Below, piece after piece: positions 1 to 64,000 of a DNA stretch of 64,000 nucleotides. The notes beneath the pieces were generated by a model. It saw only the letters and a program-made list of their open reading frames with translations. It searched no databases and was not told where the DNA came from. The number at the start of each line of letters is the position of its first letter. Within the stretch, counting starts at the first letter, position 1. A program made the position numbers and the translations under genes. This stretch comes from Thermodesulfovibrio thiophilus DSM 17215 (GTDB lineage: Bacteria > Nitrospirota > Thermodesulfovibrionia > Thermodesulfovibrionales > Thermodesulfovibrionaceae), in contig NZ_AUIU01000013.1 of the NCBI RefSeq assembly GCF_000423865.1, positions 62,001-126,000 of the forward strand, in the 5' to 3' direction.

Positions 1-872
1 TCTATTTCCCGTTTCTGAAAAAATCAAAATTGGAAGTAGTTAAATTTATCAACTCTTTGAGAGGGAGGTTTGAAGCTTCAATTAATTTTTATCCTTCAAA
101 TCGCTGGCAGTATAATCTTATTGCCTGGTTTATCGGTTCTAAAAACCGTATGGGACACAGATACATTAAAATGGACTTAAGACAACTCAATTTTCTTAAA
201 AACTACACAGTAAAAGAAGATGAAAATCTTCATAATGTTGAGGAAAATGTTAAACTTCTTAAGTTTTTTGGAGTTAACAGCATTGATATACCTCAAATGC
301 TGTTCTATCATGATGACAGAGAAATTGAATCCGGAAGAGAATTTGTAAAAAAGTCATCTATGCGAGAGGTAAAACTCGGAGTTCATACCGGAACAAGCAG
401 CTTTAAGAACCATAAAAATAGAAGATGGCCAAAGGAAAACTTTTCAGAACTTATAAACAGTTTTCCAGATATTGATTTTTTTGTTTTTGGTACAAAAGAG
501 GAGGAAGAATCAAATCAATTTATACTCAATAATGCAAGATATAAAAATATAATTCTTATTCAGGATAGAGCATTGAGACAGGTGGCCTCAATAATCAAAC
601 AGATGAATGCTTTTATATCAAATGATTCAGGACTGATGCATCTTGCAGCAGCAGTTGGAACTCCTGTGGTTGCAATATTTGGCCCGACAAATCCGGTATG
701 GGTCAGGCCATGGGGAGTAAAACACAGAGTTGTGAGAGCCGGGCTTTCCTGTTCACCGTGTTTTTATTATTCACCTAAAGCTCTTGAATGTGTTGAGGGA
801 TTAGATTTTAAATGTCTTGAAGATATAGATGTTTCAATGGTTAAATCTGCCATTGAAAGGTTAATTCTATAA
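1..872 (+). CDS. GT9 family glycosyltransferase (heptosyltransferase-like), 5' partial
   Basis: The frame is open to the first base of the window, so the N-terminal part lies upstream; a TTG at 30 is probably internal. The visible part is the C-terminal Rossmann half of a GT9 enzyme of the ADP-heptose:LPS heptosyltransferase type. It shows the donor-binding stretch GVHTGTSSFKNHKNRRWPKE and the family signature SNDSGLMHLAAAVGTPVV followed by IFGPTNP. GT9 enzymes add heptose to the LPS inner core at the cytoplasmic face of the inner membrane. Which heptosyltransferase it is (I, II or another GT9) cannot be decided from the fragment. The RfaE2-KdsC fusion at 45.6 kb would supply the same pathway. 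Confidence 0.88.
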   Translation, partial: YFPFLKKSKLEVVKFINSLRGRFEASINFYPSNRWQYNLIAWFIGSKNRMGHRYIKMDLRQLNFLKNYTVKEDENLHNVEENVKLLKFFGVNSIDIPQMLFYHDDREIESGREFVKKSSMREVKLGVHTGTSSFKNHKNRRWPKENFSELINSFPDIDFFVFGTKEEEESNQFILNNARYKNIILIQDRALRQVASIIKQMNAFISNDSGLMHLAAAVGTPVVAIFGPTNPVWVRPWGVKHRVVRAGLSCSPCFYYSPKALECVEGLDFKCLEDIDVSMVKSAIERLIL

Positions 873-950
873 CTACTGATTATTTTAATGTTGCCATATA
901 CTGAAATTTTTCAATCGACAGGCTATGGCAGGATAAATTTTATTGTTAAA

Positions 951-959
951 TGCTATAAT
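951..959 (+). promoter_or_regulatory. Extended -10 promoter
   Basis: TGC directly precedes a perfect TATAAT at 954-959, forming an extended -10. No good -35 is visible 16-18 bp upstream, as is usual for extended -10 promoters. Transcription would start near 966 and leave a leader of about 130 bases before the glycosyltransferase at 1097. Confidence 0.5.
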
Positions 960-965
960 TTACAA

Positions 966-1096
966 AAACTTATGATGGATTGAAGAAAGACTGAAGGACA
1001 GAATCCTTCAAAAGACCGAATAATTGGGACATCCTGTCTGTAAACAGGATATATTTATTAAAAAGCTTGAAAAATTCTATGTGTAAAATTGAGGTT
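966..1096 (+). promoter_or_regulatory. Structured 5' leader with two hairpins
   Basis: The predicted leader holds two perfect short stems. TGAAGGA (992-998) pairs with TCCTTCA (1004-1010) across a 5-base loop. ATCCTGT (1031-1037) pairs with ACAGGAT (1044-1050) across a 6-base loop. The second is followed by ATATTTATTA rather than a clean T-run, so it is a poor intrinsic terminator. I recognise no riboswitch consensus. It may be a cis-regulatory element of the downstream run or only a stabilising leader. Confidence 0.35.
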
Positions 1097-1804
1097 ATGA
1101 AGACAGTCATTATTATTCCAACATACAATGAAGTAGAAAACATTGACAGACTGCTTCCTTCAGTTTTCAACAATGATGTTGACATTTTATTCATAGATGA
1201 TGCATCAGAAGATGGGACATCTCAGAGAATAAAGCAATGGATGGACAGATCAGAAAGAATAAATCTCATCCACAGACCAATGAAACTCGGGCTTGGTACT
1301 GCCTATGTTACAGGATTTAAGTGGGCATTAAAAAGAGGTTATCAGTACATCTTTGAGATGGATGCTGACTTAAGTCATGATCCTTTAGAGATTCCGAATT
1401 TTATTAAAAAGGCTCAGGAAGGCTATGCTCTTGTTATTGGGTCAAGATATACTCGAGGAACAATAAGCGTTGTTGGATGGGATTTTCATAGACTTCTTCT
1501 TTCCAAGTTTGCAAATAAATATGCAGGTACTGTACTTGGGCTAAATTTTCTCACAGATATCACAAGTGGATATCGCTGTTATCACAGAAGTGTAATTGAA
1601 TCAATAGAGCTTGATAGAATCAGGTCAAATGGATATGCCTTTCAGATTGAGATGGTTTACAGAGCATATAAGAAGGGATTCAGAATTGGAGAGATTCCAA
1701 TAATTTTTTATGAACGCAACAGTGGTTCATCCAAGATGAATAGAAAAATTGTTAGAGAAGCAGCTTTAATGGTGTGGAAATTGAGATTTGGAAGATGGAA
1801 ATGA
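1097..1804 (+). CDS. GT2 polyprenol-phosphate mannosyltransferase-like glycosyltransferase
   Basis: A 235-residue GT-A glycosyltransferase of the dolichol/polyprenol-phosphate mannose synthase group, which transfers a sugar from a nucleotide donor to a polyprenyl phosphate at the inner membrane. Visible features are the N-terminal IIIPTYNE, the DILFIDDASEDGTS strand-loop, the metal-binding DAD at residues 89-91, and the GSRYTRG and SGYRCY stretches. There is no C-terminal membrane domain, so it is the short soluble type. ATG 1097 was chosen because the conserved fold begins at once; an in-frame TTG at 1067 and ATG at 1079 would add unconserved residues. The sugar and acceptor are not known. 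Confidence 0.88.
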   Translation: MKTVIIIPTYNEVENIDRLLPSVFNNDVDILFIDDASEDGTSQRIKQWMDRSERINLIHRPMKLGLGTAYVTGFKWALKRGYQYIFEMDADLSHDPLEIPNFIKKAQEGYALVIGSRYTRGTISVVGWDFHRLLLSKFANKYAGTVLGLNFLTDITSGYRCYHRSVIESIELDRIRSNGYAFQIEMVYRAYKKGFRIGEIPIIFYERNSGSSKMNRKIVREAALMVWKLRFGRWK

Positions 1805-1835
1805 ACTCTTCTTGTAAAATTCATTAAAATAAAAG

Positions 1836-2282
1836 ATGAGCAGGCTTTTGATTGATGGATACAATCTTATAGGAATTCTTCATCGTGATTTGAAAAAAGC
1901 CAGGCAGGAGCTCATAGAAACACTGATAAACTATCGTAAGAAAAAAGGACATGATATTACTGTAGTTTTTGACGGATATAAAACAGGACCTGGCATGGAA
2001 ACAGTGGAGTATTATGGAGGAGTGAGGGTAATTTATTCTGGAGTTTCCGAAAAAGCTGATGATGTGATAAAGAGAATTCTTAAAACAGAAAAACTTTTCT
2101 GGATTGTAATAACTTCAGACAGGGACATAGAAAAAGAGGCATGGAAGGAAAACTGTGTGCCAGTTAGTTCTTCATTGTTTTCTGAGATTCTTAATGGTGA
2201 GGAATATTATTTTGAGCATGCAAAAGGTGTTACACTTTCAAAAAAGGAAAAAGCCATACTGAGGGCAGTATCCAAACTGTAA
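1836..2282 (+). CDS. NYN domain ribonuclease, YacP/Rae1-like
   Basis: A 148-residue single-domain protein of the YacP/Rae1-type NYN (PIN-like) nuclease family. The acidic residues that would bind metal lie in LLIDGYNL near the N-terminus, in VVFDGYKTG, in SEKADDVIKRI and in ITSDRDIEKEA, in the order expected for NYN domains. Bacillus Rae1 cleaves mRNA on the ribosome; whether this one does is unknown. Its stop overlaps the start of the next gene by one base (TAATG), so the two are probably co-translated. Confidence 0.8.
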   Translation: MSRLLIDGYNLIGILHRDLKKARQELIETLINYRKKKGHDITVVFDGYKTGPGMETVEYYGGVRVIYSGVSEKADDVIKRILKTEKLFWIVITSDRDIEKEAWKENCVPVSSSLFSEILNGEEYYFEHAKGVTLSKKEKAILRAVSKL

Positions 2283-3406
2283 TGATCATGAAATTTTTTA
2301 AAATTCAACCAGCATTTCAATTGAATATTATTTTTTTTACAGCTATGTGCATTGTTTTGCTCATTTTTTCAGATAAACTACCATCTATTTCTAATTTTCT
2401 GGTCATTTATGCCTCTATAGTTTTATTTCAGTTTTGCATTTGTAACATTAAAAAGAATGTTTTTTTAACTTTTATACGAGACATTGGTTTACCTGTTCTG
2501 TCAGTTCTCATTGCCTTTGATACAGTTGGAGAGCTTATTCCTCTGTTAAATCCAGATGATATTGATAGAGAATTGCTCAAGCTTGATTATTCGATTTTAG
2601 GATTCTATCCATATGTTGCTTTTGAAAAAATAGCCAGTCCATTACTTACTGAATTAATGCAGATTTCATACTGTTTTTATTATGCTCTTCCTTTTCTTCT
2701 CGGATATTATCTTATAAAAAAGGGACAAAAAATTGTGTTTTACCGCGCTTTGTTTATTGTGATTTTTTGCTATTATCTTTCTTATATAGGTTATATGATA
2801 TTTCCTGCCCTTGGCCCCAGATACAGCATGCCAGGGATGTTTCAACAGGAGCTTAATGGTGTATTTCTGGCTAACACTATCAGGGATTTTTTAAACTATC
2901 TTGAAGGAATAAAAAGAGATGCATTTCCAAGCGGACATGTTGGTATTTCTCTGGTAATTTTATTTTTAATGTTAAAGTATTCAAGAAAACTTTTCTGGAT
3001 AAGCCTTGTACCTGTTTTATTTCTAATAATTTCTACAATTTACTGCAGGTATCACTATTTTAGTGATGTGCTGGGAGGTATTTTTTTAGCAGTTGTAAGT
3101 TTGGTTGCAGGTAATTTATACTATAATTTTTGGTTGAAAAAAATGGGAATTCCTTTTTTGAAAGATAAAGATGGATATAAACTAAAAGTGCTGGTTAAAA
3201 CAGGCTCAAAAATGCCTGGAGTTGAAGGGATTGAAGAAGATACTCTGCAAATAAAACTCAGAGCACAGCCTCATGATGGACTTGCAAATAAAGAACTTAT
3301 TGAACTGCTTTCTGAACTGCTTCATATTCCTAAATCGAGGCTTGAAATAGCAAAGGGTAGAACCTCCAGACAGAAGGTTGTTAGAATAAAAGGAGAAATC
3401 GCTTGA
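2282..3406 (+). CDS. PAP2-family membrane phosphatase fused to a DUF167 (YggU) domain
   Basis: A 374-residue protein with an unusual domain pair. Residues 1 to about 290 are polytopic membrane sequence with PAP2 phosphatase motifs: PSGHVGIS near residue 216 and RYHYFSDVLGG near residue 256, with LGPRY before them. This resembles the Aur1/inositol-phosphorylceramide-synthase branch of PAP2, which acts on lipid phosphates. Residues about 295-372 are a complete DUF167/YggU domain, recognised from KLRAQPHDGLANKELIELLS and the SRLEIAKGRTSRQKVVRI tail. DUF167 proteins are normally small stand-alone cytosolic proteins. The frame is continuous with no sign of readthrough. The join may only reflect fusion of neighbouring genes. 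The lipid substrate is not known. Confidence 0.82.
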   Translation: MIMKFFKIQPAFQLNIIFFTAMCIVLLIFSDKLPSISNFLVIYASIVLFQFCICNIKKNVFLTFIRDIGLPVLSVLIAFDTVGELIPLLNPDDIDRELLKLDYSILGFYPYVAFEKIASPLLTELMQISYCFYYALPFLLGYYLIKKGQKIVFYRALFIVIFCYYLSYIGYMIFPALGPRYSMPGMFQQELNGVFLANTIRDFLNYLEGIKRDAFPSGHVGISLVILFLMLKYSRKLFWISLVPVLFLIISTIYCRYHYFSDVLGGIFLAVVSLVAGNLYYNFWLKKMGIPFLKDKDGYKLKVLVKTGSKMPGVEGIEEDTLQIKLRAQPHDGLANKELIELLSELLHIPKSRLEIAKGRTSRQKVVRIKGEIA

Positions 3407-4254
3407 TAGAAAGCCTTACAGGTTATGGATTTGCTGAAAAAGGAATATTCAGGGTTGAGGCAAAATCTCTGAATCATAGATTTCTTGAAATAAATGTAAA
3501 ATTACCACAGATACTCTCAAGACATGAAGTTGAGATAAGAAATCTAGTAAGAGAAAAATTTCATAGAGGTAAAATAGATGTTGTTATATCAATTAATCAC
3601 AAGGAAAGAACAGGAAAACTATATCTTAATAAAAATCTTGCGAAACAGTTATATTCAGCATTTATTGATCTGAAAAAGGAGTTGAGTATTCTTGGATCTA
3701 TTGATATCTCAATGTTTTCAAATTTCAGGGAACTTTTTATTTATGAAGAGGAGGCACCTGATCTCAATACCCTGATGCTTGCAGTATCTGAAGCTGTCGA
3801 TGGAGTTTATCAGATGAGAATAAGAGAAGGCGAAATTATCAAGGAAAGTCTAACTAAAATTGCTGAAAGTATCGAAAATGGCATACTAAATTTAGAGAGC
3901 AAGGTGGATGTAATTTTTAATGAATACATTACCTATTTGCAAAACCGGGTAAAGGAACTTTTAGTTGAAAATAACCTGGATGAAAAACGAGTTTTAGAAC
4001 AGATTATTTTATACGCTCAGAGAACTGATATAAAAGAGGAAGTGGATAGATTACGCAGTCATATTACCCAGTTTAAAGAAATTCTTTTTCAAGGTGGAGT
4101 GGTTGGGAAAAAGCTTGATTTTCTAATTCAAGAAATGCACAGAGAAGCCAATACAATACTTGCAAAAACAGAGAATTTCGAGGTTAAAACAATCGCTATT
4201 GATATAAAAACTCAAAATGAAAGACTTAAAGAACAAATTCAGAATATTCAATAG
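3403..4254 (+). CDS. yicC: YicC family endoribonuclease
   Basis: A 283-residue YicC protein, a family now assigned endoribonuclease activity. It begins with the hallmark SLTGYG followed by [18 protein letters not shown], and ends with the conserved helical domain containing [15 protein letters not shown]. The start is TTG at 3403, overlapping the previous stop by four bases (TTGA). The order yicC-remA-gmk-rpoZ-coaBC is widely conserved, which supports the assignment and co-transcription. Confidence 0.93.
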
Positions 4255-4256
4255 CC

Positions 4257-4514
4257 ATGCTGGTAAATATCGGATTTGGTAATATAGTATCTCTGTCAAG
4301 AATTGTTGCTATTGTGAATCCTGGTTCGTCTCCTATGAAAAGGATGAAAGACGAGGCTAAAAAAAGGGGAAAACTAATTGATGTAACTGAAGGAAGAAAA
4401 ACACGTTCAATTATAATTACTGACAGTGATCATATAATACTGAGTGCTCTTCAGGTTGAGACTATTCTGCAGAGGATTAATGAATTAAGCAGAGGAGAAG
4501 ATGGATCTTTATAA
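4257..4514 (+). CDS. remA: RemA/DUF370 family regulatory protein
   Basis: An 85-residue DUF370 protein. In Bacillus, RemA is a DNA-binding activator of biofilm matrix genes that forms ring-like oligomers. The family core [20 protein letters not shown] opens the protein, followed by [28 protein letters not shown] and a hydrophobic C-terminal strand-helix. It overlaps gmk by 14 bases. It sits in its common place between yicC and gmk. In a diderm its targets are unknown and may differ from those in Bacillus. Confidence 0.9.
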
Positions 4515-5115
4515 AAAAGGAATTATTTTTGTTATATCTGCTCCCTCTGGGACAGGTAAGACAACGTTATGCGAAAAATTATTGAAACTACTACCGGATT
4601 TAAAATTGAGTATTTCTCATACAACAAGAAAACCACGAAATGGAGAGAGAAATGGAATTAATTATTACTTTATAGATAAAGAGACTTTTAAAAAAATGAT
4701 AGATACTGATGAATTTGTTGAATGGGCAGAGGTATATGGAAATTTTTATGGAACTTCAAAAAAAGCTATAAATAGTTTAATCAGTAATGGATATGATATA
4801 TTGCTTGATATTGATACAAAGGGTGCAAAGAATATAAAAAAACTCTATCCAGATAGTGTTTTAATTTTTATTCTGCCTCCTTCTCTGGATGAGCTTGAAA
4901 GGAGACTTATTAACAGGAATGAGGATAACAATGTCATAAAACTTAGATTAAGTAAAGCATCTCAGGAGATTTCGCAATATAAATTTTATGATTATGTTGT
5001 GATAAATGATAATATTGAGCAGGCATCAAGCAATTTGCTCTGTATCATACATGCTGAAAGGTTGAAAACAAAAAGAATAGACAACTCTAAAATAGATGAA
5101 ATTTTTAAAAAATGA
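4501..5115 (+). CDS. gmk: Guanylate kinase
   Basis: A 204-residue cytosolic enzyme that phosphorylates GMP to GDP with ATP. The P-loop [10 protein letters not shown] is at residues 13-22. The GMP-binding region follows with [19 protein letters not shown] and [16 protein letters not shown]. The length is normal for the family. It overlaps remA at its start and is followed immediately by rpoZ. Confidence 0.96.
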
Positions 5116-5128
5116 GGAGGGCGTAAAA

Positions 5129-5548
5129 ATGAACAAAAAAGAAGAAAGTCTGGATATTATTTCTTTACCAGTAGAGCTGGATAAAACAAAGATTGATAGC
5201 AAATATCGTCTGGCGCTTATTGCAGCTCAAAGAGCAGCTGAACTTTCTTTGGGTGCACCATCAAAGCTCGACAGAAAAGCAAAAAAAGTTACAACCACCG
5301 CGATTCTTGAGGTTTTATCAAACAAGATAGAATATATAACTGGGGAAGAGGCTCAAAGAATTAAGGAAAAGATCAGCCAGATTGATGTCAAAAAACTTCT
5401 TGAAGATAAAAGAAAAGCAATTCCTGATCTTTCAGAACTCGAAAAAGACCTTAAAGTATATCTTCATGGAAAAGAGTCTGCTGAAAAAATGCTTGAAGAC
5501 CTATTTACAGACAATACAGAAAAGCCTGTTAGTGAGCAGGAAGAATAA
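5129..5548 (+). CDS. rpoZ: RNA polymerase omega subunit
   Basis: A 139-residue omega subunit that helps assemble core RNA polymerase. The conserved region KYRLALIAAQRAAEL is followed by KKVTTTAILEVLSNKIEY. ATG 5129 is chosen because a strong Shine-Dalgarno GAGGAGG lies at 5114-5120; an upstream in-frame ATG at 5096 would place that site inside the coding sequence. The C-terminal part is an acidic, charged extension of about 60 residues (EKDLKVYLHGKES... to the end). It follows gmk as in many bacteria. Confidence 0.93.
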   Translation: MNKKEESLDIISLPVELDKTKIDSKYRLALIAAQRAAELSLGAPSKLDRKAKKVTTTAILEVLSNKIEYITGEEAQRIKEKISQIDVKKLLEDKRKAIPDLSELEKDLKVYLHGKESAEKMLEDLFTDNTEKPVSEQEE

Positions 5549-5566
5549 AATTAGAAATTCAATAGA

Positions 5567-6766
5567 GTGAATAGTCTGTTAAAAAATAAAAAAGTTATAC
5601 TGGGTATAACAGGAAGCATAGCAGCATACAAAATATATGAACTTATTAAGCTTTTAAAAGATGCTGGTGCTGAAATTTATCCTGTTATGACTAAAAATGC
5701 ATCTTATTTTGTAACTCCATTAAGCATTGAGATTATCAGTGGCAACAGGGTATTAATGAATATGTTTGAAGAACCACTTTCTCATATCGAGCTTGCAAAA
5801 AGCTGCGATATTTTTACAGTTGTACCGGCAACAGCCAATCTGATTAATAAGTATGCCTCTGGTATTGCCGATGACCTTCTTACGACAACGCTGATTGCCT
5901 TCAGGGGCCCGGTCATTATTGCTCCTGCAATGAACTGGAGAATGTACGAGTCACCTCAGGTACAGAAAAGTATTGAATATTTAAACAGTCTTGGGGTGAA
6001 ATTCATGGGACCTGAAAGAGGATTGCTTGCCTGTGGAGAGGAAGGTCTTGGCAGGCTTGTTTCAATAAATAAAATTTTTGAGGCAATCATTTCTTCATTA
6101 ACTGAAAAAGATTTAAAAGAAGAACATGTTCTTATTACAGCAGGACCTACAAGACAGTATCTTGATCCTATCAGATACATAACAAATAAATCATCGGGTA
6201 AAATGGGTTATGCTCTGGCAAAAATTGCTAAAAGAAGAGGTGCAAAGGTAACTCTCATCAGTGGACCATCAAATCTGCAGCCACCTGAAGTAGATAGTTT
6301 TATTCCAATACAGACAACTCAAGAAATGCTGGAAGCTGTTATGAAACACATAAACCGAGCAAGCATACTTTTGATGGCAGCTGCTCCTCTTGATTTTGAA
6401 CCTGAGATAACCTATGCAACTAAAATAGACAAACACTCAATAAAGTCAATTCCACTTAAGCTATGTCCCGATATACTGAAAAAGGTTTCAATGCTGAAGG
6501 AAAGGCCATTTACTGTGGGCTTTGCTGCTGAGGCTGGACTTAATGTAGACAGGGCTAAGTTAAAATTTCAAGATAAAAGGCTTGATATGATTGTTTTGAA
6601 TGATATTATGCAACAAGACCGAGGTATGGAGTCTGATGCCAATGAAGTAATGCTAATTTATAAAAAAAGAAATAACTTTTTTGAAGAACAAACATCTCTC
6701 CTATCCAAAGATGAAATTGCCAGCATAATTTTGTCTAAAATTCTGGAGTTAAAACTTGCCAAATAA
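5567..6766 (+). CDS. coaBC: Bifunctional CoaBC (phosphopantothenoylcysteine synthetase/decarboxylase)
   Basis: A 399-residue fused enzyme that makes 4'-phosphopantetheine for coenzyme A. The CoaC half (about 1-178) binds FMN and has the catalytic His73 in SHIELA, the PATANLINKYASGIADDLLTT loop, the APAMN motif and the reactive Cys156 in LLACGEEG. The CoaB half (about 183-399) opens with LITAGPTRQYLDPIRYI, then NKSSGKMG. The start is GTG at 5567 with a poor Shine-Dalgarno. The rpoZ-coaBC order is common. Confidence 0.95.
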   Translation: MNSLLKNKKVILGITGSIAAYKIYELIKLLKDAGAEIYPVMTKNASYFVTPLSIEIISGNRVLMNMFEEPLSHIELAKSCDIFTVVPATANLINKYASGIADDLLTTTLIAFRGPVIIAPAMNWRMYESPQVQKSIEYLNSLGVKFMGPERGLLACGEEGLGRLVSINKIFEAIISSLTEKDLKEEHVLITAGPTRQYLDPIRYITNKSSGKMGYALAKIAKRRGAKVTLISGPSNLQPPEVDSFIPIQTTQEMLEAVMKHINRASILLMAAAPLDFEPEITYATKIDKHSIKSIPLKLCPDILKKVSMLKERPFTVGFAAEAGLNVDRAKLKFQDKRLDMIVLNDIMQQDRGMESDANEVMLIYKKRNNFFEEQTSLLSKDEIASIILSKILELKLAK

Positions 6767-7820
6767 ATATGAAAACAGGGTTAAGAAAGTTTTTGATAGA
6801 ATTGTTGCATCATCAGATGCCTTTTTAATAACGAATCTTAAAAATATCAGATATCTTACAGGCTTTAGAGGTAGTTTTGCCATTGCTTTATTAACTGGAC
6901 AGGGTTGCTATCTATTTGTTGATTTTCGTTATCTTAAGCAGGCTCAGAAAGAGGCAGCGGGAGAAATACTGTTGTTCAAAAAATCATGGATAGATACCCT
7001 GATGAGTGTTATAAAAGAGAAAAATATACAGAGGCTTTCCTTTGAGGATACATGCAGTTATGAAATTTTCTCTATGCTTGAGCGTCAGAAAATTGAGCTG
7101 ATTCCTCAAAAATTACAGGTTGAGACAGTTAGAGCAGTTAAAGACCAAGAGGAGATAGACAGTATCAAGAAAGCTGTGGATATTGCTGAGAGAGCTTTTT
7201 TAAACATTAAACATTGCATAAAAGCTAATGTTTCAGAAAGAGCCATAGCAGTAGCTCTTGAAAATGAGTTGAGACTGCTTGGCTCTGAATCCATACCTTT
7301 TCCAGTAATTGTTGCCTCAGGCAAAAATTCTTCCATGCCTCACTGGAACGCATCAGATAGGGTGCTTAAAAATGGAGATTTTGTTATAATTGATTGGGGT
7401 GCGGGTTACGATGGATATTTTTCGGATATGACGAGAACATTTATTATTGGAGAGGCAACCGAGGTGCAAAAAAATATTTATGAAATTGTAAAAAAGGCAA
7501 ATATTTCTGCAATACAATGCTGCAGTGCAGGTGTGGAGGCTAAAACTATTGATGAATCAGCAAGAAGACTGATAGAGGATGCAGGCTATGGGGAAAATTT
7601 TGGACATGCTACCGGACATGGTGTGGGGCTTGATGTTCATGAACTGCCAAAGATAAGTAGCGAATCTGAAGTTAAAATTGACAATGGAATGGTTTTTACT
7701 GTAGAGCCAGGAGTTTATATCGAAGAGTCTGGTGGAGTGCGAATTGAAGATATGGTTGTTATAAAGGAAAACAGAGTGAAGATATTAACAGATCTTCCAA
7801 AAGATTTTGAGATTTTATAA
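6756..7820 (+). CDS. M24 family Xaa-Pro aminopeptidase/dipeptidase
   Basis: A 354-residue dimetal peptidase of the PepP/PepQ type that cleaves Xaa-Pro bonds. All five metal ligands are present with canonical spacing in the pita-bread domain: Asp213, Asp224, His288 (in GHATGHGVG), Glu317 (in EPGVY) and Glu331. The N-terminal creatinase-like domain covers about 1-130. It starts at TTG 6756, overlapping coaBC by 11 bases. The pepP-efp-accB-accC order is common. The name pepP or pepQ depends on substrate, which the sequence does not settle. Confidence 0.93.
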   Translation: MPNKYENRVKKVFDRIVASSDAFLITNLKNIRYLTGFRGSFAIALLTGQGCYLFVDFRYLKQAQKEAAGEILLFKKSWIDTLMSVIKEKNIQRLSFEDTCSYEIFSMLERQKIELIPQKLQVETVRAVKDQEEIDSIKKAVDIAERAFLNIKHCIKANVSERAIAVALENELRLLGSESIPFPVIVASGKNSSMPHWNASDRVLKNGDFVIIDWGAGYDGYFSDMTRTFIIGEATEVQKNIYEIVKKANISAIQCCSAGVEAKTIDESARRLIEDAGYGENFGHATGHGVGLDVHELPKISSESEVKIDNGMVFTVEPGVYIEESGGVRIEDMVVIKENRVKILTDLPKDFEIL

Positions 7821-7837
7821 GGAGAAGGAGGCAGGAA

Positions 7838-8401
7838 ATGGTTTCAACATCCGAGTTTAAGAAGGGATTGAAAATTGTATACAAAGGAGAACCGTATGAG
7901 ATTATTGATTTTCAACATGTAAAAATGCAACAAAGAGCTCCAATAGTCAGAACAAAGATTAAAAATCTCAAAACAGGTAGAGTTCTTGAAGAAAATTTTT
8001 CATCCGGTGATAAATTTGAAAAGCCTGAACTTGAAGAAAGGCAAATGCAGTATCTTTATGCACAGGGAGACTCCTGTGTTTTCATGGATATGGAAAGCTA
8101 TGAACAGGTCACCATACCCAGGCAGGTTATTGGAGATGCCATATACTATATTAAAGAAGAAATGATGGTTGATATGATTTATTACAAGGGAGAACCTCTT
8201 GTTATTGAACCTCCAATGTTTGTAGAGCTCAGAGTGGCTGACACAGAACCGGCATTCAAAGGAGACACAGCTTCAGGTGGGACAAAACCAGCCCGGCTTG
8301 AAACAGGACTCACAGTAAAGGTTCCTTTCCATATTCAGACAGGAGATCTGTTAAAGATTGATACAAGAACCGGAGAATATATTGAAAAAGTAAAGGAGTA
8401 G
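7838..8401 (+). CDS. efp: Translation elongation factor P
   Basis: A 187-residue EF-P, which relieves ribosome stalling at proline runs. The three-domain pattern is clear, including RTKIKNLKTG, the TYLY-like MQYLYAQGD and the C-terminal GDLLKIDTRTGEYIEKVKE. The loop that reaches the peptidyl transferase centre reads HVKMQQRAPIVR, so the modified Lys34 position of E. coli aligns with Gln32, with Arg33 next to it. A strong GGAGAAGGAGG lies upstream. No EpmA, EpmB or EarP modification gene is seen in this window. Confidence 0.96.
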   Translation: MVSTSEFKKGLKIVYKGEPYEIIDFQHVKMQQRAPIVRTKIKNLKTGRVLEENFSSGDKFEKPELEERQMQYLYAQGDSCVFMDMESYEQVTIPRQVIGDAIYYIKEEMMVDMIYYKGEPLVIEPPMFVELRVADTEPAFKGDTASGGTKPARLETGLTVKVPFHIQTGDLLKIDTRTGEYIEKVKE

Positions 8402-8404
8402 ATA

Positions 8405-8848
8405 ATGGAACTTGAAGAAATAAAAGAACTTATATCTTTTCTCAAGGACACTGATGTAACAGAGCTGAATATTGAAAAAGAAGGTTTTAGAATAAGAATA
8501 AAAAGAGGATATATTTATGGTCCTCTTGAAATAGCAAAAACTATTAAACCATCAGAAGAAATTATGAAACCTTCTTATGCTATGGAACTTCAAAAAGAAG
8601 AAGAAACACTTCATACAGTCACATCACCACTGGTTGGAACTTTTTATAGATCACCCTCTCCTGATGCTCCTCCTTTTGTAGAAATTGGTACTAGAGTTGA
8701 AAAAGGACAGGTCTTATGTATCATCGAAGCTATGAAAATAATGAATGAGATTGAAAGTGATGTTTCAGGTGTGGTTAAAAAGATTTTAGTTGAAAATGGT
8801 CAACCTGTTGAGTACGGTGAGCCTCTGTTTCTTATTGAGGTGGATTAA
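8405..8848 (+). CDS. accB: Biotin carboxyl carrier protein of acetyl-CoA carboxylase
   Basis: A 147-residue BCCP that carries biotin between the carboxylase and carboxyltransferase halves in the first step of fatty acid synthesis. The biotinyl lysine is Lys111 in EAMKIMNE. Before the domain lie a flexible linker and the [19 protein letters not shown] entry strand with its thumb. It is followed directly by accC. The carboxyltransferase genes accA and accD are not in the window. Confidence 0.95.
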
Positions 8849-8850
8849 TA

Positions 8851-10206
8851 ATGGAGTTATTCAAAAAGATTCTCATTGCAAACAGAGGAGAAATTGCAGT
8901 AAGAATTATTCGTGCATGCAGAGAGCTAGGCATAAAATCTGTTGCAGTTTATTCAGAAGCTGATAGAGATTCTCTGCATGTCAAACTAGCAGATGAGGCT
9001 ATCTGCATTGGCCCTGCTAATCCTGCTCAGAGCTATTTAAATATTACAGCGATTCTATCTGCAGCAGATATTACAGATGCTGAAGCAATTCATCCTGGAT
9101 ATGGATTTTTATCTGAAAATGCTCAATTCGCAGAAGCATGCATAAACTCAGGAATTATATTCATTGGCCCTTCTCCTGAAAACATAAGAATCGGAGGAGA
9201 TAAGGCAAAAGCCAGACAGATGCTTAAACGTAGAGGAATTCCTGTAGTGCCTGGCAGTGATGGACCTGTAGCTTCAGAAGAGGCATGTATTAAAGTGGTT
9301 AAAAAAATAGGACTTCCTGTAATATTTAAAGCCTCTGCAGGTGGTGGCGGAAGAGGCATGAGAATAGTAAATGAGGAAAAAGATATAGAACAGGCATTTT
9401 TCATGGCTCAGAGAGAAGCTCTTGCAGCATTTGGTAACGGAGAGCTTTATATTGAAAAATATTTTCCTAAAATACGACATATAGAAGTGCAGATATTTGC
9501 TGATAAACAGGGTAACATTATTCATCTTGGCGAAAGAGACTGTACAGTACAGAGAAGACACCAAAAATTAATTGAGGAAGCACCTTCTCCAGTATTGAAT
9601 GAAAAATTGAGAAAGAAAATCGGAGAATACGCTGTCAAAGCTGCAAAAGCTTTAAAATTTAGAAATATAGGCACATTTGAGTTCATTGTTGATGATGAAT
9701 TAAATCCTTTTTTTATAGAGATAAACACCAGAGTCCAGGTAGAGCATCCTGTAACTGAGGAGATTACTGATATTGATATTATAAAAGAACAGATCAAACT
9801 TGCTAAGGGTTATTTATTATCCTTTAAACAGCCTCAAATTAAATTTCGTAGTCATGCAATCGAATGCAGAATTAACGCAGAAGATCCTGAAAAATTTATT
9901 CCATCACCAGGGATTATAGAGTTCATACACCTTCCAGGCGGACCTGGCATAAGAGTGGACAGCTATCTTTATCAGGGATGCAAAGTGTCGCCTTATTATG
10001 ATTCTCTTGTTGCTAAAGTTATTGCTACAGGAACAAATCGACAGGAAGCAATAGACAGGATGAAGAGAGCTCTAAGAGAAATAGATATAAAAGGAATACA
10101 AACCAATGTACCTTTTTTCTTAAAAGTACTTGAGCATCCTGATTTTATAAAAGGCAAATTTTTTACAGATTTTGTTCAGGTAATGAATAATAATGATAAA
10201 ACCTGA
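8851..10206 (+). CDS. accC: Biotin carboxylase
   Basis: A 451-residue ATP-grasp enzyme that carboxylates the biotin on AccB. It has the N-terminal KILIANRGEIAVRIIRACRE, the glycine-rich ATP loop SAGGGGRGMR, the catalytic stretch ERDCTVQRRHQKLIEEAPSP and FIEINTRVQVEHPVTE. The length matches the stand-alone subunit rather than a fused acyl-CoA carboxylase. Pyruvate carboxylase subunit A is similar, but pairing with accB favours AccC. It overlaps thiE by 14 bases. Confidence 0.95.
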   Translation: MELFKKILIANRGEIAVRIIRACRELGIKSVAVYSEADRDSLHVKLADEAICIGPANPAQSYLNITAILSAADITDAEAIHPGYGFLSENAQFAEACINSGIIFIGPSPENIRIGGDKAKARQMLKRRGIPVVPGSDGPVASEEACIKVVKKIGLPVIFKASAGGGGRGMRIVNEEKDIEQAFFMAQREALAAFGNGELYIEKYFPKIRHIEVQIFADKQGNIIHLGERDCTVQRRHQKLIEEAPSPVLNEKLRKKIGEYAVKAAKALKFRNIGTFEFIVDDELNPFFIEINTRVQVEHPVTEEITDIDIIKEQIKLAKGYLLSFKQPQIKFRSHAIECRINAEDPEKFIPSPGIIEFIHLPGGPGIRVDSYLYQGCKVSPYYDSLVAKVIATGTNRQEAIDRMKRALREIDIKGIQTNVPFFLKVLEHPDFIKGKFFTDFVQVMNNNDKT

Positions 10207-10795
10207 ACTTCCTTCTATCTGTCTTATTATTTCTTCAAAGGATGTTCCAGAAAAACTAAACATTGCCCTTAAATCAGGAATTAAATGGGTTCAATACAGG
10301 GAAAAGGAGTTACCAAGAAAAGAAATTGTAAAACAAGCTTTTCAACTCAGAGAAATTACATATAAATATAAAGCACTTTTGATTATAAATGATTATTTAG
10401 ATATAGCCATTGCTACAAAATCTGACGGTGTTCATCTTGGTCAGGAGGATTTACCTCTTTGTGCTGCAAAAAAAATTTTTTCTGGTATAATTGGAATATC
10501 GACACACAATTTACAGGAGGCTGTTGAAGCTCAGAAAGGAGGAGCAGACTATGTCGGATTTGGGCCAGTTTTTCATACAACAACTAAAAAAGATGCTCTT
10601 GAACCACGAGGTGTTAATGTGTTATATTGGGTCGGTCAAAAAATTAAAATTCCAGTTGTTGCAATTGGAGGGATAAGAATAGAGAATTTAAAGGAAATTA
10701 AAAAAGCTAAATGTAAGTATATTGCTACTGCTTCTGGTATATTGAATGGTAAAATTGACGATAATTTAAAAAAATTTATGCAATTTTTTAATTAA
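10193..10795 (+). CDS. thiE: Thiamine-phosphate synthase
   Basis: A 200-residue TIM-barrel enzyme that joins the pyrimidine and thiazole moieties of thiamine. Motifs are WVQYREKELPRKE, LIINDYLDIAIATKSDGVHLGQEDLP, the pyrophosphate-binding GFGPVFHTTTKKDA and VVAIGGIRIENL. The related TenI isomerase is the main alternative, but the VHLGQEDLP and TTTK motifs fit ThiE. No other thiamine genes or TPP riboswitch are visible nearby; it seems to ride at the end of the acc operon. Confidence 0.88.
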   Translation: MIKPELPSICLIISSKDVPEKLNIALKSGIKWVQYREKELPRKEIVKQAFQLREITYKYKALLIINDYLDIAIATKSDGVHLGQEDLPLCAAKKIFSGIIGISTHNLQEAVEAQKGGADYVGFGPVFHTTTKKDALEPRGVNVLYWVGQKIKIPVVAIGGIRIENLKEIKKAKCKYIATASGILNGKIDDNLKKFMQFFN

Positions 10796-10799
10796 ATTT

Positions 10800-11354
10800 A
10801 TGAAAAAAAATCTTGCTGATATCATTGAAAGTTTATTCGAAAATAAAAGTACAGGATTTCTTTCAATAGTTCTTAACTCAGAGAAAAATCTTATAAAATT
10901 TTATTTCAAAAATGGAGATATTTATCATATATCTTTTGGATTTAAAAAAGGTGCGCAGTGTATTAATGAACTTCTTTCTAAAGAAACCGAACAATGTAAC
11001 TTTATTCCCATGATTACTGTTGATATGACGAGTGATGATATCCCTTCAACTGAAAAAATTATTGAAATGCTACGCGATATGAATAAATTTATTAATATAA
11101 CTGAAGCTATGTCTCCTTCAGCGGATTTTGGAAAAGTAAAAGAAGGACTAAAAATAGCTTTAATTAAACAAATTGGTCCTATAGGGGGTAAACTTATAGA
11201 AAAAACAATTCAGGAAAAATGGATGCCTTCTTCTCCTCCTTCAAAGGAGGATTTTCTGAAACTGATTGATATGTTAAAAGATGAAATAGAAGACTCTTCC
11301 GGAAGGCGAGAGTTTTTAATTGAAGCAAATAAATTACTGGAGGTATATAGATGA
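10800..11354 (+). CDS. DUF4388 (PATAN)-like protein of the chemosensory cluster
   Basis: A 184-residue cytosolic protein. The N-terminal 60 residues (NKSTGFLSIVLN..., KFYFKNGDIYHISFGFKKGAQCINELL) resemble the DUF4388/PATAN fold, in which a small beta-sheet domain reads out the state of response regulators. The C-terminal part is helical, with a conserved-looking IKQIGPIGGKLIEKTI. I do not recognise a catalytic motif. It overlaps the next gene by four bases, so it likely belongs to the chemosensory operon. The function is unknown; a signalling adaptor is the best guess. Confidence 0.6.
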   Translation: MKKNLADIIESLFENKSTGFLSIVLNSEKNLIKFYFKNGDIYHISFGFKKGAQCINELLSKETEQCNFIPMITVDMTSDDIPSTEKIIEMLRDMNKFINITEAMSPSADFGKVKEGLKIALIKQIGPIGGKLIEKTIQEKWMPSSPPSKEDFLKLIDMLKDEIEDSSGRREFLIEANKLLEVYR

Positions 11355-12481
11355 AAATAGAACTTGGATTAAAAACAGGAATAGCTTTGCCTCTTTTGGC
11401 AATTTTAATTATAGGTATGAGCATATTGGTTGTTTTCAACTACCTAAGTCAGATAAATATTTTACAAAAGGAGGAAGCGCAGAGTATTGAATCATCTATT
11501 AACACAGCTCAATTTTTTATTGAGACCGCGGGAATTCATTATCAACAGATGGCTGCGTTGGTTGCTAATATGCCAGATATTCAGGAAACTCTCAGCAAAA
11601 AAGATAGGAATCGTTTAATAGATAAATTGCTTCCGACTTTCAATTATTTACATGAAAATTTTGGACTTGCTCAATTTCATCTCCAAATACCTCCTGCAAC
11701 CTCTCTTGTTAGGCTTCATGACCTTGCTCGTTTTGGAGATGACCTTTCAACATTTCGTGAAACGGTGCTTCAAGTAGAAAAAACTAAAAAAGGTGTAAGA
11801 GGACTTGAGCTCGGGGTTGGCGGAGTTGGATTAAGAGGTGTAGAACCTGTATTTTATAAAGATAATTATGTTGGAAGTGTTGATTTTGGTGGAGGATTAA
11901 AAACAGAATTTGAACAGATTAAAAAAGCTATAAATGCAGATTTAGGAGTTGTTCTATACCAACAGCCACTACAAAAATGGCCTGGACTGCAAGATATAAA
12001 GGAACGTTTTGGTGAATTTGTTCCTATTTATTTTACTGCTAAAGATCCGAAATTATTTATTTCTGAATCGGCTTTAAAAGAAGCTGCACAGTCTAAAGAA
12101 AAGTATTATATAGAGTATGTTTCTAAATTTGGAAAAGACTATGCTGTTGTTTATACTCCTTTTAAAGATTTCTCCGGTAAAACTGTTGGTTTTATGTATA
12201 TTATTAAAGAGAGAATTCTTACTCCTGCAAGAATTTTCACCATTCTTGGTATAAATGTGTTTGTGTATGCACTCATGCTGGTGCTGATTGCTGTTGTTAT
12301 CGGCTATTTCATGAATAAATATGTTATAAATCCAATAGTGACACTTACGAAAACTGCAGATGAAATATCAATGGGTAAAACAGCTCAAAAGATTGAAATT
12401 AAGAATGCCAGAGGAGAAATTGCCGTACTTGCCAAAGCGATTGAAAGGATGCGTATTACAATGAAAAAACTTCTTGAATAA
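11351..12481 (+). CDS. dCache-HAMP membrane sensor protein without output domain
   Basis: A 376-residue membrane protein. TM1 is at about 11-32. A large extracytoplasmic double-Cache domain runs to about 290, with PPATSLVRLHDLARFGDDLS and GLELGVGGVGLRGVEPV typical of dCache_3 chemoreceptor sensors. TM2 is at about 293-317, followed by a HAMP domain to about 372. The protein then ends four residues later: there is no methyl-accepting, kinase or cyclase domain. The stop is clean and the next gene follows after 10 bases with its own start, so this does not look like a frameshift. It may pair with another receptor through HAMP. Confidence 0.85.
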   Translation: MKIELGLKTGIALPLLAILIIGMSILVVFNYLSQINILQKEEAQSIESSINTAQFFIETAGIHYQQMAALVANMPDIQETLSKKDRNRLIDKLLPTFNYLHENFGLAQFHLQIPPATSLVRLHDLARFGDDLSTFRETVLQVEKTKKGVRGLELGVGGVGLRGVEPVFYKDNYVGSVDFGGGLKTEFEQIKKAINADLGVVLYQQPLQKWPGLQDIKERFGEFVPIYFTAKDPKLFISESALKEAAQSKEKYYIEYVSKFGKDYAVVYTPFKDFSGKTVGFMYIIKERILTPARIFTILGINVFVYALMLVLIAVVIGYFMNKYVINPIVTLTKTADEISMGKTAQKIEIKNARGEIAVLAKAIERMRITMKKLLE

Positions 12482-12491
12482 GGAGTAAGAA

Positions 12492-13751
12492 ATGGGAGAG
12501 GGAAAAATTTTAGTAGTAGATGACAGCCCTCTTGTAAGAAAATTAGCTGAAATTTCTTTACAGGAAGCTGGATACGAGGTTTATACAGCAAATAATGGAG
12601 AAGAAGGGTTAAAAATTGCAGAAACTGTTAAACCTGATCTTATCTTAGTAGATTTTATAATGCCTAAAATGACAGGTTCTCAATTATGTAAGCTTATAAG
12701 AGATCATGAAACTCTTAAAGATGTTCCAATTATTTTAATTACAGGAAAAGGTGAAACAGTAGGGCAGACATTTATTGAAAAATATAAAGTTTTAGACTAC
12801 TTTATAAAACCTTTTAAATCCGAAGATCTTGTAGAGAAAGTTAAATCAACATTGCATAAAATTCCTGAGAGTTATGTAATGCAAGAAGAAGAGATAAAAG
12901 AACTTGAAGAAATTGATTCTTCTTTGAATAGCTCTGAAGTTGAAGAAATCTTATCTTTAGAAGACGGTGAATCTTTGCAAATTTCAGATCAAGAGATTCC
13001 TGAAGAAATTCAATTGAATGAAGAGGTATCTGAAGAGTTAACAGGTGAGTTGAAAGCTCAAGAAATAAAAGATAGCATAGAAATGCCCGAGCAATCAGAG
13101 TTACAAATCTCTGAAGACACGGAAATTTCTAAAATACATGAAATAGAAGATGTTAAAGACTTACAATCACAAATAGAAGAAACTTCTTCTATACAGTTTG
13201 ATGAAGAAATTCCAACATTACATGAAAATGTTAAAGATGTTGTGTCTGAACCAAAACAGGATGTGGTTAAATCATTTTATGATATAACTGAAATAGAAAA
13301 ATTAATTGAAAACAAGCTTAATATGTTCTCAGAAAGATTTATCTCCGCATTTGATGCTTCAGTTGAAAAAATCTTGAAAAAATATGGTTTAATAAAAGAT
13401 CCATCTCTAGTTCTTTCAGGAAATTTAAAATTATTTAAGCTTTCTGAAATTTTTGCTTTAATAAATTCACATAAATTAACAGGTCTTTTCGGAGTGCATG
13501 ATACGGGAATAGTTTATGAATTTCTATTTGTAGATGGTCAGATTATCTATGGAATATCAGATTTACAAAAACGAAAACTCGGGTTTAAATTGCTCAATGA
13601 ATTTCCTCAAGATGAAATAAAAAATATAACCAGTGAAGCGATATCTGCTTTAATAAAATCTAAAAATGGTACTTTTATTTTTGAATCAAAACAGTTTTCT
13701 GATAGTTGTATTTTGAATAGAACGAAATATAATCCTTTAGAGTTTTTTTAA
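12492..13751 (+). CDS. Response regulator with REC, acidic linker and DUF4388 (PATAN) domain
   Basis: A 419-residue cytosolic protein. The REC domain (about 4-120) has the acidic pair Asp10-Asp11, the phosphoacceptor Asp54 in LILVDFIMP and Lys in YFIKPF. A long, very Glu-rich linker covers about 130-265. The C-terminal DUF4388/PATAN domain (about 305-419) begins SLVLSGNLKLFKLSEIFALI. REC-PATAN proteins are known in motility and exopolysaccharide control in Myxococcus and cyanobacteria. It most likely receives phosphate from the CheA encoded downstream. Confidence 0.88.
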   Translation: MGEGKILVVDDSPLVRKLAEISLQEAGYEVYTANNGEEGLKIAETVKPDLILVDFIMPKMTGSQLCKLIRDHETLKDVPIILITGKGETVGQTFIEKYKVLDYFIKPFKSEDLVEKVKSTLHKIPESYVMQEEEIKELEEIDSSLNSSEVEEILSLEDGESLQISDQEIPEEIQLNEEVSEELTGELKAQEIKDSIEMPEQSELQISEDTEISKIHEIEDVKDLQSQIEETSSIQFDEEIPTLHENVKDVVSEPKQDVVKSFYDITEIEKLIENKLNMFSERFISAFDASVEKILKKYGLIKDPSLVLSGNLKLFKLSEIFALINSHKLTGLFGVHDTGIVYEFLFVDGQIIYGISDLQKRKLGFKLLNEFPQDEIKNITSEAISALIKSKNGTFIFESKQFSDSCILNRTKYNPLEFF

Positions 13752-13763
13752 AAAGTATTAAAA

Positions 13764-13783
13764 TGATATAATGAAAATTATAT
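13764..13783 (+). promoter_or_regulatory. Extended -10 promoter inside an inverted repeat, upstream of pilH-like gene
   Basis: TGA at 13764-13766 directly precedes TATAAT at 13767-13772, an extended -10. The same bases form an inverted repeat, ATATAAT (13766-13772), GAAA loop, ATTATAT (13777-13783). An internal start here could raise expression of the phosphotransfer genes over the sensor genes upstream. The all-AT stem is weak as RNA structure. Confidence 0.4.
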
Positions 13784-13798
13784 AGAGAGGAGAGGAAA

Positions 13799-14164
13799 AT
13801 GGTTAAGATCCTTATTGCTGAAGATTCTAATGTAGATGCAAAATATATTGAATCCATTCTTTCAGACAAGGAATACAATCTAGTTTTTGCAAAAGATGGT
13901 GAAGAAGCAGAGAATTTACTCAAGCAGGAAAAATTTGATCTCGTAATTTTAGATGTGGTTATGCCCAAAAAAAATGGATTTCAGATTTGCAGAGAAATCA
14001 AGAAAAATGATGAGACAAAAGATATACCTGTAATTCTTGTAACATCTAAAAGTGAGGATGCTGATAAATTCTGGGGTAAGATGCAGGGTGCTGATGAGTA
14101 TATTATAAAACCTTTTGAACCAATAGATCTATTGGTTGCTATAAAAAAATGTCTGAAGAAATAA
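13799..14164 (+). CDS. CheY-like response regulator, PilH-like
   Basis: A 121-residue single REC domain with Glu8-Asp9, phosphoacceptor Asp52 in LVILDVVMP, Thr in LVTSK and Lys in YIIKPF. The DKFWGKMQGADEY segment before the lysine is characteristic of PilH-type regulators of twitching motility. A good Shine-Dalgarno (GAGAGGAGAGG) precedes it. It overlaps the cheW gene by 16 bases. Confidence 0.88.
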   Translation: MVKILIAEDSNVDAKYIESILSDKEYNLVFAKDGEEAENLLKQEKFDLVILDVVMPKKNGFQICREIKKNDETKDIPVILVTSKSEDADKFWGKMQGADEYIIKPFEPIDLLVAIKKCLKK

Positions 14165-14559
14165 AACAATCAGAAAAATTTTACTGTGTTTTTGGTATAG
14201 GAGAAAGAGAATTTCTTATCCCAAGGGAAAGTGTGGTTCAGGTCCTGGATATAACTAGAATATTTCCAATTCCTGGAGCTCCTGAATATATAGTCGGTGC
14301 CTTACCTGTAAGAGGTAAAATTATTCCTGCGATAGATTTAGCTAAAGTTTATAATATTGAAAGATTAAATTACTCTGATAAAAAATTACTGGTTATTGAT
14401 GTAAAAAATGAACAAATAGGAATTTTATCTGATATTGCGCCATTTTTTGTTAGTTTTGAATCTGATATAGTCGTTGAAGATTTTATTGATCCTGAACAGT
14501 TATTTGAACGATTGAAAGTTAATTCTCAAAAAAATTCAGAAAATAGGAATGATCAATAA
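14149..14559 (+). CDS. CheW-like chemotaxis adaptor (PilI-like)
   Basis: A 136-residue CheW domain, the adaptor that couples receptors to CheA. Family features are FYCVFGIGEREFLIPRESVVQV, the VPGAPEYI-like IPGAPEYIVGALPVRGKIIPAIDL segment and LLVIDVKNEQIGIL. It lies between the PilH-like regulator and cheA and overlaps both neighbours, so the three are tightly coupled. The organisation resembles Pil-Chp or Frz systems more than flagellar chemotaxis. Confidence 0.9.
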   Translation: MSEEIKQSEKFYCVFGIGEREFLIPRESVVQVLDITRIFPIPGAPEYIVGALPVRGKIIPAIDLAKVYNIERLNYSDKKLLVIDVKNEQIGILSDIAPFFVSFESDIVVEDFIDPEQLFERLKVNSQKNSENRNDQ

Positions 14560-16786
14560 ATCCGAGCTTATAAAATATTTTCTTTTAGAAGCTGATGAAT
14601 GTGTTAATACACTAATCGAAGCGATTGAAGAACTTGAAAAAAATGGATACGATAAAGAGGCAATTGAAGCTCTTTTCAGGGTAACTCATACTTTAAAGGG
14701 TTCTGCATCTATAGTTAAATTTGATAAAATTGCAGAATTATCTCATAAACTTGAAGACCTTTTCGAAGCTTTATTGAACCAAGAACTCAATTTTGACAAC
14801 TCTTTAATTTCTCATATTAAAAAAATTATTAATTTAATTGTTACTCTTGTAAACGAAGTACATGAAACAGGCGAAGAAAAAAGCAATATTGATCAAGAGT
14901 TGATAGAATTAATTGATGATATTCTATCAAGCAAAGAGATGCCTGTAAAACAATACGAACCTACAACTTTTGAAGTTTTGCCAATAACCAATACTGTAAG
15001 GGTTGAACTTGGACTAATTGAACATATATTTACTTCATTGGGCGAAGTTCTTGTCCAGAAAAATACAATAACAGACAGAGAACGAGAATTATTAAATATT
15101 GTTGAAGAAATTTCACAAAGTAGTAGAAGGCTTTTAAAAGAAATTGCTGATTTTTCTGATAGATACTGGTTGGCTCAACAGGATAGTGGACAAAAAATAA
15201 CAGATATTTTCTTTACTGATTTTAGTGACTTAGAATTTGATCGATATGATGAATATCATATTTTTTTAAGAAAAATTCAGGAAATAACAAATGATATAAC
15301 AGATGGAATAAATTCTTTACTTGTTTTCTCTGAAAATCTTTCTTATAACTTTAAGTCTCTTGGAAGAGAGATTAGTTTTTTGAAAGACAGTCTGCTTGAA
15401 ATAAGAATGATACCAATTGGAAAACTTTTACATAGAATATGTGAAGCGATCAAGGATACGGCGAAAGATATTGGTAAAAATATTGAAATAGAAATTAAAG
15501 GAGCAGAAATAAAAATTGATAAGCCGGTTTTTGAATCATTATATGAACCAATTCTTCATATTCTTCGTAATGCTATTAAACATGGAATTGAATTTCCTGA
15601 AGAAAGAGTTAGAAAAGGCAAACAACCAATAGGTAATATAGCTATTAATCTTAAAAAAGAAGGTAACTATGTAGTTATTAATATTAAGGATGATGGTAGA
15701 GGCATAGATATTGAAAAGGTAAAAGAAACTGCTATTGTTAGAGGATTGATTTCTTCTAAAGATGCTTCTATCCTTCCAGAGGACGAGATTTTGTCTTATA
15801 TATTTGCTTCGGGTTTTTCAACTTCAGATGAAATAGACCTTCAGAGTGGAAGGGGCATGGGACTTAATATTGTTAAAACTACAATTTTAAAACTTAAAGG
15901 TACAATAGAAGTTTCTTCAGAACTGAATAAAGAAACAACATTTACAATAAAAATTCCTCAATCATTAACTGTAAACAATCTCCTTGTGTTCAGATCATCT
16001 GACTTAGATTTTGCTATTCCTATCAATTATATTGATGAAATTTTAACCATTGAAGATTTCCCACAAGTTATGGAAGAACGAAATATTAATTATAAGAATA
16101 GAAATATCCCTGTTAAACTCTTTTCAGAATTTTCATTGTCTTTAAACAGTAAAGCTCTTGAAAAGGGTTATATAATTTTATTGAATTTTTCAGGAACCAG
16201 AAAAGGTCTGGTTGTGGATGATATATTAGGATACGAGGAAGCAACAGTTAATAATTTTGGGAAATTTCTTGAAGGTTTAACTCAATATACAGGTTATTTT
16301 ATATCAGGTAGAGGTATTCCCAGATACGTAGTAGATCCTTTAAAAATATTCGAAGAAGATATTGTAGTTACAGCCCAATACCAACCCATTCAAGAGCAGT
16401 ATTTACACTTAGGTGCTGTTCTTGTGGTAGATGATTCTATTAGTGTAAGAAAAGCTTTGCAAAATATTTTAGAAGCAAAAAAATTGAAAGTATATGTTGC
16501 CAAAGATGGCTCTGAAGCTCTTAAATTAATGGAAAATAAAAATATTGATTTATTGATAACAGACCTTGAAATGCCTGTAATGCATGGATATGAACTAATC
16601 AGTAGAGTAAGAAAAGATGCAAGATTTAAAGATGTACCTATAATTGTGCTCACTTCGCGAGGCACAAAAAAGCATGAAGAAAAAGCATTAGCTCTCGGTG
16701 CTGATGGATTTATTGTTAAGCCTTTTGATGAAGGCACGATATCCCAAATTCTTTCAAAATTTGAACTCGAAACTAATGTCTATTAA
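14549..16786 (+). CDS. cheA: Hybrid CheA histidine kinase with CheW and receiver domains (ChpA/FrzE-like)
   Basis: A 745-residue cytosolic kinase. Order: HPt domain with phosphoacceptor His47 (THTLKGSAS); a dimerisation/linker region (about 130-300); an HATPase domain with NAIKHG near residue 340, DDGRGID and GRGMGLNIV; a CheW-like domain (about 470-600); and a C-terminal REC domain (about 620-740) with DD and phosphoacceptor Asp in LITDLEMP. There is one HPt and no obvious P2 domain, simpler than Pseudomonas ChpA. cheB and cheR are absent from the cluster. Its stop overlaps the stop of the convergent receptor gene. Confidence 0.93.
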
Positions 16787-18198
16787 ACCTTAAATCTTCC
16801 TGTTACATCAATAAGTTCTTTAGACGTATTTGAAAGTGATTGAGAGATATCTGTAAGCTCAACAGTTATTTCAGATATATTATCTGTAACTTCCTTAACT
16901 CTTTGAGCGGAATTAACTTCGCTGTCTGTTATTTCTTTTTGTTTTTGAGCTATAGCATTAATTTCAGTTATAATCTGGCTGGTCTTTTTTATGATTGAAT
17001 CAATTTGTTCAAATATTGCTGTTGTCTGTGTAACTATATTTGTTCCCATTTCTACATAGTTTGTTTCTTCTTCTAGATTTTTTGTAACTGAAGTTGCTTC
17101 TTCCTGAATTGCAGTTATAATATCTGCAATATTTTTCGATGATTTAGCTGTTCTTTCAGAGAGGGTCCTGATTTCTTCTGCAATAACGACAAACCCTTTT
17201 CCTTCTTCTCCGGCTCTTGCTGCTTCAATTGATGCATTCAACGCAAGAAGATTTGTTCTGTTTGCAATTTCGCTGATTATAGTTGAAATAGTTCCTATTT
17301 CCATTAGTCTTTCTGAAAGAAGTTTCATTCTTCTGTTTATTCCCTGCACAGCTGTTCTGATTAACTGCATACTATTAATTGTTTCTGTAACAATTTCATG
17401 ACCTTTAAGTATTGAATCCAGGGCTTCCTTTGAGACATCAGTGGCAACAATGGTTTTTTCGCTTGTTTGAGTTGCAATACTTGAAGCTTCCTCAATGAGT
17501 GATGCTATTCTTTCAATTTCCTGTCGTTGTATCTGCGCACCATTTTGAAGCTTTTGAATTATTTCATGAAGAATTCTGCTTTTCTCTCCTATATCATCTG
17601 CTGAATTTTTAGCTTCTTTAACAAGTTCACTCAATCCATCTGTCATGAGGTTAAAAGCATCTGCTAGAGAACCAAATGCATCTGGAGTAACCATTGCTCT
17701 CTGTGTGAGGTCTCCTTCAGATGCTGAAGTCATAATCTGTAAGAATTTTATGATATTATTTTGCATTTCCTTCTTTTCTTCTTCTGTCTGAATAATTGTA
17801 GAAAATTTATTGATCATTTGATTAAATGCATTGGCAATTTTTTCAAATTCATCACCTGTTCTTAATTGAACCTGTTTTTCATAATTACCCCTGCTTATTT
17901 CTTCAATAGCTTCTGTAATAACAGATATAGGCAATATTATATGTTTTTTAAACCAAAATACGTTAGCTACAGAAATTACAATTAAAACAAGAGCAAACAC
18001 TCCGAGAACAGGTCCAAATTTTATAATAGTATTTATAACTCCTATTTTTTTTAGAATAAATTCATCACCATAAATATCATACCCTGTAATAATCATTCCT
18101 GCTAAAAGAACAATTGTTGATAGAATAATAGATAAACCGAATATTATAAGAAATTTTCTATAAAGAGAACTTTCTTTCTTAACAGTTTGTTTAGGCAT
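16783..18198 (-). CDS. Methyl-accepting chemotaxis protein with minimal sensor region (PilJ-like)
   Basis: A 471-residue receptor. TM1 is about 16-38 and TM2 about 62-83, leaving only about 23 residues outside the membrane, so there is essentially no ligand-binding domain. A HAMP domain follows (about 84-137), then the coiled-coil signalling hairpin with the CheA/CheW-binding tip around [20 protein letters not shown] and [16 protein letters not shown]. It is convergent with cheA, and probably feeds that kinase. The signal could come from membrane state, from the pilus, or from the dCache-HAMP protein encoded at 11.4 kb. Confidence 0.92.
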
Positions 18199-18239
18199 AT
18201 TAATCCCCCTGATTTAAGGTTATTTTTAAAACTTTATAT

Positions 18240-18269
18240 AAAATAAGTAAAACTTTGTAAAATTGTCAA
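18240..18269 (-). promoter_or_regulatory. Promoter of the chemoreceptor gene
   Basis: Read on the minus strand, a perfect TTGACA (18264-18269) is followed after 18 bp by TATTTT (18240-18245), with more AT-rich sequence (TATATAAAG) just downstream. The leader to the ATG at 18198 is about 35 bases and includes a Shine-Dalgarno-like AGGGGG. The -35 is strong and the -10 mediocre. Confidence 0.5.
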
Positions 18270-18438
18270 CTTTTTTTACGTATTAAAAATTAACATTTGG
18301 AATATATATCAGTTAAATGTTATTAATTTGCACAAAAATTATATGATTAAGATTGATAATATAGGTGTTCAAATGCTGCAGAAAATATACACGGGTATGC
18401 CTTTATAGACGATGTAATACTATCGATATTTAATGAGA

Positions 18439-18468
18439 ATGGCGAGGTGAAGCAAGTCACCTCGCCAT
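18439..18468 (-). terminator. Hairpin terminator downstream of acs
   Basis: ATGGCGAGGTGA (18439-18450) pairs perfectly with TCACCTCGCCAT (18457-18468): a 12-bp GC-rich stem with a 6-base loop, ten bases beyond the acs stop. Minus-strand sequence after it is AT-rich but not a pure T-run, so it may also act as an RNA 3'-end stabiliser. Confidence 0.7.
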
Positions 18469-18478
18469 GTTTGAAATT

Positions 18479-20446
18479 TTATTTTCTGTCAGAAATAAGT
18501 TCTTCAATAACTGAAGGATCTGCAAGAGTTGATGTATCTCCAAGTTCCTCCAACGCACCCGAGGCAATCTTTCTTAATATCCTTCTCATTATCTTGCCAC
18601 TTCTTGTTTTTGGAAGCCCGCCTGCAAATTGAATTTTATCTGGTGTGGCAATAGGACCTATCATCTGTCTTATATGAGAAATTAATAATTTTTCTAAATC
18701 TCTTGATGGTTCGTATCCTTCTTTTAACACTACATAAACATAGATCCCTTCACCTTTTATTTCATGTGGAAATCCTACTACTGCAGCTTCAGCTACCGCT
18801 GGATGGGCAACTAAAGCTGACTCAACCTCTGCTGTGCCAATTCTATGGCCGGATACATTTATAACATCATCAATTCTTCCCATTAACCAGTAATCACCAT
18901 CTTCGTCGACTCTTGCTCCATCACCTGTAAAGTATTTGCCGGGAAAACGAGAGAAATATACTTCTTTAATTCTTTTGTTTTCAGGGTCTCCCCATGTTCC
19001 TCTGAGCATTCCAGGCCATGGTTTTTCTATGACAAGATATCCACCTTCATTAACTCCAGCAGGAGAACCATCCTCTTTAAGTACTCTTGGAACTATACCA
19101 AAAAATGGTTTTGTTGCTGAACCTGGTTTTAATGGTGTTGCACCAGGCAGAGGTGTAATCATAAATCCGCCGGTTTCTGTCTGCCACCAGGTGTCTACAA
19201 TAGGGCAACGCTCTTTACCTATATGCTTGTAATACCACATCCATGCTTCAGGATTTATTGGTTCACCAACTGTGCCAAGAATTCTTAAACTTGAAAGGTC
19301 ATATTGATATGGCCATTTTTCTCCTTCTCTCATCAATGCTCTAATGGCAGTGGGTGCAGTATAAAAAATATTAACTCGATGTTTTTCTACAATTTCCCAG
19401 AATCTTCCAGGGTTTGGATAGGTTGGAACCCCTTCAAACATTAATGAGGTTGCACCAGCACTTAAAGGTCCATAAACAATATAACTATGCCCTGTTACCC
19501 AGCCAATATCAGCGGTGCAAAAAAATGTTTCCTCTGGTTTATAGTCAAATGCAAGTTTAAATGTAATATTTGTATAAACCATGTATCCACCGGTTGTGTG
19601 AAGAACACCTTTTGGTTTTCCTGTTGACCCAGACGTATAAAGTATAAATAAAGGGTCTTCAGCATCCATTTGTTCGGGTTCACAGTAGGTTTCAATATCA
19701 GAATCATTCATAAGGTCATGCCACCAGTAGTCTCTTTCAGGGTCCATATCCACAAAATTGGCAGTTCTTTTTACAACAATAACTTTTTCAATTGTAGAAG
19801 TTCCTTCAATTGCTTGATCAGTGTTTGATTTCAATTGGACAATTCTTCCACCTCTTAATCCTTGATTTGCTGTAATGAGAAGTTTTGCACCGCAGTCATT
19901 TATTCTTTCTCTTAGTGATTGAGCTGAAAATCCTGCGAATACAACACTGTGAATTGCCCCAATTCTTGCACAGGCAAGCATTGCAATTGGAAGCTCTGGA
20001 ATCATTGGAAGATAGATTGAAACTCTGTCCCCTTTTTTAATCCCGAGTTTTTTTAGCACATTTGCAAATTTATTAACTTCTCTGTATAGCTGCCAGTAAG
20101 TGTATGTTTTTACTTCTCCATCGTCAGCTTCCCAGATAATGGCTGCTTTATTTCTTAATGAGTCGAGATTGCGGTCAAGACAGTTATAGGAAGCGTTCAA
20201 TTTAGCATTTTTAAACCAGTTTATATAAGGTGTTTCAAAGTTATAATCTAAAACTTTATCCCATTTTTTATACCATGTAATATTCTGTTCTGCTATTTCT
20301 GCCCAGAAACCCTCTGGATCTTCAACAGAGCGTTTGTAGAGCGCTTCATATTCAGCCATACTTTTAATATAAGCTTTCTCTGAAAGCTCTTTTGGTGGAA
20401 GAAAAACCCTCTCTTCTTTAAGTAATACATCCATACCTTGAGTCAT
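18479..20446 (-). CDS. acs: Acetyl-CoA synthetase (AMP-forming)
   Basis: A 655-residue adenylate-forming enzyme making acetyl-CoA from acetate, ATP and CoA. Full length with the AMP-binding motif [19 protein letters not shown], the [10 protein letters not shown] motif with the tryptophan that limits the acyl pocket to acetate, the [16 protein letters not shown] hinge and the C-terminal [15 protein letters not shown] with the lysine that is acetylated in other bacteria. AAGGAGG precedes the ATG. It is the last gene of a minus-strand operon with an acetate-type symporter. Confidence 0.96.
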
Positions 20447-20480
20447 AGTTTAACCTCCTTTTTTGTATTAATTTTAACAT

Positions 20481-22022
20481 TTATTCTGCTCCGACTCCAA
20501 TATAAGATCTTATTTTTTCGGATTCATACTTTGCTTCAGCTTCTTTCTCCTGAGTAAATAAAGATACAACTATACCAATAGCAAAAGAAGCAAAGAAGGA
20601 AATTATAGCTGGATTCTTAAGAGGAAATACTGGATGAGAATTTTTAAAAATATCAACCCATACAGTAGGACTTAAAATGATTAGCATGACACTGAGTACA
20701 AGTCCTGTATAGATACTCCATACAGCTCCCTGAGTTGTGAATTTTTTCCAGAATATAGACATTAACAGAGCAGGAAAGTTTGCAGATGCAGCAACAGCGA
20801 AAGCAAGACCCACCATAAAGGCAACATTCTGTCCCTTAAAAACTATTCCAAGTATCATGGACAGCACACCAAGACATAGTGTTGCAATTTTAGCAGCCTT
20901 TACTTCCTGTTTTTCATTTGCTTTTTCTCTTTTCACCACTCCAGCATAAATATCATGAGAAACAGCGGATGCTCCAGCGAGAGTAAGTCCTGCTACTACA
21001 GCAAGAATTGTTGCAAATGAAACAGCGGCTAAGAAACCAAGAAAGACCTCTCCACCGAGTGCTTCTGCTAATAGAGGAGCAGCCATATTTCCACCGTTGT
21101 CAATTTTAGTTATAATCTGCTTACCGACAAGTGCTGCAGCTCCAAATCCAATAGTGAATGTAAGTATGTAAAAGTATCCGATGAATCCTGTTGCATAAAA
21201 TACTGATTTTCTCGCTTCCTTTGCATCAGGCACGGTGTAAAATCTCATAAGAATATGCGGTAATCCAGCTGTTCCAAGCATTAAAGCTATTCCAAGAGAT
21301 ATGGCATCAAGCGGATTTGTTACTAAACCGCCGGGTTGAATAAATTTTTCACCATATTGCTGAGTTACAACTGAGAATAGCTCAACGTAATTAAACCCAA
21401 ATTTATAAAGTGTGAGAAACACTAAAAGAGTGGCTCCAGCCAGAAGCAAACAGGCTTTAATTATCTGAACCCATGTTGTTGCAAGCATTCCACCAAAAAG
21501 AACATAGGCTATCATGAGACTTCCTACAATTATTATTGCCAGTTCATAAGGAAGTCCAAACATGAGCTTTATTAACGAACCAGCACCGACCATCTGGGCA
21601 ATAAGATAAAAAAGTACTGTAATCAATGCTCCTGTTGCAGCTGCTGTTCTAATAGGTCTACGTTTTAATCTGTAGGCAACAACGTCTGCAAATGTATATT
21701 TACCCAGATTTCTGAGCGGTTCAGCAATTAGAAACATTACTATTGGCCATCCTACAAGCCAGCCAACTGCATAAATCAAACCATCATAACCTTTTAAGGA
21801 AACTAATCCTGCTATGCCAAGGAAGCTTGCGGCAGACATATAGTCTCCAGCCAGAGCTAGTCCATTCTGAAGTCCGGTTATACTTCTTCCAGCAGCATAA
21901 AACTCAGTAGTTGTTCTTGTTCTTTTAGCTGCCCGGTAAGTAATATAAAGAGTTATGGATATAAATAAAAGAAAGAAAAAAACACCTGTTAATGTTGGTT
22001 GCCCTAAAACAGTGGTTGTCAT
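20481..22022 (-). CDS. actP: Sodium:solute symporter, acetate permease ActP-like
   Basis: A 513-residue polytopic membrane protein of the SSS family, cation/acetate symporter subgroup. It opens TLTGVFFFLLFISITLYITY, then TTTEFYAAGRSITGLQNGLA and GDYMSAASFLGIAG, which are hallmarks of ActP-type proteins. Its start overlaps the DUF485 stop (ATGA). With acs downstream, uptake and activation of acetate or a similar small carboxylate is the likely role. Confidence 0.92.
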   Translation of the reverse strand: MTTTVLGQPTLTGVFFFLLFISITLYITYRAAKRTRTTTEFYAAGRSITGLQNGLALAGDYMSAASFLGIAGLVSLKGYDGLIYAVGWLVGWPIVMFLIAEPLRNLGKYTFADVVAYRLKRRPIRTAAATGALITVLFYLIAQMVGAGSLIKLMFGLPYELAIIIVGSLMIAYVLFGGMLATTWVQIIKACLLLAGATLLVFLTLYKFGFNYVELFSVVTQQYGEKFIQPGGLVTNPLDAISLGIALMLGTAGLPHILMRFYTVPDAKEARKSVFYATGFIGYFYILTFTIGFGAAALVGKQIITKIDNGGNMAAPLLAEALGGEVFLGFLAAVSFATILAVVAGLTLAGASAVSHDIYAGVVKREKANEKQEVKAAKIATLCLGVLSMILGIVFKGQNVAFMVGLAFAVAASANFPALLMSIFWKKFTTQGAVWSIYTGLVLSVMLIILSPTVWVDIFKNSHPVFPLKNPAIISFFASFAIGIVVSLFTQEKEAEAKYESEKIRSYIGVGAE

Positions 22023-22318
22023 AATTGACCTCCTAATTTTTCTTTAAGTGCTGATATTTTCTGGTCGTACTTTTTATTTGACCAGAAAATATAAATTCCT
22101 GTAAAAATCCATGACAGAACAATTACACCTATTCCCAGTGGAATACCAACAGTCACAGGACCATAAATTTTTTGATTTAGAAACTCCCTGTTATAAGCTA
22201 TGAGTAATATGAACCCAAAATATACAATTAACTCAAGCACAGTTAGAATTAAAGAAATAAAGTTTTTGCTTTTTACAAGATTTTTAAATTCTTTTGAATT
22301 TAAAATTTCTTCTTCCAT
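22019..22318 (-). CDS. DUF485 family membrane protein (YjcH-like)
   Basis: A 99-residue protein with two transmembrane segments (about 22-46 and 58-85 from the chosen start), of the DUF485 family that accompanies acetate symporters and is thought to be their small subunit. ATG 22318 is chosen because AAGGAGGG sits just upstream of it; a longer frame to 22360 would place that site inside the gene. It overlaps actP by four bases. Confidence 0.88.
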   Translation of the reverse strand: MEEEILNSKEFKNLVKSKNFISLILTVLELIVYFGFILLIAYNREFLNQKIYGPVTVGIPLGIGVIVLSWIFTGIYIFWSNKKYDQKISALKEKLGGQL

Positions 22319-22331
22319 GGTGATACCCTCC

Positions 22332-23018
22332 TTAAAATTGATATACTTCTTTTTTTGCAATTCCCATATATCCGGATATATCAGGACTTCCTATGTTCAG
22401 CATTTCTTGAACAGTGTAAATATTTAGTTCGCTAAGAAAACTTATAAGTCGTTGAAATATTTGAGCAGTTATAAATGCATCAGCAAGTGCGTCATGTAAC
22501 TCTTTTGGTTCAACTCCAAGTGATAAAGCAACACTTTGCAAAGAATTATTTTGAATAAATTTTTCAGGTAATAAACCTTTTTGAATAAGCCATCTATAGA
22601 TAACGAATGTATCTAACGCTATGGGTTCGTATATTTGATTGATATGTTTATTAATGGCTTTTTTTAAAAAAACAATATCAATTGATACACAAAATCCTAC
22701 TACTATTAAATCTTTTACAAATGAAAGGTACTCTCTGAGGACTGGCTTAATGTCAGGGCAGCTTTCAAGTTCTGTTGGGGTAATCTCATGAATCATTATG
22801 CTGTCTTTCTTTAAAAAACTTTCTGGTTTTACTGTTCTGTAAAATATTTCTCCCATTTTTATTGTTTTCCCTTTCATTTTTATACATCCTACAGAAATTA
22901 TAGTGTCCTTTGTTTCATGAAGTCCTGTTAGTTCTGTATCAACAACAACAAATTCCGTTTCATTAATTGATAATCCTTTAAATTTATTGATTTTTTGTTT
23001 CTTAAATATTGAAAACAT
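22332..23018 (-). CDS. DEDDh 3'-5' exonuclease, DnaQ/epsilon-like
   Basis: A 228-residue exonuclease of the DNA polymerase III epsilon family. The Asp-Glu pair is in VVVDTELTGL, the second Asp in GFCVSIDIVFL and the His-Asp of the DEDDh type in HDALADAF. It sits between the DUF294/CBS gene and the DUF485-actP-acs genes. The same neighbourhood of CBS-DUF294, exonuclease and symporter recurs in many bacteria, from memory, so the link to acetate use is probably real though its basis is not understood. It is unlikely to be the replicative proofreader. Confidence 0.87.
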   Translation of the reverse strand: MFSIFKKQKINKFKGLSINETEFVVVDTELTGLHETKDTIISVGCIKMKGKTIKMGEIFYRTVKPESFLKKDSIMIHEITPTELESCPDIKPVLREYLSFVKDLIVVGFCVSIDIVFLKKAINKHINQIYEPIALDTFVIYRWLIQKGLLPEKFIQNNSLQSVALSLGVEPKELHDALADAFITAQIFQRLISFLSELNIYTVQEMLNIGSPDISGYMGIAKKEVYQF

Positions 23019-23021
23019 TTG

Positions 23022-24923
23022 TTAAATAATCATTAATTTATATCTTTCAATCAAAATATCCTGCAATTTTGATATAAGATGAAAGGTATCTTTAAGCAGT
23101 TTCTTTTCAAGATTACTCAAAGTTTCTGGATTTATAAAATTATCTGGCATCATTCCCTGAATTACCTGTTCATACTGGTGTTTCATTCTAAGAAACATCA
23201 AAAACTCAAATGCATAAATAAGTTCTTCTCCATATTCTTTTGCTAAAGCATGCTTATGTTTAAGTGTCTCTATTCTTTCTAAAGTTGAAGTTTCTCGTAC
23301 TCCTTTTTCCAGACTGAAAAGTCTCACAATATCAATAATAGGCGCAATTCCTTTAATTTTTAAGTTTAGCTTGTCTTTATGTTCACCGCTTTTTTCAACA
23401 ACAAATGTTTTAAAGAAACCAAGTGGAGGACGATTTTTCACTGCAAGATTCGCAAGATAACCAAGAAAGATTTTCTGGTCTTTAATAATAGTTAAAAGAT
23501 ATTCTCTTAACGACTCTTCAAGTGATAGATCACCATAAATACCTCTAAAATCAAAAAAAATAGCTGAAAAAGTTATAGATTCACCCTTAGGAGCATAAAC
23601 CCATTGTGAAAAATATTTTTTCCACATTTTAAGTGGCTGACACCATCTGGGGTTACTTGCCATAATATCTCCTGGACATGGTGGAAATCCACATTTAAGG
23701 AGATTATCTTTAATGTAATTTGTAAATTCGAGAAAATATTTTTTTATTGATTCTTCTTGCTCCGATGCTGGATCAGCGTATATTAATGCATTGTCCTGAT
23801 CAGTTTTAAAGGTTTGCTCTTTTCTTCCCTCTGAACCAAGAGCAATCCAGCAGTATGGAACAGGTGGAAGTCCAAACTCACGCTCTGCAAACTGAATGAT
23901 TTTTCTAACTATTCTGTCATTAATCTCTGTGATAATTCTTGTAATATTGCTTGCCTTTGCACCTTGGTGAAGTAGATTTCCAACAATATTAGTCATCTGT
24001 TTGGATGCGTTAATAAGTCCATCAATGCTCTGCTGTATCTCTATATCTCTTACTATTGTTACTGGTGAAAAGCCCTGAAGCATCATAATATCATGGTTTG
24101 TAATAACTCCATCAATCTGCCCATTTTTTATTACAAGAAGATGATGAATATTATATTTAAGCATCCTAACAATGGCTTCAAAACAATAATCTTTTGCGTC
24201 AATTTTAATTATCGGAAAACTCATAATATTTTTAACTGGTTCATTAACATCCATTGCCGCTGCAACAACTTTTCGACGTAAATCTTTATCAGTTATTATT
24301 CCAGCAGGAATACCTTCAGAATTTAAGACAATAAGAGAACTTATTCCATTCTCGCACATAATTGTTGCTGCTTCTTTTATAGAGGTATGTTCAGGGATTG
24401 AAATAACATTTTTAGAACCGATTTCTTCTACTGTTGTAGTAAAAAGAATTTTATCAACAGAGCCTGTGAGAGTCTTTTTAACTGATTCTTCCATATATCT
24501 TTTATCAAGATATATATTCATAAAAGATTTTAAATAAAAGTCTCTGATCTCTGGATAGCTGTTCATAAGAGTTAATACTGTTTCTTTTGAGATGAGATAA
24601 CAGATTGTGTCATCTATAGCTACGACATTTGCTCTTGATTTATCTCCGCTTATCAAAGAGACAAATCCAAAAGAATCTCCTTCGCTTCTGTAATCAATTA
24701 TAACTTCCTCATTGTTTACTCTTCTGTAAACTTTAACTCCGCCTTTTTTTATAATATAAAGAAACTCACTTGGAAGACTGTCCTGAAGAAGGATATGCGT
24801 GTTTTTAGGGTAAAATTCCATAGATGTTTTTACAGCTATGGAATTTATAACTTCATTGGCTAAAAACTCAAATGGCGGAATGGATTTAAAAAACTCAATT
24901 ATGTCTTCTATGATTTTTACCAT
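23022..24923 (-). CDS. Cyclic-nucleotide-binding, CBS and DUF294 nucleotidyltransferase protein
   Basis: A 633-residue cytosolic regulator-like protein. A cNMP-binding domain covers about 10-125 (GDSFGFVSLISGDKSRANVV). Two CBS motifs lie at about 170-285 (ITDKDLRRKVVAAAM and VITNHDIMML). A GlnD-like nucleotidyltransferase domain follows, with GSEGRKEQTFKTDQD near residue 360 carrying the GS and DxD metal-binding motifs. The C-terminal DUF294 substrate-binding helices complete it. It heads the acetate operon and may sense adenine nucleotides or modify a partner protein. The target is not known. Confidence 0.88.
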   Translation of the reverse strand: MVKIIEDIIEFFKSIPPFEFLANEVINSIAVKTSMEFYPKNTHILLQDSLPSEFLYIIKKGGVKVYRRVNNEEVIIDYRSEGDSFGFVSLISGDKSRANVVAIDDTICYLISKETVLTLMNSYPEIRDFYLKSFMNIYLDKRYMEESVKKTLTGSVDKILFTTTVEEIGSKNVISIPEHTSIKEAATIMCENGISSLIVLNSEGIPAGIITDKDLRRKVVAAAMDVNEPVKNIMSFPIIKIDAKDYCFEAIVRMLKYNIHHLLVIKNGQIDGVITNHDIMMLQGFSPVTIVRDIEIQQSIDGLINASKQMTNIVGNLLHQGAKASNITRIITEINDRIVRKIIQFAEREFGLPPVPYCWIALGSEGRKEQTFKTDQDNALIYADPASEQEESIKKYFLEFTNYIKDNLLKCGFPPCPGDIMASNPRWCQPLKMWKKYFSQWVYAPKGESITFSAIFFDFRGIYGDLSLEESLREYLLTIIKDQKIFLGYLANLAVKNRPPLGFFKTFVVEKSGEHKDKLNLKIKGIAPIIDIVRLFSLEKGVRETSTLERIETLKHKHALAKEYGEELIYAFEFLMFLRMKHQYEQVIQGMMPDNFINPETLSNLEKKLLKDTFHLISKLQDILIERYKLMII

Positions 24924-24940
24924 GCTTTTAGAGAAAGCAA

Positions 24941-24969
24941 AATATATACCATAATTACAATGTGTCTAA
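24941..24969 (-). promoter_or_regulatory. Candidate promoter of the acetate operon
   Basis: On the minus strand TTAGAC (24964-24969) is followed by 17 bp and TATATT (24941-24946). The start point would lie near 24935, about a dozen bases before the ATG at 24923, with little room for a Shine-Dalgarno. Matches are 4/6 and 5/6, so this is tentative. Confidence 0.35.
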
Positions 24970-25102
24970 TTACGGTAATGAGATTCAGTGAAATCTTATA
25001 CATATTACTTAAGGTAACAAGAAAATGTGTAAAAAAGTAACAAATTATAAATCCAAAATAATTTTTTAAAGCTTTTTATAATGAATTAAAGAGTTGTTTT
25101 AG

Positions 25103-25173
25103 AAAAAATGATTATTTATCAGCAGTTCAGAGAGTTTTGCTAATTAATAATAAAAAATGATATATTTATCAGC
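25103..25173 (+). repeat. Direct repeat over the kup leader and start region
   Basis: AAAAAATGAT-T-ATTTATCAGC (25103-25123) recurs as AAAAAATGAT-AT-ATTTATCAGC (25152-25173), about 50 bp apart. The copies are identical in both ten-base arms and differ by one base in the spacer. The second copy ends two bases before the kup ATG and takes the place where a Shine-Dalgarno would be; none is visible. Confidence 0.7.
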
Positions 25174-25175
25174 TT

Positions 25176-26966
25176 ATGACAGGAATAATTAAAGCACTCG
25201 GGCTTGTTTTTGGAGACATCGGAACAAGTCCTATCTATACATTAACTGTAGCTTTTTTAATTCTTGAACCTACCAGTGAAAATGTTCTTGGTGTTTTAAG
25301 TCTTGTTTTCTGGACTTTAATTATTCTGCCAACTCTTCAATACAATGTGCTTGCAATGAGCCTGAGTATAAGAGGAGAGGGTGGAACAATAGTTCTTTCT
25401 GAGATATTCAAGTCTCTTGCAAAGTCTAATAAAGCAAAATCTCTTGTTGCACTTCTAGCTTTTGTTGGAGTTTCATTTTTAATGGGAGATGGTGTTATAA
25501 CTCCAGCAATAAGTATTTTAAGTGCTGTTGAAGGGTTATCATTTATTCATGGATTTGAAGGAATTTCACAAACTACCATAGTCTTAGTTGCTATTGTAAT
25601 TGCTGTTGTTTTATTTATTTTTCAGAAAAATGGAACTGAGAAAGTTGCTTTCACTTTTGGTCCTATAATGTTTATATGGTTTGTATCACTTTTTGTTTTA
25701 GGTATGATTTCAATTTTATCAAATCCAGTAGTTCTTAAAGCAGTAAACCCATACTATGCAGTAGATTTTTTGCTGCATAATGGATGGAAAGGATATCTGA
25801 CCCTTGGAGAAGTTATTCTCTGTACAACAGGTGCTGAGGCAATGTATGCAGATATGGGGCATCTTGGGTCAAAACCCATAAGAAAAGCATGGACAATGGT
25901 TTTTTTTAGTTTAATTATAAACTATTTTGGTCAAGGTGCCTTTATTTTAAGTAATCCTCAGGTTAAAAATATTTTATTTGAACTTGCATTAAATGTTCTT
26001 CATTCTTTTTATGTGCCATTTTTAGTTTTAAGCTTGCTCGCCACAGTTATTGCTTCTCAGGCAATGATAAGTGGGATGTTTTCCATAGTATATCAGGGAA
26101 TAACAACGAGAATACTACCGATGTTAAAAATTGACTACACATCAAGAGAATTGAAATCTCAGATATACATTGGTAGTATTAACTGGCTTTTACTTATAGC
26201 TGTTATTTTTATTATGATAAACTTCAAGAGTTCATCAAATCTTGCTGCAGCATACGGCTTTGCTGTTACAACAGATATGTGTATCACGGGCATAATTTTA
26301 CTTTCGATATTTTTTCTTAAAAGAAACTATATAGCTGTTTTGGCGGCTATTATTGTAACAGTTGTTGATTTTATATATTTCAGTTCAACTTTATATAAAA
26401 TCCCTGCAGGTGGATACCTATCAATTATGCTTGGCTTATTCCCCTTTTTTACAATATTGATTTATACGCAAGGTCAGAAAAGGCTTTATAGATATATGAT
26501 GTTTATGCCAGCCGATGAATTTATCATTAAATTTGAGAGAGTTTATAAAACATCTCCCAGAATACCCGGTACAGCGATATTTTTTATAAGGGATACAGAC
26601 AAAATTTCACCCTATATTATTGAGACGATGTTTTATCATGGAATTATATACGAAGATAATATCTTTTTATCTGTATTTATACGACCTGATCCATTTGGAG
26701 TAACAGGATATTTCAAAGACGATCTTTGCCTCGGTATAAGAGTTTTTCAAATAGAGATGGGTTATATGGAATTTGTAAATATTGAAGAAATTTTAAGACA
26801 CAATGGCATAGAAGAAAGAACAATATTTTATGGTCTAGAAGACATTATTGCAAAAGGTCCATGGAAGTTTTTTGTTTTTTTAAAAAGAATAACACCCACG
26901 TTTATAAGTTTTTTTCGCCTGCCACCAAGAAAGCTGCACGGTGTATTCACAAGGCTTGAGATGTAA
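25176..26966 (+). CDS. kup: KUP/HAK/KT family potassium transporter
   Basis: A 596-residue K+ uptake protein with about 12 transmembrane segments in the first 430 residues and a cytosolic C-terminal domain. The N-terminal ALGLVFGDIGTSPIYTL and the following SIRGEGGTIVLSE and GDGVITPAISILSAVEG are diagnostic. There is no visible Shine-Dalgarno, and a direct repeat covers the start region. No c-di-AMP riboswitch consensus is seen upstream. It is followed by the spermidine genes, but probably as a separate unit. Confidence 0.95.
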   Translation: MTGIIKALGLVFGDIGTSPIYTLTVAFLILEPTSENVLGVLSLVFWTLIILPTLQYNVLAMSLSIRGEGGTIVLSEIFKSLAKSNKAKSLVALLAFVGVSFLMGDGVITPAISILSAVEGLSFIHGFEGISQTTIVLVAIVIAVVLFIFQKNGTEKVAFTFGPIMFIWFVSLFVLGMISILSNPVVLKAVNPYYAVDFLLHNGWKGYLTLGEVILCTTGAEAMYADMGHLGSKPIRKAWTMVFFSLIINYFGQGAFILSNPQVKNILFELALNVLHSFYVPFLVLSLLATVIASQAMISGMFSIVYQGITTRILPMLKIDYTSRELKSQIYIGSINWLLLIAVIFIMINFKSSSNLAAAYGFAVTTDMCITGIILLSIFFLKRNYIAVLAAIIVTVVDFIYFSSTLYKIPAGGYLSIMLGLFPFFTILIYTQGQKRLYRYMMFMPADEFIIKFERVYKTSPRIPGTAIFFIRDTDKISPYIIETMFYHGIIYEDNIFLSVFIRPDPFGVTGYFKDDLCLGIRVFQIEMGYMEFVNIEEILRHNGIEERTIFYGLEDIIAKGPWKFFVFLKRITPTFISFFRLPPRKLHGVFTRLEM

Positions 26967-27056
26967 TTAATCTATTCAAGAAGTGCACAGTAAAATTAAG
27001 TAATAAAAATATGAAAAATTTAAAAAATGATGATTTTCTATAGATAAATATTTTGT

Positions 27057-27086
27057 TTGACAAAAAAAATTTTTTTACTTTAATAT
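27057..27086 (+). promoter_or_regulatory. Promoter of speH-speE
   Basis: A perfect TTGACA (27057-27062) with an 18-bp AT-rich spacer and TAATAT (27081-27086). Transcription would begin near 27093, leaving about 50 bases before the speH start with GGAGGAGG at its end. A short CAGGG/CCCTG stem lies in this leader. Confidence 0.6.
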
Positions 27087-27142
27087 ATAAAGTTTGCAGG
27101 GGCTTTGTCCCTGTTTTCATCTCTGTGGGAGGAGGTCGAAAA

Positions 27143-27550
27143 TTGTATGCTTTAGGGACCCATCTTTTAATTGAGTTAAAAAATTGCAATCCTGAGATCC
27201 TCAAAGATCTCGAAAGTGTTAAAAATATTCTGGTAGACGCTGCCAAAAAAGCCAAGGCAACAATCGTTAATGTTAATTTCCATGAGTTTAATCCATTTGG
27301 TATTAGTGGAGTGGTTGTTATTGCAGAGTCTCATTTAACTATTCATACTTGGCCAGAATATGGTTTTGCCGCTGTTGATGTATTTACCTGTGGAGAGACT
27401 ATTAAACCGGAAGTTGCAGCTCAATATATTATAGAAGCATTTGAGTGCAAGCAACCGTCAATAGTGGAAATGAAAAGAGGCATAATCTCTCATCATAATG
27501 AGAAACTACCACATAAGGTATGTCATGAAGAATTACAAATGGTATATTGA
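27143..27550 (+). CDS. speH: S-adenosylmethionine decarboxylase proenzyme, SpeH type
   Basis: A 135-residue pyruvoyl enzyme making decarboxylated AdoMet for spermidine synthesis. It self-cleaves before a serine to form the pyruvoyl cofactor. With TTG 27143 as start the key residues fall at Ser63 (AESHLTIHTW), His68 and Cys83, matching the Thermotoga-type numbering, which together with GGAGGAGG at 27128-27135 fixes this start over the longer open frame. It overlaps speE by 26 bases. Confidence 0.95.
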   Translation: MYALGTHLLIELKNCNPEILKDLESVKNILVDAAKKAKATIVNVNFHEFNPFGISGVVVIAESHLTIHTWPEYGFAAVDVFTCGETIKPEVAAQYIIEAFECKQPSIVEMKRGIISHHNEKLPHKVCHEELQMVY

Positions 27551-28424
27551 GCAAACGTCAGATGATGAGATTATATTTCATTCTCTTAAGGAGATAATAC
27601 ACTCAGATATTTCTCCTTATCAGAGAATTGAAGTTATACGGTCTGGTAATCTTGGACGATGCCTTCTTCTTGATGGGAAAATGCAGTCTTCAGAGGCTGA
27701 TGAATTTATTTATCATGAAGCTCTGGTTCATCCTGTTATGCTATTAAATGAATATCCGCAGAGGGTTTTAATTGCTGGTGGAGGAGAAGGAGCTACTTTA
27801 CGAGAAGTCTTGAAATATCCGGTTAATGAAGTTGTAATGGTTGATCTTGATGAATCAGTTATTAAAGTTTCCAGAGAATATCTCCCAGAATGGAGCAGTG
27901 GGGCTTTCGATGATCCGAGGGTCAGGTTAGTTATAGATGATGCAAGAGTTTATATTGAAAAGGTAAAAAATCATTTTGATGTAATTATAGTGGATTTACC
28001 TGAACCGGCAGAGGATACTCCGGCATTTCTTCTGTATACTATAGAATTTTATGAAAAAGTCAAGGAAGCTCTTACAGACTCGGGTATGATGGTTACTCAA
28101 TCTGCCTCTGCCTCTGTGAATAATTTGAGAGTTTTTATTTCGATTGTTACCACCCTAAAATATGTATTCCCTTATGTTGCTCCGTATCTTACTTATATTC
28201 CTTCTTTCTTTGCTCCATGGAGTTTTGTCCTTGTTTCTAAAAAAGCAGGCGCAGACAAAACTTTTGAGAAGATAGAAGATAAACTTTCTTCAATGCAAGA
28301 TAGATTAAAATTTTATGATATGGATGCGCATATTGGAATGTTTCATCTGCCAAAACACATTAAAACAGCTATTCAAAAAGGAGGGGTAGTCATACATGAT
28401 GACTGCCCCATTTCATTTTATTAA
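27525..28424 (+). CDS. speE: Polyamine aminopropyltransferase (spermidine synthase)
   Basis: A 299-residue enzyme transferring aminopropyl from decarboxylated AdoMet to putrescine or a related diamine. Motifs: the N-terminal beta-domain, DGKMQSSEADEFIYHE, RVLIAGGGEGATLREVLKY, VVMVDLDESVI and DVIIVDLPEPAEDTP. Canonical SpeE has D(S/T)(T/S)DP at the last site, so the DLPEPAED wording is a small variant that could shift substrate choice. ATG 27525 has AAGG at 27515-27518; an ATG at 27498 is possible. Paired with speH it completes aminopropylation. No decarboxylase for the diamine is present here. Confidence 0.92.
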   Translation: MKNYKWYIEQTSDDEIIFHSLKEIIHSDISPYQRIEVIRSGNLGRCLLLDGKMQSSEADEFIYHEALVHPVMLLNEYPQRVLIAGGGEGATLREVLKYPVNEVVMVDLDESVIKVSREYLPEWSSGAFDDPRVRLVIDDARVYIEKVKNHFDVIIVDLPEPAEDTPAFLLYTIEFYEKVKEALTDSGMMVTQSASASVNNLRVFISIVTTLKYVFPYVAPYLTYIPSFFAPWSFVLVSKKAGADKTFEKIEDKLSSMQDRLKFYDMDAHIGMFHLPKHIKTAIQKGGVVIHDDCPISFY

Positions 28425-29642
28425 TTAATCTTTCTTTTTAGAAGGAAGCACAGCTAACCCTGGTAATTCTTTCCCTTCCAGAAGTTGTAGAGAAGCACCG
28501 CCACCTGTTGATATAAATGAAATTGAATCGCTCACTCCTGCTTTATGCACTGCGTAATCTGTATCACCACCGCCAACTATGGTAAATGCATATGAATCAG
28601 CAACAGCATGTGCGATTGCAAATGTACCTCTTGAGAAAGCGTCTATTTCAAAAACTCCCATTGGTCCATTCCAGAGAATAGTTTTTGCATCATGTAAAGC
28701 TTCGGTAAAAAGTCTTACCGAAGCTGGACCTATATCAAGTCCACGCCATCCCTGTGGTATTTCCTGTACAGGAACAATTTTTGTTTCAGCACCAGGATTT
28801 ATACTTTGAGCAATTACTACATCAACAGGAAGATAAAATTTAACCTTGTTCTGTCGAAGCTTTTCCATTATTTTTGTGGCAAAATCGATCATATCAGCCT
28901 CAATAAGTGAATCACCGACTTCATATCCCATAGCTTTTATAAATGTAAAAGCCATTCCTCCACCGACAATAACTTTATCTGCTTTATCAGCAAGATTTTC
29001 AAGCACTCCTATCTTACCTCCAACTTTTGCTCCTCCCAGGATTACAACAAAAGGTCTTATTGGAGATTCCACTGCTCCTTTTAAGTATTCAATCTCTTTT
29101 TTAAGTAAAAATCCAGCAGCAGAAGGAATAAATTTAGGAATACCGACAATAGAGGCATGGGCCCTATGAGAAGCACCGAAAGCATCGTTTACATAGAAAT
29201 CAGCAAGAGATGCTAGAGCCTTTGCGAATTTTTCATCGTTTTTTTCTTCTTCAATACGAAATCTTAAGTTTTCAAGAAGCACTACATCTCCTTCTTTCAT
29301 TTTGGAAACAAGACTTTCAACCTGGTGTCCAATACAGTCAGGTGCAAAAAAAACTTCTTTATTAAGAAGCCTTTGAAGTCTTCGTGCAACAGGAGCTAAA
29401 GAAAGTTTGGGATCCACTTTACCCTTAGGTCTGTCAAGATGAGAAGCAAGAATTATTTTTGCTCCTTCATCAATTGCGTAGTTTATGGTTGGTAGGGTTG
29501 AACGTATACGTCTGTCATCTGTTATCACTAGATTCGCATCAAGAGGCACATTAAAATCTGCTCTTATAAATACTTTCTTTGATTTTATCGGTAAATCTTC
29601 AATTGTCAATTTGTCAAAAGAGTTATTAAAAGGTGCCATCAT
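28425..29642 (-). CDS. pgk: Phosphoglycerate kinase
   Basis: A 405-residue glycolytic/gluconeogenic enzyme interconverting 1,3-bisphosphoglycerate and 3-phosphoglycerate with ATP. Conserved stretches are VFIRADFNVPLD, ILASHLDRPKG, NDAFGASHRAHASIVG, VILGGAKVGGKIGVLENL and GGGDTDYAV. A clear AGGAGG precedes the ATG. It follows gap after six bases. Its stop abuts the stop of convergent speE with no space between them. Confidence 0.96.
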   Translation of the reverse strand: MMAPFNNSFDKLTIEDLPIKSKKVFIRADFNVPLDANLVITDDRRIRSTLPTINYAIDEGAKIILASHLDRPKGKVDPKLSLAPVARRLQRLLNKEVFFAPDCIGHQVESLVSKMKEGDVVLLENLRFRIEEEKNDEKFAKALASLADFYVNDAFGASHRAHASIVGIPKFIPSAAGFLLKKEIEYLKGAVESPIRPFVVILGGAKVGGKIGVLENLADKADKVIVGGGMAFTFIKAMGYEVGDSLIEADMIDFATKIMEKLRQNKVKFYLPVDVVIAQSINPGAETKIVPVQEIPQGWRGLDIGPASVRLFTEALHDAKTILWNGPMGVFEIDAFSRGTFAIAHAVADSYAFTIVGGGDTDYAVHKAGVSDSISFISTGGGASLQLLEGKELPGLAVLPSKKKD

Positions 29643-29648
29643 ATCCTC

Positions 29649-30653
29649 CTAAATTTTTTTCATTAAATAAACAACAAGGTCTCTTACCCTGCAACTGTAA
29701 CCATATTCATTGTCATACCATGATATTACTTTGGCAAGTTTACCTTCTATGACTTTTGTAAGAAGAGAATCAACAATAGAGGAGTAAGAAGAATCATTAA
29801 AATCAATTGAGACGAGAGGTTCTTCAACATAATGTAAAATCCCTTTAAGAGATTCGTTAGAAGCCTTTTTAAATGCTTCATTAATATCAACTTCTGTCGC
29901 AACTTTACTAAGTTGAGTTACAAAGTCAACCATTGATACATTGGGAGTTGGAACTCGTACTGCAAGTCCGTCAAGTTTTCCTTTAAGTTCTGGAAGCACT
30001 TTGCCTACAGCTTTGGCAGCACCTGTTGTTGTGGGAATCATTGATACAGCAGCTGCTCTTGCACGTCTTAAATCTTTATGAGGTAAATCAAGAATTCTCT
30101 GGTCATTTGTATAAGAATGAACGGTTGTTGCAAATCCTCTTTCAATCCCGAAATTTTCATGAAGAATTTTAACAACAGGAGCAAGACAGTTTGTGGTACA
30201 TGAAGCATTGGAGATAATTTTATGAATTGACGGATCAAGTAAGTGATGGTTAACGCCCATAACAATAGTTATATCTTCCTCTTTAGCCGGTGCTGTAATG
30301 ATCACCCATTTTGCTCCAGCCTGAATATGTCTGGATGCTCCAGCCCTGTCTGTAAATTTACCAGTTGATTCAACTACCGCGTCAATCTTCAAATCCGCCC
30401 ATGGAAGTCTTTCAGGAGACGTTTCAGTAAACACCTGAATTTCTTTGCCGTCCACAAAGATATTATTTCCCTGAACTTTTACAGAAGATTGAAATGTTCC
30501 ATGAACAGAATCATATTTAAGTAGGTGTGCAAGAGTATGAGCATCTGTAAGGTCATTAATTGCAACAATTTCAATATCTGGATAACCGTAGCATGACCGG
30601 TAAAAGAGTCTTCCAATTCTACCAAATCCATTAATAGCAATTCTAATTGACAT
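29649..30653 (-). CDS. gap: Glyceraldehyde-3-phosphate dehydrogenase
   Basis: A 334-residue dehydrogenase using NAD(P). The N-terminal RIAINGFGRIGRLFYRS is the dinucleotide-binding fold and the catalytic cysteine is Cys152 in SNASCTTNCLAPV, with the ATTVHSYTNDQ stretch after it. Length and motifs are of the classical phosphorylating type. It lies between DUF1015 and pgk in one minus-strand unit. Confidence 0.96.
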   Translation of the reverse strand: MSIRIAINGFGRIGRLFYRSCYGYPDIEIVAINDLTDAHTLAHLLKYDSVHGTFQSSVKVQGNNIFVDGKEIQVFTETSPERLPWADLKIDAVVESTGKFTDRAGASRHIQAGAKWVIITAPAKEEDITIVMGVNHHLLDPSIHKIISNASCTTNCLAPVVKILHENFGIERGFATTVHSYTNDQRILDLPHKDLRRARAAAVSMIPTTTGAAKAVGKVLPELKGKLDGLAVRVPTPNVSMVDFVTQLSKVATEVDINEAFKKASNESLKGILHYVEEPLVSIDFNDSSYSSIVDSLLTKVIEGKLAKVISWYDNEYGYSCRVRDLVVYLMKKI

Positions 30654-30664
30654 AAATTCCCCCT

Positions 30665-31897
30665 TTAAATTTTTTCTTGAAAGCTATTTATAACCATTCC
30701 GGTAAGAAGTTTAGGATAGAAATATGTCGATTTAGGCGGCATCCTTAGCCCAGCTAATGCAACTCTTTCTATTTCTTCCACCCTTGTGGCTCGCAGTATA
30801 AAAATTGCATCACATTTGTTTTCTTTAACCATTTTTATGGCTTTTTCAATATTTATTTCATAACAGACTTCTTTCTGTGGAAAAAGCTTTAAAATCACCT
30901 CTTCAAGAATATTGATATCAATAGAACGTAACGGTTCAGGTAAATAATCAAGATCCGGACCGTTATAGGTAAGAATATAAAATTTATTATCTTCTTTTAA
31001 ATATGCTCCAATGTTTTTGGGCCCTGCTTTTTCAATTGCTTCCTGTATATCATTATCTTTGCTAAATTCAGATAAATGAAAAAGCTTATTTTGTTTTCCC
31101 AGCAGCTTTTTAACTGATAAAGGAGTACTTAGCAGTCTGTGAGTTGGCAGAATAAGATAGCCGTTGTCTTCAATATTTGTAAGAAACATGAGTACATAAT
31201 TCCATGCTGCTTCTTTATGACCGGGATAAACTTTATCCATTTGTTTCTTAAACTCTAAAGCAACTTCATATCTATGATGACCATCAGCAATAAATATAGG
31301 TTTATGCTTGAATTCTTCGATAATTAAATTGATTTGAGAAGGTTGTGTAATTTTATAAAGTTTGTGAATGTTTCCGTTTAAATCTCTTGCTTGAATATAG
31401 GGATTTTTTAGATTTTCAACTATTTGAGACGTTGTTCTTTCTTTTGAACGATATAATGAAAATATTAAAGACGTATTAGCCATACAGGCTTTCATGAGAT
31501 TTAACCTATCTGTTTTGGGTTTTGAATAAGTCTGTTCATGAGGATAGATTCCTTTGCCGAATTCTTCTAGCCTTACAGTGCCTATTATTCCTTTTAGTAT
31601 TCGATTTTTATTTTTATATGAGTATTGAACTTCGTAGCCATAAAAACATGGTTCTTTTTCTTGTAAGAGAACACCCTCTTCAATCCATTTATTTAAATAT
31701 TTTTTTGCCAGAACATATTTATCTATTTCAGAAGAGTGTTTGCCGTGGTCAATCCTTATTATATTATAAGGACTTTTATTATAAAGAAACTCTTGAATCT
31801 CATCAGAGATAATGTCATAAGGCGGGCACATTACATCATCTCCGCATACTTTTTCAGGATTATAGAGGATTCCTTTAAAAGGTTGAATAACAGTCAT
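30665..31897 (-). CDS. DUF1015 family protein
   Basis: A 410-residue cytosolic protein of the DUF1015 family, of uncertain function. Recognised from the N-terminal PFKGILYNPEKV, MCPPYDIIS, the GIIGTVRLEEFG and KTDRLNLMKA stretches, and IADGHHRYEVALEFK in the middle. The start at ATG 31897 is preferred because the family begins there and because a promoter (31925-31953) would lie inside the gene if the upstream in-frame ATG at 31936 were used. It precedes gap-pgk by 12 bases and is probably co-transcribed, hinting at a link with central carbon metabolism. Confidence 0.85.
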   Translation of the reverse strand: MTVIQPFKGILYNPEKVCGDDVMCPPYDIISDEIQEFLYNKSPYNIIRIDHGKHSSEIDKYVLAKKYLNKWIEEGVLLQEKEPCFYGYEVQYSYKNKNRILKGIIGTVRLEEFGKGIYPHEQTYSKPKTDRLNLMKACMANTSLIFSLYRSKERTTSQIVENLKNPYIQARDLNGNIHKLYKITQPSQINLIIEEFKHKPIFIADGHHRYEVALEFKKQMDKVYPGHKEAAWNYVLMFLTNIEDNGYLILPTHRLLSTPLSVKKLLGKQNKLFHLSEFSKDNDIQEAIEKAGPKNIGAYLKEDNKFYILTYNGPDLDYLPEPLRSIDINILEEVILKLFPQKEVCYEINIEKAIKMVKENKCDAIFILRATRVEEIERVALAGLRMPPKSTYFYPKLLTGMVINSFQEKI

Positions 31898-31924
31898 ATA
31901 AGTTCTATGATAACATTTAGCTTC

Positions 31925-31953
31925 ATTATAGCTCAATGTAGATTGAATATCAA
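31925..31953 (-). promoter_or_regulatory. Promoter of the DUF1015-gap-pgk unit
   Basis: On the minus strand TTGATA (31948-31953), a 17-bp spacer and a perfect TATAAT (31925-31930). Transcription would begin near 31918, about 20 bases before the chosen ATG at 31897. Confidence 0.6.
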
Positions 31954-32081
31954 CGAATTTAATAGCAAAAATAAGGTCTTTTTACTTTCAAAACGATAAA
32001 AAGTGAACTTTCAACCCCGTAAATATGAAATCGTTATAAAAGCACTGTCTTTCATTACTCTTTTATCAACATTTTAAACAA

Positions 32082-32111
32082 TTGACACAGAATAGACAAA
32101 AAAATTAATAT
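32082..32111 (+). promoter_or_regulatory. Promoter of clpC
   Basis: A perfect TTGACA (32082-32087), an 18-bp spacer and TAATAT (32106-32111), the same layout as the speH promoter. The leader to the ATG at 32149 is about 30 bases and includes AAAGGAG. I see no CtsR or CIRCE operator in the upstream 200 bases. Confidence 0.6.
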
Positions 32112-32148
32112 TGATGTAAGGAACTACAATTTTTAAAGGAGTTTTAAA

Positions 32149-34599
32149 ATGTTTGAGAAGTTTACAGAAAAAGGTCGTAAAATAATTCTTTATGCCAGAG
32201 AGGAAGCTGAAAAAAGAAATAGTGAGTTTCTTGATACAGAACATCTGCTTTTTGCAGTTTTAAGAGAAGATGATTCAATTCCTGTGTCTATTCTCAGAAA
32301 AATCGGGATAGACCCTGAAAATATAAGATATGAACTTGAAAAAAGAGTAACTGGGGAGGCAAATCTTCTCACTTATGGAGAGATACCTTTTTCTCCAAGA
32401 GCCAAGAAAGTTCTTGAGCATGCTGTTGAAGAGGCAAGGCTACTAGGTCATCCCTATATCGGAAGTGAGCATCTATTTCTTGGTTTGATTAAGGAAGAAG
32501 AAGGTATTGCTGGTAAAGTTTTAAGAAGCTTTGGAGTTAACCTTCTTGCTGTAAGACAGTTAACAATTAATTTTTCGATAAGACCTCATTTTCACGGTGC
32601 TCCACAGAAGGAAAAAAGAAAAACAAATACTCCTGCACTGGATGAATTTGGTCGAGACTTAACCTTGCTTGCCCTTGAAGGCAAACTTGACCCTGTCATA
32701 GGCAGAGAAGATGAAATACAGAGAGTTATTCAGATTCTTGGAAGGCGAATTAAAAACAATCCTGTAATAATTGGCGAACCAGGAGTTGGTAAAACAGCAA
32801 TTGTAGAGGGACTGGCTCAGAAAATTATAGAAGGAGAAGTGCCTGATATTTTACTTGGAAAAAGAATCATTGCCCTTGATCTGGGAGCATTGATAGCCGG
32901 CACTAAATACAGAGGACAGTTTGAGGAACGACTGAAGGCAGTCATAAGAGAAGCAACGCAATCTGAAAATGTTATTTTATTTATAGATGAGCTTCACACG
33001 ATAATTGGAGCTGGTGCAGCAGAAGGCTCTGTTGATGCATCAAATATGTTAAAACCAGCTTTGGCACGTGGAGAAATGCAATGCATTGGAGCTACAACTC
33101 CGCAGGAATACAGGAAATACATTGAAAAAGACGGAGCCCTTGAAAGAAGATTCCAGCCTGTACAGATTCAGCCCACAACTGTGGAGACAACAATCGAAAT
33201 ATTGCAGGGGATTAAGGAAAAATATGAATCTCATCATAAAGTAAAAATAACGGATGAGGCTGTGGAGGCTGCTGTAAAACTTTCTGATAGATATATCACA
33301 GACAGATATTTACCTGATAAAGCAATAGATGTAGTGGATGAAGCTGCCTCAAGGATTAAGCTAAGCAGGTCTGTAATGCCTCAGGAGTTAAAGGACCTTG
33401 AATTTGAACTTGCAAGACTTTCAAAGGAAAAATCTTTATACATCAAACTTCATGATTTGCCATCAGCACAGAAGACAAAATATGAAGAAGACAGGGTTAA
33501 GAGAATTTACGAAGCTAATTATAAAAAATGGAAAGAAAGTATGTATAAAGAAGTACCCCTTGTTACAGCAGAGGATGTATCATATACTGTTTCCAAAATG
33601 ACAGGTATCCCGCTTTATAAACTTGAACAAACAGAGTCAGAAAGACTGCTTCATATGGAAGAAGCTTTACATGAAAGAATTGTAGGACAGGATGAAGCAA
33701 TAAAAAGCGTATCTAAGGCAATAAGACGCTCTCGTGCAGGATTGAAAACAAAAAACAGACCAATTGGTTCGTTTTTCTTTCTCGGTCCTACTGGAGTTGG
33801 AAAGACCGAGCTTGCAAAAGTTCTTGCAGAATTTATGTTTAATGATGAGACTGCTTTAATAAAATTTGATATGTCTGAGTATATGGAAAAATTCAATGTA
33901 TCTAAACTAATAGGAGCACCTCCTGGATATGTTGGATATGAAGAAGGTGGACAACTTACAGAAAAAATCCGTAAAAGACCATATGCTGTTATTCTTTTTG
34001 ATGAGATTGAAAAGGCTCATCCAGATGTATTTAATTTACTATTACAGATACTCGATGAAGGTGTGCTTACGGATAGTTTTGGACGGAAAGTGGATTTTAG
34101 AAATACCATCATAATCATGACTTCAAATATTGGTGCTAGATTAATTGAAAAGTCGACACCTCTTGGTTTCCGCAAATCCAATTCCACAGACATTTATTCA
34201 AAAATTAAAGACAATGTTTTTGATGAACTGAAAAAGACCTTCAATCCTGAGTTTCTGAACAGAGTTGATGATATTGTTGTATTTCATCCTCTTGAAGAAA
34301 CTCATTTGCTTTCCATTATTGATCTGTTGATTGCTGAAACAAATAAAAAGCTTGCTGAATACGGATTTATTATCACGGTATCTAATGCAGTCAAACGCTG
34401 GATTTTAAATAAATATTACCAGCCAGCATATGGGGCTAGACCAATGAGAAGAGCGATTGCTAAAGAGATAGAAGATCCGCTATCAGAGGAAATTCTCAGA
34501 GGAAGGTTTAAAGATGTGAATTTTATAAAAGTTGAGTTGAACGAAAATAAGATAGAGTTTAAAGAAATACAGGAAGAAGTATCAGCGTCAGTGAACTGA
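32149..34599 (+). CDS. clpC: ATP-dependent Clp protease ATPase subunit ClpC
   Basis: An 816-residue AAA+ unfoldase that feeds ClpP. The N-domain has two Clp-N repeats (about 1-145). The first ATPase has [13 protein letters not shown] and [14 protein letters not shown] short coiled-coil middle domain with a UVR-like stretch lies near residue 420, which makes it ClpC rather than the longer-M-domain ClpB. The second ATPase has [12 protein letters not shown] and [21 protein letters not shown] separate tig-clpP-clpX operon lies 1 kb downstream. Confidence 0.95.
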
Positions 34600-34607
34600 G
34601 GGGATGT

Positions 34608-35135
34608 ATGAAAAAAAATGTTTTTTTAATTCTGTTTATCTTAATTGCGTTGATTGTTACAGGAAGTATTCTTTTTAAAAAAAATAAAGTTTCTTCTGCT
34701 CTAAAAGGTGTGGAAATTGGAATGCCTGCTCCAGATTTCGAGTTAAAAGATCTCAATGGAAAAATCTGGAGACTTAAAGATTTAAATGGCAAAATTATTA
34801 TCCTGAATTTCTGGGCTTCATGGTGCAATGAGTGTAAGGAAGAAAAAAAATCATTGCAGAGTTACTTTAATAAAAATGGCTCCAGTGATGATTTAATATT
34901 TATTACAGTTCTATATAAGGATAATTCCCTTGCAGTCGCAGACATGGCTAAAAAAGCAGGTTATACCTTCCCTATCCTTGTTGATGACGGAGTTGTATCA
35001 TCTATTTATGGAATAAAAGGGGTCCCCGAAACATTTCTGATAGATAAAAGAGGAATTTTAAGGCATAAAATTATAGGTCCTGTAGAATGGAATAATCCTC
35101 ATATAATTCCTCATCTCAAGCAAGTGCTTTCTTAA
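34608..35135 (+). CDS. Membrane-anchored thioredoxin-like protein (TlpA/ResA type)
   Basis: A 175-residue protein with an N-terminal membrane anchor or signal (about 5-23) and a periplasmic thioredoxin domain of the AhpC/TSA-Redoxin class. It has IGMPAPDFELKDLNGK, the redox-active CNEC in NFWASWCNECKEE and a cis-proline segment GVPETFLID. Such proteins reduce or handle disulfides in the envelope, for instance in cytochrome c maturation. The partner here is unknown. Its stop overlaps the next start by one base (TAATG). Confidence 0.85.
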   Translation: MKKNVFLILFILIALIVTGSILFKKNKVSSALKGVEIGMPAPDFELKDLNGKIWRLKDLNGKIIILNFWASWCNECKEEKKSLQSYFNKNGSSDDLIFITVLYKDNSLAVADMAKKAGYTFPILVDDGVVSSIYGIKGVPETFLIDKRGILRHKIIGPVEWNNPHIIPHLKQVLS

Positions 35136-35656
35136 TGGGAAAACCAGGACAGCCCAAAAGGGTTTTATTTTTCATTGCCACTCTTTTTAAGGATGAAGAG
35201 ATATATTATTTAACAAGAAGGATTATAATTGAATGTTTTGGAGATACAATTTTAGAGTCAGCTAAAAAATACTGGGATTATTCTAAATATTATAGCGCAG
35301 AGCTTGGTGAACCAATATTTAGAAAATTTATGTTTTTTAAAAATCTTATTTCTGAAGCTGATATTTCAGATATTAAGTTACAAACAAATCAAATTGAAGA
35401 AAAGCTTTCTACGAATGGGAAACGAACAATTAATATTGATCCTGGCTATATAGGACTTTCAAAGCTCGTTCTTGCTACAACAAAGGACTACTCACACAGG
35501 ATTTATCTCAAAGATGGAATTTATGGTGAGGTTACTCTTATTTTTCAAGATAACTCTTTCAGACCATATATAAACACTTACAGAGATTATGCTGACAGAG
35601 AATATATAACACTTTTTAACTTAATGAGATTCATCTATAAGGATATGTTTTGTTAA
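35135..35656 (+). CDS. DUF4416 family protein
   Basis: A 173-residue protein of the DUF4416 family, whose function is unknown. Recognised from the N-terminal KRVLFFIATLFKD, the YSAELGEPIFRKFMFFK region and the strongly conserved NIDPGYIGLSKLVLATTKDY with HRIYLKDGIYGEVTLIF. No signal peptide or membrane segment. It is coupled to the thioredoxin-like gene upstream. Confidence 0.82.
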   Translation: MGKPGQPKRVLFFIATLFKDEEIYYLTRRIIIECFGDTILESAKKYWDYSKYYSAELGEPIFRKFMFFKNLISEADISDIKLQTNQIEEKLSTNGKRTINIDPGYIGLSKLVLATTKDYSHRIYLKDGIYGEVTLIFQDNSFRPYINTYRDYADREYITLFNLMRFIYKDMFC

Positions 35657-35666
35657 TGTTTATTAA

Positions 35667-35696
35667 TTGACAAAAAACCTTTATGGCTTTTAAACT
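35667..35696 (+). promoter_or_regulatory. Promoter of tig-clpP-clpX
   Basis: A perfect TTGACA (35667-35672), 18-bp spacer and TAAACT (35691-35696). The leader to the GTG at 35732 is about 30 bases and contains AAGGAGGG. Confidence 0.5.
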
Positions 35697-35731
35697 TAAA
35701 TTTGTAAAACACCTATTTTTAAGGAGGGAAT

Positions 35732-36970
35732 GTGTTAAAGGCAATTGAAGAAATTTCTGCAACCAAAAAAAGATTAAAAATTGAGATACCAGCAGAGATT
35801 GTGGAAGGCGAGCTTCAGAAGGCATTGAAGGAAATTCAGAAAAAGGCGAAAATTCCAGGATTCAGACCTGGTAAAACACCTCTTTCAATTATTGAAAAAA
35901 AATTTGGCAAAGATGCTGAATCTGATGTTCTTGAAAGGCTTGTTTCAGAATCCTATAATAAAGCGGTTAAAGAGGCAAAACTAAAACCTGTATTGCCTCC
36001 AATGGCTGAAGATGCAATTGATATAAAAAGGAATGAACCACTATCTTTTGACCTTATAGTAGAGGTAAGGCCAGAAGTTCAGGTTCTTAATTATGAGGAT
36101 ATAGAAGTAGAAGAAGTTTCAATTGAAGTAAAAGATGAAGAAGTTGAAGAAGTCCTGCAGAGGCTTTCAAAAGAACGGGGTGTTTATGAGTCAATAGGAG
36201 AACCTGCTCAAATTGAGGACATTGTAGTCATTGACTATAAAACAGATATTGATAAAGAGGCTAATGATTATGTTTATAAAATTGGCTCTGGTCCTTTTCC
36301 TGAAGAATTTTCAAATGCACTTGAAGGCAAAAAAAGTGGAGAAAACTTTAGTGTTAGCATAGATTTTCCAGAAGATTCAATAGCAGACTTTGCAGGGAAA
36401 AAGGTGAATTTTGATATTACAGTGAAAGATGTGAAGAGAAAACAGGAATTAACATATGAAGAACTCGCTAAAGAACTTGGGTTTGAAGATCTTGAGAGTC
36501 TTAAGAAATATGTAAGAGAAACACTGGAAAAGACAAAACAAGAACAGGCAGAACAGAAACAGAAAATAGATATTCTAAAAAAACTTCTTGAAACACATGA
36601 GTTTGAACTTCCAGAGGGACTTGTGGAGATGGAAATGAAAAGAATTACAGAGGAATATGAATCCATGGGAGTTGATGTAAACCAACAGATGGAAGCAATA
36701 GCAGAAAGAGCTAAAAGAAATGTAAAAGCATATATACTCCTTGAATTCATAGGAGAAAAAGAGGGAGTGTCTGTTTCAGAGGACGAACTTAAAAATGAAG
36801 TTATGAATATTGCGAGAAGATACAGTATAACTCCTCAAGGTGTTGTGCAGTATTATATGTCAAAAGATGGCTCTTTAGAAGCTCTTAGGAATAGCGTATT
36901 TGAAAGAAAAGTTTTTGATATTCTTTTACAAAAAGCAAAGAAGGTTAAAAAAGTGGAGGAAACAAAGTGA
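35732..36970 (+). CDS. tig: Trigger factor
   Basis: A 412-residue ribosome-associated chaperone. The N-terminal ribosome-binding domain has the signature [18 protein letters not shown] PPIase-like FKBP segment lies at about 150-225 ([26 protein letters not shown]), and the rest is the long helical chaperone domain. It starts at GTG 35732 behind AAGGAGGG. It overlaps clpP by four bases (GTGA). The domestic order tig-clpP-clpX is intact. Confidence 0.94.
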
Positions 36971-37551
36971 GTATTGTTCCAATAGTTATAGAGCAAACGG
37001 GAAGAACAGAAAGAGTTTATGATATTTATTCAAGACTGCTCAAAGACAGGATTATTTTTATAGGTACAGAAATAAATGATCAGATTGCCAATGTTGTGAT
37101 TGCACAGTTACTTTTTCTACAGACTGAAGACCCTGAAAAGGATATCCATATTTACATAAACTCACCTGGTGGTATGGTTTCAAGCGGGCTTGCAATCTAT
37201 GACACAATGGAGTATGTAAAACCCGATATTGCCACATATTGCATAGGACAGGCAGCCTCTATGGCATGTGTTCTTCTCGCTGCTGGTACTAAAGGTAAGA
37301 GGTTTGTGCTTCCTCATTCAAGAGTCATGATTCATCAACCAATAGGTGGATTTTATGGACAGGCAACAGATGTTGAGATTCATGCAAGAGAGATTTTGAA
37401 AATGAAGGATTTACTCAATGGAATTCTTGCAAAACATACAGGACAGCCGATTGAGAAAATCCAGAGAGATACAGAGAGAGATTTTTTCATGTCTGCTCAA
37501 GAAGCAAAAGAATATGGAATTGTTGATGAAGTCATCTCTTCAATGAAGTAA
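36967..37551 (+). CDS. clpP: ATP-dependent Clp protease proteolytic subunit
   Basis: A 194-residue serine protease forming the tetradecameric chamber. The catalytic triad is Ser98 (GQAASMA), His123 (MIHQPIGG) and Asp172 (TERDFFM). It starts at GTG, overlapping the tig stop, and is followed by clpX after 12 bases. It can serve both ClpX and the ClpC encoded upstream. Confidence 0.97.
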
Positions 37552-37563
37552 TCAGGTGTTATT

Positions 37564-38793
37564 ATGGCAAAGAAAAATGAAGAAACATTAAGATGCTCTT
37601 TCTGTGGAAAATCACAGAAGGAAGTGAAAAAGTTAATCGCAGGAAACGAAGTTTATATATGTGATGAATGTGTATCTCTCTGTAATGAAATAATTGAAGA
37701 AGAAAGATTTACAAAAATTGAAGGCATGAAAGAAGATCTTCCTACGCCTCAGGAGATTCACAGATTTCTCAATGACTATGTTATTGGACAGGAAAGAGCA
37801 AAGAAAATTCTCTCAGTTGCTGTTTATAATCATTACAAAAGAATTTTCAAAGGTAGCCTCTCAGATGAAATACAGAAAAGCAATATAATGCTTATAGGAC
37901 CAACAGGAACAGGAAAGACACTTTTAGCTCAGACACTTGCACGATTTCTTGATGTTCCCTTTGCAATTGCTGATGCAACAACTCTTACTGAGGCTGGATA
38001 TGTTGGTGAGGATGTGGAGAATATTCTTCTTAAGCTTCTTCAGAATGCTAACTTTGATATTCAGCGTGCTCAGATAGGCATTATATATATTGATGAAATT
38101 GACAAAATCAGCAAAAAAGCTGATAGTCCTTCAATAACCCGTGATGTATCTGGAGAAGGAGTACAACAGGCACTTTTAAAAATAGTTGAAGGGACAGTTG
38201 CAAACATACCTCCTCAGGGTGGAAGAAAACATCCACAGCAGGAATATATTCAGCTTGATACAACCAACATACTTTTTATATGTGGTGGAGCTTTTGTTGG
38301 ACTTGAAGAGGTTATAAAGAAAAGAATCGGTAAAAGAACCGTTGGATTTCTCTCTGAAACTGTAAAGATGGATGAAGAAAAGATTCTTTCACAGGTTGAG
38401 CCTGAGGATTTAATAAAATATGGAATGATTCCTGAATTTGTTGGAAGATTTCCAGTTATTGCAACACTTAATCAACTTGATGAAGATGCTCTTATAGAGA
38501 TACTAACAAAACCTAAGAATGCGCTTGTCAGGCAGTATCAAAAACTTTTTAATATTGATGGAGTAAAGCTAACTTTCACTGATGATGCTTTAAAAGCTAT
38601 AGCAAAAAAGGCTATTGAAAGAAAAACAGGTGCAAGAGCCTTAAGAAGCATACTTGAGGATATAATGCTTGATGTTATGTATCTTATTCCATCTGAAAAG
38701 GGAATAGCTGAGTGCATTATTAACGAGGATGTTGTCAATAAAAAAGCACAGACACTTTTAATGTATAAAGAAAAAAAAGCCAAAAATGCCTGA
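37564..38793 (+). CDS. clpX: ATP-dependent Clp protease ATPase subunit ClpX
   Basis: A 409-residue AAA+ unfoldase. The zinc-binding domain has Cys11, Cys14, Cys33 and Cys36. Walker A is [15 protein letters not shown] and Walker B is [13 protein letters not shown]; the RKHP-like pore region appears in [10 protein letters not shown]. The length is normal. It overlaps the following gene by eight bases. Confidence 0.97.
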
Positions 38794-39160
38794 AAAGGTC
38801 AGGATAATTATTGAAGGAAAGGAAGTCAAAGCGGAGTTCTTGGATACTGAATGTGCTAAAAAAATTTTACAGGCTCTGCCAATTGAAAGTAAAATTAATG
38901 AATGGGGTGATGAGTTCTATTTCTCAATAGGAATAAAGATGCCTCTTGACAGCACTGCAACAACCAGAGTTAAAGCAGGAGATATTGGTTACTGGCCAAC
39001 TGGAGAGGCACTCGCAATTTTTTTTGGTAAGACGCCCATAAGTACAGGGGATGATCCTGTGCCTGTATCTGAAGTAAACATTGTGGGAAGAATTATTGAT
39101 AATCCTTCAATATTTAGAAGACTTAAAGGTGCAAAAACAGTAAGAATTGAAAAAGAATAA
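38786..39160 (+). CDS. Cyclophilin-like fold protein (TM1367-like)
   Basis: A 124-residue protein resembling the small cyclophilin-like family typified by Thermotoga TM1367. Clues are the opening [21 protein letters not shown], then [33 protein letters not shown] and the VNIVGRI strand. Biochemical function in the family is not established. It overlaps the clpX end by eight bases and the next gene by 14, so it is expressed with the Clp genes. Confidence 0.72.
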
Positions 39161-39755
39161 ATTCAGACTATCTTTTCCCGAGGATGAAAAACTGCACAAC
39201 TGGCTATCAATGCTTTTAAATTCTTATGCAATCATGGATGAAGGTGTAAAAACGGATATTGAGAACGTAGAAAAGTTAGGTAAAAAACTTGCCTGCAAAC
39301 GTGGTTGTAGCAGTTGCTGTTATACTCACAGAGATATACCTGTTTATCCAATTGAGATTGTCGGAATTTACTGGTATGTAATTGAAAAAGTTAAAGATCC
39401 TATGAGGTTAAAAATAAAACGATCACTTATATCCCATAAAAGGGGCGAAGGATGCCCGTTTCTGATTGATAGTGTATGTTCAATTTATCCTGTAAGACCC
39501 CTTGCATGCAGACAGTTTAATGTATTTGGTAAACCTTGTGCTGATGGAGAAGATCCTTACTATACAAGACCTGAGGATGTGTTAAAACCCCGTGAACACT
39601 ATCTGGGTCGTGCACTTTATGAAACCACTCCTTTTTATGATGTTTATAATAAAGATGAAAGAGTTGAGTTTCTAAACTCCGGTAAGCTGAATTCACTAGT
39701 AAAGATTCTTCAGAACTATCCTTGGATTGAGCTTACAAGAAGAATGGATAGTTAA
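39147..39755 (+). CDS. YkgJ-type cysteine-cluster (putative Fe-S/zinc) protein
   Basis: A 202-residue cytosolic protein of the YkgJ/CxxCxxCC family, thought to bind a metal or iron-sulfur cluster. The cysteine motif is CKRGCSSCCYTH, with further cysteines in GCPFLIDSVCSIYPVRPLACRQFN. The role is unknown. It starts at TTG 39147 within the end of the previous gene. Confidence 0.78.
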   Translation: MKKNKFRLSFPEDEKLHNWLSMLLNSYAIMDEGVKTDIENVEKLGKKLACKRGCSSCCYTHRDIPVYPIEIVGIYWYVIEKVKDPMRLKIKRSLISHKRGEGCPFLIDSVCSIYPVRPLACRQFNVFGKPCADGEDPYYTRPEDVLKPREHYLGRALYETTPFYDVYNKDERVEFLNSGKLNSLVKILQNYPWIELTRRMDS

Positions 39756-39809
39756 AGATAAGTTAACAAATATCTTGTATTGGTCATTGAACAGAAACCT
39801 CCAATTTTT

Positions 39810-39837
39810 TTGACTTACAAATGCTATTTGGTATAAA
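39810..39837 (+). promoter_or_regulatory. Promoter giving a probably leaderless transcript
   Basis: TTGACT (39810-39815), a 16-bp spacer and TATAAA (39832-39837). The expected start, seven to eight bases beyond the -10, falls on the A of the ATG at 39845. An upstream in-frame ATG at 39821 lies between the two promoter boxes and so would not be transcribed. Confidence 0.55.
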
Positions 39838-39844
39838 CTTTAAA

Positions 39845-41512
39845 ATGTACTCTATAAAAAAGTGGCTTCCTTTTTTATTTTTTATTTCATTTTTATTGCT
39901 TACTCCAAAAACTTATGCTGAGTCTGACTATTTTTTTAAGTTTAAAGAAACTCTTTTATCATACTTTCCGATCATTGAGGGTAAAGTTATCAAATTAGAA
40001 AATAATGAAGTAATACTTGATAGAGGTTCTAAAGATGGTATAAAACATGGGCAGAGAGTAATTATTTTTGAAGAAACCGCACCTTTAATTCATCCTGTTA
40101 CAAGACAGGTTATAGGCAAGTCTGAGAAAATAGTTGGGTCTGCAGAAATTATAAGTGTTGATGAAAAATCTTCAAGAGCCATAATTTTAGAAGGAAGTAA
40201 CAACTTACCAAAGGACACTACTCTTTTGTTTAAAATTCCAAAGTCAAAAATTAAAATTCTCTTTGCTCAGGGTAATGTTGAATGGGCAGTTGGAGAGGCT
40301 TATTACAGAGAGTTAAAAAATACAGACAGATTTGAGCTCCTTGACGCTCCTGTTAATACATCTGATTTAGAAAGCCTTTTTAAGGAGCAGAAAAATGCTG
40401 ATATTTTATTGTTGCTGAAATCTTCAAAACAAAATGGCAGTTTAAAGCTTACACAGGAGATTTACTGGGTTAAAGATAAAAAGTTTCTATTAAATTCTGA
40501 AATAGAGTTAAATCAGACAGCAATAGGAGAACTCAGGAAAAAATATGCTTCATTAATTGTGCCAGAAGGTCATACCCTGCTTTCTTTTAGATTAGCAAGA
40601 AGTGTAAACAGGGTGGCAACAGGTAATTTTGATGGTAAAAGCCAGAATCAAATTTTAGTTGCTTCAAATAGTGAAATAAGTCTTTATACACTTGATGTTG
40701 ACCTTAAACTTAAAAGTAACTATGAGATTCCTGTTGGAGGAGATATTCTCTGGTTTGATACAGGTGATATTGATAAAGATGGTAAAGATGAAATAGTGAT
40801 AACAGTTAAAAACAATGATAGAGTTCTTTCATCAATAATTAAATGGTCTGAAGGTGCATTTAAAGAAATTTCAAGATTGAACGATGTTTTTTTGAGAATA
40901 CTTGATGGTAATCTAATTGCTCAAGCATACTCTTCTTCCTATGGATTTGATGGAGATATTTTTTACATTTTGCCTAAAAAAACAGGATATCAAAAGTTAC
41001 ACACCTTTAAGCTTCCTGTAAAAGCAAACATATATGATTTCTATGTATTTGATAATGCCGTATTTAAATGGGAAGATAATGGATCCCTTGCAGTATATAA
41101 TAATCAAGGGATACCAGTCTGGAGATCTCGAGAAACATTTGGTATAGGACAGCAGTATGAAAAAAAGACAGGAATTGCTACATTGACTCTTGGTAAATGG
41201 AAAATTCAAAGTAGAATAAAACCATTGAGTAATGGAGTAGTGGTGATAGAGAAAAAACCTCTTTTAGGATTTGTAAATGCTTCGGTATTGGGATATAGAA
41301 GTTCAAAATTACAACTACTTCAATGGACAGGAATCGGAGTTGAGCAGAATGACATTACAGAGGAAATGGCAGGAGAAATTCTTGATTATGCTATTGCGGT
41401 AGATAAACTTTATGTTCTGGTTCAGTCACCATTTGGATTTAATCCCAAGAGACTTCTTCAGGGTGAAAGTCCATTCGAAACAATGTTACATATTCTGTCT
41501 TTTAAATATTAA
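39845..41512 (+). CDS. Secreted protein with FlgT-like N-terminal region and FG-GAP-like repeats
   Basis: A 555-residue exported protein. A signal peptide (KKWLPFLFFISFLLL, then a likely cleavage after TYA) opens it. Residues about 35-110 (IEGKVIKLENNEVILDRGSK, GQRVIIFEE, KIVGSAEIISVDEKSSRAII) resemble the C-terminal beta-domain of FlgT-like proteins. The central and C-terminal parts carry FG-GAP/VCBS-like units such as VATGNFDGKSQNQILVAS and DTGDIDKDGKDEIVITV, suggesting a beta-propeller. ATG 39845 is chosen from the promoter position and because the signal peptide starts there. The function is not known. Confidence 0.7.
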   Translation: MYSIKKWLPFLFFISFLLLTPKTYAESDYFFKFKETLLSYFPIIEGKVIKLENNEVILDRGSKDGIKHGQRVIIFEETAPLIHPVTRQVIGKSEKIVGSAEIISVDEKSSRAIILEGSNNLPKDTTLLFKIPKSKIKILFAQGNVEWAVGEAYYRELKNTDRFELLDAPVNTSDLESLFKEQKNADILLLLKSSKQNGSLKLTQEIYWVKDKKFLLNSEIELNQTAIGELRKKYASLIVPEGHTLLSFRLARSVNRVATGNFDGKSQNQILVASNSEISLYTLDVDLKLKSNYEIPVGGDILWFDTGDIDKDGKDEIVITVKNNDRVLSSIIKWSEGAFKEISRLNDVFLRILDGNLIAQAYSSSYGFDGDIFYILPKKTGYQKLHTFKLPVKANIYDFYVFDNAVFKWEDNGSLAVYNNQGIPVWRSRETFGIGQQYEKKTGIATLTLGKWKIQSRIKPLSNGVVVIEKKPLLGFVNASVLGYRSSKLQLLQWTGIGVEQNDITEEMAGEILDYAIAVDKLYVLVQSPFGFNPKRLLQGESPFETMLHILSFKY

Positions 41513-41515
41513 AAA

Positions 41516-42223
41516 ATGGGAAGATTTTTAAGGCATGTTGCAATAATAATGGATGGTAATGGAAGATGGGCACAGATGCGAGGATTACCACGCTGGGAAG
41601 GACATAAAAGAGGAGTTGAGAAAGTAAAAGAAATTATCCGTACTGCACAAAAATTAAATGTTGAAGTTCTGACATTTTATGCTTTTTCAATAGAAAACTG
41701 GCAGAGACCAAAACAAGAAGTTGATATAATCATGGCATTACTAAAGAACCATCTTAAAAAGGAAATTCAGAATTTCATCTTCCAGGGAGTTCGATTCAAA
41801 ATGATAGGAAATCGTGAGATGGTTCCTTCAGATATTTTAGAAGTAATTGAAGAGACTGAATCAGCCACTACTTATTGTAAAAGTCTGATTACACAGTTTG
41901 CAATAAGTTATAGTGGACGAGATGAAATAATCAGAGCTGTGAAAAAAGCCATGAAACAAAATATCAAAGCTGAACAGCTTGATGAAAAATTATTTAACTC
42001 GCTTCTTGATACTGCGGATATTCCAGACCCTGATCTCATAATAAGGACATCTGGAGAGCAAAGACTCAGTAACTTTCTGATATGGCAGTCTGCCTATTCG
42101 GAGTTTTATTTTACTCAAACTCTCTGGCCTGACTTTACAGATGAAGAATTTACAGAAGCAATTCTTGATTTTCAAAAAAGACAGAGGAGATTTGGAAAAG
42201 TAAATGAGTTTACAAGGACATAA
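41516..42223 (+). CDS. uppS: Undecaprenyl diphosphate synthase
   Basis: A 235-residue cis-prenyltransferase making the C55 lipid carrier for cell wall and LPS. The catalytic Asp13 lies in HVAIIMDGNGRWAQ; GHKRGVEKVKEII, YAFSIENWQRP and DLIIRTSGEQRLSNFLIWQ complete the family pattern. It overlaps cdsA by 20 bases. The cluster uppS-cdsA-dxr-rseP is standard. Confidence 0.96.
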   Translation: MGRFLRHVAIIMDGNGRWAQMRGLPRWEGHKRGVEKVKEIIRTAQKLNVEVLTFYAFSIENWQRPKQEVDIIMALLKNHLKKEIQNFIFQGVRFKMIGNREMVPSDILEVIEETESATTYCKSLITQFAISYSGRDEIIRAVKKAMKQNIKAEQLDEKLFNSLLDTADIPDPDLIIRTSGEQRLSNFLIWQSAYSEFYFTQTLWPDFTDEEFTEAILDFQKRQRRFGKVNEFTRT

Positions 42224-42992
42224 AAAAAGAGTTCTCGTTGCTGTAATTGCTTTGCCTATTCTGTTGATTGTTATTATTAAACTTCCTCCATATTTCTTTT
42301 TTGGACTTTTATGTATTGTATCTGTAATGGCAATGCTGGAGTTTTTAAATATGTATAATGTTTCTAGATTCTGGAGCCTCACTGGAGCATTTTTGTCGGT
42401 GATTCTTTTCGCTCTTAATTGTTTCTATTCTCATAATACACTATATTATTATGCGATTTTGTTCTGTACTATCACTATTATACGGTTATTTCTTAAAAAA
42501 GAACCTCATTCCGCTCTGCGGGATATAGCTCCTGTTATAATAGGTTTGCTATATATACCAACTCTTCTTTGTTTTCAATGGTTTTTAATGGAAAATGGCT
42601 GGCAGTGGGTCATATATCTTTGTGGTTGTGTGTGGGCATCTGATAGTCTGGCTTTCTATATTGGTAAAGGATTTGGGAAGCGTAAGCTTTATCCTGAGGT
42701 AAGTCCCAAAAAAACATGGGCTGGGGCATATGGTTCAATAGCTGGAGGGACTATCGCGTCTTTAATTCTTGGAAGTTTTCTACTGTCCAAATCTTTTATC
42801 AGCCTTCTTATAGTAGGATTTTTAATTGGTTTTGTTTCTATATTTGGTGATCTTGTTGAGTCGATGTTTAAAAGGGATGCTGGGGTTAAAGATTCGGGTT
42901 TCCTCTTTCCTGAACATGGAGGTATTCTTGATAAAGCAGATGCTATGCTGTTTGCAGGAGTATTACTTTATTTTGGAATGAAGTTTATGTAG
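42204..42992 (+). CDS. cdsA: Phosphatidate cytidylyltransferase
   Basis: A 262-residue polytopic membrane enzyme producing CDP-diacylglycerol. The family signature is present near the C-terminus as SMFKRDAGVKDSGFLFPEHG followed by GILDKADAML; canonical sequences have PGHGG where this has PEHGG. SPKKTWAGAYGS is the other conserved stretch. It supplies PgsA, encoded 4 kb downstream in the same run. Confidence 0.94.
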   Translation: MSLQGHKKRVLVAVIALPILLIVIIKLPPYFFFGLLCIVSVMAMLEFLNMYNVSRFWSLTGAFLSVILFALNCFYSHNTLYYYAILFCTITIIRLFLKKEPHSALRDIAPVIIGLLYIPTLLCFQWFLMENGWQWVIYLCGCVWASDSLAFYIGKGFGKRKLYPEVSPKKTWAGAYGSIAGGTIASLILGSFLLSKSFISLLIVGFLIGFVSIFGDLVESMFKRDAGVKDSGFLFPEHGGILDKADAMLFAGVLLYFGMKFM

Positions 42993-43001
42993 GAGGTTTC
43001 A

Positions 43002-44147
43002 TTGAAAAAGGTTGTCATTCTTGGTAGCACTGGTTCTATAGGTAAAAATGCACTTGATGTTATAAAACAGTTTCCTGATAAGTTTAAAATTCTTGGACTT
43101 GCTGTTAAAGGTAGAATTAATCTTCTTAAAGAGCAGATTGAAGAATTTAAACCAGAATATGTTGCAGTTTATGATGAAAAGGCTTATAGACAGCTAAGTA
43201 AAGAAATGACATCTGTAAAGATAGTATGCGGTGAAGAAGGAGTTTGCGAAATTGCAAGGCTTGGCGATGCTGATATCATACTTTCAGCTATTGTAGGTGC
43301 TGCAGGGCTTCTTCCAACATTCGAAGCAATTAAGGCAGGAAAAACTGTTGCACTTGCCAATAAAGAAAGTCTTGTTATGGCTGGAGAACTGATAAAACAA
43401 AAAGCTAAAGATGTTGGAGTAAAAATTATTCCGGTTGATAGTGAACACAGTGCAGTTTTTCAATGCATAAATAGTTTTAACAAATCTTATATAAAAAAAA
43501 TATGGCTTACAGCTTCTGGAGGTCCATTTAGAGGGAAAAAGAGTCATGAAATAGAAAATGTTACTCCTCAGGAAGCGCTGAATCATCCGAAATGGAAGAT
43601 GGGGAAGAGAATTACTATAGATTCAGCAACACTGATGAATAAAGGATTTGAAGTAATTGAAGCTCATTATCTTTTTGATATTCCTGTTGAGAATATTGGC
43701 GTATTGATTCATCCTCAGAGTATAGTACACTGCCTTGTGGAATTTATTGATAGCACGTATCTTACTCATATGAGTGTTCCTGATATGAAGGCACCTATCG
43801 CTCTTGCATTATCCATTCCTGAAAGACTTCCAGATATAGTTAAACCAATAAACTGGAGTATTACCAGAGAGTTGAATTTTGAACTTCCAGATACAGAAGT
43901 CTTCCCATGTCTTAAGCTTGCCTATGAAGCAGTCAAAGTAGGAGGGACTATGCCAGTAGTTTTAAATGCAGCTGATGAGATTGCTGTTGAAGGTTTTCTT
44001 TCGGGAAAGTTAAAATTTAAAGAGATATATAAAATAATTAAAAAAACTATGGATGCCCACCAGGTATTTATTCCGGACCGTATTGAAGAAATTCTGGAAG
44101 TTGATGGTTGGGCAAGGAAAAAGGCTATGGAGGAAATAAAAAAATGA
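43002..44147 (+). CDS. dxr: 1-deoxy-D-xylulose 5-phosphate reductoisomerase
   Basis: A 381-residue NADPH-dependent enzyme of the methylerythritol phosphate route to isoprenoids. The N-terminal VVILGSTGSIGKNALDVI binds NADPH; ALANKESLVMAGELI, the metal-binding PVDSEHSAVFQ and LTASGGPFRGK follow. It starts at TTG 43002 behind AGGAGG. It overlaps rseP by four bases (ATGA). Its product pathway feeds UppS. Confidence 0.96.
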   Translation: MKKVVILGSTGSIGKNALDVIKQFPDKFKILGLAVKGRINLLKEQIEEFKPEYVAVYDEKAYRQLSKEMTSVKIVCGEEGVCEIARLGDADIILSAIVGAAGLLPTFEAIKAGKTVALANKESLVMAGELIKQKAKDVGVKIIPVDSEHSAVFQCINSFNKSYIKKIWLTASGGPFRGKKSHEIENVTPQEALNHPKWKMGKRITIDSATLMNKGFEVIEAHYLFDIPVENIGVLIHPQSIVHCLVEFIDSTYLTHMSVPDMKAPIALALSIPERLPDIVKPINWSITRELNFELPDTEVFPCLKLAYEAVKVGGTMPVVLNAADEIAVEGFLSGKLKFKEIYKIIKKTMDAHQVFIPDRIEEILEVDGWARKKAMEEIKK

Positions 44148-45214
44148 CTTTTTTGTATGCTGTTTTACTTTTTGGATTTTTAATATTCATACATGAGCTT
44201 GGACACTTTCTTGCAGCAAAACTCAGCGGAGTAAAAGTGCTTAAATTCTCAATTGGATTTGGTCCTAAAATTATTGGCAAGCAAATAGGTGAAACAGAAT
44301 ATCTTTTAAGCGCTATCCCTTTAGGTGGATACGTAAAAATGTATGGCGAAGATGTTCAGGATGAGATAGTTGAACAGGCAAGGTCATTTAAGCATCAACC
44401 TGTCTATAAGAAAATTTTCATTGTATTTGCTGGTCCTCTTTTTAATATTCTTGGTGCTGTTTTGCTTTTCTGGATTATTTTTGTTGGCGGAATTCCCGTT
44501 CTTAAGCCAGTTATCGGAGATGTTTTACAAAATTCTCCCGCATACACTGCTGGTTTAAAAACAGGAGATAGAATTATAGAGATTGATGGCAAAAAAATCT
44601 CAACCTGGTTTGATATGGCACAGTTTATACAACAAAATCCAGGGAAAACACTTAATTTTAAAATTGAAAGGAATAATGAACTCCTGGAGCTTAACATTAT
44701 TGCTCAGACAAAAGAGGCAAAAAATCTATTTGGAGAGAGAGTTACTGTTGGACAGATTGGAATAAAGCCAGCTGAGGAGTTTTTTATCAAGAAAGAAGAT
44801 CCTTTAACTGCATTGAATAAATCAGTTGAGAAATGCTATGAAATAATTGAGCTTACCTATCTTACCATTGTTAAAATTTTTCAAAAAGTTGTTTCAACAG
44901 ATGTAATCGGAGGTCCGATTTTAATATTTCAGGTTGCTGAAAAAACAGCTCAGCAGGGATGGATAAGCTTTTTAAGCTTTGCAGCAATAATAAGTATCAA
45001 TCTTGGTGTGCTTAATCTTTTGCCAATTCCTGTGCTTGATGGTGGCCACATCTTATTTTTTCTGATTGAAGCGATAAGAAAAAAGCCACTAAGTGATAAA
45101 TTTATTGCAGTGTCTCAGAGAATCGGAATTGCTTTTTTATTTGCCTTGATGATACTTGCATTTTATAATGATATTTTGAGAATTCTAGATCCTTCAAAAA
45201 TGCCCAAACCATGA
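44144..45214 (+). CDS. rseP: Site-2 protease RseP (M50 family)
   Basis: A 356-residue membrane metalloprotease that cuts transmembrane substrates such as anti-sigma factors. The zinc motif HELGH is at residues 17-21 in the first membrane segment, and the third ligand motif LLPIPVLDGGHILF lies near the C-terminus. A single PDZ domain is visible (about 125-205), as in many non-proteobacterial members. ATG 44144, overlapping the dxr stop, is preferred to an ATG 36 bases upstream. No anti-sigma gene is nearby. Confidence 0.93.
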   Translation: MTFLYAVLLFGFLIFIHELGHFLAAKLSGVKVLKFSIGFGPKIIGKQIGETEYLLSAIPLGGYVKMYGEDVQDEIVEQARSFKHQPVYKKIFIVFAGPLFNILGAVLLFWIIFVGGIPVLKPVIGDVLQNSPAYTAGLKTGDRIIEIDGKKISTWFDMAQFIQQNPGKTLNFKIERNNELLELNIIAQTKEAKNLFGERVTVGQIGIKPAEEFFIKKEDPLTALNKSVEKCYEIIELTYLTIVKIFQKVVSTDVIGGPILIFQVAEKTAQQGWISFLSFAAIISINLGVLNLLPIPVLDGGHILFFLIEAIRKKPLSDKFIAVSQRIGIAFLFALMILAFYNDILRILDPSKMPKP

Positions 45215-45645
45215 AAAGAGTTTTTTCTGCCGGTGGAGTTGTCTATAAATTTAATAAAGGACAACTTAATATTCTATTAATTGCTACTCAGAAAGGGAAA
45301 ATATGGGCTTTGCCAAAGGGTATTGTAGAAAAGGGAGAAGATCCCAAAGACGCGGCATTAAGAGAGATCAAAGAAGAAACAGGAGTTTCCGGTAAAATCA
45401 TTGATGAGGTGGGAGAGACTTCATACTGGTTTTCAATTGAAGGTGAAAAATACTTTAAAACTGTAAAATATTTTCTTGTAGAATACATGAACGGCGAAAT
45501 AAATCCTGACTGGGAGGTTGATACAGCACAATGGTTTAGTCCTGAAGAGGCGATTAAAAAGCTGAGTTATAAAAGTGATAGAAAGATTTTAGAAAAGGCT
45601 CTGGAGAAAATTAATGGGAACATTACTCAGTCATTCAGATCTTAA
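45211..45645 (+). CDS. NUDIX hydrolase
   Basis: A 144-residue NUDIX protein. The box GIVEKGEDPKDAALREIKEETGV matches GX5EX7REUXEEXGU. The N-terminal VFSAGGVVYKF and the short size fit the Ap4A/MutT-like group, whose substrates are nucleoside diphosphate derivatives; the exact one cannot be read off. It overlaps rseP by four bases and the next gene by 32. Confidence 0.86.
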   Translation: MKRVFSAGGVVYKFNKGQLNILLIATQKGKIWALPKGIVEKGEDPKDAALREIKEETGVSGKIIDEVGETSYWFSIEGEKYFKTVKYFLVEYMNGEINPDWEVDTAQWFSPEEAIKKLSYKSDRKILEKALEKINGNITQSFRS

Positions 45646-46615
45646 AAACCAAATAGACAAACTGAAAAAAGAAGATAAAAAAATTGTATTCACAAATGGA
45701 TGTTTTGATATCCTTCATGTTGGGCATATAAGATATCTTAAAGAAGCTAGGAAACTGGGGGATGTTTTGATAGTTGCTGTAAACTCAGATAGCTCTGTCA
45801 GAAAAATTAAACCTTTAAGACCTATTAACTCCCAGAGTGAAAGAGCAGAAGTTTTAGCATCTCTTGAAATGGTTGATTTTGTGACATTTTTTGATGAAGA
45901 TACTCCATATAATTTGATTAAATATCTTGAACCAGATGTCCTGGTTAAAGGTGGAGATTGGAGTGTTCGGGAGATTGTGGGGGCAGAAATTGTAAGAGAA
46001 GTTTACAGTTTGCCTTACATTGAAGGGCTTTCAACGACATCCATAATAGAAAGAATTTTAGATAAATTCACGTCTCAAAAAGCCCTATCAAAGACTATTC
46101 TTGACAAGGCATCAAGGATAAAATGCCTTATTCTTGATGTTGATGGTGTTCTGACCTCTGGAGGTATAATACTTGATAATGAAAGTAACGAATTTAAAAT
46201 ATTCAATGTTAGAGATGGGCATGGAGTTGTGATGCTTCACAAATCTGGAATAAATATAGCAGTGATTACCGGAAGGCAGTCAAAAGCCCTTGACAGGAGG
46301 ATGAAAGAACTGGGTATTACTGAAGTTTATCAGGGAGTACAGGAAAAGCTTAAGATTTATCAGGATTTAATCGAAAAATACAGTTTAAGAAATGAAGAAA
46401 TTGCAGCTATGGGTGATGATATAGTCGATTTATCAATATTAAGCAGAGTTGGCTTTTCAGTGGCCCCTAATGATGCTCATGAAGAAGTCATAAAGAGAGT
46501 TGACTATGTAACTACAAACAAAGCTGGAAATGGAGCTGTACGAGAACTCTGTGATATCATTCTCAAAGCAAAGGGACTCTGGAACAAATTCACAGATGAA
46601 TACGAAAACGCTTAA
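45614..46615 (+). CDS. RfaE2 heptose-1-phosphate adenylyltransferase fused to KdsC-like HAD phosphatase
   Basis: A 333-residue fusion. Residues 1-155 are the HldE/RfaE domain II nucleotidyltransferase (IVFTNGCFDILHVGHIRYL, LVKGGDW), which adenylylates heptose 1-phosphate for ADP-heptose. Residues about 165-330 are a KdsC-type HAD phosphatase with Asp175 and Asp177 in LILDVDGVLTSGG, then FNVRDGHGVVML, AVITGRQS and AAMGDDIVDL; KdsC dephosphorylates KDO-8-phosphate. The frame is continuous. The two reactions belong to different branches of LPS core synthesis, or the HAD domain may serve the heptose branch in place of GmhB. Confidence 0.88.
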   Translation: MGTLLSHSDLKNQIDKLKKEDKKIVFTNGCFDILHVGHIRYLKEARKLGDVLIVAVNSDSSVRKIKPLRPINSQSERAEVLASLEMVDFVTFFDEDTPYNLIKYLEPDVLVKGGDWSVREIVGAEIVREVYSLPYIEGLSTTSIIERILDKFTSQKALSKTILDKASRIKCLILDVDGVLTSGGIILDNESNEFKIFNVRDGHGVVMLHKSGINIAVITGRQSKALDRRMKELGITEVYQGVQEKLKIYQDLIEKYSLRNEEIAAMGDDIVDLSILSRVGFSVAPNDAHEEVIKRVDYVTTNKAGNGAVRELCDIILKAKGLWNKFTDEYENA

Positions 46616-47132
46616 TCTTCCTACCTCGTTAACAATTCTGAGAATAATAATTATTCCAGTTTTCATAATGGAAGCTCCCACAAATCCTCAATTCGGTGCA
46701 TTTTTGTTTTTTATTGCCTCTGTAACTGATTTTCTTGACGGATATCTTGCAAGAAAATTTAAACAGATTACAAACCTGGGTATTATATTAGACCCAATTG
46801 CAGATAAACTTCTAGTAATTTCTGCCTTAATAATTCTTGTGGATATAGCAAGGGTACCTGCATGGATTGCTATTGTAATAATTTTAAGAGAGTTTATTAT
46901 TACAGTACTGCGTTTTTATGCCCTTTCAAGGGGGGTTGTAATTCCTGCTGAAAAAGCTGGAAAAGCAAAGACAGTTTTGCAGATGATATCAATTCTGCTG
47001 TTACTTATAGCAGAAGAAATTTATGGAGTTGACCTCTATGATGTTGGAGTTGTGCTTATATATATTGCCACTTTTATATCTGTAACATCTGGTATTCAAT
47101 ATATTGTCCATTTTTGGAGACACATAAAATGA
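46596..47132 (+). CDS. pgsA: CDP-diacylglycerol--glycerol-3-phosphate 3-phosphatidyltransferase
   Basis: A 178-residue membrane enzyme that commits CDP-diacylglycerol to phosphatidylglycerol. The CDP-alcohol phosphotransferase motif is complete: DFLDGYLARKFKQITNLG followed by IILDPIADK. ATG 46596 (NLPTSLTILRI follows) is preferred; the longer frame adds 22 unconserved residues. It overlaps the fusion gene by 20 bases and plsY by four. Confidence 0.93.
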   Translation: MNTKTLNLPTSLTILRIIIIPVFIMEAPTNPQFGAFLFFIASVTDFLDGYLARKFKQITNLGIILDPIADKLLVISALIILVDIARVPAWIAIVIILREFIITVLRFYALSRGVVIPAEKAGKAKTVLQMISILLLLIAEEIYGVDLYDVGVVLIYIATFISVTSGIQYIVHFWRHIK

Positions 47133-47716
47133 CGCTACTGCTTTGTGTATTTGCTTTTTTGTTTGGTTCTATTCCATGGGGATATCTTATAGGTAAGATG
47201 AAAGGAGTTGACCTTAAAACAAGAGGAAGTGGAAATATAGGTACCACAAATGTTATGAGGGTTATCGGTAAAAAAGAAGCTTTATATACGCTTTTACTTG
47301 ATATATCAAAGGGTTTTATCCCTGTGTTTATACTAAAATTGTTTCCTCAATATTCTAATAACTTTACTGTGCTTGGAATAGTAGGATTCCTTGCAATAGC
47401 AGGGCATTGTTTTACACCTTTTCTGAAATTCAAAGGTGGTAAAGGAGTTGCAACATCTTTAGGAGTGCTTTTAGCCTATGTGCCTTTAGCAGGACTGATT
47501 ACTATTGTTTTATGGATTTTAATAGTGAAAATAACTAAAATTTCTTCAGTTGGTGCTCTTATTTCCTTTGCCCTGGTTCCTTTAAATGTGTATTTTCTTG
47601 GTTATTCTCAGGAAATTTTAATTTTTACAGCTATGTTCACTATAATTATTTATTCAAGGCATATTTCAAATATAAAAAGATTGTTTAGTGGCACTGAACC
47701 ACGCATTGGGAAATAA
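47129..47716 (+). CDS. plsY: Acyl-phosphate glycerol-3-phosphate acyltransferase PlsY
   Basis: A 195-residue polytopic membrane enzyme acylating glycerol-3-phosphate from acyl-phosphate. Motifs: [20 protein letters not shown] and [38 protein letters not shown]. The start ATG 47129 overlaps the pgsA stop (ATGA). With PlsC-like and CdsA/PgsA it forms most of a phospholipid pathway. Confidence 0.95.
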
Positions 47717-47718
47717 AA

Positions 47719-48393
47719 ATGAAAAAAGCGGTTGTTTTGCTTAGTGGAGGACTGGACTCATCGACAACACTTGCCATAGCAAAGTCAGGAGGATATGAAT
47801 GCTATGCTATATCTTTTGACTATTGCCAGAGACATAGGATAGAACTTGAATCTGCTAAAAAGGTTGCACAATATGTTGGCGTTAAAGAACATTTAATAGC
47901 ATCCTTTGATTTAAGAAAAATCGGAGGTTCAGCACTTACAACTTCTTGTGATATTCCAGATGGACAATATGACGGAATTCCAGTTACCTATGTTCCTGCA
48001 AGAAATACCATTTTTTTAAGCTTTGCACTGGCATGGGCAGAGGTTCTTGAAGTACCCAATATTTTTATTGGTGCTAATGTCATTGATTATTCAGGATACC
48101 CTGACTGTAGACCAGAGTATCTTAATGCTTTTGAAAACATGGCAAATCTTGCAACAAAAATAGCCGTTGAAGGGAAAATTAAATTTAAAATTTTAGCTCC
48201 TTTACTTTATATGACAAAGGCAGAGATTATCAAAAAAGGAGTTGATCTTGGTCTGGACTACTCACTTACATGGAGTTGTTATAACCCACAGGGCAGTCTT
48301 GAAAATCCGATTCCATGTTTTAAATGTTCGAGTTGTGTTTACAGATTAAAAGGATTTCAGGAAGCAGGGCTGACGGACCCATTAATTAAATGA
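47719..48393 (+). CDS. queC: 7-cyano-7-deazaguanine synthase
   Basis: A 224-residue PP-loop enzyme converting 7-carboxy-7-deazaguanine to preQ0 for queuosine. The ATP-binding loop is [17 protein letters not shown], and the zinc cysteines are in the C-terminal [21 protein letters not shown]. The usual Gly in PCGxC is Phe here. Other que genes are not in the window. It lies between lipid genes and overlaps the next start by four bases. Confidence 0.95.
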
Positions 48394-49097
48394 AAACACT
48401 TAAAGTTCATTTGAATGTGATAAAAAAAATAATATCCAGTGCTAATTTGGCACAAAGGGGTTATTATAACCATGAAGAGCTTGTTGTTGATGGATTAAAA
48501 ATACTTGATTTTTTTAGAAATGTCGGATGTAAAATTACCATTAAAGGGCTTGATAACTTAAAACATGTAAAACCTCCCTGTGTTTTTATAGCAAATCATA
48601 TGAGCACTCTTGAAACATTGGTACTTCCAGGAATTATTGGTAAAAATTTCAAAGCGACTTTTGTAATAAAAAATTCTCTCCTTAAATATCCATTCTTTGG
48701 CAGGATTTTAGCTGCTATAAATTCAATTCCAGTTACCAGAAAAAATCCCAAAGAAGACTACAGAATAGTTATGCAGGAGGGATTAAAAAGGCTTGAACAG
48801 GGCATTTCAGTAATTGTTTTTCCGCAGGCAACAAGGCAGACTGTATTTGATCCAGCACAGTTTAATACTCTTGGCGTAAAACTTGCAAAAAAGGCTTCTG
48901 TTCCTGCAGTTCCAATAGCTCTTAGAACAGATGCATGGGGAACTGGCACAATATTAAAAGACTTTGGAAGAATAGACCCTTCAAAACCAATCTGTTTTTT
49001 TATTGGATCTCCTCTTTATATTGACAATAAAGGCATGGAGGAACATCTTCAAATTATTCGTTTCATAGAGCAGTCTCTTAAAAAATGTTATAATTAA
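48390..49097 (+). CDS. Lysophospholipid acyltransferase family protein with variant HX4E motif
   Basis: A 235-residue PlsC-superfamily acyltransferase. The catalytic box reads [11 protein letters not shown]4E instead of HX4D, and the substrate box reads FPQATR rather than [20 protein letters not shown] and [20 protein letters not shown] complete it. This wording recurs in a subfamily I recall from Deltaproteobacteria and Nitrospirota, so it is probably functional. Acylation of lysophosphatidate is likely, given plsY nearby; lipid A or another acceptor is possible. Confidence 0.85.
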
Positions 49098-49099
49098 CT

Positions 49100-50353
49100 A
49101 TGTTTTACGCTGACCTTCACATCCATTCAAAGTTTTCCCGTGCAACAAGCAAAGATATGAACCTTGAAACAATTGAGCAATGGGCACAAATAAAAGGCAT
49201 TCAACTAATGGCAACTGGAGATTTTACTCATCCAGATTGGCTTAAAGAGATAGAAAATAAGCTGAATGACGAAGGTAATGGCCTTTTCACGTTAAAAAAT
49301 GAGTATCGTCTTGATGTTCCAGTATCCTGTAAAAGGGAAATATTTTTCATACTTTCTGCTGAGATAAGCTGTATATATCAAAAAAATGGAAAACTGCGTA
49401 AAATTCATCTAGTTATACTTTCACCTTCAATAAAAGATGTGCTGAAAATAAATCATGCTCTGTCACGTATAGGAAATCTTAGTTCAGATGGAAGGCCCAT
49501 TCTTGGTATTGATGCAAAAGAGGTTATGAAAATGATTCTTGAGCTGTCTCCTCAGTCAATGGTGATTCCTGCACATGCATGGACTCCTCATTTTTCTATT
49601 TTTGGCTCTCAATCAGGCTTTGATACACTTGAGGAATGTTTCGAGGAGTTAAGTCCATATGTATATGCCATTGAAACTGGTCTTAGCTCAGACCCTCCAA
49701 TGAACTGGAGACTGAGCAGACTTGACAGAATAATTCTTGTTTCCAATTCTGATGCCCATTCTCCAGCCAAGATAGGAAGAGAGGCAAATATATTTGATAC
49801 GCAATTAAGTTATGATGCTATTACTGAAGCAATAAGAACAGGTAAAGGCTTTCTGGGTACTGTGGAGTTTTTCCCTCAAGAGGGTAAATATCACTATGAT
49901 GGACACAGAGCCTGTGGTGTAAGGCTTTCCCCTGAAGAGACTATAAAAGCGAGCTATCTCTGTCCTGTATGTGGTAAAAAACTTACGGTTGGAGTGATGC
50001 ATAGGGTAGAAGTTATTGCTGATCGTCCTGCAGGTTTTATTCCCTCTCATGCACTGCCTTACCACTCAATTGTACCTCTTATTGAAGTTATTGGTGAGAT
50101 AAATCACAGTTCTTCAAATACAAAGAAGGTTTTTACCACATACATGAATCTTATTTCAAAGCTTGGAGATGAATACAATATTCTTTTACATAAAAAACTG
50201 AATGATATCGGAGCCCTGGACTCTCAATTAAGAGATGCTATAGAAAGAATGCGCTCTGGCAGAGTAACTGTAGAACCTGGTTATGATGGAGAGTATGGGA
50301 AAATAAAAATTTTTGGTAACTCCATAGAAAAGGAACAGACAACACTTTTTTAA
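49100..50353 (+). CDS. Endonuclease Q-like PHP-domain protein with C-terminal clamp-type motif
   Basis: A 417-residue protein of the TIGR00375/endonuclease Q family. EndoQ from Thermococcales and some bacilli nicks DNA 5' of deaminated bases (uracil, hypoxanthine) and abasic sites. PHP metal ligands are in ADLHIHSKFS (Asp5, His7, His9), TGDFTHP, IPAHAWTP and SNSDAHSPAKIGRE near residue 216. A zinc-binding insert has CX15CX2C (ACGVRL...SYLCPVCGKKLTVGV) near residue 290. The last five residues are QTTLF, resembling the Qxx-Leu-Phe sliding-clamp-binding motif. The start of the UvrD-like gene follows the stop at once. Activity is inferred from family, not shown. Confidence 0.85.
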   Translation: MFYADLHIHSKFSRATSKDMNLETIEQWAQIKGIQLMATGDFTHPDWLKEIENKLNDEGNGLFTLKNEYRLDVPVSCKREIFFILSAEISCIYQKNGKLRKIHLVILSPSIKDVLKINHALSRIGNLSSDGRPILGIDAKEVMKMILELSPQSMVIPAHAWTPHFSIFGSQSGFDTLEECFEELSPYVYAIETGLSSDPPMNWRLSRLDRIILVSNSDAHSPAKIGREANIFDTQLSYDAITEAIRTGKGFLGTVEFFPQEGKYHYDGHRACGVRLSPEETIKASYLCPVCGKKLTVGVMHRVEVIADRPAGFIPSHALPYHSIVPLIEVIGEINHSSSNTKKVFTTYMNLISKLGDEYNILLHKKLNDIGALDSQLRDAIERMRSGRVTVEPGYDGEYGKIKIFGNSIEKEQTTLF

Positions 50354-52021
50354 ATGAACTTAAACAGATATCAAAAACTAGCTGTTGAAAGCAATGCAAA
50401 ATTTCTTTGTGTTTTAGCAGGGCCTGGAACAGGTAAAACACATACAATTACTGCCAAAATCATTCATCTTTTAAATAATGGCGTTAACGCACAAGATATA
50501 GCGGTTTTAACTTTTACACAGAAATCAGCTATTGAAATGAGGCAAAGAGTTTTAAATGCTATCGGGGTAGGAAATCAGATGCCACTTATAGGAACTTTCC
50601 ATCTTTTATGCCTTAAATTATTGAGAGAGTTTCTTCCTGAAAAAAGAAAATATTTTCAACTCTGCACAGAATCAAAGCAAAGAGAGATAATTTCGAGTTT
50701 AACAAGCAGAAAACCTGAGAATATTATTGAGAAAATTTCAAAATTTAAAAACAAGAGAGTACCTCTTGATGAAAACATTAAGCCTATTTATGAAAAATAT
50801 GAAGAAAAAAAGCAGGAAATGAATCTTTTTGACTTTGATGATTTATTATTGAATACATTAGAAATGCTTGAAAAAGGGGTAATGGTTCCTCTTTTTTCCA
50901 ATATAATTGTAGATGAATTTCAGGATATAAATAAAATTCAGTATGAAATTGTTAAAATGCTTTTGAAGGAGGAAGGTTGTATTTCTATATTCGGAGATCC
51001 TGACCAGGCAATTTATTCTTTCAGAGGTTCAGAAGTAGATCTCTTCTTGAATCTTCCAAAAGATTTTGAAGATTTAATTCTTCTTAATCTACCTGTTAAC
51101 TATCGTTCTCAGGCAAATATAATTCTTGCATCAAACAAGTTTATTACTGCCAATACAAAAAGATTTTCCAAAAAAATTGAACCCTTAAAGAACCCAACCA
51201 ATCCTATAACTATAATAGAAGTTAACAATGAATATGAAGAAGCAAAAACTATTGTTCAGGAAATCAGATATCGACTTGGAGCTATTGATTTTACCGAACT
51301 TTATGAAAATAAAGAAGAAAGCAGTTATAGTTTTTCAAGCTTTGCAGTACTTGCAAGAACAAATAACCAATTAGAATTGATAAAACAAAGCCTTGATGAA
51401 GCTGGAATCCCGGTAAAAACGGTTCAAAGGGACAGGTCAAGCTTATTTAAAGAATTTGTTTATAACTTATCCGATTGTCTTTCCGATGAACAGAATGTTA
51501 AAAAACTTTTAAAAGAAGGTAATCTCTGGAGGTATCTTGAAGTCTCAGGTTTTCTGGAATCACTGAGCGAACATGAAATTTCCATAGTAAGAGCACTTAG
51601 CAATCTTCCACATAAATTTACAATTTTAGACCAGATGAGGTATTTAATAGATGAACTAGTCGGGCTTACTTCCTATGATCTGTTCCCTGAAAAATTAAAT
51701 GCTGTAAGTCTTCTCACGTTGCACACTTCAAAGGGATTAGAATTTCCAGTAGTATTTATTACTGGATTTGAAGAGGGTCTAATTCCTTACACTCTTGCGT
51801 CTGATTTAGATATGGAAGAAGAAAGGAGACTTTTTTATGTCGGTATGACCCGTGCAATGGATGAGCTTATCATAACCTATGCTAAAAGCAGGTTTATAAA
51901 AGGTAAAAAACTCTGCCAGGGAGTTTCTTCTTTTCTGAAGCAACTCCCTGAAGAATATATTATAAAATATGAAAAAGTTTGTCCTCGAAAGGACGAACTA
52001 AAGCAACAAAGCTTATTTTAA
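50354..52021 (+). CDS. UvrD/Rep-family superfamily 1 helicase, short form
   Basis: A 555-residue DNA helicase with all SF1A motifs: Walker [12 protein letters not shown], Ia [67 protein letters not shown] and [13 protein letters not shown]. It is shorter than UvrD (about 720) or PcrA, mainly in the 2A/2B region, with no exonuclease domain. The C-terminus is QQSLF, again a Qxx-Leu-Phe motif. It starts one base after the EndoQ-like stop. Its 3' end overlaps the convergent DJ-1/PfpI gene by four bases. Confidence 0.92.
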
Positions 52022-52602
52022 GCCTCTATTTTGGTTCCAAGAATCTCTAAAAACTTCTTTATCCATTCAGGATGAGCTGGCCATGCAGGAGATGTAACAA
52101 TGTTTCCATCAACACAGACATTTGTAAAAGTGGAGTTTACTTCGCACCATTGTCCACCAGCAAGTAATATTTCAGGTTTAACAGCAGGGTAAGCGGTAAG
52201 CTTTTTATCTTTTATTACATTTGCTGCGGTTAATATTTGAATTCCATGACATATTGCAGCAACCGGTTTGCCGGACGTAACAAAATACTTGACCATTTCA
52301 ATGACTTTATCATTCAATCTCAAATACTCTGGAGCTCTTCCTCCAGGAAGTACAAGAGCATCGTAATCTTCTGGTTTAATCTTTTCAAAATTTGCATTTA
52401 ATATGAAATTATGACCTCTTTTTTCTGTATAGGTTTGATCTCCTTCAAAATCATGGATTGCTGTTTTAACTGCTTCTCCGGCTTTTTTCCCTGGACAGAC
52501 AGCATGAACGGTGTATCCAACCATTTTTAACATCTGAAATGGAACCATGACTTCATAATCTTCAACAAAATCACCAACAATCATTAAAATCTTTTTTGCC
52601 AT
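52018..52602 (-). CDS. DJ-1/PfpI family protein
   Basis: A 194-residue class I glutamine amidotransferase-like protein. The nucleophile elbow is [10 protein letters not shown] with Cys118; [13 protein letters not shown] carries the conserved residues before it. Members act as proteases, glyoxalases/deglycases or chaperones; the sequence does not say which. AAGGAGG precedes the ATG. It is a monocistronic unit, convergent with the helicase and divergent from mlaE. Confidence 0.86.
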
Positions 52603-52655
52603 AGTAAACCTCCTTAATGCTTTTTATATTATTATAATTATGTTAAGATTTAAAA

Positions 52656-53432
52656 ATGAAGAATTTAAAAAAAATAAGACAACTATTGGCTGAACTACAG
52701 GATTTTTACCTGCTCTGTCTGGACTCTAGTATGAAACTATTTAAAAAACCTTTATATTTTGATGATATAATCGAACAGATGGAATATGCAGGTTCTTCCT
52801 CTGTATTTATTGTTTCTCTGGTTTGTCTTTTTGTTGGAATGGCATTGAGTTTACAACTAAGTGCAGAACTCAGTAGACTTGGACTAAAGATGTATACAGG
52901 TAAAATTGTCGGTATCGCTGTAATAAGAGAGATTGGTCCGCTTATTACAGCTCTTGTCTTTATAGGAAGGGTTGGAGCTGGACAGACTGCAGAGATTGGC
53001 TCAATGATTTTAGGACACCAGATAGATTCATTAAGGGTTTATGGAATAGACCCGATTAAAAAAGTTGTAATTCCAAGAGTTGTTGCTTCTGTAATCATGC
53101 TGCCCTGCCTGACAATAATAGGAGATCTTATCTGTCTTTTTGGAGGATATTATATTGCTGTTTTTGTAAGTAATCAGAGCGGTTCATTTTATTGGGCAAG
53201 CATCATAAGAGAATTAAAATTTCAGAATGTTTTTTCGGGTTCAATTAAACCTTTTCTATTCGGATATCTAATTTCCTGTATAAGTTGTTTTTACGGACTT
53301 ACAACCCGTGGTGGAGCCAAAGGATTAAGAACATCCACTACAAAAGCTGTAGTGACATCAATTATTATTGTTATTGTAACGGATTTAATGCTCACAAGAA
53401 TACTTCTTTATGCCTTGGGATTCAGTATATGA
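52656..53432 (+). CDS. mlaE: MlaE-family ABC transporter permease
   Basis: A 258-residue membrane permease of the MlaE family, which with MlaF moves phospholipids between the membranes of diderms. It shows GMALSLQLSAELSRLG, AVIREIGPLITALVFIGRVGAG, ETGSM-like AEIGSMILGHQIDSLRVYGIDP and ARP-like PRVVA segments. A TATAAT at 52633-52638 lies just upstream and may be its promoter. It overlaps mlaF by four bases (ATGA). No MlaD substrate-binding gene follows. Confidence 0.92.
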   Translation: MKNLKKIRQLLAELQDFYLLCLDSSMKLFKKPLYFDDIIEQMEYAGSSSVFIVSLVCLFVGMALSLQLSAELSRLGLKMYTGKIVGIAVIREIGPLITALVFIGRVGAGQTAEIGSMILGHQIDSLRVYGIDPIKKVVIPRVVASVIMLPCLTIIGDLICLFGGYYIAVFVSNQSGSFYWASIIRELKFQNVFSGSIKPFLFGYLISCISCFYGLTTRGGAKGLRTSTTKAVVTSIIIVIVTDLMLTRILLYALGFSI

Positions 53433-54172
53433 TAGTTTTTGATAATGTCTGTTTTTCATATGGACCAAGAGAAATACTCAGGGATGTTAGTTTTACCGCA
53501 CGGTTTGATGAACGTATAGCTGTGCTTGGTGAAAGCGGAAGTGGTAAAACAACGATTTTAAAACTAATTCTCGGGCTAATCACTCCTGATAGAGGAAAAA
53601 TTTTAATTGATGGCGTTGACATAACCAAATTAAGTGAGGAAGAGCTTATACCCATAAGAAGAAAATTCAGCATAGTCTTTCAGGAAGGTGCTCTTTTTGA
53701 CTCTCTACCTGTTAAAGAAAATGTTGCTTTTTTTATGAGAGAGATTCTCAAACTTCCAGATGAAGAGATATATAAAAAAGTAGGTGGACTGCTAAGACGA
53801 GTTGGAGTTCAGGGTGCAGAAGAACTCATGCCTGAGGAACTAAGCGGAGGAATGCATCGTAGAGTGGCAATTGCTAGGGCATTGGCAGTGGGTAAAGCCA
53901 GTATGTTTCTTTATGATGAGCCAACAGCTGGTCTTGACCCTATCAACTCTGAACGAATAATATCGCTCATTGAAGACCTTGCAAATAAAGAAAATATAGG
54001 CTTTATGATTATAACCCATGTGGTTTATGTGGCATGGCAGCTTTGTAATCGATTTATCTTTATAAAAAATGGACAGATTGTTTTTGATGGTAATAGGAAA
54101 GAGTTCATTAAAACAGATATTCCCTATGTAAAAGATTTCATGAAAGAATTATTCTTCAAGGTCACTTACTAA
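53429..54172 (+). CDS. mlaF: MlaF-family ABC transporter ATP-binding protein
   Basis: A 247-residue ABC ATPase paired with MlaE. Walker A is LGESGSGKTTILKLI, the Q-loop is FSIVFQEGALFDSL, the signature ELSGGMHRRVAIARAL, and Walker B SMFLYDEPTAGLDP. The methionine in SGGM and the VQEGALFDSL-like stretch are typical of MlaF. ATG 53429 overlaps the mlaE stop and fits the usual N-terminus; the longer open frame upstream is antisense-like noise within mlaE. MlaD and other Mla parts must lie elsewhere if the system is complete. Confidence 0.92.
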   Translation: MIVFDNVCFSYGPREILRDVSFTARFDERIAVLGESGSGKTTILKLILGLITPDRGKILIDGVDITKLSEEELIPIRRKFSIVFQEGALFDSLPVKENVAFFMREILKLPDEEIYKKVGGLLRRVGVQGAEELMPEELSGGMHRRVAIARALAVGKASMFLYDEPTAGLDPINSERIISLIEDLANKENIGFMIITHVVYVAWQLCNRFIFIKNGQIVFDGNRKEFIKTDIPYVKDFMKELFFKVTY

Positions 54173-54248
54173 TCTTATCTAATTTTGTAGCTATATTTAG
54201 ATTATTTCATTTAAAATAAAAATTATCTTTTGAAATTGGAGGTAAACC

Positions 54249-55496
54249 ATGAAATATGTAAAGGGACTTAGATGCAGGGAGTGTGGCAGAGAATACCCTG
54301 TAGAACCCATATATGTCTGTGAGTTCTGTTTTGGCCCTCTTGAAGCAGTTTATGACTATACTAGGATAAAGAAGGTGTTATCAAAACGAACAATAGAAAA
54401 AAGACCAAAAACTCTCTGGAGATATAAAGAACTTTTGCCGATCGATGGTGAACCTGTGGTAGGACTTAACTCAGGATTTACCCCTCTTGTTAAAGCTGAT
54501 AATCTTGCGAAATATCTTGGAGTAAAAGAACTTTATATAAAGGATGACACAGTTGGTCATCCAACTCTTTCTTTTAAAGACAGAGTGGTTGCTGTAGCAC
54601 TTACAAAGGCACTGGAATTCGGATTTGACACTGTTGCCTGTGCATCAACAGGAAATCTCGCTCATGCTGTATCAGCTCATGGAGCAAAGGCTGGATTGAA
54701 AAGATTTATTTTTATTCCTGCAACGCTTGAACATAGTAAAATCGTTGCATCCATTGTTTATGAACCAAATCTTGTTGCTGTTGATGGTAACTACGATGAT
54801 GTTAATAGACTCTGCAGTGAAATAGCCAATAGGTATAAATGGGCTTTTGTAAACATAAATATTCGCCCTTTTTATGCAGAAGGCTCAAAGACAATTGGTT
54901 TTGAAATAGTAGAACAACTTGGCTGGGAAGCTCCTGATAGTATTGTAATTCCCTGCGCCAGTGGTTCACTCCTTACAAAAGTGTGGAAAGCTTTGAAAGA
55001 GTTTAAAGAGCTTGGAATTCTTAAAAACCTTGAAACAAAAATATACGGTGCTCAGGCAACTGGATGTAATCCAATCTCAGCAGCATTCAAGCAGGGAACA
55101 GATGTAATCCGACCAGTAAAACCAAATACAATTGCAAAATCTCTGGCTATTGGGAATCCAGCAGATGGGTATTATGCTTTACAGGCTTTTAAAGAAAGTG
55201 GCGGATCAATAGAAGATGTATCTGATGAGGAAATAATTGAAGCCATACAGCTTTTAGCAAAAACTGAGGGTATTTTTACTGAAACAGCAGGCGGAGTGAC
55301 ACTTGCATCCTATATTAAGCTTCTGAAGACTGGAAAGATTGACAAAAAAGATCGTACAGTCTTGTGTATTACTGGAAATGGCCTTAAGACAGCAGAGGTT
55401 CTGGATGGTAAAACTGCGAAGCTATGTAATATTAAACCCAATATTGCTTCCTTTGAAGAAGCTCTAAAAGCAATTAATGAAGGAAAAGGGAGGTAA
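54249..55496 (+). CDS. thrC: Threonine synthase-like PLP enzyme with N-terminal zinc ribbon
   Basis: A 415-residue fold-type II PLP enzyme. A zinc ribbon opens it (Cys9, Cys12, Cys24, Cys27). The PLP lysine is Lys110 in PTLSFKDRVV, where classical threonine synthase has GSFKDRG; CASTGNLAHAVSAHGAKAG and CASGSLLTKV follow. Threonine synthase converts O-phosphohomoserine to threonine. A second, more canonical paralogue lies at 56 kb with a sulfur carrier and NIL gene between them, so this copy may have a different job such as homocysteine formation. GGAGG precedes the ATG. Confidence 0.85.
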   Translation: MKYVKGLRCRECGREYPVEPIYVCEFCFGPLEAVYDYTRIKKVLSKRTIEKRPKTLWRYKELLPIDGEPVVGLNSGFTPLVKADNLAKYLGVKELYIKDDTVGHPTLSFKDRVVAVALTKALEFGFDTVACASTGNLAHAVSAHGAKAGLKRFIFIPATLEHSKIVASIVYEPNLVAVDGNYDDVNRLCSEIANRYKWAFVNINIRPFYAEGSKTIGFEIVEQLGWEAPDSIVIPCASGSLLTKVWKALKEFKELGILKNLETKIYGAQATGCNPISAAFKQGTDVIRPVKPNTIAKSLAIGNPADGYYALQAFKESGGSIEDVSDEEIIEAIQLLAKTEGIFTETAGGVTLASYIKLLKTGKIDKKDRTVLCITGNGLKTAEVLDGKTAKLCNIKPNIASFEEALKAINEGKGR

Positions 55497-55498
55497 AA

Positions 55499-55777
55499 AT
55501 GGCTGTAAAAGTATTAGTACCACCACCACTACAAAAAATTACTGCTGGTAAAGATGTTGTGGAAGCACCTTCTGGTAAGATAATAGATATAATCAATGCA
55601 CTTGATAGGGAGTATCCAGGACTTGCAGAACGAATCTGTCAGGATGGCAAGGTAAGAAGGTTTATAAATATTTATGTCAATGAGGAGGATGTTAGATTTT
55701 TACAGGGAGAGGAAACTTTAGTTAAAGATGGTGATGAAGTTTCAATTGTTCCTGCTATAGCAGGAGGTAAAAGCTAA
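55499..55777 (+). CDS. MoaD/ThiS-family ubiquitin-like sulfur carrier
   Basis: A 92-residue beta-grasp protein like MoaD, ThiS and CysO. The C-terminal strand reads DGDEVSIVPAIAGGKS. Sulfur carriers are adenylylated and thiocarboxylated on a terminal Gly-Gly; here two residues (Lys-Ser) follow it, so a protease would have to trim the tail, as JAMM enzymes do for related carriers. The gene lies two bases after the threonine synthase-like gene, the usual position for amino-acid-linked carriers rather than molybdopterin ones. No E1-like or JAMM gene is in the window. Confidence 0.86.
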   Translation: MAVKVLVPPPLQKITAGKDVVEAPSGKIIDIINALDREYPGLAERICQDGKVRRFINIYVNEEDVRFLQGEETLVKDGDEVSIVPAIAGGKS

Positions 55778-55787
55778 AGGAGGTTTT

Positions 55788-56036
55788 ATGGGTGAGATTA
55801 AAAAATTAAGGGTGAGACTCACCTTCCCTCAAGAGTTAATTAAAGAACCCGTACTTTTCAGAATGGCAAAAAAATATGATGTTATGCCAAATATTCGCAG
55901 AGCAAGAATTACAGATAGCTTTGGTGAAATGATTCTTGAGCTTGAAGGAGTAGAGGAAAATCTTCAGCAGGGAATTGACTCTCTGAGAGAGCAGGGAGTG
56001 GTGGTTGAATTAATACAAGGAGATGTTATTGAATAG
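55788..56036 (+). CDS. NIL domain protein
   Basis: An 82-residue stand-alone NIL domain, the ferredoxin-like fold found at the C-terminus of MetN methionine transporters and in methanogen homocysteine-synthesis proteins. Recognised from [33 protein letters not shown] and the acidic GEMILELEG strand. NIL domains often sense sulfur amino acids. AAAGGAGG precedes the start. It sits between the sulfur carrier and the second threonine synthase. Confidence 0.85.
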
Positions 56037-56038
56037 CT

Positions 56039-57112
56039 ATGAGCTCTAAGTCAATATGGAAAGGAATTATAAAGGAATATTATGATTTTTTCCCTGTAAC
56101 TGATAAAACGCCTATAGCAACTCTTTTAGAAGGGAATACTCCTCTTGTAAAAGTAAATAATTTGACAAAAAAATTAGGACTTGCTTTAGAACTTTATCTT
56201 AAATTTGATGGAGCAAATCCAACAGGTTCATTCAAAGACAGAGGAATGACTCTTGCCATATCAAAGGCTCTTGAATCAGGCTCTAAGGCAGTGATTTGCG
56301 CATCAACAGGTAATACTTCTGCAAGTGCTTCTGCTTATGCTGCAAGAGCAGGAATTAAAGCAATAGTTTTAATTCCTGAAGGTAAAATTGCGACAGGAAA
56401 ACTTGTTCAGGCAATGATTCATGGAGCTGTTGTCATTCAGATTAAAGGAAATTTTGATCAGGCATTAAGCATTGTAAGAGCAATTGTTAAGGAGTATCCT
56501 ATTACTCTTGTTAATTCAATTAATCCTTACAGAATCGAAGGTCAGAAATCTGCAGCTTTTGAAGTCTGTGATCAGTTGGAAAGAGTTCCTGAGTATCATG
56601 CTCTTCCAGTAGGGAATGCCGGAAATATATCAGCCTATTGGAAAGGATACAAAGAATATAAGGAAAAAGGTAAGATAGCAGGACTTCCTAAAATGCTTGG
56701 ATTTCAGGCAGCAGGTGCTGCACCAATAGTTCTTGGACATCCGGTGGAAAAACCAGAAACCATAGCAACAGCAATAAGAATTGGAAATCCTGCGAGCTGG
56801 AAGACTGCTGTACAGGCCAGGGATGAATCAGGTGGTATAATTGACATGGTAACGGACGAAGAGATACTAAATGCATATAAAATGATAGCATCTTACGAGG
56901 GAATCTTTTGTGAACCAGCATCTGCAGCCAGTGTTGCAGGAATTATAAAGCTTTATAAACAGGGATATTTTAAAAAGGACAGCACTGTTGTCTGTACTCT
57001 AACAGGCAATGGCCTTAAAGATCCTGATATTGTTTTTAAGGTTGCTGAAAAACCTCATGTTTTACCAGCAGATTTAGGTGTTGTAAAAGATTTCGTGGGA
57101 AAACTGTTATGA
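56039..57112 (+). CDS. thrC: Threonine synthase
   Basis: A 357-residue PLP enzyme converting O-phosphohomoserine to threonine. The lysine is Lys66 in the canonical [32 protein letters not shown] and [13 protein letters not shown] follow. It has no zinc ribbon. This copy fits authentic threonine synthase better than the one at 54.2 kb. It overlaps the predicted homoserine kinase by four bases (ATGA). Confidence 0.93.
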
Positions 57113-58317
57113 AATATATTATCATTGTTCCAGATGGTGCAGCAGATTATCCTATTGAAGAGCTGGGAGGTCGTACACCTCTTCAGTTTGCAAAGATACC
57201 AAATATGGATTTCCTTGCTTCTAATGGAACAGCTGGTTATGTGAGAAATATACCAAAAGGATTTTCGCCTGGAAGTGATGTGGCAAATTTAAGCATTCTC
57301 GGCTATGATCCGAGGATTTACTATACTGGAAGAGCTCCTTTAGAAGCTGTAAGCATGGGGTTAAGCCTTTCCAGAGAAGATGTTGCTTTTAGATGCAATC
57401 TTGTTACACTGAATCTTTCAGATAAGAAACATATTGTTATGGAAGACTATTCTGCAGGACATATCAGTTCTGAGGAGGCAAAAATTCTTATTGATGAAAT
57501 TAATTCCATGCTTGGAAGCGATGGTATAAGATTTTATCCTGGTATAAGTTATCGTCATATTATGTTATGGAAAAATGGCTCTGAGGAAATAGAGTGCATC
57601 CCCCCTCATGATATTACAGGAAAGGAAATTTCACGATATATGCCAATAGGGCGGAATGCGACTTTTATAAAGGAATTAATTTTAAAGTCAATAGACATAC
57701 TTAAAGACCATCCTGTTAATCAAAAAAGAATTTCAGAAGGTAAAAGACCGGCAAATAGTGTCTGGCTCTGGGGACAGGGCAAAACGCCCAGCTTACCAGC
57801 TTTTTATGATAAATATAAACTTAAAGGTGCTCTTATATCTGCTGTTGATCTTACCAAAGGAATTGGTATTCTTGCAGGACTCCATATAATTAATGTTCCA
57901 GGAGCTACAGGCTGGATAGATACTAACTATTCAGGGAAAGCCGAGTATGCTTTAAATATACTTGAGAGAGTTGATTTTGTATACTTACATATTGAAGCTC
58001 CTGATGAAGCAGGACATCAGGGAGATTACAAATTGAAAATTAAATCCCTTGAAGATATTGATCGTATTGTTATAGGAAAAATCCTTGAGGAAGCACCAAA
58101 AAGATTTAATGAGTTTAAAATTTTGTTACTTCCAGATCATCCAACCCCGGTAAAGTTAAAAACTCACACTCCTGAGCCTGTGCCTTTTGTGGTTTACAAT
58201 AACAGGAAAGTCGAGAAGAAAAATCGAAAATTTTCAGAAGAAATTATTAATTCACCTGATATCAAGATAGAAGATGGTTACAGGCTTATGGATTTTTTTA
58301 TAACAGGACATGTCTGA
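57109..58317 (+). CDS. Predicted alternative homoserine kinase (phosphoglycerate mutase-like)
   Basis: A 402-residue member of the alkaline phosphatase superfamily, archaeal cofactor-independent phosphoglycerate mutase (ApgM) branch. Metal ligands include Asp9 ([12 protein letters not shown]), the serine in [17 protein letters not shown] (Ser56), DEAGHQGD and LLPDHPTP. A subset (TIGR02535) is predicted to be homoserine kinase in genomes with threonine genes but no ThrB. Overlap with threonine synthase favours that: it would make the O-phosphohomoserine used next. True phosphoglycerate mutase is the alternative; gap-pgk lie far away in the window. Confidence 0.75.
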
Positions 58318-58936
58318 TTTAATAGAAATTCTTCTGCATGTAGATATTTATCTTGAAGCTCTATTTTCTCATACAGGGCACTGGGTTTATGTAGTTCTCT
58401 TTTTTATTATCTTCGCAGAGACAGGATTTGTTGTAACCCCATTTTTACCTGGAGATTCCCTTTTATTTGCAGTTGGAGCTCTATCCTCAAGACAGTTTAT
58501 CTCTCCATGGATTTCATTTATAACATTGAGCATGGCTGCTATTATTGGTAATACAGCTAATTATCATATTGGCAAAATTATAGGGCCTAGAGTGTTTTCA
58601 AAAGAACATTCAATATTTTTTAATAAAAAACATCTAGATACAACCCATGCTTTTTATGAAAAACATGGTGCAAAAACAATAATAATTGCGAGATTTTTGC
58701 CTATTTTAAGAACATTCGCTCCATTTGTAGCCGGTATTGGAAGAATGACATATCCAAAGTTTCAGGCATACAATATTTTTAGTAGCTTTCTGTGGAGTGG
58801 CTGTTTCATCTGGGCTGGATATTTTTTTGGTAATCTTCCCATTGTTAAAAAACACTTTTCAATGTTTATTATTGGAATTATTATAGTCTCAATTATTCCA
58901 ACTATTATTAAAGCTATATCCCTGAAAAGGAGTTAG
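58310..58936 (+). CDS. DedA family membrane protein
   Basis: A 208-residue polytopic protein of the DedA/SNARE-associated family, linked elsewhere to polyprenyl-phosphate or phospholipid flipping. FAETGFVVTPFLPGDSLLFAVG and ARFLPILRTFAPFVAGIGRM are diagnostic; the conserved Glu, Asp and two Arg are present. It overlaps the previous gene by eight bases. Confidence 0.92.
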   Translation: MSDLIEILLHVDIYLEALFSHTGHWVYVVLFFIIFAETGFVVTPFLPGDSLLFAVGALSSRQFISPWISFITLSMAAIIGNTANYHIGKIIGPRVFSKEHSIFFNKKHLDTTHAFYEKHGAKTIIIARFLPILRTFAPFVAGIGRMTYPKFQAYNIFSSFLWSGCFIWAGYFFGNLPIVKKHFSMFIIGIIIVSIIPTIIKAISLKRS

Positions 58937-58940
58937 AAGA

Positions 58941-59666
58941 ATGATACCCATAAGGGACTGCTTACCGAGAAGATATACACCATATATGACCTGGATTATT
59001 ATAGCTTTAAACTGCATTATATTCTTTTTTGAACTTATGTTTAGCCGTGAAGATTTAAATTATATCTTTCATATATTCGGAATTGTGCCTGCAAAATATA
59101 TGCTTATTGAAACTCTTCCTTTTCATCCACTTTACTATCTGCCTTTTCTAACAAGCATGTTTCTTCATGGTGGCTGGTTTCATCTGATAAGCAACATGTG
59201 GATTATGTGGATTTTTGCTGATAATGTTGAAGATAAAATGGGTTCTTTCAGATTTTTAATATTTTATCTTCTATGCGGTTTTGGTGCAAGCTGGATTCAT
59301 TGTCTTATAAATCCGACATCTATGATGCCAACAGTTGGAGCATCGGGAGCAATCTCAGGCGTTCTTGGCGCATATATGGTAATGTTTCCTCATGCAAGGG
59401 TGATAACTCTTGTTCCGGTTTTTATCTTTCCTTTATTTTTTGCTTTCCCTGCTATTTTTTATATTCTGTTGTGGTTTTTTATCCAACTTTTTTCAGGACT
59501 TGGCTCACTTCTAACTCCTGCTGATGTAGGAGGGGTTGCCTGGTGGGCTCATGTTGGTGGTTTTCTATTTGGTATATTATTGCATAGAATTTTTGTTATC
59601 AAAAAAAGACTTCATATTTATGATGACCATTTTGACTACTACTGCGCATGGCGAAAATTTTTATAA
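58941..59666 (+). CDS. Rhomboid family intramembrane serine protease
   Basis: A 241-residue membrane protein with six or more transmembrane segments. The catalytic serine is Ser135 in VGASGAISGVLGAYM and the histidine is in WWAHVGGFLFG. HLISNMWIMWIFADNVED is the conserved loop region before it. The substrate is unknown. It ends the plus-strand unit, with a strong hairpin just beyond its stop. Confidence 0.93.
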   Translation: MIPIRDCLPRRYTPYMTWIIIALNCIIFFFELMFSREDLNYIFHIFGIVPAKYMLIETLPFHPLYYLPFLTSMFLHGGWFHLISNMWIMWIFADNVEDKMGSFRFLIFYLLCGFGASWIHCLINPTSMMPTVGASGAISGVLGAYMVMFPHARVITLVPVFIFPLFFAFPAIFYILLWFFIQLFSGLGSLLTPADVGGVAWWAHVGGFLFGILLHRIFVIKKRLHIYDDHFDYYCAWRKFL

Positions 59667-59667
59667 T

Positions 59668-59701
59668 ATGGAAAGAGCGGAGTAACATCCGCTCTTTCCA
59701 T
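59668..59701. terminator. Bidirectional hairpin terminator between rhomboid gene and glnA
   Basis: ATGGAAAGAGCGGA (59668-59681) pairs perfectly with TCCGCTCTTTCCAT (59688-59701): a 14-bp stem with a 6-base loop placed between two convergent genes. Flanks are AT-rich on both sides without long T-runs. Confidence 0.8.
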
Positions 59702-59723
59702 TATCAGCAGAAATCAAAAAATT

Positions 59724-61058
59724 TTAAAGTATAGGAAGATATCTATCTATTTCGTATGGAAATACTCTAATTCGATAGTCATCCCATTCTTTCTTTTTAC
59801 TTTCAATAAGGTTTGTAAATATATGTTCTCCAAAAGCTTCTTTAAGTATGCTACTTTTTTCAGCATACTCAATTGCTTCGATTAAGCTACCTGGTAGACT
59901 ATCTATCCCTAGATCATTTCTTTCATCGTGGCTGAGATGATAAACATCTTTTTCTATCGGTTCTGGAAGTTTATATTTTTTTTCAACTCCTGTTAATCCA
60001 GCTTTGAGCATGGAGGCAAAAGCAAGATAAGGATTGCACGCAGGATCTGGACTTCTGAGTTCAATTCGAGTAGCCTTTTCTTTACCGGGTTTATAAAGAG
60101 GTACTCTTATAAGTGCAGATCTGTTTTTTCTTGCCCAGCATATATAAACTGGTGCTTCATATCCTGGAACAAGTCTTTTATAAGAGTTAACCCATTGATT
60201 AAGCACGAGTGTAATCTCTTTTATGTGAGTTAACAGTCCTGCAATGTAGCTTTTAGCAAGCTCTGAAAGATAATAGGGATCTTTGGGATCAAAGAATGCA
60301 TTTTTGTCTCCTTTAAATAAAGACTGATGGGTATGCATTCCACTGCCATTTTCTCCAAAAAGGGGCTTGGGCATAAATGTGGCATAAACGCCATGCTGTT
60401 TTGCTACTTCCTTTACTATAACTCTATATGTCATGACAATATCAGCCATAGTTAATGCATCAGCATATCTCAAATCAATTTCATGCTGAGAAGGTGCAAC
60501 CTCATGATGAGAATATTCCACTTTAATTCCAAGCTGCTCAAGTGATAAAATAGTATCTCTGCGAAGGTCTTCTGCAGCATCCATTGGATAATCAAAATAT
60601 CCACCTTCATCTAAAATTTCAGTGTTTCTGTCAGATCTAAAATAAAAATACTCAAGTTCAGGACCTAAATAAAATGTATAACCCTTTTTCGCAGCCTTTT
60701 CTAGGTTGAGTTTAAGAATATATCGTGGATCTCCTTTATAAGGAGTGCCATCAGGTTCATAAATATCACAGAACATCCTTGCTACAGCTTTATCTGTGGG
60801 TCTCCATGATAGAATTGCAAATGTGGTTGGGTCAGGTCTTGCAATCATATCAGACTCATCAATTCTTGCAAATCCTTTAATAGATGACCCATCAAACCCC
60901 ATTCCTTCAGTGAAAGCCACTTCAAGTTCTTCAACTGTAATGGCAAAACTTTTAAGTTGTCCTAAAATGTCGGTAAACCATAGTCGGATAAACTTAATAT
61001 CATGTTCTTTCACCAGTTGCATAACATCTTTCTGGTCTCTAGGTTTCTTGTAATTCAT
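59724..61058 (-). CDS. glnA: Glutamine synthetase, type I alpha
   Basis: A 444-residue enzyme making glutamine from glutamate and ammonia. Motifs: FTDILGQLKS, GMGFDGSSIKGFA, GPELEYFYF, the ATP-binding KPLFGENGSGMHTHQSL and NSYKRLVPGYEAP. The length and the C-terminal EPIEKDVYHLSHDERNDLG lack the NLYDLP adenylylation-site motif of the beta subtype, so it is alpha type, usually regulated by feedback. ATG 61058 is chosen because GGAGG (61064-61068) is five bases away; the ATG at 61070 would place that site inside the gene. Confidence 0.95.
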   Translation of the reverse strand: MNYKKPRDQKDVMQLVKEHDIKFIRLWFTDILGQLKSFAITVEELEVAFTEGMGFDGSSIKGFARIDESDMIARPDPTTFAILSWRPTDKAVARMFCDIYEPDGTPYKGDPRYILKLNLEKAAKKGYTFYLGPELEYFYFRSDRNTEILDEGGYFDYPMDAAEDLRRDTILSLEQLGIKVEYSHHEVAPSQHEIDLRYADALTMADIVMTYRVIVKEVAKQHGVYATFMPKPLFGENGSGMHTHQSLFKGDKNAFFDPKDPYYLSELAKSYIAGLLTHIKEITLVLNQWVNSYKRLVPGYEAPVYICWARKNRSALIRVPLYKPGKEKATRIELRSPDPACNPYLAFASMLKAGLTGVEKKYKLPEPIEKDVYHLSHDERNDLGIDSLPGSLIEAIEYAEKSSILKEAFGEHIFTNLIESKKKEWDDYRIRVFPYEIDRYLPIL

Positions 61059-61203
61059 AAAATCCTCCATATTTAGTTTTTATGAGGCAAAGCCTTTTAG
61101 ATAATTTTTTTCAAAATTAATCAAATACAATCATATATCGAGAATAACAAAAATTTTAAATATTATACAATTCAAATATACGGCTAACGGTTGCCATATA
61201 GGT

Positions 61204-61232
61204 ATATTATCAATAAAAATTGCTTTTGTCAA
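61204..61232 (-). promoter_or_regulatory. Promoter of glnA
   Basis: Minus strand: perfect TTGACA (61227-61232), 17-bp spacer, TAATAT (61204-61209). The start point would be near 61197, giving a leader of about 140 bases before ATG 61058. Confidence 0.65.
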
Positions 61233-61243
61233 TGTTGTCAATG
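61226..61243. repeat. 9-bp perfect tandem repeat over the glnA -35 box
   Basis: TTGTCAATG occurs twice in a row (61226-61234 and 61235-61243). Each copy contains one minus-strand TTGACA, so the second creates an extra -35 nine bases upstream of the one that fits the -10. It could be an operator half-site pair or a slippage duplication. Confidence 0.7.
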
Positions 61244-61373
61244 ATTTTATTAAAATGCCTATAAGATTATAGATGAATTATTTTAAATTCAAAATATTAC
61301 AATTTATAACTTTTCAGTAATTAGATAATGTATTTCAATATAATTATATTAAGACGATAGAATTTGGCAACCA

Positions 61374-62102
61374 TTACCATGCTATTTCATTGTCAAGATG
61401 AAAAAATTTTCCAGTTGGTCCATCAGTATCAAGCGTTGCAAGTCTTACAATTGTTTTAGCACCTTCTTTGGTATTCATAGGGGCATCAGGTCCTCCCATA
61501 TCTGTTTTCACCCAGCCTGGATGGGCGGAGTTTACTTTGATAGAAGTATTTTTAAGAGCTGCAGCTAAGTGAATGGTAAACTGATTAAGAGCTGCTTTTG
61601 AAGAATTATAGGCAAAAGGTTTATATCCATCGGTTGCACTCTGGTATGCAAGAGATCCCATAATGCTTGAAACATTCACAATTCTACCTGCATTGCTTTT
61701 TTTTATTAGTGGAAGAAGCTCATGGGTAAGTTCAACCGCTCCAAAGAAATTTACATCAAAGGTCTGACGAAGTGCTTTTTGTGAGATGGTTTCAACGCTA
61801 TTATTTGTAATCTTCTCCTCAGAACTTATCATTCCGGCATTGTTGATAAGTATATCTAATTTTCCGAAATGCTGTTCAATATATTCTCGGGCATTTTTAA
61901 TATGTTCAGAGTTTGTTACATCAAGCAGAATGAACTCAACATCGAGATTTTCTTCCTGTAGTTTTATTGCAGCGTCTAGTCCATTTTTCTCATTGCGTGC
62001 TCCCATTAGAACTTTAATGCCTTTTTGTGCCAGTTGACGGCTTACTTCAAAACCGATTCCCTTATTTGCACCGGTAACCAATGCGATTTGTTTTGATAGC
62101 AT
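61374..62102 (-). CDS. Short-chain dehydrogenase/reductase, carbonyl reductase-like
   Basis: A 242-residue NAD(P)-dependent classical SDR. The cofactor loop is TGANKGIG (residues 10-17), NNAG follows, the catalytic Ser is in IVNVSSIMGS and the Tyr-Lys pair in YNSSKAA. The ANKGIG wording resembles carbonyl reductase (CBR1-like) SDRs rather than FabG. It stands alone between amino-acid genes. The substrate is unknown. Confidence 0.88.
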   Translation of the reverse strand: MLSKQIALVTGANKGIGFEVSRQLAQKGIKVLMGARNEKNGLDAAIKLQEENLDVEFILLDVTNSEHIKNAREYIEQHFGKLDILINNAGMISSEEKITNNSVETISQKALRQTFDVNFFGAVELTHELLPLIKKSNAGRIVNVSSIMGSLAYQSATDGYKPFAYNSSKAALNQFTIHLAAALKNTSIKVNSAHPGWVKTDMGGPDAPMNTKEGAKTIVRLATLDTDGPTGKFFHLDNEIAW

Positions 62103-62152
62103 ATATGCCTCCCTCTTTTGATAACTTTTCTATACATATACATCAAGATAAG

Positions 62153-62182
62153 TTGATTACTATTTAATTTATGAAGTAAAAT
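62153..62182 (+). promoter_or_regulatory. Promoter of leuD-leuB
   Basis: TTGATT (62153-62158), 18-bp spacer, TAAAAT (62177-62182). Transcription would start near 62189, 25 bases before the ATG, with AAAGGAG in between. Confidence 0.5.
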
Positions 62183-62214
62183 TATAAATTATTTTAATAT
62201 AAAGGAGAAATTTT

Positions 62215-62721
62215 ATGAAAATTCGAGGAAGAGTCTGGAAATTTGGCGATAATATTGATACAGATGCTATTATTCCAGCAAGATATCTTAATACATCCGA
62301 TGAAAAGGAGCTTGCAAAACATGTTATGGAAGATGCTGATAGAGATTTTCCTTCAAAGGTTAAGCCAGGAGATATAATTATAGCTGGAAAAAATTTCGGA
62401 TGTGGATCATCCCGCGAACATGCACCGATTGCAATAAAAGCAGCTGGAATTAAAGCTGTTGTTGCAAAAAGTTTTGCGAGAATATTTTTTAGAAATTCTT
62501 TTAATATTGGACTGCCGATTTTTGAAGTGCCTGATCTCATTGATGAAACAAAAAAAGGAGATGAGATAGAGATAGATATGAATACAGGAGAGGTTATTAA
62601 TTTAACTACAGGGAAAAAATATACAACAAAACCGATTCCTTCTTTTATGCAGGAATTGATTAATTTTGGTGGGCTTGTAGAATGGACAAAAAATAGATTG
62701 TCTAAGGAGGTTATAAGATGA
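62215..62721 (+). CDS. leuD: 3-isopropylmalate dehydratase small subunit
   Basis: A 168-residue swivel-domain subunit of isopropylmalate isomerase in leucine synthesis. It has DNIDTDAIIPARYLNTSD, the substrate-binding FGCGSSREHAPIAIKAAGI and RIFFRNSFNIGLP. The short size fits the archaeal/anaerobe type. A homoaconitase or related small subunit is possible but the following leuB supports leucine. It overlaps leuB by four bases (ATGA). The large subunit is not in view. Confidence 0.92.
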   Translation: MKIRGRVWKFGDNIDTDAIIPARYLNTSDEKELAKHVMEDADRDFPSKVKPGDIIIAGKNFGCGSSREHAPIAIKAAGIKAVVAKSFARIFFRNSFNIGLPIFEVPDLIDETKKGDEIEIDMNTGEVINLTTGKKYTTKPIPSFMQELINFGGLVEWTKNRLSKEVIR

Positions 62722-63794
62722 AAACTTACAAGATTGCTGTAATTCCAGGAGATGGGACAGGGCCTGAGGTTATCAGGGAAGGCGTGAAAGTTTTAGATGC
62801 TGTAAGTAAAAGGCTTGGATTTAAACTTGATTACACATATTATGATTTTGGAGGAGAGAGATACCTGCGCACAGGTGAAACTCTTCCAGATGGTGCAATT
62901 GATGAGCTTAAAAAGTTTGATGCAATATATCTTGGAGCAATTGGTCATCCTGATGTTAAACCAGGAATCCTTGAAAAGGGAATTCTGCTGAGACTAAGAT
63001 TTGAACTTGATCAGTATGTAAATCTTCGTCCTGTAAAGCTGTATCCAGGAGTTTACTGCCCGCTTAAAGATAAAACTCCAGAGGATATTGATTTTGTGGT
63101 TGTAAGAGAAAACACCGAAGGGCTGTATACAGGTTCAGGAGGATTTCTAAAAAAAGGCACACCGGATGAGGTTGCAATTCAGGTTTCAATAAATACACGC
63201 AAAGGTGTTGAAAGATGCATTCGCTTTGCATTTGATTATTGCAAAAAGAGAAATAAAAATAAAAAACTCACATTATGTGGAAAAACCAATGTCTTAACAT
63301 TTGCTTTCGATCTCTGGGAAAGGACTTTTTATGAAGTTGCAAAGGAATATCCAGACATTGCAACAGATTATGCTCATGTTGATGCCACGACAATGTGGTT
63401 TATAAAAAATCCCGAGTGGTTTGATGTAATAGTTACTGATAATATGTTTGGAGATATAATAACTGATCTTGGAGCAATGATACAGGGTGGAATGGGTATT
63501 GCTGCAGGAGGCAATATAAACCCAGAGGGAGTATCAATGTTTGAACCAATTGGTGGATCTGCGCCAAAGTATACAGGGAAAAATGTTATAAACCCGCTTG
63601 CTGCTATATGTGCAGGTGGAATGATGCTTGAGAATTTAGGCGAAGACACAGCTGGTAAACTAATAGAACAAGCTGTGATAGAAGTGACTAGCAAGCATTT
63701 AAAAAGCCTTTCAGCGGGTAAGATGGGATATTCAACAACAGAAGTGGGTGATTTAGTTGTAAAGTATGCAACAGAATTACCACTGGAGGAGTGA
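62718..63794 (+). CDS. leuB: 3-isopropylmalate dehydrogenase
   Basis: A 358-residue beta-decarboxylating dehydrogenase. VIPGDGTGPEVI, the substrate-binding LLRLRFELDQYVNLRPVKLY, VVRENTEGLYTG, VTDNMFGDIITDLGAMIQGG and EPIGGSAPKYTGKN are visible. The LRFELDQYVNLRP wording is less usual than the LRKxLxLFANLRP of enteric LeuB, and isocitrate or homoisocitrate dehydrogenase relatives look similar. Coupling to leuD favours isopropylmalate. It is followed two bases later by asd. Confidence 0.9.
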   Translation: MKTYKIAVIPGDGTGPEVIREGVKVLDAVSKRLGFKLDYTYYDFGGERYLRTGETLPDGAIDELKKFDAIYLGAIGHPDVKPGILEKGILLRLRFELDQYVNLRPVKLYPGVYCPLKDKTPEDIDFVVVRENTEGLYTGSGGFLKKGTPDEVAIQVSINTRKGVERCIRFAFDYCKKRNKNKKLTLCGKTNVLTFAFDLWERTFYEVAKEYPDIATDYAHVDATTMWFIKNPEWFDVIVTDNMFGDIITDLGAMIQGGMGIAAGGNINPEGVSMFEPIGGSAPKYTGKNVINPLAAICAGGMMLENLGEDTAGKLIEQAVIEVTSKHLKSLSAGKMGYSTTEVGDLVVKYATELPLEE

Positions 63795-63796
63795 TA

Positions 63797-64000
63797 ATGC
63801 TTAAAAAAAAGGAAAGATATAATGTGGCTGTTGTTGGTGCAACTGGAGCAGTTGGAAATGAAATGATTTCAGTTCTTGAAGAAAGAGAATTTCCAGTTGA
63901 AAATCTAAGGCTTTTTGCATCTGAAAGAAGCGAAGGAACAAAGCTCAGCTTTAACGGTTATGAAATTCCAGTTGAAACACTCAAGGAAGATTCTTTTGTA
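63797..64000 (+). CDS. asd: Aspartate-semialdehyde dehydrogenase, 3' partial
   Basis: The first 68 codons run to the end of the window. The NADP-binding VAVVGATGAVGNEMISVLEE and LRLFASERSEG identify aspartate-semialdehyde dehydrogenase, which supplies lysine, threonine and methionine synthesis. The start ATG 63797 lies two bases after the leuB stop, behind GGAGG. The catalytic Cys lies beyond the window. Confidence 0.9.
   Translation, partial: MLKKKERYNVAVVGATGAVGNEMISVLEEREFPVENLRLFASERSEGTKLSFNGYEIPVETLKEDSFV

Follow-up and report, generated by a model that had tools for sequence, protein, structure and literature searches.

The window, that is, the whole stretch of DNA analysed (64,000 nucleotides), is from Thermodesulfovibrio thiophilus DSM 17215, a heat-loving, sulfate-reducing bacterium whose genome assembly consists of 18 contigs and 1.87 Mb. 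A chemosensory gene cluster is found at positions 10800 to 18198. Its features are listed below, with window coordinates, strand and Pfam scores.

10800-11354, + strand: DUF4388 (PATAN-like) protein, 184 aa, C-terminal domain helical; Pfam DUF4388 19.7 bits (under the cut-off, 25)
11351-12481, + strand: stand-alone dCache_3-HAMP transmembrane sensor, 376 aa, output domain absent
11471-12211, + strand: dCache_3 periplasmic domain of the sensor, residues 41-287; PF14827 98.5 bits
12308-12454, + strand: C-terminal HAMP of the sensor, residues 320-368; PF00672 28.3 bits
12492-13751, + strand: response regulator, REC-linker-DUF4388; Pfam Response_reg 89 bits, DUF4388 36.6 bits
13799-14164, + strand: CheY-like single receiver (Pfam)
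14149-14559, + strand: CheW (Pfam)
14549-16786, + strand: CheA with C-terminal receiver (Hpt, HATPase_c, CheW, REC; Pfam)
16783-18198, - strand: minimal chemoreceptor (MCP), 471 aa, with TM helices, HAMP and signalling hairpin; convergent with CheA

By Pfam, genes of a Tfp/PATAN-type chemosensory system are present in the window: a CheA with receiver, CheW, CheY and a regulator that carries DUF4388, a domain which we take to be PATAN. A pilus retraction ATPase of the pilT family is also encoded in the host genome, where TIGR01420 gives two matches above cut-off (480 and 364 bits).

The sensor at 11351-12481 ends almost directly after its HAMP domain, with 8 residues and then a TAA stop codon. 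HAMP is thus the last domain after the transmembrane segments, as in HAMP-terminated membrane receptors of the Af1503 type. The predicted model resembles dCache ligand domains of the PctA/Tlp3 type. Of the 13 HAMP matches in the host genome, that of the sensor is the only one whose frame leaves no room for an output domain; the shortest of the other frames has about 475 aa.

In each of the 16 Thermodesulfovibrio genomes, the sensor orthologue terminates at this point behind HAMP. Ten other members of the genus have proteins of 375-376 aa with 56-73% identity. In five further species some 100 residues of the Cache region have been lost, which reduces the protein to 274-276 aa and leaves the HAMP end as it is; in these shortened sensors (L047, L051, L052, L055, L056) the dCache domain has become an apparent sCache. 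The same end is found in distant orthologues (G062, 44% identity; G189, 38%; G222, 37%; G193, 37%) and in that of an uncultured delta-proteobacterium (38%), which is also tailless, and the terminal motif RMR..MKKLLE is largely kept in them. A frameshift or sequencing error at the end of the gene, the caveat attached to the first-pass annotation, was rejected because the stop is kept in the 16 genus genomes and in five distant relatives; moreover, the frame beyond the stop is closed and contains no receptor sequence, and an AAGGAG ribosome site that belongs to the following gene overlaps the sensor stop. The tailless design is therefore real and conserved. Two other proteins noticed in related genomes end with HAMP or shortly behind it: one of 383 aa in G189, which has an extended N-terminal sensor region and overlaps the next gene (L223:1992-3143, - strand), and a 240-aa TM-HAMP protein in G150 (L219:1133-1855, + strand). 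HAMP sensors without a tail may be more frequent than has been described.

The receptor at 16783-18198 has transmembrane segments near residues 16-34 and 64-82, separated by an outer loop of some 25-29 residues, then two HAMP stretches and an MCPsignal domain at residues 255-437 (118.9 bits). A transmembrane hairpin, HAMP and signalling domain in the absence of a sensor domain is the layout of the receptor half of bipartite receptors. The first-pass annotation had read the locus as a split chemoreceptor, with a sensor that stops after dCache and HAMP, a receptor with two membrane segments, a short loop, HAMP and a full signalling hairpin, and a CheA-CheW set flanked by the two. The domain matches agree with this description of both proteins, and CheW and CheA do lie between them.

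The minimal receptor is found in 16 of 16 genomes of the genus. Its outer loop (window 17965-18090; ∼25 residues, TGY.IYGEEFI.KK) is well conserved there, and this sequence pattern suggests that the loop has a contact of its own. Elsewhere in the order, MCP orthologues are mostly full-length (544-654 aa) and align only from TM2 or HAMP onward; true minimal MCPs are those of the genus and of G222, G189 and G115. In the MCP orthologues examined, no dCache_3 of the window type was found that would attest to fission of one ancestral MCP into sensor and receptor, and the in-chain heme MCPs described below are not the nearest kin of the stand-alone sensors. The periplasmic domain of the MCP may have been lost once, which is compatible with the MCP tree. 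Two candidates were discarded: a presumed minimal MCP without sensor in G299, whose gene spans an assembly gap and starts with a Cache-like domain, and the MCP that adjoins the sensor in G062, which has a very long branch in the tree and is not orthologous.

Gene order in the genus is DUF4388, sensor, REC-DUF4388, CheY, CheW, CheA and the convergent minimal MCP. The exceptions are G009, without DUF4388, G008, without CheY and the CheA receiver, and G011, which is cut by contig ends. In the G008 locus (L049:5915-8072) the CheY gene is missing and CheA, of 582 aa, stops before the receiver. Sensor and minimal MCP are usually in one cluster across the genus; where measured in the genus, as in the window, some 4.3 kb separates the two genes, which lie on opposite strands. 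A gene resembling fhs, so named from its sequence, flanks the minimal MCP in many Thermodesulfovibrio, with acs at this place in the window.

The DUF4388 gene at 10800-11354 is joined to the sensor gene by an overlap of its TGA stop with the sensor ATG (ATGA at 11351-11354). In a profile comparison its product weakly resembles the DUF4388 domain of the regulator at 12492-13751, and its AlphaFold model has a pLDDT of 88; a fold search of the PDB with this model returned no match. In each of the 14 genus loci where spacing was measured, the two genes overlap by 4 bp or are 0-1 bp apart. Among genomes of the order other than those of the genus, a DUF4388 homologue is present in 13 of 13 that have a tailless Cache-HAMP sensor, as against 2 of 147 that do not (Fisher 2e-17, a value that ignores kinship among the genomes). 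Among 18 sensor loci outside the genus, DUF4388 is directly upstream in 13, in the same locus in four and absent from one; in G318 and G315 it lies within the cluster, yet not next to the sensor. The two genes are also found together away from CheA, in G222, G189, G193, G275, G154 and the uncultured delta-proteobacterium.

Within the genus, sensor distances follow DUF4388 distances (r 0.87; partial 0.81 given CheA), as against r 0.61 and a partial value of -0.23 given CheA for the MCP. From gene content, position and these distances, the steadiest companion of the sensor is the DUF4388 gene and not the minimal receptor. The adjacency and shared history may, however, reflect linkage rather than contact, and linkage of neighbouring genes could explain part of the covariation. 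The pairing also has gaps. No DUF4388 gene was detected in the G009 genome, which is 66% complete and keeps the sensor and the minimal MCP. G128 has a second heme-Cache-HAMP gene without DUF4388 nearby (L216:3719-4603, + strand, close to an fhs-like gene). The two DUF4388-bearing genomes that have no tailless sensor of these types are G150 and G177, in which a heme-Cache is inside the MCP.

In G004 (Thermodesulfovibrio sp. N1), DUF4388 and sensor resemble those of the G001-G003 group; CheY, CheW, CheA and MCP resemble those of G006/G010. The cluster (L045) appears as a mosaic in which the genes from CheY to fhs have the other affinity, with REC-DUF4388 at the changeover. For DUF4388, the AU test rejects a tree that groups G004 with the relatives of its CheA and MCP (p 0.018); for the sensor, such a tree is not rejected (p 0.128). 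Recombination as the sole account of G004 was set aside, since with this sensor value a faster evolution after partial Cache loss is equally possible.

Outside the genus, clusters with MCP orthologues are syntenic with that of the window, and the sensor slot may be occupied by another protein. In seven genomes (G109, G055, G199, G318, G315, G128, G259) the slot holds a Tll0287-like (c-heme) protein of 293-294 aa with a C-terminal HAMP. The heme-Cache-HAMP proteins of the slot, 293-295 aa overall, end after HAMP as does the window sensor. Tll0287 has been placed in the Cache superfamily (preprint, PMC12889525), and the slot is therefore always occupied by a Cache-HAMP protein, with the input domain exchanged. 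Two further heme-Cache-HAMP clusters were found, one in G317, whose partial MCP is clearly not of the minimal type, and one in G154, cut by a contig end. G193 and G275 have the sensor, with the MCP located elsewhere. Heme domains also occur within the chain of some MCPs (G019, G150, G177); these score 87-93 bits against over 400 bits for the stand-alone heme sensors and are not their close kin. In a Nitrospiria genome (L077:9873-15566) a single strand carries genes for CheY, DUF4388, a receiver, an EAL protein, CheW and a 4HB MCP, with the sensor gene downstream of them.

A reading of these data to which we give an even chance is that an exchangeable Cache-HAMP input subunit and its DUF4388 partner form a module of a type-IV-pilus-type chemosensory system, and that this module acts on the output of CheA. 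The 376-aa protein would be an accessory input subunit. Its periplasmic Cache domain would bind a putative small ligand, and the ligand-induced change would cross the membrane to HAMP, which would be the entire cytoplasmic output and act in trans. The likeliest direct partner of this HAMP would be the DUF4388 protein at 10800-11354, encoded just upstream. Sensor and DUF4388 protein would then represent a two-protein input module whose Cache part is swappable (dCache, sCache or heme-sCache). The module may act on the output that CheA reaches via the REC-DUF4388 regulator, presumably the pilus motor. Two inputs would meet at one output because the DUF4388 type of domain recurs in the CheA-controlled regulator. 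PATAN response regulators contact PilB1 and PilC in Synechocystis (PMC12288463). In Thermodesulfovibrio the module is probably the main periplasmic sensor of the cluster, since the MCP there is without its own periplasmic domain. A more specific proposal, which is tentative and somewhat doubtful, is that the tailless Cache-HAMP protein drives the DUF4388 effector directly, so that ligand input to the pilus bypasses CheA phosphorylation through a Cache slot that can be refilled.

The interaction suggested in the first-pass annotation was a different one. The HAMP of the sensor would pack against that of the minimal MCP, and ligand binding to one protein would drive the hairpin of the other, resulting in a two-protein receptor. 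Such a HAMP-HAMP receptor is rather unlikely, though most plausible in Thermodesulfovibrio. In its favour, all 16 genus genomes have the two genes, G222 and G189 likewise have a minimal MCP and a dCache-HAMP sensor, and G009 keeps the sensor although DUF4388 was not found. Precedents exist in that minimal transmembrane-hairpin receptors are driven elsewhere by separate sensors (CetA/CetB, PMC2628428), and MCPs with a small periplasmic part, such as DifA, are thought to sense via other proteins (PMC2577667). The genus-wide co-occurrence is, however, that of one clade, the genes are on opposite strands, and no excess covariation of sensor and MCP is seen within the genus. Furthermore, in all eight clusters where a tailless heme-Cache-HAMP protein has an MCP in the same locus, that MCP is full-length with its own periplasmic region. 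The case named beforehand as refuting the pair was encountered in G193, where the dCache-HAMP gene occurs together with a full-length orthologue of the receptor (600 aa). The receptor of G115 is truly minimal, yet this genome is without a tailless HAMP protein, every HAMP frame in it having at least 487 aa. Sensor and minimal MCP therefore come apart in both directions, though rarely. The proposed split thus stands as a description of two proteins, one without output and one without sensor domain, conserved as a pair in the genus, G222 and G189, but not as that of two obligate halves, in view of G193, G115 and the eight heme-Cache clusters.

Another alternative, which we regard as unlikely, is a receptor of three parts, in which sensor, DUF4388 adaptor and an MCP of any length form one complex in the chemoreceptor array. 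Consistent with this, of the 13 genomes of the order outside the genus that have the sensor, 12 carry the MCP type (11 from the MCP-orthologue search, and G317 from its locus), as against 15 of 147 without sensor, and the three genes share one cluster in several families. Yet seven sensor loci outside the genus are separate from CheA, and DUF4388 and sensor may simply exploit any nearby system. It is very improbable that the sensor is a degenerate or dominant-negative relic, a receptor without tail that persists by titrating ligand or HAMP partners. The absent output and the occurrence of a few further tailless HAMP proteins in related genomes speak for such a relic, but relatives with 37-44% identity are conserved to the last HAMP residues, and other Cache types that replace the sensor end in the same way, which indicates selection on the tailless form.

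The input module proposed here has several partial parallels. CetA/CetB is a bipartite energy-taxis receptor of Campylobacter jejuni (PMC2628428), with CetA2/CetB2 in Magnetospirillum (PMC12442639). As in the window, the sensor domain and the receptor with transmembrane hairpin, HAMP and signalling domain are on separate proteins, and the receptor half has the layout of 16783-18198. CetB, however, is a peripheral PAS protein co-transcribed with CetA, whereas the window sensor is a transmembrane dCache_3-HAMP protein encoded on the other strand, and relatives of the window keep the sensor with full-length receptors. A cytoplasmic PAS sensor, adjacent co-transcribed genes and constant co-occurrence are thus all missing from the window pair. 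DifA-type MCPs (Myxococcus dif, Geobacter dif-like; PMC2577667) share with the window receptor a layout of two TM segments and a tiny periplasmic loop; they adjoin CheA/CheW and are linked to pilus functions. Unlike dif clusters, the window lacks CheC/CheD and has REC-DUF4388 as output.

Tailless HAMP proteins are also known. Af1503 of Archaeoglobus fulgidus, the prototype HAMP (PMC3585426), is a membrane protein ending in HAMP like the window sensor, but in the latter a dCache_3 domain is recognised, and its gene lies in a chemosensory cluster beside a conserved partner gene for DUF4388. The sCache_heme-HAMP protein of Pseudomonas azotoformans (preprint, PMC12889525) has two TM segments, an extracytoplasmic Cache-type domain and a cytoplasmic HAMP, as in the window, and its input domain is of the family that fills the slot in related families of bacteria. 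The window domain differs in being a dCache_3 without heme, and the genomic link to CheA and DUF4388 is added here. Cyanobacterial PATAN systems (PixG/PixE, tax1/tax3; PMC7690835, PMC12288463) combine a PatA-N-like regulator with a pilus retraction ATPase, as here; in comparison, the window adds a second, receiver-less DUF4388 protein paired with a membrane Cache-HAMP sensor.

A DUF4388 partner with an exchangeable Cache slot in pilus-type clusters was not found described in the open papers searched, nor did these yield an account of DUF4388 in signalling or an apparent study of Thermodesulfovibrio chemosensing. HAMP domains have been studied as relays within a single chain. If the proposed module is correct, a conserved family with HAMP as terminal output would display HAMP signalling in trans, and pilus-linked DUF4388/PATAN proteins would receive ligand input directly. 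Stand-alone forms reportedly account for about half of heme-Cache domains (PMC12889525), and loci of the window type provide such proteins with a concrete candidate partner gene. A distant heme-Cache-HAMP protein without output domain (L217:7290-8168, - strand) is adjoined by a gene for a 403-aa protein (L217:6006-7217, - strand) that looks by eye like a nucleotide cyclase, which might possibly represent a second kind of trans partner.
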